32,223 bases of DNA from Aquificaceae bacterium (GTDB lineage Bacteria; Aquificota; Aquificia; Aquificales; Aquificaceae). Shown one piece after another: positions 1 through 32,223 of this stretch. The stretch spans positions 1-32,223 of the forward strand of contig JANXBA010000026.1 in the NCBI GenBank assembly GCA_025062075.1. The letters are read 5' to 3'. The translations under genes and the position numbers were made by a program. The notes under the pieces were generated by a model, which saw only the letters and a list, made by a program, of their open reading frames with translations, searched no databases and was not told the DNA's origin. Positions within the stretch are counted from its first letter, which is position 1. Each line of letters begins with the position of its first letter.

Positions 1-1
1 A

Positions 2-715
2 AGCGTAAAGAAAAAGCCTTGGGGCTTTGTGGTGCAGACCAACCGCGGAGACTACGAGGCCAAAAAAGTGGTGCTCAACACCACCATATGGAGGGCGGGA
101 GACCTGGTGGAAGAGCTTAGGGACTACTCTGAGCTTGCCAAGAGACGCTACGCTAAGCTCTGGGGAGCTTTTACCATCTACCTTACGGTGGAGGGAGACC
201 TCCCTCCGGACTTTGCTCATCATCACTTTATACTCCTGAGAGAGCCCATACCCTACACGGGGAGCAGGTCGCTCTTTCTGTCCGTATCCGAGCCGGATGA
301 CCCCGTGCTGAGCAAGGAAAGGACCAAAAGCGTTACTGTCTCCACCCATACCAAGCTGGAGCTTTGGGAAGGTCTGTCGCAGGAAGCTTACAGAGAGAAA
401 AAAGAAAAAGCCACTCAGCACTGCTTGGAAGTGATTTACGCGCACATACCCGCCCTGAGACATATAAAGAAAATAAAGGTCATGGCGGGCACGCCCCGGA
501 CCTTTGAGAGGTATACGAGCAGATACAGGGGCTCGGTGGGTGGCGTGCCGGTCACGAGGGAGAACTTCCCCTTCGGGTATCCCTCCCCCTTGACGCCGGT
601 GGAGGGAGTTTACTTGGTGGGCGATACGGTCTTCCCAGGTCAAGGCTGGCCAGGCGTGAGCATGGGCGTGGTAAACCTGCTTAAGTTCTTGGAGAGAGAC
701 TTTGAGCTATGCTAA
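2..715 (+). CDS. C-terminal part of FAD-dependent phytoene desaturase/carotenoid isomerase-like oxidoreductase (5' truncated by window)
   Basis: Frame stays open to the window edge (SVKKKPWGFVVQTNRGDYEAKKVV...); C-terminal VYLVGDTVFPGQGWPGVSMGVVNLLKFL is typical of CrtI-family FAD proteins. Confidence 0.8.
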   Translation, partial: SVKKKPWGFVVQTNRGDYEAKKVVLNTTIWRAGDLVEELRDYSELAKRRYAKLWGAFTIYLTVEGDLPPDFAHHHFILLREPIPYTGSRSLFLSVSEPDDPVLSKERTKSVTVSTHTKLELWEGLSQEAYREKKEKATQHCLEVIYAHIPALRHIKKIKVMAGTPRTFERYTSRYRGSVGGVPVTRENFPFGYPSPLTPVEGVYLVGDTVFPGQGWPGVSMGVVNLLKFLERDFELC

Positions 716-1695
716 AGGTTAGGCTCAGGGAGTGGCTCTACATACTGCTACTTGCCCTGCTTCTGGGCTTTTCTATTTCTGGGTTCGTGGCGAGCCTGCA
801 CGGCGAGGCGATAGGACCTGTGGTTGCCTTGGGAGTTCTCACCTCCTGCTACATCTTTGCCCTTTCCCTGATTACCACCGAGATATACAACCGCTGGCTT
901 ATAGCGTGGGTCCCAAGCCCGCTGAGGACGCCTTTCAGCCTTCTTTTTGCCTTTCTCTCCGGGTTCGTAGGAGCTCTGGGTGGCTACCTTAGCAACGAGC
1001 TTTTGGGCATAACCTCCATAAAACTCTCCTTCAAAAAAGCCCTTAGCCTGTCCTTTTTTTTGGGAGTTATGACCTCCTCTTTGGGCTACCTACTTTACAA
1101 GCTCCTGTCTTTGCAGAGAAAAGAGGAAGAGAGCCGGGGCCTCCTGCTGGAAGAGCACATAAGAAGTTTGGAGGCCCAGATAGCACCCCACTTTATGTTC
1201 AACACGCTCAACGCAGTGGCCGAGCTGGTCTGGCAGGACCCGGCAAGGGCAGAAAGGGCCATCCTGAGCCTTGCCCGGCTCCTGAGAAAGAGCCTCCACC
1301 TTGAACCCTACATAACTTTGGAGGAGGAGCTGGAGCTCTTGAAGGACTACTGGAGCCTAATGAGCCTGCGCTTTGTGGGCTCTATAAGCTTGGAGATTCA
1401 GACAGACCCGAAGATGCTGAACCTGAGAGTGCCCAAGTTCTCCCTGCAGGTGCTGGTAGAGAATGCGGTCAAGCACGGACTAAAGCTGAGACATGGTTAT
1501 GTGAAGGTGCGTGCCTACCGAAGAGACTCTGAGCAGGTGGTGGAGGTGGAGGACAACGGCGTAGGCTTTGAAACGCTGAAAGAGGGCGTAGGACTTAGAA
1601 ACCTCAGGAAACGGCTTGCCCTGTGTGGTGGTAGGTTGGACTACCGCTCCGAGGACGGGACTACCTGCTTTCGCATGCTTTTCAATGGAAGGTAA
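709..1695 (+). CDS. Membrane sensor histidine kinase, LytS/YehU-type (His_kinase + HATPase)
   Basis: Several TM segments, then LEAQIAPHFMFNTLNAVAELV...RLLRKSL (phosphoacceptor H region) and VENAVKHGLK / VEDNGVGF / GVGLRNLRKRL ATPase motifs. Confidence 0.88.
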   Translation: MLKVRLREWLYILLLALLLGFSISGFVASLHGEAIGPVVALGVLTSCYIFALSLITTEIYNRWLIAWVPSPLRTPFSLLFAFLSGFVGALGGYLSNELLGITSIKLSFKKALSLSFFLGVMTSSLGYLLYKLLSLQRKEEESRGLLLEEHIRSLEAQIAPHFMFNTLNAVAELVWQDPARAERAILSLARLLRKSLHLEPYITLEEELELLKDYWSLMSLRFVGSISLEIQTDPKMLNLRVPKFSLQVLVENAVKHGLKLRHGYVKVRAYRRDSEQVVEVEDNGVGFETLKEGVGLRNLRKRLALCGGRLDYRSEDGTTCFRMLFNGR

Positions 1696-1782
1696 AAAAA
1701 GACCCATCAAAGGTAAAGCGGTAGAGTACACCAGAGCAAGGCGCGCAGTAAGATTTACAAAAACCACAAGGAGGTGCGAGTC

Positions 1783-1884
1783 ATGCAACTGCCAGAAGCC
1801 TTCAGATTTATGAGGATAGGTTGGTGGGTAGTTCACATAGTGGGTATAACCTTGGTCTTTCTGCTGGGCAGATGGACCGCCTGA
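1783..1884 (+). CDS. 33-aa single-TM microprotein MQLPEAFRFMRIGWWVVHIVGITLVFLLGRWTA
   Basis: AAGGAGGTG Shine-Dalgarno at 1768-1776, 6 nt before ATG; hydrophobic segment; stop overlaps the start region of the next gene. Below the ORF track size cut-off. Confidence 0.6.
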   Translation: MQLPEAFRFMRIGWWVVHIVGITLVFLLGRWTA

Positions 1885-2462
1885 AAAACGCCGACCATGC
1901 CTTGCCTCCCCCTGATGGGGTCCCTTCCACCCCTCGGGCCCCTTTCAAAACTCTGACGGAAGCTTACTTCTTAGGCTACGTGCCAAGGCCCTTGGCTCTC
2001 ATGTGCGTGGGGGAAAATCCTCTGGCGGTAGCCTGGCACGCGCCTATAAACAAAGACCCCTTCCTCTACGCAGTGGCCATCGACAGGACCAACCACAGCC
2101 ACCGCCTTTTAGAGGAGGGCAGAGACTTCACTCTGAACTTCCTCTCCGCAGACTACCTGGAGGACCTCCTCCTCTCTGGCCAGCACCACGGAGACAAGCT
2201 AGACAAGTGGAAACTCTTTAAAAGCCTAAAGCCCGTGAGGGCTCTGAAGGTCAACGCCCTGATGGTAGAGCAGGCCCTACTGGTGTACGAGTGCAGGCAG
2301 GAAGGCCTCATAGGCTTTGCGGACCACAGCCTGCTCGTAGGTAGGGTGGAGCTCTTGCACTACAAGAGGGGCAAGCTCAAGCCCGACAGGGTCAGGTACC
2401 CTCTCCACATGGGCAAGGGCTACTTTAGCAAAAACTCAAGAGCTTATACTCTTAAGAGATGA
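1872..2462 (+). CDS. Flavin reductase-like / flavoredoxin family protein
   Basis: MDRLKNADHALPPPDG...YVPRPLALMCVGENPLAVAWHAPINKDPFLYAVAIDRTNHSHRLLEEGRDFTLNF pattern; start chosen at internal ATG 1872 of the listed ORF. Confidence 0.7.
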   Translation: MDRLKNADHALPPPDGVPSTPRAPFKTLTEAYFLGYVPRPLALMCVGENPLAVAWHAPINKDPFLYAVAIDRTNHSHRLLEEGRDFTLNFLSADYLEDLLLSGQHHGDKLDKWKLFKSLKPVRALKVNALMVEQALLVYECRQEGLIGFADHSLLVGRVELLHYKRGKLKPDRVRYPLHMGKGYFSKNSRAYTLKR

Positions 2463-2710
2463 GGAGGAGCCTTTACAGGCTTTCAGGCTTTTCCTTCTTC
2501 GTGCTGGGAACGGCGGGCATATTTTTGCCCCTAGTGCCCACTGTGCCCTTTTACCTGCTTGCGGTGCTCCTGCTTAGCCGTTCCTCCAAGAGGGACATAG
2601 TAAGGCTCAAAAGGTTACCCTTCTTGGGTAAAAAGGTCTACCCCTACATAAGAAGGGCGGTAAAATTCCTCAGAAGATGGACTACGCAACCGCCAAGTTC
2701 CTCCACCTGA
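2459..2710 (+). CDS. Small inner-membrane protein, DUF454/YbaN-like
   Basis: GFSFFVLGTAGIFLPLVPTVPFYLLAVLLLSRSSKR matches the DUF454 core. Confidence 0.75.
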   Translation: MRRSLYRLSGFSFFVLGTAGIFLPLVPTVPFYLLAVLLLSRSSKRDIVRLKRLPFLGKKVYPYIRRAVKFLRRWTTQPPSSST

Positions 2711-3117
2711 TAGGCATCTTCGTGTGGGCCAGCGCCTCCTCCTCCCTGGGCCTTTTCCTGCTCTACTCTACCCACAGGCCTACCGGCTGTAGCCAGCAGG
2801 TCCTGAGAGACTTTTATCGCTGGATGACCAACTTGGAAATAGCTGGCTTCGTCCTTGCCCTAAGCATGGGCTTTTACATGCTTTACCTAATGGAATACCG
2901 CTTTGACCTGAGTTGGCTCAACAGAAAGCTACCGCTGGTGCTGGGTGTTCTCCTTCCCCTTGAGGTGCTGAACTTTTGGTTCGTCAACTTTCACATTCCC
3001 AGAGCTCCGGACAAGCCCCGTGCCTACAGGCACTACGACCTTTTCGTCTACGTGGTGGCCCTACCTCTGCTGGTAGTCTCCTTGCTGGTCATTTACCTGG
3101 CGGTGGTAAAGCCGTGA
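2677..3117 (+). CDS. Integral membrane protein, DUF2269-like
   Basis: Four predicted TM helices, N-terminal KFLHLIGIFVWASASSSLGLFLLY. Confidence 0.6.
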   Translation: MDYATAKFLHLIGIFVWASASSSLGLFLLYSTHRPTGCSQQVLRDFYRWMTNLEIAGFVLALSMGFYMLYLMEYRFDLSWLNRKLPLVLGVLLPLEVLNFWFVNFHIPRAPDKPRAYRHYDLFVYVVALPLLVVSLLVIYLAVVKP

Positions 3118-4403
3118 GGGCGGTCTACCTCTTCAAGAGAGACCTGAGGGTGGAAGACAACAGGGGCTTTTCCTACGCCTGTCAAAGACACCAGGAAGTC
3201 CTCCCTCTCTTTATCTTTGACCCTCAGATTCTGGAAGAGCTCAAGGTCCAGGGAGAAAGACTCAGCTACTTAGTCAAAGCGGTAGAACAGCTCTCGGAGA
3301 AGATAAAGCTTTACTGCCTTTACGGCAAGACTGAAGACTGCCTGAGAGAAATCTTCAGAGTTTTCAGGCCTAGCCACCTCTATACTACTTCTTCCTACAG
3401 CTGGAGCGGGAGAGAGAGAAACCAGCTCGTAAGGCGAGTCTGTCATGATTTTGGAGTGGAGTACGTGGAGGTCTTTGAAAACTTTCTGGTAAGGCCGGAG
3501 AGCGTTCCCCCAAGGAAAGTTTACACGCCCTTCTACCAAGAGTGGAGCAAAAGGGTGGACGTGCAGGTGGCAGAAAGACCCAGCCCCAAGGTGCCCGAGC
3601 TCCCTCTGCCCACCTTAGAGCAGGTAAAGCCCCTGCTAAAGCTCCGACCCTTTGAGGCCTTTGACCCAAGAGCCTGCAAGGAAAGGCTGGAGAGCTTCCC
3701 CTTTGAGAGCTACGAGGAGCTTCGCAACTACCCTGCCCTTGACGGTGCTTCCAAGCTCTCACCCTGCATAAGGTTCGGCCTCTTGTCTTTGAGGGAGATT
3801 TACCGCCAGGCGCAGGGCAGGAGCGAGCAGTTCGTGAAAGAGCTGGGCTGGCGAGAGTTCTGGTATCACGTAGCCCTGCACTTTCCAGAGGTGAAAGACA
3901 CGGAGTTTCAGGAGAAGAGAAGGGGCATCCCTTGGGAGAACAGAGAAGAGCACATACAGGCCTTTCTGGAAGGGACCACCGGATACCCCATCGTGGATGC
4001 CGGAGTGCGCCAACTCCTGCAGGAGAAGTGGCTTCACAACAGGGTGCGCATGATACTTGCCAGCTTTCTCGCCAAGGTCCTGCTCGTAGACTGGCGCATA
4101 GGAGAGGCCTTTTTCAAGGAGCACCTGCTGGACTACGACGAGGTAGTCAACGTGGGCAACTGGCAGTGGAGTGCCTCCGTCGGGGCAGACCCCAAGCCCT
4201 TCCGGCTTTTCAACCCCATCCTCCAGGCCAGGCGATACGACCCAGACTGTGGCTACATGAAAAAGTACCTGCCTGAGCTGGCTCATCTGCCCTGCGAAGA
4301 GCTCCACGACCCGCTGAGCTACTCCCTGCCCTACCACCCGCCCGTGGTCAACTACTACCAGCGCATCAGCTTGGCCAAAAAGGCCTACGGCGTACCCTCG
4401 TAG
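3114..4403 (+). CDS. phr: Deoxyribodipyrimidine photolyase (class I-like)
   Basis: AVYLFKRDLRVEDNRGF..., LGWREFWYHVALHFPEV, TGYPIVDAGVRQL, WLHNRVRMILASFLAKVLLVDWRIGEAFF, NWQWSASVGADPKPFRLFNP. GTG start overlaps upstream stop (GTGA). Confidence 0.92.
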   Translation: MRAVYLFKRDLRVEDNRGFSYACQRHQEVLPLFIFDPQILEELKVQGERLSYLVKAVEQLSEKIKLYCLYGKTEDCLREIFRVFRPSHLYTTSSYSWSGRERNQLVRRVCHDFGVEYVEVFENFLVRPESVPPRKVYTPFYQEWSKRVDVQVAERPSPKVPELPLPTLEQVKPLLKLRPFEAFDPRACKERLESFPFESYEELRNYPALDGASKLSPCIRFGLLSLREIYRQAQGRSEQFVKELGWREFWYHVALHFPEVKDTEFQEKRRGIPWENREEHIQAFLEGTTGYPIVDAGVRQLLQEKWLHNRVRMILASFLAKVLLVDWRIGEAFFKEHLLDYDEVVNVGNWQWSASVGADPKPFRLFNPILQARRYDPDCGYMKKYLPELAHLPCEELHDPLSYSLPYHPPVVNYYQRISLAKKAYGVPS

Positions 4404-5008
4404 GGAACAAGGCTTTCTAGGGCTTCTTCTCTTTCTTTGCACTTCTCACAGCGACCGCAGGGAACTATTCTGTCTCCTTGCCTGTGTGGAAGAATGCAGG
4501 AGAGGGTCTTCTCCAGAGGCACGTGCCCTGCAAAGCGTCTTACTACCTCTCTTTTGTCCATGCCCATGAAGGGCGTCAGGAGCTCCATGCCCAGGAGTTG
4601 TCTGAGGTTTTGCATGTACTGAGCGTTGTTGTCGGGAAAGGGATAGATGCCCAAGCTACCTATGGCCACGCGCTTGATACCCTTCGCACTTGCGTATATG
4701 CCTGCGCAGGTAACAAGGCCGAGGTTTCTCAGAGGTATGTAGAGGTCCTCCTCGTGCCTTCTGCGGTCCAAGGGTTCTGGGTTCAGAAGGTTTATAGCTC
4801 TCAAGGGTAGGAGGTTCCTGTAGCTCCTCTTTGCGTGTCGCCAGAGCCTCCTGGCATTCTCCAGCTCCAGGCTCTCCCAAAAGTAGCCTGCCCTCACATA
4901 GAGGGGGTAGACCAGCCAACCCTTTCGCAGGTACAGGTAGAGCAGGCAGGTGCTCTCCACCCCTCCGCTGAAGAGCACCACCACCTTAGGCACACTCTCC
5001 TGCCACAT
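4385..5008 (-). CDS. PP-loop ATPase, QueC-like (7-cyano-7-deazaguanine synthase family)
   Basis: VVVLFSGGVESTCLLYLYLRKGWLVYPLYVR PP-loop; C-terminal CILPHRQGDRIVPCGRCEKCKERE cysteine cluster. Start MWQES at 5008 preferred over 5038. Confidence 0.65.
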   Translation of the reverse strand: MWQESVPKVVVLFSGGVESTCLLYLYLRKGWLVYPLYVRAGYFWESLELENARRLWRHAKRSYRNLLPLRAINLLNPEPLDRRRHEEDLYIPLRNLGLVTCAGIYASAKGIKRVAIGSLGIYPFPDNNAQYMQNLRQLLGMELLTPFMGMDKREVVRRFAGHVPLEKTLSCILPHRQGDRIVPCGRCEKCKEREEALESLVPYEGTP

Positions 5009-5717
5009 GCCGTCCGCTGTCGAGACAGATAATCTCACCTGTCATGCTCTCCACTTCCAGCAGGTACTTGCTCAGCTTAACCACGTCCTGCAAAGATACG
5101 GGCCTCTTAAGTGGCGTCTTGTTTATGTACTCTTCCCACTTGCTGTCAGGTATGTCAGGAGGCTTAAGGGTTGGTCCCAGGGCAATGGCGTTTACCAACA
5201 CATGAGGTGCAAACTCCTTGGCCAGCACCTTGACCGCAGTGTGCAGGGCACCCTTGGCCAAGAAGTAGGCGGAGTAGTTCCTGTAGGGGGTGGTGTTCGT
5301 AGCCCAGTCTCCAAAGGCCACTATCCTACCCTTTATCTGACCTTGGTTTCTCAGCATGCGGAGGTAGGCCTCCCTGCTCATCACCAGAAAGGCTTGGGCT
5401 ATGGGCTTGAAGTGGAGCTCTATATGCTCCTCCCGGAGTTCCTCTATGGGCGTGGGCTCGTAAGGGCTGGAAAGGTGCAGGAAAGCCTCTAAACTTCCCA
5501 GGGCTCTCAGGAGCTCTTCCATCGCCCTGCAGGCCTCTTCCCAACTGCTCAGGTCTGCCCTCGTGCTTACCACCCTGCCGGGAAACTCCTTCTCAAGGCT
5601 CTGCGCCACCCTTGCGGAGCTCTTGTAGACCAGACCTACGTGCCACCCCTCTTCTAAGAGCCCCCTGGCTACCTCGTATCCCACCCTCCGCACGCCCGTG
5701 ATGATGGCTCTTTTCAT
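4986..5717 (-). CDS. Short-chain dehydrogenase/reductase
   Basis: MKRAIITGVRRVGYEVARGLLEEGWHVGLVYKSS, YSAYFLAKGALHTAVKVLAKEFAP, TGEIICLDSGRHV. Confidence 0.88.
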   Translation of the reverse strand: MKRAIITGVRRVGYEVARGLLEEGWHVGLVYKSSARVAQSLEKEFPGRVVSTRADLSSWEEACRAMEELLRALGSLEAFLHLSSPYEPTPIEELREEHIELHFKPIAQAFLVMSREAYLRMLRNQGQIKGRIVAFGDWATNTTPYRNYSAYFLAKGALHTAVKVLAKEFAPHVLVNAIALGPTLKPPDIPDSKWEEYINKTPLKRPVSLQDVVKLSKYLLEVESMTGEIICLDSGRHVAGECA

Positions 5718-5724
5718 AGCTATA

Positions 5725-5730
5725 ATTATA
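5725..5730 (-). promoter_or_regulatory. -10 box of SDR gene, predicted leaderless
   Basis: TATAAT, 7 nt (TATAGCT), then ATG on minus strand. Confidence 0.55.
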
Positions 5731-5752
5731 GGTCACAAGGTGGACAGCGGTT

Positions 5753-5781
5753 CTGACAAAAGACCCTATCGCTGATAAATT
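5753..5781 (+). promoter_or_regulatory. cimA promoter, predicted leaderless
   Basis: CTGACA - 17 nt - TAAATT - 7 nt (TTATGCA) - ATG. Confidence 0.55.
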
Positions 5782-5788
5782 TTATGCA

Positions 5789-7372
5789 ATGGAAAAAGTT
5801 TTCATCTACGACACCACTCTAAGAGACGGCTCTCAGGCAGAGGGCGTGAGCTTTTCCATGGAGGACAAGCTCCGCATAATCCAAAAACTGGACGAGTTTG
5901 GCATAGACTACGTCGAGTGCGGATGGCCAGGGGCCAATCCTAAGGATACGGTGCTCTTTGAGCGGCTCAAAAAGTACAGAACACGGCACGCCAAACTGGT
6001 GGCCTTCGGCTCTACCAGAAGGCCCAACAAGAAAGTGGAAGAAGACCCGCAGGTGGAGAACCTAATAAAGTCCGGAGCCAGCGTGATAACCATCTTCGGC
6101 AAGAGCTGGGACTTCCACGTGGAGGAGGCGCTAAAGACCTCCCTGGAGGAGAACCTTTCCATGGTCTACGACACGGTGAGCTTTCTCAAAAGGCACGTGC
6201 AGGAGGTGATCTTTGATGCGGAGCACTTCTTTGACGGCTACAAGCGCAACCCTTCCTACGCCCTTGAAGTGCTGAGGTCCGCCTCAGAGGCAGGTGCGGA
6301 CTGGCTGGTGCTGTGCGACACCAACGGCGGGTGCCTGCCCCAAGAGGTGTACCACATCACAAAAAAAGTGGTAGAGGCCCTGCCCGGGGCAAAGATAGGC
6401 ATTCACGCCCACAACGACTCGGACACGGGCGTGGCAAACTCCCTCATGGCAGTGCTGGCAGGGGCCAGACAGGTGCACGGCACCATAAACGGCATCGGGG
6501 AGAGGACGGGTAACGCCAACCTCTGCTCAATAATCGCCAACCTACAGCTGAAGATGGGTTTTAGGGCGGTGCCAGAGAGCTCTCTGAAGAAGCTCACCGA
6601 GCTGAGCCACTTTATCTCCGAGATATCCCACATGCCCCTGCCCAGAAACATGCCCTACGTGGGTGAGAGTGCCTTTGCCCACAAGGCTGGCGTGCACGCC
6701 TCTGCGGTGATGAGACACGCCGGCACTTACGAGCACATAGACCCGGCTTTGGTGGGCAACAGGAGAAAAGTGACCGTCTCAGACCTCTCAGGCAGGAGCA
6801 ACGTACTCTACAAGCTCAAAGAAATGGGTATTCAGGTGGAGGAGAAGTCTCCAGAGCTCCTCAAGCTAGTGGAGAAGATAAAAGAGCTGGAAAAAGAAGG
6901 CTACCACTTTGAGGCGGCGGAGGCCTCCTTTGAGCTCCTCTGCAAGAGACACTTCGGTCTGGTCAGAGACTACTTCCAGCTGGAAGCCTACAGGGTGCTC
7001 ATAGCCAAGAGGAGCGGGGACAACCTGCCGGTGTCTGAGGCCACGGTAAGGCTGTCTGTGGAGGGCGTAAAACAGCACACCGTAGCGCTGGGCAACGGTC
7101 CGGTGAGCGCCCTTGACAGAGCTCTCAGGAAAGCCCTGGAAGAGTTCTACCCAAACCTGAAGGAAGTTCAGCTCATAGACTACAAGGTGAGAATAGTAAA
7201 CGAGTCCGAAGGGACGAAGGCTCGCGTAAGGGTGCTCATCGAGTGCACTGACGGCAACAGAAAGTGGGGCACGGTGGGCGTCTCGGAGAACATCATAGAG
7301 GCCTCTTGGATAGCCCTTACCGACGGCCTGGTCTACAAGCTCCACAAGGACGAAGAGGAAGGTATAATTTAG
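5789..7372 (+). CDS. cimA: (R)-citramalate synthase
   Basis: FIYDTTLRDGSQAEGVSFSMEDKLRI, YVECGWPGANPKDTVLFERLK, ADWLVLCDTNGGCLP, HAHNDSDTGVANSLMAVLAGARQVHGTINGIGERTGNANL, C-terminal LeuA dimer domain. Confidence 0.92.
   Translation: MEKVFIYDTTLRDGSQAEGVSFSMEDKLRIIQKLDEFGIDYVECGWPGANPKDTVLFERLKKYRTRHAKLVAFGSTRRPNKKVEEDPQVENLIKSGASVITIFGKSWDFHVEEALKTSLEENLSMVYDTVSFLKRHVQEVIFDAEHFFDGYKRNPSYALEVLRSASEAGADWLVLCDTNGGCLPQEVYHITKKVVEALPGAKIGIHAHNDSDTGVANSLMAVLAGARQVHGTINGIGERTGNANLCSIIANLQLKMGFRAVPESSLKKLTELSHFISEISHMPLPRNMPYVGESAFAHKAGVHASAVMRHAGTYEHIDPALVGNRRKVTVSDLSGRSNVLYKLKEMGIQVEEKSPELLKLVEKIKELEKEGYHFEAAEASFELLCKRHFGLVRDYFQLEAYRVLIAKRSGDNLPVSEATVRLSVEGVKQHTVALGNGPVSALDRALRKALEEFYPNLKEVQLIDYKVRIVNESEGTKARVRVLIECTDGNRKWGTVGVSENIIEASWIALTDGLVYKLHKDEEEGII
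7363..7368 (+). promoter_or_regulatory. -10 box within cimA stop region for the 7376 gene
   Basis: TATAAT - 7 nt (TTAGGGC) - ATG. Confidence 0.5.
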
Positions 7373-7375
7373 GGC

Positions 7376-7750
7376 ATGAAGCGCATTCTCCTGCTCCTGC
7401 CTTTTCTGCTTTCCATGGCGGAGCCCCTCAAAGAGCAAAAGTTTAGAGTAGAGTTAGAAGACAAGGGTGGCACAAAGCACAGCCTGAGGGGGCTCGTCTG
7501 CGGTGGTAGAGCTTACCTCAAGGTCAGGGAGGGGAGCGTAGACTACTCGCTGGAGTTTTCCTCCATAAGAAGCATAGAGGTGCTCTCTCAAGAGGGACAG
7601 CAGATGAGAGTAAGGGTTTCTTTTAAAAACCGGAGCTCTAAGGAGTACACCCTGCCCTCGGACCTTTACTGCAAGGGTAACGCGCTTGGGGGCGAGGCAG
7701 GCTTTTTCCTGCGAGACATCAGGGCTATATTTATCACGGAGGAGAAGTAA
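7376..7750 (+). CDS. Hypothetical exported protein
   Basis: Signal-peptide-like MKRILLLLPFLLSMAEP; no family recognised. Confidence 0.6.
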   Translation: MKRILLLLPFLLSMAEPLKEQKFRVELEDKGGTKHSLRGLVCGGRAYLKVREGSVDYSLEFSSIRSIEVLSQEGQQMRVRVSFKNRSSKEYTLPSDLYCKGNALGGEAGFFLRDIRAIFITEEK

Positions 7751-7752
7751 AG

Positions 7753-9967
<2,215 letters not shown>

Positions 9968-10864
9968 TCACAGGAGCTTTCTCACCGAGTAGCCTCTTAG
10001 GAAGTCCTCCCCCGACATGCGTCTTCCCTTGGGCGAGATAAGTTCCAGAACCTCCACCGCCCCCTGACCACAGGCCACTACCATTCTTCTGTGCCCTATG
10101 AGCTCTCCCGGCGCACCCTGACCCTCTACTACTCTTACTTTAAGAACCTTGACCCTTTCTCCTCTGTCCGTGTAAGCGTAGCAGTTAGGATAAAGGCCTC
10201 TTACCCTGTCTTTTACGCTCTGGGCTTGGGCCTTCCAGCATATGCGGAGCTCTTCCTTGCTTACGGGCGGGGCGTAGGTGGCCAAAGAGTGTTCTTGGGG
10301 CTCTGGGGTGATTTTTCCCTCAAACCAGAGCTTGAGAGTGCTCAGCAGGAGCTCTGCCCCCTTGTGGGCGAGCCTTTCGGAGAGAGTCTCCAGGTTGTCC
10401 TCTGGGTCTATCTGCTCTTCCTGCCGGGAGAGTATGGGACCTGCGTCCATGCCCTCCTCCATCAGCATGACCGTGTTGCCCGTCACGGACTCGCCCGCCA
10501 TCAGAGCTCTCTGTATGGGAGCTGAGCCCCGGTAGCGAGGCAAAAGGCTGGCGTGCAGGTTTATACAGCCGTAGGGCGGGCGTCTGACCACCTCTGGGGG
10601 CAGTATCTTGCCGTAGGCGACCACCACCACGCACTGGGGGTCTAAGGCCTGCACGAGAGGGGCAATCTCGGGCTTTTTTTCTGGCTGGAAGACTGGAAGA
10701 CCCAGACCTTGGGCCAACACCTTAACGGGCGGTGGCGTAAGCCTCTGACCCCTGCCTGCGGGCCTGTCAGGCTGGCAGACAACTCCAGCTACTTCGAACT
10801 CCTGAGCGAGCCTCTGCAAAGAAGGGACTGCAAACTGAGGTGTGCCAAAGAAAAGAAGACGCAT
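9968..10864 (-). CDS. fmt: Methionyl-tRNA formyltransferase
   Basis: [64 protein letters not shown]. Confidence 0.96.
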
Positions 10865-10868
10865 CCCC

Positions 10869-10898
10869 AGTATTATAGAGCCCCGGCTCCTTTATACT
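10869..10898. promoter_or_regulatory. Quasi-palindromic divergent promoter fmt/purC
   Basis: AGTATTATAGAGCC-CC-GGCTCCTTTATACT; -10 boxes TATAAT (minus) and TATACT (plus), each 7 nt from its ATG. Confidence 0.55.
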
Positions 10899-10905
10899 AA
10901 AGCCC

Positions 10906-11610
10906 ATGAGGGTCCTCTACGAAGGAAAAGCAAAAGTGCTCTACGAGATAGAGGGAGAGCCAGACAAGTGCCTCGTGCACTTCAAGGACACTGCCACCGC
11001 CTTTGACGCCACCAAAAAGGCCCAGATAGAAGGCAAGGGCGTCATAAACAACACCCTCTCCAGCCTCCTCTTCCGGCTTCTGGAAGAGAAAGGCATAAGA
11101 ACACACTTTATCAGGCAGGTCTCCGACAGGGAGATGCTGGTCTGGCGCGCCAAAAGGTACGAGCTGGAGGTGGTGGTGCGTAACATAACCGCCGGCAGTC
11201 TCTGCAAGAGACTGGGTTTAAAAGAAGGGCAGAAGCTAAAAAGACCTTTGGTGGAGCTCTTCTACAAGAGGGACGACCTGCACGACCCGCTCGTATGCAA
11301 GGAACATGTCCTCCTGCTTGGGCTCGCAAGCAGGGGAGAAGTAAACAGCATGGTCGCCATCGCCAAGAGGGTAAACAGGGTGCTCAAGAGCTTTTTCAAA
11401 GACCGTGGTCTTCTACTGGTGGACTTTAAGTTGGAGTTTGGTCTTCTGCCCGACGGGACGCTGGCGGTGATTGACGAGATTTCCCCCGACACCTGCAGGC
11501 TCTGGGACATAAAGACCGGGGAGAAGTTGGACAAGGACAGGTTCAGATTTGACCTTGGGGACCTGATGGAAGGCTACAGAGAGGTGCTCAGAAGGCTTCA
11601 AGGGGGGTAG
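10906..11610 (+). CDS. purC: Phosphoribosylaminoimidazole-succinocarboxamide synthase
   Basis: YEGKAKVLYEIEGEPDKCLVHFKDTATAFDATKKAQIEGKG; LVDFKLEFG; IDEISPDTCRLWD. Confidence 0.96.
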   Translation: MRVLYEGKAKVLYEIEGEPDKCLVHFKDTATAFDATKKAQIEGKGVINNTLSSLLFRLLEEKGIRTHFIRQVSDREMLVWRAKRYELEVVVRNITAGSLCKRLGLKEGQKLKRPLVELFYKRDDLHDPLVCKEHVLLLGLASRGEVNSMVAIAKRVNRVLKSFFKDRGLLLVDFKLEFGLLPDGTLAVIDEISPDTCRLWDIKTGEKLDKDRFRFDLGDLMEGYREVLRRLQGG

Positions 11611-12080
11611 ACCAACAGCATGACCCTTCCCATCTTCTCCCACATCCTGTCCAACTCTCGCTCGCCTACCACCTTGGCCCTCTCGTAGCCCGTGTGTAGC
11701 AGAAAGCTCCTTTCCCTGTAGCCCACTACCACCACATAGTGGGGGTTGCTGGTGCCAAACCTTCCTGTCTCCAACAGCAGTATGGGAGGAATGCCCCTGT
11801 CTATGAGGCTTCTCAGGTCCGAGAGTTCTCCGCGACGAGTCTCTGCCCTTAGACCCTTCTCCTTGGCGTAGTTCTCCAGGTCCGTTATGAGAGCTCCTTT
11901 CAGCTTGGGGTGGTAGACCTTCTCCGCTATGGTCTCTTGAGGGACTTCTATGCCGTAAAAGCTCAGCACTGCGCTGAGGGAGGCAGGACCGCAGAGGCGG
12001 TCTTGCTGTCTTACGAAGGGCACCTGCAGTTCCTTCCCGTAGGCCAGAAGAGAAAAGACCAAGAGCAGAAAAGCTATCAC
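11598..12080 (-). CDS. C39-like cysteine peptidase, PA2778-type
   Basis: Signal peptide, then VPFVRQQDRLCGPASLSAVLSFYGIEVPQETIAEKVY (catalytic Cys) and NPHYVVVVGYRERSFLLHTG (His region). Confidence 0.75.
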   Translation of the reverse strand: MIAFLLLVFSLLAYGKELQVPFVRQQDRLCGPASLSAVLSFYGIEVPQETIAEKVYHPKLKGALITDLENYAKEKGLRAETRRGELSDLRSLIDRGIPPILLLETGRFGTSNPHYVVVVGYRERSFLLHTGYERAKVVGERELDRMWEKMGRVMLLVYPP

Positions 12081-12469
12081 CGTATGATAATCTCTTTGTT
12101 GAGGAGTTTGAGCAGGACCACGAGCAGGATGGCTATGAGCAGGATGCCTATGGCTACACCTATAGCATCGCCTCCTGCCAGCACCTTGTCGGAGGCTTTA
12201 GCCAGCATGTGCACCTGCTCGTCGCTCAGCTGGGAGAGCTTTTGCTCCACCTCCTCCTTGGTAAGACCGTAGCTTCTGAGCTTTTCTTGGAGCTCCTTGC
12301 TCTCAAGAGCTCTTCTGACCTTTGAAAGTTCCTGCTCTCTGCCGTGGGAGAGGTGCTCTGAGGCGGGCTTTGAGTCCACCAGACCTGCCAAGGCGGGGGC
12401 GGAGTTAGAGAAGAAAAACCACCCTGCCACGCAAAGGGCCAGAAAGGGTTTTCTGAAGAGCTCCAACAT
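12077..12469 (-). CDS. PA2779-like membrane protein of unknown function
   Basis: Signal/TM N-terminus, central SHGREQELSKVRRALESKELQEKLRSYGLTKEEVEQKLSQLSDEQVHMLA, C-terminal TM helix; overlaps the C39 peptidase gene by 4 bp. Confidence 0.7.
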   Translation of the reverse strand: MLELFRKPFLALCVAGWFFFSNSAPALAGLVDSKPASEHLSHGREQELSKVRRALESKELQEKLRSYGLTKEEVEQKLSQLSDEQVHMLAKASDKVLAGGDAIGVAIGILLIAILLVVLLKLLNKEIIIR

Positions 12470-12497
12470 GATTTACCTCCTGCGTTTTCTGGCTCTA

Positions 12498-12503
12498 ATT
12501 ATA
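12498..12503 (-). promoter_or_regulatory. -10 box for PA2779-like/C39 operon, overlapping stop of AEC gene
   Basis: TATAAT on minus strand containing the TAA stop, followed by leader with AGGAGGT SD before ATG 12469. Confidence 0.45.
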
Positions 12504-13374
12504 CTCCAAGGCGTTCCAGCATGAAAACCCAAAGAGGCACGCTGAAAAAGCTCACCACCACGCCAAGCCCTGAGCTGGCGAAGGCCAAGTGGTGGTTAAG
12601 ACCGTACTTTAGCACCAACGCACTGGCGGTCACCATAGTGGGCATGGAAGACTCCAGCACGGAGACCTTGTAAGCCACCGGCTCAAGAGGTAGGGGCATA
12701 AGAAGGAGCACCGCCAAGCTAGGCACCAAGAACATCTTCGTGCAGACCGCAAAAGCGAGCAGTCTCTTCTCCTTTAGCACGAAGGCAAAGTTCAGGGAAA
12801 TTCCCAAAGAGAAGAGCACTACGGGCAAGAGGGAAGCTGCTGAAAAGTCCACGAACTTCCAGACCTGCTCGGGCAAGGCATAACCCCTCAGGGCAAAGCC
12901 CATTACGAGACCCAAAAAGGGCGGAAAAAGAAAAAGACCCCTCAGGTCAAGTCTACCGCTTAGGATAAGAAAGCCCACGGAGGACACCGCCAAAAAAGAG
13001 CCCACGTTGTCGTAGATGATGGCGTACTCAAGACCCTGCTGTCCATAGTAGGCAAAGCTGTAGGGATAGCCCAGAAAGGCGGTGTTGCCGAAGGCGGAGA
13101 TAACCACCAGCGTCTTTAGGTCCTTAGGGTTCAGGCGCAAGAGCCTACCCAAAAAAAAGGCCAAGAGCAGAGAGCAGAGTATGACCAGCCAGGCCCCTGC
13201 ACCAACCAGAAGCACCTCTCGGGAGAGTCCCAGTCCATGTGCTATTTTGAAGCTAAGAAGGGGCAGGGCAAAGTAGAGCACGTAGTTGACCAGCACCCTT
13301 GCATGCTCTTCCGTGAAGACCCCCCACCTTTTGAAAAGGTAGGCCGTGCTCACCGTAAGGATGACCTCAAGCAT
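12499..13374 (-). CDS. AEC (auxin efflux carrier) family transporter
   Basis: About ten TM segments; LVNYVLYFALPLLSFKIA, ISAFGNTAFLGYP, ESSMPTMVTASALVLKYGLN. Confidence 0.82.
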   Translation of the reverse strand: MLEVILTVSTAYLFKRWGVFTEEHARVLVNYVLYFALPLLSFKIAHGLGLSREVLLVGAGAWLVILCSLLLAFFLGRLLRLNPKDLKTLVVISAFGNTAFLGYPYSFAYYGQQGLEYAIIYDNVGSFLAVSSVGFLILSGRLDLRGLFLFPPFLGLVMGFALRGYALPEQVWKFVDFSAASLLPVVLFSLGISLNFAFVLKEKRLLAFAVCTKMFLVPSLAVLLLMPLPLEPVAYKVSVLESSMPTMVTASALVLKYGLNHHLAFASSGLGVVVSFFSVPLWVFMLERLGV

Positions 13375-14302
13375 GGAAAAAGTCTTCTATCTTCCTCCTT
13401 ATGAGTCCATAAGCTCCAAGGTTGAGCCTGAGGAACTTCTCCAGACTACCTATGGGGAGCAAGTTTTGAGGAGACCTCCTGTCCTGAAAGGACTGGCTGG
13501 CAAAAAGGGGCAGTACGCCTGCGGACAGGTCTGCCAACCTCTTTACCAAGTCTATGTTCTGGGGGAAGACCTCCACCCGGGCAAGCCCGTGCAATCCTTC
13601 GTGGGGGGAGAGCTTTATGTACCAAGTGTACTTGTCCACCTTTTCCTCCTCTTCCTGCTGTCGCTGGTAGTGGACTTTCAGGATAGGGCTTCTTTGGCCC
13701 ACCTTGAGGCTATAGAGCAGGTTGAGGTTCACGCGGTCCATGTAGAGCCTTTTTATGCTCTTTACAAAGCCCAGACAGGAGGTGTGCCTGAGCTTGTAGC
13801 TGAGCGTGCCGTCGCACACCACCAAGGCATCAGAAGACTCTTTGAAAGCTCTCAGAGCCAAGCGTGTCTCCAGCTCTTCCTTCATGTACCTGTTTACCTC
13901 CTGGGTTATCTCTCTGTCTGTCTGTTTAGGTTTGAAGCCCAGCAAGGTCTCCAAGGTGGCACTGCCTCTGAAAAAGAGAATTCTCTCCACCTTCTGGTGT
14001 AGGAGGGAGTCTCCAACAAGGTTCAGCCTGCCGTAGTCCACCTTCAGAGCCCCCGCCCCCACGGATACGAAGGCTCCTTCAAAGCTCTCTCCCGTCTCTT
14101 CGTCCTTTATGTAGGCCACGCACTCTGTTCGTCGCACGCCGTCCACGAAGACCACGCTGAAAGTGTCCGGCTGGTGTCCACTGTAGGGCCTTGGCTCTTC
14201 CAAAAAGTCAACGAACTGGGAGCTCTCCTCTATGTCGGCGGACTCTATCTCCAACGGCTGGTGGGGGCTCAGGGAAAAGGTGTATCTGCCCACGCTCTTC
14301 AT
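13367..14302 (-). CDS. NurA-like nuclease domain protein
   Basis: FSVVFVDGVRRTE, ALVVCDGTLSYK, and C-terminal DRRSPQNLLPIGSLEKFLRLNLG resemble the acidic motifs and C-terminal motif of the NurA family. Confidence 0.6.
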   Translation of the reverse strand: MKSVGRYTFSLSPHQPLEIESADIEESSQFVDFLEEPRPYSGHQPDTFSVVFVDGVRRTECVAYIKDEETGESFEGAFVSVGAGALKVDYGRLNLVGDSLLHQKVERILFFRGSATLETLLGFKPKQTDREITQEVNRYMKEELETRLALRAFKESSDALVVCDGTLSYKLRHTSCLGFVKSIKRLYMDRVNLNLLYSLKVGQRSPILKVHYQRQQEEEEKVDKYTWYIKLSPHEGLHGLARVEVFPQNIDLVKRLADLSAGVLPLFASQSFQDRRSPQNLLPIGSLEKFLRLNLGAYGLIRRKIEDFFHA

Positions 14303-14303
14303 C

Positions 14304-15293
14304 TCACTCTAACCTTCTGATTAAAGAGTATTTTAGAGCATCTAACCCTTCGCCCGTCAGGGCTGACACGGCCAGAAAGGCGTATCCTCTTTTTTCAAAC
14401 TCTGTGCGGAGCTCCTGCAGGTACTCTCTTTCCCTCAGCTGGTCTATCTTGTTGGCCACCACTATCTGGGGCTTGCGGAGTAGCTCTGGACTGTAGCTTT
14501 CCATCTCCTTGTTTACCACTTGAAAGGCTCGCAGAGGCTCTTCCAGCCTGCCCTCGGACACGTCTATCAGGTGAAGGAGTAGCCTGGTTCTCTCTATGTG
14601 CCTTAGAAACTCGTGTCCCAGCCCTTTGCCCTGACTGGCACCTTCTATGAGCCCAGGAATGTCTGCCAGCACCACCTGACGGTCTTCCACCTGCATAACC
14701 CCCAGCACGGGAGAGAGGGTGGTGAAGGGATAGTCTGCCACCTTGGACTTGGCCCGGGTGAGTTTGGATATGAGAGTGGACTTGCCCGCGTTGGGAAGGC
14801 CTATGAGCCCCACGTCTGCGATGAGCTTAAGCTCCAGTAAGAGCCACTTCTCTTCTCCCTCTTCGCCTTTCTCCGCATACCGCGGAGTCTGGTTGGTGGG
14901 CGTGGCAAAGTGGGCATTTCCCCTCCCGCCCCTTCCACCCCTTGCCACTACGCACCTTTGTCCCTCCTGGGTCAGGTCGCACAGGACTTGCCCCGTCTGT
15001 TCCTCTATCACCACCGTGCCCACGGGCACCTCTATGAGCAGGTCTTCACCCTTCTTTCCGTGCTGGTGCTTCCCTCTGCCGTGCTCACCCCTTTGAGCCT
15101 TGAAGTGTGCCTGAAACTTAAAGTCGTAGAGGGTGTGCTTTCTGCTTGTGGCCACCAGCACCACGTCACCTCCCTTCCCACCATCTCCGCCCGCGGGACC
15201 TCCGAAGGGTCTGTACTTTTCCCTCAGAAAGGCCACAGCTCCGTCGCCACCGTCGCCGGCTTTGACGTGTATTTTTACCCTGTCAACGAACAT
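14304..15293 (-). CDS. obgE: GTPase Obg
   Basis: MFVDRVKIHVKAGDGGDGAVAFLREKYRPFGGPAGGDGGKGGDV; GLPNAGKSTLISKLT; DIPGLIEGASQGKGLGHEFLRHIER. Start corrected from 15359 to 15293. Confidence 0.96.
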   Translation of the reverse strand: MFVDRVKIHVKAGDGGDGAVAFLREKYRPFGGPAGGDGGKGGDVVLVATSRKHTLYDFKFQAHFKAQRGEHGRGKHQHGKKGEDLLIEVPVGTVVIEEQTGQVLCDLTQEGQRCVVARGGRGGRGNAHFATPTNQTPRYAEKGEEGEEKWLLLELKLIADVGLIGLPNAGKSTLISKLTRAKSKVADYPFTTLSPVLGVMQVEDRQVVLADIPGLIEGASQGKGLGHEFLRHIERTRLLLHLIDVSEGRLEEPLRAFQVVNKEMESYSPELLRKPQIVVANKIDQLREREYLQELRTEFEKRGYAFLAVSALTGEGLDALKYSLIRRLE

Positions 15294-15300
15294 GAGAAAA

Positions 15301-15308
15301 AGTATATT
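15301..15308. promoter_or_regulatory. Overlapping divergent -10 boxes for obgE (-) and uvsE (+)
   Basis: TATACT + 7 nt (TTTTCTC) + ATG on minus; TATATT + 7 nt (TCCCGCT) + ATG on plus. Confidence 0.55.
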
Positions 15309-15315
15309 TCCCGCT

Positions 15316-16194
15316 ATGCTGGAGATAGAAGGTATAAGGCTGGGCTTTTTCTGCTCCACTCAGGACGGGAAGGTCACCACCAACAGAAAGTTTCATCTGA
15401 AAAACCTCACCTTTGAGCGAGTTATGGAGGCCTTTGAGAAGAACTTGCGGGACTTTGAGCTCTTGCTTGACCTTTCCCTTTCTCTGGGCTGTGGCGTCTT
15501 CAGGCTCGGTTCAGACATGGTGCCCTTTGCCTCTCACCCCAACTTTAAGAGAGAGTGGCTAAGGCCCATAGAGGAGGCGCTGGTGGGCTTTTCCCGTAGG
15601 CTCAAGGACTACCCTATAAGAATTACCATGCATCCGGGCCAGTTTGTGGTGCTCAGCTCACCAAAGGAGCAGGTCCTGAGCGCCTCTCTTCGGGAGCTGG
15701 AGTATCACTTCTGGCTCTTGGACAGGCTGGGCGTAGGCAGAGAGGGCGTGGTGGTGGTGCATGTGGGTGGGCTCTTCGAAGGCAAAGAAGGAGCTCTCAA
15801 GAGGTTCAAGAAAGTGCTCAAAGAGCAAGGGTGGCTTACAGAAAGGCTCGTGGTGGAAAACGACGAGAGGCACTACACGGTGGAGGACCTCCTGAGGGCA
15901 GAGCTCCCCATCCCCATAGTTTACGACCACTACCACCACACTCTTAACCCCTCAAACTTCCAACCCGATGAAGTCCTGAGCACTTGGGGCGACAGAGTGC
16001 CTGAGTTTCACCTCTCTTCCAAGCCCGAAGGAAGGCACAGGTTTGGGGAGCACGGAGAGTGGGTAAAAAGGGAAGACTTCTTGGTCTTCTTGAGACTCTT
16101 CGGTGGTAGGCGCGTGGACCTGATTTTGGAAGCCAAGGCAAAGGAGAAGGCCCTTCAGAGACTTCTGACGGAGATAAAGTCCATTGGTTTATAA
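15316..16194 (+). CDS. uvsE: UV DNA damage endonuclease (UvsE/UVDE-like)
   Basis: IRLGFFCSTQDG..., FRLGSDMVPFASHP, ITMHPGQFVVLSSP, VVHVGG, VVENDERHYTVEDLL, PIVYDHYHHTLNP, EFHLSSKP, DLILEAKAKEKAL. ATG 15316 preferred over 15292 because of similarity start and promoter spacing. Confidence 0.88.
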   Translation: MLEIEGIRLGFFCSTQDGKVTTNRKFHLKNLTFERVMEAFEKNLRDFELLLDLSLSLGCGVFRLGSDMVPFASHPNFKREWLRPIEEALVGFSRRLKDYPIRITMHPGQFVVLSSPKEQVLSASLRELEYHFWLLDRLGVGREGVVVVHVGGLFEGKEGALKRFKKVLKEQGWLTERLVVENDERHYTVEDLLRAELPIPIVYDHYHHTLNPSNFQPDEVLSTWGDRVPEFHLSSKPEGRHRFGEHGEWVKREDFLVFLRLFGGRRVDLILEAKAKEKALQRLLTEIKSIGL

Positions 16195-16195
16195 T
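16190..16195 (+). promoter_or_regulatory. -10 box of tRNA-Leu
   Basis: TATAAT overlapping the uvsE stop codon, 10 nt before tRNA position 1. Confidence 0.5.
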
Positions 16196-16205
16196 TGTGC
16201 CTTTA

Positions 16206-16289
16206 GCGGGTGTGGCGGAACTGGCAGACGCGCAGGACTTAGGATCCTGTGGGCATTAGCCCGTGAGGGTTCGACTCCCTCCACCCGCA
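16206..16289 (+). tRNA. tRNA-Leu, anticodon UAG
   Basis: Acceptor GCGGGTG/CACCCGC, anticodon stem CAGGA/TCCTG with loop CTTAGGA, long variable arm, GGTTCGACTCC T-arm. No encoded CCA. Confidence 0.95.
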
Positions 16290-16308
16290 TTACGCTGAGG
16301 AGGTTTGG

Positions 16309-17595
16309 ATGAAAGTTAGCACGGAAGAGAGACAGGGACTTTTCAGAGCCCTTAAAGTAGAGGTGGAGGGCGACATAGTAAGGTCTGCCCTGGACGAGGT
16401 GTACAACTACCTAAAGCAAAACGCGGAGATAGAGGGCTTTAGAAAGGGCAAGGCACCCTTGTGGATAATAAGGGTAAAGTTTAGAGACTACGTGCAGGAA
16501 GAGGTGGGCAAGAAAGTGGCGAACGCCACCCTGTCCGCCGCCATACAGGAGAGCGGGCTAAAGCCGGTGGCGGATGTTTACTTAGAAAGCGTTCAGTTGG
16601 AAGAGCCCAATCAAAAGCTCAGCTACACCGTCTCCTTTGAAGTGCCCCCCGACTTCGAGCTTCAAAACATAGAAGGGTTGGAAGTGGAGATAAAAAAAGT
16701 AGAGTTCAGCGAAGAGATGGTGGCTAAACGCATAGAGGAGCTCAGAGAAGAGCATGCCCTGTGGGAGCCCGTGGACAGAGAGGTAAGAGAGGGCGACCTG
16801 GTGATGGTAGAATACAAGGTGCAGGACCTGGAAAGCCGAGAGAGCACCCAGGGGGAGACATCTGGAGTTATAGGGACCAATACCTTCAGAGAAGAGGTGG
16901 AAAAGGCCCTTCTTGGTAAGAAAGAAGGGGACACCCTCACGCTAGAAGAGCTCGCTCTCTACAACCTGCGGGGAGAGCCCGTAGGGAAGGCAAAGGTGGA
17001 GCTCAAGATAAAAAGCGTGAAAGAAAAGGTTCTACCAGAACTGGGCGACGACTTTGCAAAGGAGCTAGGTCTGGGCGAAAGCTGGGCGGAGGCCCAAGAG
17101 AAGATAAGACAGGAGGTAAAGGCAAGCCTTGAGAGCGTAAAAAAGGCCATGCTGGCAGAGGCTACCGCAAACAAGTTAGTGCAGATGCACAACTTTGAAG
17201 TCCCCCAGACCCTACTGCAGAGAGAGGTGGCTCTTCTGGTGGAGAGAAGGGTGAGCCAGCTTTCCCAGTGGGGCGTAGACCCAAAGTACGTGGACTACCG
17301 GGCTCTGGCCAAAGAAGTCACACCGCAGGCGGTCTTCAACATAAAGCTCAGGTTCATACTGGAAAAGTACGCCCGAGAGAAGGGCATTCAGGTAAGTGCG
17401 CAAGAGCTCCAAAAGCGCACGGAGGAGCTCGCCCAGAGCTACGAGAAGTCTCCTGAAGAGGTGAGAGACTTCCTGCAAAAAGAAGAGCTCCTGCCGGTCC
17501 TTGAAGGAGACCTAAGGAGAGAAAAGGCTCTGGAAGACATACTCTCCAAGGTGGTAGTAAGGGAGCTACAGGAGGAAGAGCATGAAAGCGTTTGA
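16309..17595 (+). CDS. tig: Trigger factor
   Basis: N-terminal ribosome-binding [15 protein letters not shown] signature, PPIase-like and C-terminal helical domains; followed by clpP-clpX. Confidence 0.93.
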
Positions 17596-18178
17596 CCAGC
17601 TCGTGCCCATAGTCATAGAACAGACCCCGCGGGGTGAGAGAGCTTACGACATCTACTCAAGGCTTCTCCAGGACAGGATAGTGCTCTTGGGCTTTCCCAT
17701 AGACGACCACATCGCCAACCTGATAGTGGCTCAGCTCCTGTTCTTAGAAGCCCAAGACCCAGACAAGGACATATACATGTACATAAACTCCCCCGGCGGT
17801 TCGGTAACTGCGGGCATGGCCATATACGACACCATGCAGTACATAAAGCCGGACGTGGTCACCATATGCCTTGGGCAGGCGGCTTCTATGGGTGCAGTGC
17901 TTCTCTCTGCGGGCACCAAGGGCAAAAGGTACGCCCTGCCCCACGCACGAATCATGATACACCAGCCCATCGGAGGTATTTCTGGGCAGGCCACCGACAT
18001 CATCATTCACGCAGAGGAGATAAGAAGGATAAAGCACATGCTTAACCAAATTCTTGCCAAACATACGGGTCAGAGCTTAGAAAAAATAGAAAGGGACGTG
18101 GAGAGAGACTACTTCATGTCCGCCCAAGAAGCCCTTGAGTACGGCATAGTGGACAAGGTAATAGAAAAGAGGAGCTAG
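17582..18178 (+). CDS. clpP: ATP-dependent Clp protease proteolytic subunit
   Basis: [72 protein letters not shown]. Confidence 0.98.
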
Positions 18179-18179
18179 C

Positions 18180-19418
18180 ATGGCCAGGAAAAAGCAAGAA
18201 ACTCAATGCTCCTTCTGCGGACGCTCCCAGCACGAAGTTTTCATGCTTATAGCAGGGCCTAACGACGTGTTCATCTGCGACCGTTGCGTGGAAGCCTGCA
18301 GTAGCGTTATAAAAGACCACAAAAAGCAGATAAATCAGCAAATGCTTCAGGACATTCCCACGCCCGAAGAGATAAAACGTCATCTGGACCAGTACGTGAT
18401 AGGTCAGGAAAAGGCCAAGAAGGCCCTGTCGGTGGCCGTCTACAACCACTACAAGAGAATAAGAGCCAAGGAGACAGGCCTGAGACTGGAAGATGTGGAG
18501 GTAGAAAAGAGCAACATCCTGCTCATAGGGCCCACGGGCTCGGGCAAGACCCTTCTGCCCAAGACTTTAGCCAAGATTTTAGATGTGCCCTTCGCCATAG
18601 CGGACGCCACCACCCTCACAGAGGCGGGCTATGTGGGCGAGGACGTGGAGAACGTGCTGGTAAGACTTTTGCAAAACTGCGGCTACGACGTAAAGGCTGC
18701 CCAGAAGGGCATAGTCTACATTGATGAGATAGACAAGATAGCCAAAAAGTCAGGCATAAACCCTTCTATAACTCGGGATGTATCTGGCGAGGGCGTCCAG
18801 CAGGCACTCCTGAAGATTGTAGAGGGCACCATTTCTAACGTGCCACCGCAGGGAGGGAGGAAACATCCTCACCAAGAGTTCCTGCAGGTGGACACCACGG
18901 ACATACTCTTCATCTGTGGGGGGGCCTTCGTAGGGCTTGAGGAGATAGTCAAGCGCAGGCTCGGAAAGTCGGTCATGGGCTTTGAGTCTGAGATAAAACG
19001 CTTCGGCGAGGGCGAAAGCCCTCTGCACTTTGTGGAGGCGGACGACCTGATTCACTTCGGCCTCATACCAGAGTTCGTGGGAAGGTTTCCCGTGGTGGCA
19101 GTGCTGGAAGAGCTCACTCAGGAAGAGCTCGTGAGAATTCTCTCCGAGCCCAAAAACGCTCTAATAAAGCAGTACAAAAAACTCTTTGAGATGGAGGGAG
19201 TAGAGTTAGAGTTTACCCAAGAGGCCCTGGAGGAAATAGCCAAAGAGTCCCTAAGGCGTAAGACGGGGGCAAGAGGTCTAAGAGCCATCGTGGAAGAGCT
19301 CATGCTGGATGTGATGTTTGAGATTCCCTCCTTGAGGGATGTGCGAAAGGTGGTGGTAAGCGGAGAGACGGTGAGGAAGCGCCTGAAGCCCACCTACATA
19401 ATGAGGCAGGCGGTCTAA
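18180..19418 (+). CDS. clpX: ATP-dependent Clp protease ATP-binding subunit
   Basis: [11 protein letters not shown] zinc finger; [33 protein letters not shown]. Confidence 0.98.
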
Positions 19419-19448
19419 AGTGTGCTATCCTTTTAGTAGGAGGTAAAC

Positions 19449-19934
19449 ATGAAGAGAGTGCTTGTAGTTTTCCTTCTTCTTCCCTTCTTGGGCTTTGCTC
19501 AGCAGAGGCTCGCCTGCGTGGACCCCGGTAAGATACTCTCCGAGTCCCAGCTGGTAAAGAGCAAAGAGAACGAGCTCAGGTCAAGAGCGGAGCAGTATCA
19601 AAAGCAACTGGACCAGATAAACAAAAGACTGGAGGACCTCAAAAAACAGATAGAGAGCAGAGGCATCGCCCAAAGCGTGCGGGAGCAGAGAATAAAGGAA
19701 TACCAAAAGACAGAAGCGGAAGGGGTGGAAATCCAGCAAAAGGCCCAGAGAGAACTCTCAGAACTCAAAGGCAAGATGGAAGAGGACATTATAAACAGGG
19801 TCAGAGCCATATCGGAGGACATAGCCAAAAAGCAGGGCTTTACCGCAGTGCTTGACTGCTCCGCCTTCGTCTACAAGTCTGCAGAAATGGACATCACCAA
19901 GGAGGTCATCCAGAGGTTAGACCAGCAGAGATGA
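19449..19934 (+). CDS. OmpH/Skp-family periplasmic chaperone
   Basis: Signal peptide, LACVDPGKILSESQLVKSKENELR, coiled coil, TAVLDCSAFVYKSAEMDITKEVIQRLDQ. Confidence 0.85.
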   Translation: MKRVLVVFLLLPFLGFAQQRLACVDPGKILSESQLVKSKENELRSRAEQYQKQLDQINKRLEDLKKQIESRGIAQSVREQRIKEYQKTEAEGVEIQQKAQRELSELKGKMEEDIINRVRAISEDIAKKQGFTAVLDCSAFVYKSAEMDITKEVIQRLDQQR

Positions 19935-20920
19935 ACCTCTGGGAGCTGTCTAAGCTTTTGGAAGGCCAACTGCGGGGCGACGGGGACTTTCAGGTGCAGG
20001 GGGTTTCCTCCCCAGAATACCCCAAAGAGGGGACGGCAATCTTCTGCAAACCCGAGCAGGTGGAAAAGCTAAAAGGCATGCAAGTGGCTCTGGTAGTCAC
20101 CGAGGAGGTGGACTTTCCAAGATACGTGAAGGTCAAAAACCTCAGGCTGGCCCTGGCCAAGTTTCTCTCCCACAGCTACCCAGAGAAGCACCCTTGTGGC
20201 GTTTCGCCCAAGGCCCACATAGAGGAAGAGGTTAAGATAGGTGAGAACGCTTATGTAGGACCCTTCGTCTTCGTGGGCAGGGGAGCGGTTCTGGAGGAAG
20301 GGGTCAAGGTCTATCCCTTCTGCTACGTAGGAGAAGGGGTGCGAATAGGCAGGGGGAGCGTGCTCTTCAGCGGTGTCCACGTATACCCGGGCTGTGTGAT
20401 AGGTCAGGGTGTGCGCATACACAGCGGTTCGGTCATAGGGGCGGACGGCTTTGGCTACTACGTGGGGCCAGAGGGCATATTCAAGCTCCCGCACGTAGGC
20501 AGAGTGGTCATAGAGGACTTTGTGGAGATAGGGGCCAACACCTGCGTAGACAGGGCTCTCATAGATGAAACAAGGATAGGTAAAAACACGAAGATAGACA
20601 ACCTGGTGCAAGTGGGGCACAACTGCGTCGTGGGAGAGGCTAACGTGATAGCCGGTCAGACGGGGCTTGCGGGTAGCGTGAAAACCGGCAAAAACGTGAT
20701 GCTTGCAGGTCAGGTGGCCGTGGCGGACCATGTGAGCCTCGGAGACAATGTGGTGGTATCTGGCAAGGCTGGTGTGAGCAAAAGTCTCGAGGGAGGAAAA
20801 GTTTACGGAGGAGTTATCCCCGCCATGGAGTGGTCCAAGTGGAAAAGGCTCTACGCTTATGTATTAAGGCTACCGGAGCTTTTTAAGGAGAAAAAGCGTG
20901 AGGATAAGGATAGCCCATAG
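19931..20920 (+). CDS. lpxD: UDP-3-O-acylglucosamine N-acyltransferase
   Basis: Left-handed beta-helix hexapeptide repeats; IGADGFGYYVGPEGIFKLPHVGRVVIEDFVEIGANTCVDRA; KIDNLVQVGHNC. Confidence 0.95.
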   Translation: MNLWELSKLLEGQLRGDGDFQVQGVSSPEYPKEGTAIFCKPEQVEKLKGMQVALVVTEEVDFPRYVKVKNLRLALAKFLSHSYPEKHPCGVSPKAHIEEEVKIGENAYVGPFVFVGRGAVLEEGVKVYPFCYVGEGVRIGRGSVLFSGVHVYPGCVIGQGVRIHSGSVIGADGFGYYVGPEGIFKLPHVGRVVIEDFVEIGANTCVDRALIDETRIGKNTKIDNLVQVGHNCVVGEANVIAGQTGLAGSVKTGKNVMLAGQVAVADHVSLGDNVVVSGKAGVSKSLEGGKVYGGVIPAMEWSKWKRLYAYVLRLPELFKEKKREDKDSP

Positions 20921-21743
20921 TCCGGACTCTGACGACGCCTTTATGTTCTACGCCTTAACTGCGGGCAAGGTAGAGACGGGCAATCTCCAGATAGAGCACG
21001 TGCTGGCGGACATAGAGACCCTTAACCGAGAGGCCCTAAAGGGCACCTATGAGGTCTCCGCACTTTCTTTTCATGCCTATCCTTACGTGGCAGAGCTCTA
21101 TCTGGTTTTGCCAAGCGGGGGCAGTGTGGGAGAGGGCTATGGGCCCGTAGTGGTAAGCAGGGAGCCCCTTACTACCCTGAAGGGTAAAAAAGTGGCGGTG
21201 CCTGGTACTCTCACCACCGCCTACCTGGTCCTTAAGCTCTACGAACCGAACTTTAAGGAAGTTCTTATGCCCTTTGACCAGATTCTTCAGGCGGTAGGAG
21301 AAGGGCAGGTAGAGGCGGGGCTTGTCATACACGAGGGACAGCTCAGCTACCAAGACAGAGGTCTTAGAAAGGTGGTTGACTTAGGCCAGTGGTGGAAACA
21401 ACAAACGGGCCTTCCCCTTCCGCTGGGCTGTAACGTGGTAAGGAAAGACCTCGGGCTTGAACTCGTAAGGAAAATAGAAAGTCTCGTGAGGGCGAGCGTC
21501 CAGTACGCCCTAGACCACAGGGAGGAAGCCCTGACCTACGCAATAGAGTACGCAAGGGACATAAGGGAAGACCTCCAAAAAACGGACAGGTTTGTGGGCA
21601 TGTACGTAAACAGGAGAACCCTTGACTACGGAGAGGACGGCAGACAGGCGGTAAGATTACTGCTCCAGAAAGGCATAGAAAAGGGTATAATTGGGGCACC
21701 GATGCCCGAGACTATATTCAGCGACGAGGTGAGAGGTCCATGA
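20898..21743 (+). CDS. mqnD: 1,4-dihydroxy-6-naphthoate synthase (futalosine pathway)
   Basis: RIAHSPDSDDAFMFYALTAGKV, HVLADIETLNREALKGTYEVSALSFHAYPYV, GGSVGEGYGPVVVS; GTG start with AAGGAG upstream. Confidence 0.9.
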   Translation: MRIRIAHSPDSDDAFMFYALTAGKVETGNLQIEHVLADIETLNREALKGTYEVSALSFHAYPYVAELYLVLPSGGSVGEGYGPVVVSREPLTTLKGKKVAVPGTLTTAYLVLKLYEPNFKEVLMPFDQILQAVGEGQVEAGLVIHEGQLSYQDRGLRKVVDLGQWWKQQTGLPLPLGCNVVRKDLGLELVRKIESLVRASVQYALDHREEALTYAIEYARDIREDLQKTDRFVGMYVNRRTLDYGEDGRQAVRLLLQKGIEKGIIGAPMPETIFSDEVRGP

Positions 21744-22210
21744 GCTTGCTACCGGAGGAGCTCTCAAAGAGACTGCAGGCACACGCGGAGTACTTTCCAC
21801 GCAGAGAGCAGGCCATACTCCTGTGCCTTCACGAAGTGCAGGACTACTACGGACACATACCCGCCTTTGCCCTGCAGGAAGTGGCTCGCGTGCTGGACCT
21901 GCCGCTGAACCATGTGGAGAACGTGGTCTCCTTCTACGACATGTTTGACAGGGGAGAGCCCGCCAGACACAGGATAAGGGTGTGCGTAAGTGTGGTATGC
22001 AACCTAATGAATTCAAACAAGGTGCTCCTCGCCCTAAAGGAACTGCTAGGCATCTCCTTGGGTGAGACCACCAAGGACCGCAGGTTCAAGCTCGTAGGCG
22101 TTCAGTGCATCGGTGCCTGCTCGGAGGCCCCCTGCTTTATGGTGGACGAGGACACATACAAGTTCCAGTCAAAGGAGAAGCTCCATGAAGTCCTATCCCG
22201 TTACACCTGA
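21740..22210 (+). CDS. nuoE: NADH-quinone oxidoreductase subunit E (2Fe-2S)
   Basis: YFPRREQAILLCLHEVQDYYGHIP; VENVVSFYDMF; CVSVVCNLMNS; VQCIGACSEAPCFMV. Confidence 0.94.
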   Translation: MSLLPEELSKRLQAHAEYFPRREQAILLCLHEVQDYYGHIPAFALQEVARVLDLPLNHVENVVSFYDMFDRGEPARHRIRVCVSVVCNLMNSNKVLLALKELLGISLGETTKDRRFKLVGVQCIGACSEAPCFMVDEDTYKFQSKEKLHEVLSRYT

Positions 22211-23462
22211 GATATACGCGGAGACCACGCTAAACCTACTCCTGAAGAGGGCCAAAAGGCCCAAGGTTCACACCCTTGAGGACTACCTAAAGGACGGAGG
22301 CTACAAGGCTCTGGAGAAGGCCCTGAGCATGACACCGCAGGAGATAGTAGACTGGGTGGACAAGAGTCAGCTCAGAGGCCGTGGCGGTGCAGGGTTCCCC
22401 ACAGGTCGCAAGTGGAAGTTTGCGGTGCAGAACCCCGCACCCAGATACCTCATATGCAACGCGGACGAGTCCGAGCCGGGCACCTTCAAAGACCGCATAC
22501 TGATGGAGCGAGACCCACACCTTCTTCTGGAAGGTATGGCCATATCCGCCTACGCCATCGGTGCCAATCAGGCTTTTATATACGTAAGAGGAGAGTACAC
22601 TACCAGCTACTATGTGCTCAGGGACGCCATAGAGGAAGCAAAGCGTGCAGGTTTTTTAGGGAAAAACATTCTTGGCTCGGGCTTTGACTTGGAGATATAC
22701 GTGGCAAGGGGTGCGGGTGCCTACATATGCGGTGAGGAGAGTGCCCTGATTGAGTCCTTGGAGGGCAAGAGAGGCTTTCCCCGCATAAAGCCACCCTACC
22801 CCGTGCAGTACGGCCTCTTTGGAAGACCCACCGTGGTCAACAACGTGGAGACCCTGTGCAACATACCATTAATTGTGGGCATGGGTTGGGAGGAGTACCG
22901 CTACATAGGGCCCAGCGACTACCCAGGACCCAAGCTCTTTCCCGTCAGCGGAAAGGTGAAAAAGCCCGGCGTTTACGAGCTTCCCATGAACACCACCCTG
23001 CGAGAAGTGATATTCAAGCACGCAGGTGGCACCTTGGGGAACAAAAAGGTAAAGGCGGTCTTCTCCGGAGCTCTGGACTGCTTCTCCGCAGAGGAGCTGG
23101 ACACCCCCATGGACTACTCGCCTTTTGGCTTTGGTGGAACGGGCACTGTCATCGTGTTGACCGAAGAAGACGACATAGTAAAGGCCTGCCTGTGGGTGGC
23201 GGAGTTTTACGCCCACGAGAGCTGTGGCCAGTGCACTCCCTGCAGAGTAGGCACTCACGAGCAGGCACACCTGCTGGAGAAGATTCTCCACGGCCAGGCC
23301 CAAGAAAGAGACTGGGAGGGCTTTGACTTCGTAAACGGCCACATCCAGCCTACCTCCATCTGCGGTCTCGGTGCGGTGGCGGGAAGGCTCATCCGCCAAA
23401 CCATGCAGAAGTTCCCGGAAGAGTGGGAAAACTACAGAAGCAAGCTGCGAGTACAGGTTTAA
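22185..23462 (+). CDS. nuoF: NADH-quinone oxidoreductase subunit F
   Basis: LRGRGGAGFPTGRKWKFA, CNADESEPGTFKDR, YICGEESALIESLEGKRG, ESCGQCTPCRVGT; ATG 22185 is the conserved start. Confidence 0.97.
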   Translation: MKSYPVTPEIYAETTLNLLLKRAKRPKVHTLEDYLKDGGYKALEKALSMTPQEIVDWVDKSQLRGRGGAGFPTGRKWKFAVQNPAPRYLICNADESEPGTFKDRILMERDPHLLLEGMAISAYAIGANQAFIYVRGEYTTSYYVLRDAIEEAKRAGFLGKNILGSGFDLEIYVARGAGAYICGEESALIESLEGKRGFPRIKPPYPVQYGLFGRPTVVNNVETLCNIPLIVGMGWEEYRYIGPSDYPGPKLFPVSGKVKKPGVYELPMNTTLREVIFKHAGGTLGNKKVKAVFSGALDCFSAEELDTPMDYSPFGFGGTGTVIVLTEEDDIVKACLWVAEFYAHESCGQCTPCRVGTHEQAHLLEKILHGQAQERDWEGFDFVNGHIQPTSICGLGAVAGRLIRQTMQKFPEEWENYRSKLRVQV

Positions 23463-23766
23463 TCCGCCCAAAGAATACACACGGACGCAGAAATCTGCTC
23501 CGTATGCGTGGTGGAAGAACCCCGATTGGAGGGAGTCTCCCCAAGAGACCTACGCACAGAAGAGCTCATAGACAGGGTGGAAAGATACAAGGTAAAGGAA
23601 GTTATACTGGCAAGCCACCGCTAACTACATAGCCAAGCTCTTAAAGAAGCGGTCCCTCGGCCTGAAAGTGACCAGAATATCCTATGGTCTGCAGTTTGGC
23701 TCTTTTGTGGAGCTGGCGGACGAGCTGTCGCCGGAGAAGTCCATAGAAAACAGAAAGTCCTTCTGA
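23463..23766 (+). pseudogene. recR: recR remnant (fragmented C-terminal/Toprim part)
   Basis: Frame 1: QRIHTDAEICSVCVVEEPRLEGVSPRDLRTEELIDRVERYKVKEVILASHR* (TAA 23622-23624). Frame 2 from 23614: ATANYIAKLLKKRSLGLKVTRISYGLQFGSFVELADELSPEKSIENRKSF* (TGA 23764-23766). Together these follow RecR order with internal gaps. Confidence 0.88.
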
Positions 23767-24482
23767 AAGTCCTCTCTTCTCAGGATTTTTATGCTTGCCT
23801 GCGGTCTCAGCACCTTGAGCCTTCTGGGTATTCCCGTGCTGTAATCCTGCGCATGCCCTCTACCTACCAAAACCACCACTTTGTAGTCAGGGTGTCTGTC
23901 CAAGAGCTTGTTTATGGCGTAAGCCATCCCGTTGTCCCAGGCGTTCTGCACATCAAAAAAACTCTTCTCCTCCACCTTAGGATGTGAGGCCAACACCTTT
24001 TGGAGCTCCCGCCTTTCCCTCTCTGTGTATTCGATTATGGGATTAGGTAGGCTCTCGTCCCGCACCTTTTCCAAACCCTCCCGCCTTATCCTCTGGACCA
24101 GCTCCGAGGAGATATTTATGGCCACCATTCTTATGCCCCTTTCCTTTGCGAACCGCCATATACTGCGGTACATGGCGGGGTCGTAGCCCCACCTTTGGAA
24201 GTACTCCGTTCTCCTCAACAGCTCTTCCTCTTCTATCCTGCAATCCACATACTCGTCAAGGACTCTTTGAAAGGGTTGTTGAAACATCTCCATAGCTATG
24301 AAGAACTTATGACCTCTGAAGTGCAAGGTTTTTATGATTTCAAGCTGAAAGTGGTGGTCCTCTCTGCTCGTGTGCTCTTCGGGTAGGAATATTACCTGAT
24401 GCTTGTCGATAATAACCCATGGAAACTCTCGGGCGGTCGTAGAAGGTATCAGAAGAACAAGAAAACACAAAAGTAAAAACAT
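23682..24482 (-). CDS. ChaN-like lipoprotein/haem-binding family protein
   Basis: IFLPEEHTSREDHHFQLEIIKTL, FIAMEMFQQPFQRVLDEYV, LLDRHPDYKVVVLVGRGHAQDYSTGIPRRL. Confidence 0.8.
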   Translation of the reverse strand: MFLLLCFLVLLIPSTTAREFPWVIIDKHQVIFLPEEHTSREDHHFQLEIIKTLHFRGHKFFIAMEMFQQPFQRVLDEYVDCRIEEEELLRRTEYFQRWGYDPAMYRSIWRFAKERGIRMVAINISSELVQRIRREGLEKVRDESLPNPIIEYTERERRELQKVLASHPKVEEKSFFDVQNAWDNGMAYAINKLLDRHPDYKVVVLVGRGHAQDYSTGIPRRLKVLRPQASIKILRREDFQKDFLFSMDFSGDSSSASSTKEPNCRP

Positions 24483-24484
24483 GC

Positions 24485-24490
24485 TATAAT
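24485..24490 (+). promoter_or_regulatory. -10 box for the small RHH-like protein/hisC operon
   Basis: TATAAT about 34 nt before ATG, with GGAGG SD between. Confidence 0.4.
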
Positions 24491-24524
24491 TTTATATCTG
24501 AAAAACTTACAAAGGAGGAACAAA

Positions 24525-24770
24525 ATGGCCAGAAAACCCAAGAAAAAAGGCGGTGCTAGGTATAAGAGGGTTGTTCTCTCTTTGCCAAAGAGGCTCTACT
24601 ACGTGCTCAACGGTATAGCCATGGGGGACGAACGCAAACTCAACAGACTCATAAAGGGCATTCTTGAAGACAAGCTTATGGAGTCTACCGTGTCAGAGCT
24701 TGAGCTCTACTTAGGAAGAGGAGAGGAAGAAGAAGAGGAAGAGGAGAAGAACACCCAAGAGCAGGCATGA
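24525..24770 (+). CDS. Small protein, basic N-terminus, possible ribbon-helix-helix fold, acidic C-terminal tail
   Basis: MARKPKKKGGARYKRVVLSLPKRLYYVLNGIAMGDERKLNRLIKGILEDKL...GRGEEEEEEEEKNTQEQA; GGAGG SD; 4-bp ATGA overlap with hisC. Confidence 0.7.
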   Translation: MARKPKKKGGARYKRVVLSLPKRLYYVLNGIAMGDERKLNRLIKGILEDKLMESTVSELELYLGRGEEEEEEEEKNTQEQA

Positions 24771-25822
24771 TAAGCGACAGGGTCAGGTCTCTTTCTCCCT
24801 ACAAGACGGAGACCACGCCTGCCCGCATCAAACTCTCCTCCAACGAACTGTCCCTGGAATTGCCCGAGTTCGTAAAAAAACGCCTGGCGGAGGAGGTCTC
24901 CCGCATCCCTTTCCACCGATACCCAGACCCAGAGGCAAGACTTCTGAAAGAGGCCATAGCCCAGAGGTTCGGCCTAAGAGAAGAAAACCTTCTTCTGGGC
25001 AACGGCTCGGATGAGCTCATCTACTACCTTTCCATGGCGGTAGGTGAGTTCAGCAGGGGCATCTTCTACCCCGTGCCTACCTTTTCCATGTACGGCATCT
25101 CCGCGCAGGCGCTGGGCAGAGAAAGGGTGGAAGTCAGACTGAAAGAAGACCTGAGCATAGACCTCCAAGAGAGCCTGCGGGCAATCAGAGAAAAGAGGCC
25201 AGCCCTTGCCTACTTTGCTTACCCCAACAACCCCACGGGCAACTGCTTCGAGGAGGACAAGATAAAGAGCATCGCAGAAGAAGTCCCCTTTACGGTGGTG
25301 GACGAGGCCTACTACCACTACTCGGGAAAGAGTTTCGTGGAGCGAGCCCTCAGCAGACAGGACACGGTCGTACTACGCACCTTGTCCAAGATAGGCATGG
25401 CGGGTCTGAGAGTGGGCTTCATGGTAGGAAATGAAGAAGTAGTCAGAGAGCTCAACAAGCTCAGGCTGCCCTTTAACATAACCTTTCCTTCTCAAGTTAT
25501 GGCCCGGCTCATGCTGACCGAGTTCTACTGGCTTATAGAAGAGCACGTAAAGGAAGTAGTCCGTGAAAGGGAAAGGGTCTACAGAGAGCTCCGGAGAATG
25601 GAGGGCATAAAGGTCTATCCTTCGGAGGCAAACTTCATCCTCTTTAAGAGCCTACTTTTGCCTGCGGAACAGCTTCACATAAGGTTGGTGGAGGAGGGGG
25701 TGCTGATAAGGGACTTCTCCCACATGGTGCCCCAGTGTCTCAGGGTAAGCATAGGCAAGCCTTGGGAAAACGACGCCTTCCTTGAGGCCTTGGAGAAAGT
25801 GTTAAAAACTCTTGACAAGTGA
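24767..25822 (+). CDS. hisC: Histidinol-phosphate aminotransferase
   Basis: KLSSNELSLELPEFVKKRL, LLGNGSDELIYYLS, FAYPNNPTGNCF, VVDEAYYHYSGKS, RTLSKIGMAGLRVGFMVG. Confidence 0.93.
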   Translation: MISDRVRSLSPYKTETTPARIKLSSNELSLELPEFVKKRLAEEVSRIPFHRYPDPEARLLKEAIAQRFGLREENLLLGNGSDELIYYLSMAVGEFSRGIFYPVPTFSMYGISAQALGRERVEVRLKEDLSIDLQESLRAIREKRPALAYFAYPNNPTGNCFEEDKIKSIAEEVPFTVVDEAYYHYSGKSFVERALSRQDTVVLRTLSKIGMAGLRVGFMVGNEEVVRELNKLRLPFNITFPSQVMARLMLTEFYWLIEEHVKEVVRERERVYRELRRMEGIKVYPSEANFILFKSLLLPAEQLHIRLVEEGVLIRDFSHMVPQCLRVSIGKPWENDAFLEALEKVLKTLDK

Positions 25823-25840
25823 GAATTATTTTCATATAAT
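25812..25840 (+). promoter_or_regulatory. Perfect consensus housekeeping-sigma promoter for DUF3501 gene
   Basis: TTGACA - exactly 17 nt - TATAAT, then AAGGAGGTG SD and ATG 25869. Confidence 0.8.
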
Positions 25841-25868
25841 AAAAAGTAAACTCTAAGGAGGTGAAGTC

Positions 25869-26456
25869 ATGAGAAAGGTAAGCAGAGAGGAGATACTCAA
25901 CATATACGAGTACGAGAAGGTGCGTCCTCAGAAGGTGCAGGAGATAATCGAGCTCAAAAAGCACAGGAGGGTTTTCATAGAGCCTTGGGTGCACCTCGTT
26001 TTTGAAAACAGGGATACGGTGTGGTTTCAGGTTCAGGAGATGATAAGAGCGGAGCGCATGGTCCGGGAAGAGGAGATACAGCATGAGCTGGAGGTCTACA
26101 ACGAGCTCGTGCCCGACAGGGGAGAGCTCTCGGTGACCATGTTCATAGAGATACCAGAGGCCAGCGAAAGGAGACGCATACTGCCACAGCTGGTGGGCAT
26201 ACACGACCACCTTTACTTCCACATCGGAGGTAAGCACACGGTCAGGGCGTTGCCAGACGAGAGGAGCAAAGAGGACTACGAATACGGGAAGGCGGCGGTG
26301 GTGCACTTTCTCAAGGTTAAGTTTACAGACGAGCAGGTAGAGGACTTCAAAAGAGAGGAGGTCCGCATAGAGATAAGCCACCCCAACTACAGAGCCCTAA
26401 CCATTCTACCGCAGGAGGTAAAGGCGGAGCTTATAAAAGACCTGACCTCCGAGTAA
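25869..26456 (+). CDS. DUF3501 family protein
   Basis: EEILNIYEYEKVRPQKVQEIIELKKHRRVFIEPWVHLVFENRDTVWFQVQEMIRAERMVREEEIQHELEVYNELVPDRGELSVTMFIEI. Confidence 0.85.
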   Translation: MRKVSREEILNIYEYEKVRPQKVQEIIELKKHRRVFIEPWVHLVFENRDTVWFQVQEMIRAERMVREEEIQHELEVYNELVPDRGELSVTMFIEIPEASERRRILPQLVGIHDHLYFHIGGKHTVRALPDERSKEDYEYGKAAVVHFLKVKFTDEQVEDFKREEVRIEISHPNYRALTILPQEVKAELIKDLTSE

Positions 26457-26467
26457 AATATTCTCTT

Positions 26468-27409
26468 ATGATAAACGTCTATGCCAGCGTGGGGGGCGTC
26501 TTTAAAAAGTTTGGTCTTGACCAGTTTGGAGACATAAGGCAGGAGGCGGTTATATGGCTTGATGTGGAAAAGCCCGGGGATGCGGAGATAGACTGGCTTA
26601 GAAGCGCCATAGGTTTCCAGATGCCCCCCAGGGAGGTCTTTGGAGACATAGAGATAAGCAGTAAGTACAAGGAAGAGGGCGAAGCCATATACATGAACTT
26701 GTCTTTTGTGATACAGCAGAAGGAGGACATAAGCGTAGAGCCCGTGCTCTTTTTCATAAAGGGCAGGTACATGGTGAGCATACGCTACAGGGACATACCC
26801 AGTATGCTCATCTTCGTAAAAAGGATGGAGCAAGCTCCGGCCAGCTTCCAGTTTCCCGAGGCCATCTTTTCCCAGATAGTGCACATCGAGGTGGACAGGC
26901 TCGGAGACAGGCTGGAGATACTGGGAAGGAGGATAAGAAACCTCCGGAAGGAGGTCTTCGTAGAGCAGTCAGAGGAAATCATAAGGGAGATATCCTACTA
27001 CGACGAGCTCAACATCACCATAAGGGAGACCATAAACGAAAAGCTCAGAATACTGAGCCACTTTGTGAAAAGCCCCAAGGTAAACGCCCAGACAAAGAGG
27101 GACATAAAGATTGCCCTGGACGACCTGCACACCCTTTTGGACTACACAAGCTTTTACATGGACAAGCTGGACAGCATTCAAAACTCCCTGCTGGGGCTTA
27201 TCTCCATAAAGCAGAATGAGGCGGTAAAGGTCTTCACCGTGCTTGCCACCATATTCCTGCCAGCCACCTTAATAGCCAGCATCTTTGGCATGAACTTTGA
27301 AAACATGCCAGAGCTCCACTGGCGATACGGTTATCCCTTTTCCCTTCTTCTTATGCTGGGGACTACCCTGTCCCTCATATACTGGGTCAAAAGAAAAGGT
27401 TGGCTATGA
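26468..27409 (+). CDS. corA: CorA-family magnesium/cobalt transporter
   Basis: ATIFLPATLIASIFGMNFENMPELHWRYGYPFSLLLMLGTTL (GMN motif) plus long cytoplasmic domain. Confidence 0.93.
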   Translation: MINVYASVGGVFKKFGLDQFGDIRQEAVIWLDVEKPGDAEIDWLRSAIGFQMPPREVFGDIEISSKYKEEGEAIYMNLSFVIQQKEDISVEPVLFFIKGRYMVSIRYRDIPSMLIFVKRMEQAPASFQFPEAIFSQIVHIEVDRLGDRLEILGRRIRNLRKEVFVEQSEEIIREISYYDELNITIRETINEKLRILSHFVKSPKVNAQTKRDIKIALDDLHTLLDYTSFYMDKLDSIQNSLLGLISIKQNEAVKVFTVLATIFLPATLIASIFGMNFENMPELHWRYGYPFSLLLMLGTTLSLIYWVKRKGWL

Positions 27410-27858
27410 TAAAGAGCTACAGCAGGGAAGACTTACTGATAGGTTTTTTTGTCCTCTTTGCCCTGCTCTACCCTTTCTTTATAACCTTGCTCATTTTTTT
27501 GGAGGAAGTGCGGGAAAAGAACAACAAAATGCAAGAACTGCGCGCCTTTTACAGCTTCCTGCTTGGTTTGGAAGAGTGTAGGCAAGAAAGGGCACAGGAG
27601 CTCTCAGGGCTTATGGCAGAGAGACTTTCTCAAAGCATGGGAGGTGCGGAGGGCCTGCTGAAAACCTGCAACGCCTACAGGAAGGCTTACCCCTCCGCCC
27701 GTGCGGAGGAGAAAACCCTCAGGGAAGGTGAGCTCCAGGTAGAACTCATAAAAAAGGAAAAGGGAATGACCCAGAGGCTCCTCTCCGTGCGCCTCTACTA
27801 CGGCGGTGAGGGAGAGAGTCTGAAGATAGAAAAAGTAGAGTATGAAAAAGGGAATTGA
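27406..27858 (+). CDS. Hypothetical single-TM membrane-anchored protein
   Basis: MIKSYSREDLLIGFFVLFALLYPFFITLLIFLEEVREKNNKMQ; ATGA overlap with corA. Confidence 0.65.
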   Translation: MIKSYSREDLLIGFFVLFALLYPFFITLLIFLEEVREKNNKMQELRAFYSFLLGLEECRQERAQELSGLMAERLSQSMGGAEGLLKTCNAYRKAYPSARAEEKTLREGELQVELIKKEKGMTQRLLSVRLYYGGEGESLKIEKVEYEKGN

Positions 27859-28714
27859 CATAGGGGGGACTTTCGTAAAGGTCTTCTGGGAGGACGGCAC
27901 TAGGGAAAAGCACTACATAAAGGAGCTGTCCAAAGACAGACAGGCCTTCCTGACGAAGGTCAGAGAAATAGCCCTCTCGGGAGAGCCGGAAGCGGTAGGC
28001 GTGGCGGTGGCAGGCTTTACCTCCACGGAGGGCGTGGTCTACAGGTCACCCAACATACCTGCGCTGGACGGCGTAAACCTACGAGAACTTTTCAAGGGGT
28101 TAAAGGTCAAGGTGGTCAATGACGTGTCCGCAGGGGCTTACGGCGAGTGGTTTTACGAGCACAGAGACAGCAAGGTGCTACTCTTCGTGGCGATAGGCAC
28201 AGGATTGGGCGGGGGGCTGGTGGTAGAGGGAAGGCCCTTTTTGGGCGCTTGCGGGTGCAGTTTGGAGCTGGGGCACCACACCATAAGGGTGGGAGGTGAG
28301 AGGTGTAGCTGTGGTAGGTTGGGCTGTTGGGAGGCCTACTGCTCCTCCTACGGGCTGGAGAGGACCTACCAGAGGCTCTCCGGCGAGACCCTGAAGGACT
28401 TTCACATAGTCCAGAGAGCTCTACAGGGAGAGCCTTACGCTCTCAAGGCGGTGCAGGAGTTCAAAGAGCACCTCCTGACAGGGCTCATGAACGCGGTCCA
28501 CCTTTTTAACCCAGACAGGGTGGTGCTGGGGGGTGGTCTGATAGACCTCATGGCGGGCCTGCTGGAGGGCCTTGAGGAGGAGCTGAAAGCTACATGCGAA
28601 AGCTTACCTGCTAAGTGCCTTCGCCTGTTCTTTTCCCGGTGCGCGGAGTACTGTATGGCACGGGGTGCTCTGGCTCTGAGCCTGACGGACGACACTCAGG
28701 CCAAGTTGGCGTAA
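27842..28714 (+). CDS. ROK-family sugar kinase/glucokinase
   Basis: KGIDIGGTFVKVFWED; VAIGTGLGGGLVVEG; ELGHHTIRVGGERCSCGRLGCWEAYCS zinc motif. Confidence 0.9.
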   Translation: MKKGIDIGGTFVKVFWEDGTREKHYIKELSKDRQAFLTKVREIALSGEPEAVGVAVAGFTSTEGVVYRSPNIPALDGVNLRELFKGLKVKVVNDVSAGAYGEWFYEHRDSKVLLFVAIGTGLGGGLVVEGRPFLGACGCSLELGHHTIRVGGERCSCGRLGCWEAYCSSYGLERTYQRLSGETLKDFHIVQRALQGEPYALKAVQEFKEHLLTGLMNAVHLFNPDRVVLGGGLIDLMAGLLEGLEEELKATCESLPAKCLRLFFSRCAEYCMARGALALSLTDDTQAKLA

Positions 28715-29154
28715 GCCCTTCTTGCCAGCACTATCTGGTACTTGAGGAAGTTGGAAAAGTCCCGGAGCTCTTGGGCTATTTGCATCATGCGGTGGTGCCC
28801 TCCCGTGCGGTAGGTCTCCTCAAGACCCCCAAGAATGAGTCCTATTCTCTGGAGAGGCTCTCTCGGACCTACGCCTTCTAGGAATATGGGACACGCACTC
28901 TCTATGGTAGGTAACACTACGCCTATCCAGGATAGGGCCTCCAAGGCTAGACTCAGAGAGTAGTCCACGGGGTAGTCCTCCGTTTCAGAAGAGGCAAGAA
29001 GCTGACTTATAAGGTCAAGGAGCTCCACGTTGTAGTAAAGCAGGTCAAAGGCAGTGTTGGTGCTAACCCTTGCTCTGTGAGAGAGCAGGAGCAGGTTTAT
29101 CAACCTTTCCTGCATGTGCAAGAGCTCTTCAATTCTCTCTACGAGCCCTTTCAT
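28696..29154 (-). CDS. Hypothetical helical protein downstream of hslU
   Basis: ATG overlaps hslU stop (ATGA), no recognised motif. Confidence 0.6.
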
Positions 29155-30497
29155 AGTATGTACTTGGAAAGCTCCGCGTCCTTGACTATGCCTTCTAGCT
29201 TCGCCTTTACGAAGCGAGCGTCTATTATGATTCTCTGACCTGAGAGCTCCGGGGCGTTGAAGGATATGTCCTCAAGGAGCTTTTCCATCACCGTGTGAAG
29301 CCTTCGGGCTCCGATGTTCTCCGTGCGGTCGTTGGCCTCCTCCGCTATGCGGGCAATCTCTTCTATGGCCTCCTCCGTAAACTCCAGCTCCACTCCCTCC
29401 GTCCTGAGGAGCTCCGCGTACTGCACCGTCAGGGCGTTTTTGGGCTCGCGCAGGATTTTTACGAAGTCCTCCCGCGTGAGCGGACTCAGCTCCACTCTGA
29501 TGGGAAAGCGACCTTGGAGCTCGGGCATCAGGTCTGAGGGCTTGGACATGTGAAAGGCACCCGCGGAGATAAAAAGAATGTGGTCGGTGCGCACGGGACC
29601 GTACTTGGTCTTTACTACGGTTCCCTCCACTATGGGAAGCAGGTCCCTCTGCACGCCCTCTCGAGACACGCCAGGACCGGGGCCGGGCGTCTTGACCGCT
29701 ATCTTATCTATCTCGTCTATAAAGATTATTCCGAAGTTCTCCGCCCTGTAGATGGCCTCGCGGGACACCTCTTCTTGGTCTATGAGTTTCTCTGCCTCTT
29801 CTGACTCAAAGACCTGTAAGGCCTCCTTTACCTTCAGCTTTCTCCTTTTTCTGCCTCCTAGATTGCCAAGCATGTTTTTGAGTTGTTCCTCCAGCTCTTC
29901 CAGGCCGGGCGGTCCTGCGATACCTATAAGGGGCACAACCCTTTCTTGAACCTCCACCTCCACTATCTTGTCTTCCAACTCGCCTCTTCTGAGCCTTTCC
30001 CTGTACTCTTCTCGCTTACCCAGTTCCTGCGCTCCTCTAATGCCAAAGCTCAGTTGCTGGGGTAGTATGTAGTCCAGAAGTCTCTCTTCGGCCAACCTTT
30101 TTGCCCTTTCCCTCACCTCTTGCATCTTCTCCTGCTTGACCATCTGGTAGGAGACCTCCACCAGCTCCCTCACCATGGACTCCACGTCTCTGCCCACGTA
30201 GCCCACCTCCGTGTACTTGGTGGCTTCCACCTTCACGAAGGGAGCCTTTATGAGCTGGGCTATGCGCCGGGCTATCTCCGTCTTTCCTACACCCGTAGGA
30301 CCTATCATCATAAGGTTCTTAGGAGCCACCTCGTCTCTGATGTATTCGGGCAATTTCTGCCTTCGCCAGCGGTTTCTCAAGGCTATGGCTACAGCCTTTT
30401 TAGCCCTTTCCTGACCTACGATGTACTTGTCTAACTCCTCTACGATTCTTTTCGGAGTTAGCTCCTCCAGAAGGTCAGAAGGGTATCTCGTCGTCAT
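29151..30497 (-). CDS. hslU: HslU (ClpY) ATPase
   Basis: [93 protein letters not shown]-terminal IL. Confidence 0.97.
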
Positions 30498-30942
30498 CCA
30501 CCTTCTCCCACTCTATGGTTTCCACTTCTACGCTCTTTACCACGTCTTCCAGAAAGCTTTTGAGGTCCTCCGGGAAGGGGAGGGGCTTGTAGCTGAGAGG
30601 AAAAACCCTGCGCACCACCTCCGGGGGTGGGTTTCCCAGACCCAGTGCGGGTTCTATGACCTTGGGCAGGCGCTTGGAGGCCTCCAGACAGGCCATTCTG
30701 TAGGCCTCCGAGAGTGCAGTCTCTATGTCGGAGAAACGGGCTATCTCCTCCCCGCACTCGTAGAGGACTATTTGGTAAGCCCCCCGCTTAAAAGCCTCCC
30801 AATCAGGGACTTCTCTTATGTACTGCTTGCCTTGCCATTCAACGGTCCTGACACAGCTCCTGTCTTTCAACCTAAAGGAGATGACGTAGGTGTCCACCAG
30901 ATACCTGTCTGCGTAAACATCTGGGAAAAGGTAGAATTCCAT
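30475..30942 (-). CDS. Hypothetical protein upstream of hslU
   Basis: [36 protein letters not shown]...; start set at 30942; acidic C-terminus [11 protein letters not shown]. Confidence 0.6.
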
Positions 30943-30948
30943 AGGTCT

Positions 30949-30956
30949 TATAATAT
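30949..30956. promoter_or_regulatory. Overlapping divergent -10 boxes for 30942 gene (-) and tsaE (+)
   Basis: TATTAT + 7 nt (AAGACCT) + ATG on minus; TAATAT + 7 nt + GTG (or overlapping TATAAT + 9 nt) on plus. Confidence 0.45.
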
Positions 30957-30963
30957 AACACTG

Positions 30964-31395
30964 GTGCAGGTCTTTTCCAATTCTGAGCAAGAGACGCTAA
31001 AACTGGGGGAGCTGATAGCCAGCTTTCTAAAGGGTGACGAAGTTCTGTGTCTGGTGGGCGAACTGGGTGCGGGCAAAACCACGCTGGTCAAGGGCATAGC
31101 CAGAGGCATGGGTCTTTTAGAAGGCTATCAGGTCAGGAGTCCCACCTTTACGCTGGTGAACGAGTACCCTACCAAGAAGGGCCCCCTCATTCACGCAGAC
31201 CTCTACAGGGTCCGCAACTTAGACCTGTGGGAGTTTGTGGGAAAGGGTGTTTTAGTGGTAGAGTGGGCAGAAGGCCTACCCTTTTGCCACTGCACCATAC
31301 GTATCCAAATCCTGCAAGAGGGACGCCTCTTGAGCTTCTCCGGCTGTCAGGAGCTCCTTGAAGGGCTCTCCTCTAAACTTACTCAAAGAGACTAA
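30964..31395 (+). CDS. tsaE: tRNA threonylcarbamoyladenosine biosynthesis ATPase
   Basis: LVGELGAGKTTLVKGIARGMG; VRSPTFTLVNEYPTKKGPLIHADLYRV; VVEWAEGLPF. GTG start assigned; listed ORF start is far upstream. Confidence 0.92.
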   Translation: MQVFSNSEQETLKLGELIASFLKGDEVLCLVGELGAGKTTLVKGIARGMGLLEGYQVRSPTFTLVNEYPTKKGPLIHADLYRVRNLDLWEFVGKGVLVVEWAEGLPFCHCTIRIQILQEGRLLSFSGCQELLEGLSSKLTQRD

Positions 31396-31447
31396 CTACG
31401 CAGATTGTGTAAGCATATATTATATTTATTTATGGTGGGGGAAAAAA

Positions 31448-31933
31448 ATGGAGCTTGATTTAGTAGAATACGAATTAGACGAGCAGATAAAGAAGCAGGT
31501 AGAGGCGACAATGCAGAACCTTCTAAAGAAAACATCCGCAAGCGTGGTAATACTGACCGACGACGCAGGCAGAATAATAGACATAAGAGGCAACGTAAAA
31601 AACCACGTAGAAACCGAGTTCATCGCTACCCTCGTAAGTGGCCTTTTCAGTGCCGCTGTGGAGATGAGTAAACTCCTAAACATAGGCCAGCTTGATTTCT
31701 TGAATTACGAGAGCAAAGACACGGAAGTGGTGATGAAGCACATACCACCAAGGTTCCTTTTGGGAGTAATAGCCACGAAGAAAACTTCCCTCGGTGGCCT
31801 CAGACTCTTCCTGAAGGAGGCTAGTCTAATCCTTAGTAAAGTGTTAGAAAATGCTCAGATGCTGCCTGCAAAGACGGTAAAAATCGACGTAGCGGAGCTG
31901 GAGAGAAGGCTAAACCAAATCCTTTCGGAGTAG
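31448..31933 (+). CDS. Roadblock/LC7 domain protein (MglB-like)
   Basis: ASVVILTDDAGRIIDIRGN...EFIATLVSGLFSAAVEMSKLL...HIPPRFLLGVIATKKTSLGGLRLFLKEASLIL. Confidence 0.85.
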   Translation: MELDLVEYELDEQIKKQVEATMQNLLKKTSASVVILTDDAGRIIDIRGNVKNHVETEFIATLVSGLFSAAVEMSKLLNIGQLDFLNYESKDTEVVMKHIPPRFLLGVIATKKTSLGGLRLFLKEASLILSKVLENAQMLPAKTVKIDVAELERRLNQILSE

Positions 31934-31937
31934 CGCC

Positions 31938-32223
31938 ATGAAGCTCAAGATTGTCTACTTTGGCTCAAGCCTTGCGGGCAAAAGCACAAACGTAAAAAAA
32001 CTCTACGAGATACTAAAGAAAAAGGGGCTGGTCAAGGGCGACATGATGGTCATGGAAACTGAAGAGAAGAGAACCCTATTTGTGGAGATGTTCATAAGCT
32101 CTATCAGCATAAATGGCTACGAGCTTGAGCTGAAGGTGCTGACCACGCCCGGCCAGTTCAGACTGCATCCTCTTAGAAAGACAATAATGAAGGGGGTGGA
32201 CGGTTTGGTCTTCGTGGTGGACA
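31938..32223 (+). CDS. MglA-like Ras-family small GTPase (3' truncated by window)
   Basis: MKLKIVYFGSSLAGKSTNVKKLYEILKKKG...LELKVLTTPGQFRLHPLRKTIMKGVDGLVFVVD; P-loop GSSLAGKS; absent from ORF track as no stop in window. Confidence 0.87.
   Translation, partial: MKLKIVYFGSSLAGKSTNVKKLYEILKKKGLVKGDMMVMETEEKRTLFVEMFISSISINGYELELKVLTTPGQFRLHPLRKTIMKGVDGLVFVVD

Follow-up and report, generated by a model that had tools for sequence, protein, structure and literature searches.

What has become of the recR gene whose pieces lie between nuoF and a chaN-like gene, and does the organism still have RecR? The window, 32,223 nt of Aquificaceae DNA, is contig C55 of genome G000 (1.25 Mb, a 66-contig draft with estimated completeness of 99.7% and estimated contamination of 0.49%). 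The initial annotation had described RecR pieces lying in order in two frames between the two genes, and both the HMM search and tblastn bear this out. Collinear recR pieces, spread over two frames, occupy positions 23472–23766. Since the HMM matches have E-values of 1.5e-8 (23611–23757) and 1.8e-4 (23526–23642) and tblastn with intact RecR as query reaches E = 6e-31 over both pieces combined, the recR identity of these pieces is far above chance. The first frame carries RIHTDAEICSVC at 23472–23507, which is half of the zinc-finger region, VVEEP at 23508–23522 and LEGVSPRDLRTEELIDRVERYKVKEVILA (LEGVSPRD...EVILA) at 23526–23612, followed by TAA. The second frame carries ATANYIAKLLKKRSLGLKVTRISYGLQFGSFVELADELSPEKSIENRKSF at 23614–23763 and a TGA at 23764–23766; it shows 78% identity over 51 aa to the RecR encoded on contig C61 of the same genome (Table 1). 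In the literature we found nothing specific to a decayed recR beside chaN.

Table 1. Features at and around the recR remnant (coordinates are those of the window)
Feature	Position	Strand	Basis or remark
nuoF, intact; end of the tig-clpP-clpX-skp-lpxD-mqnA-nuoE-nuoF block	22200–23462	+	Neighbourhood comparison with congeners
recR remnant, first frame	23472–23612	+	HMM (E = 1.8e-4) and codon alignment to the intact C61 recR
Third deletion, net −23 bp with frameshift	23612–23614	+	TNPNVEGE (TNP..EGE Toprim motif) removed
recR remnant, second frame: C-terminal 50 codons and stop	23614–23766	+	HMM (E = 1.5e-8)
recR 3′ end, being also the C-terminal codons and stop of chaN (85-bp antisense overlap)	23682–23766	−	Overlap comparison
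chaN-like gene, intact (PF04187, 266 aa); ancestral convergent neighbour of recR	23682–24482	−	
orf81, hisC, DUF3501 gene, corA; downstream block of recR-chaN in congeners	24525–27409	+	

Lesions were called against the intact recR on C61. Like the remnant, RecR (TIGR00615, the C61 copy and congeners) has, in the same order, the segments at codons 65–76, 88–92, 118–146 and 155–204; unlike RecR, the remnant has no start codon, is frameshifted and lacks the HhH region, TNP..EGE, a portion of the zinc finger and the greater part of the first Toprim segment. The parts named earlier as missing were confirmed as codons 1–64, 33 bp, 72 bp and the 23 bp with TNP..EGE. Codons 1–64 make up the missing 5′ third of the gene. 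Two in-frame deletions lie inside the first-frame piece: the first (net −33 bp) took SSPKRSKRFIC, and the second (net −72 bp) left one codon in place of QDAFAIEKLERYKGVYHVLGGRIAP. At the third junction C61 reads GCA-ACCAACCCAAACGTAGAGGGAGAG-GCCACC and the window reads GCA-A-GCCACC. The 33-bp deletion is bounded in the intact paralogue by two CATATG direct repeats, a pattern expected of slippage. The features of a functional RecR (N-terminal HhH, full four-cysteine zinc finger and TNP..EGE Toprim motif) are absent, and collinear homologous segments are combined with disabling lesions. The codon alignment to the C61 gene thus upholds the earlier reading of genuine decay by several separate deletions. 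One might still suppose that a second, intact recR was garbled by errors of sequencing or assembly, as a single 66-contig draft assembly is the sole basis for both the deletions and the nuoF/recR junction; this is scarcely credible in view of four independent lesions, the 5′ truncation included, which are unlike a single sequencing error, of the excess of amino acid changes at invariant positions of the remnant and of the intact state of the flanking nuoF and chaN.

The initial annotation had gone on to propose that loss of RecR would affect RecFOR recombination. We took as functional RecR a whole-protein match to TIGR00615 above the curated cut-off of 162.55 bits. The two pieces in the window reach 33.9 and 20.3 bits; the genome-wide search for RecR that had been suggested leads to an intact recR of 204 codons on C61, overlooked earlier, which scores 234.2 bits. 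The genome is therefore not RecR-less, and this 234-bit match refutes the implied loss of RecR with impaired RecFOR recombination, a divergent RecO-like protein being intact as well. The C61 gene is expected to supply the RecR function in this organism.

On C61 recR is divergent from valS and has on its other side an ORF without a Pfam match. Could this contig be a contaminant from a close relative, the organism itself being truly without RecR? The fragmentation of the draft and its non-zero contamination estimate speak for such a reading, but it is improbable on several counts. The same contig holds valS, of which no other full-length copy was found in this nearly complete genome, together with nadB and leuS-like genes. 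No known gene is closer to the remnant than the C61 recR, with which it has seven lineage-specific residues in common; the GC3 of the C61 gene, 0.64, fits the window genes (0.62–0.69) and exceeds that of every other recR compared. Furthermore, recR is present at least in part in all 41 Aquificales genomes covered by the HMM search, and in 40 of them it scores over the cut-off.

A survey of recF and recO had also been proposed: recO shows no loss, and RecF yields no match over the cut-off, but this holds for each of the 26 Aquificales genomes searched (0/26). The NCBI RecO model gave no match when run against the organism's own genome. The notion that RecO was lost was rejected, since the divergent RecO-like protein of a congener matches an intact gene at G000:C35:5120–5716. 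This protein is present in 13 of the 14 genomes of the genus; genus-wide, it is missed by the NCBI RecO model or scored at only E ~1e-4. The weak RecF matches lie nearly all within much longer frames (∼900–1200 aa), as expected of SMC/Rad50-like ATPases. Because no genome of the 26 has a RecF match over the cut-off, its absence is nothing special to G000.

Comparison of the nuoF–chaN interval with relatives indicates which of the two recR sites is the older one. Among 12 congeners with full-length recR, the gene lies tail-to-tail with chaN in 11; in the remaining one, G002, chaN is on a different contig. The genes after recR-chaN in congeners are orf81, hisC, the DUF3501 gene and mostly corA, an order identical to that in the window. 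As congeners share the chaN-orf81-hisC-DUF3501-corA context and have recR beside chaN there, the window site is the ancestral location of recR. The adjacency to nuoF is peculiar to G000: in none of the 12 congeners is nuoF near recR, and it has other genes after it, which in several of them are a UDG gene, arsA and a ribosomal-protein operon. In G000 contig C9 carries arsA and the ribosomal-protein operon, and C56 carries a trxB-like gene that several congeners have upstream of recR. Because congeners keep recR and nuoF in separate blocks and the ancestral neighbours lie elsewhere in G000, the gene orders identify the nuoF/recR junction as a rearrangement point found in this genome alone. No remnant of the recR N-terminal part was found upstream of the trxB-like gene on C56 or around arsA on C9. 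Farther along the window, at 28696–28714, two congener genes (471 aa and ∼86 aa) are absent; in congeners they sit between the kinase-like gene (27842–28714 in the window) and the gene at 28696–29154.

The remnant and the C61 recR form a sister pair with support of 99 in the protein tree and 100 in the DNA tree. The remnant has the longer branch, 0.18 versus 0.05 (protein) and 0.26 versus 0.07 (DNA), a ∼3.6-fold difference. Seven residues common to the two (H67, E130, D133, V135, L164, F185 and V186) are rare or absent in the 12 congeners, and the remnant alone has changes at genus-invariant sites (G65R, I128T, F168S and L194P). Sister placement, shared residues and the longer remnant branch all fit a recR duplication in this lineage, after which the copy beside chaN decayed. 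Nonsynonymous changes make up 6 of 15 substitutions assigned to the C61 branch, a share below the neutral value of 0.73 (p = 0.007), and 13 of 21 on the remnant branch, a share not distinguishable from neutral (p = 0.17) in a small sample from 96 surviving codons. The two shares do not differ significantly from each other (Fisher p = 0.31), the pieces being short and the test weak.

We sought chaN sequence past the recR stop on C61 as the mark of a copied segment; it is absent, divergence starting at the stop codon. The synonymous distance between remnant and C61 recR is ∼0.7. If the C61 gene, rather than being duplicated within the genome, had been transferred from an unsampled close sister species and had displaced the resident recR (xenologous replacement), so sizeable a divergence together with recent decay would be accounted for. 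Such a transfer is, however, unlikely, if not negligibly so, no closer relative having been found: the C61 branch is short (0.07 in the DNA tree) with the bulk of the divergence on the remnant, and the composition of C61 recR fits the genome.

Very probably, then, the remnant is the dead ancestral recR: a copy of the gene arose on C61 within this lineage, or came from an unsampled organism very close to it, and the old gene afterwards became redundant, was rearranged and decayed. Under this history recR would first have been copied to its present place beside valS, whereupon the old gene, tail-to-tail with chaN, would have turned redundant. A rearrangement of the chromosome that broke within the 5′ part of recR would have brought nuoF to just upstream of the gene, at the cost of the first 64 codons; after that would have come small deletions, one of them between the CATATG direct repeats, along with substitutions that were roughly neutral. 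We infer the order of these steps, the present states being directly observed. Judged by its sequence, the remnant is best classed as an ordinary pseudogene of a duplicated recR. Truncation, deletions, a frameshift, constraint that may be relaxed and an intact, presumably functional paralogue in the same genome are all as in other bacterial pseudogenes left after duplication or relocation, but, unlike these, its 3′ end still codes on the opposite strand.

This double role of 23682–23766 had been missed in the initial annotation. As the antisense 3′ end of chaN, the last 85 bp of the remnant are still live sequence, coding for the ChaN C-terminus. The chaN/recR overlap is exactly 85 bp in the window and in nine congeners with intact recR; it is 70 bp in G016 and G018, 9 bp in G015 and G024 and 4 bp in G008 and G012. 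Given the 4-bp overlaps and relocated chaN genes without the tail, the tail is dispensable for chaN-like proteins. Since ChaN homologues outside the family match up to residue ∼220–240 only, the tail may have been overprinted on recR. The remnant differs from C61 at 10 of 81 sites in the overlap and at 42 of 207 in the rest; intact recR pairs vary equally and in both directions, so the lower share in the overlap need not reflect better conservation. That the remnant is retained because it has some function itself, as a short Toprim-like peptide or as regulatory antisense of chaN, is most improbable: the conserved 3′ 85 bp overlapping chaN could suggest it, but chaN coding accounts for that conservation, the rest has only an internal GTG start (38 codons) without a Toprim motif, and selection on the rest is not distinguishable from neutral.

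G022, from another genus of the same family, resembles the window in having a recR C-terminal fragment opposite chaN and an intact recR elsewhere. It differs in that two direct copies of the recR 3′ end, recent in origin (∼146 bp, 98% identical; at 6013–6158 and 13431–13577 of L050, G022:C1:1383000–1402000), flank a 7.3-kb insertion between recR and chaN, so the two cases are not the same event. The insertion carries cellulose-synthase-like (BcsB/BcsA-like) genes and left both recR and chaN whole; the pattern looks as if the recR 3′ end had been an integration target. A tentative idea, which we hold to be rather doubtful, is that the antisense overlap with chaN preserved the recR tail, convergent overlaps acting as a ratchet that fixes the fossil of a relocated gene, with G022 as a second, independent case.

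These results remove a false lead, as G000 should not be called RecR-deficient. The remnant provides a clear case of sequence annotated as ‘pseudogene’ that remains live code on the opposite strand, and it would mark both the relocation of recR and the breakpoint of a rearrangement in a small-genome lineage of the Aquificaceae, that of a heat-loving bacterium.
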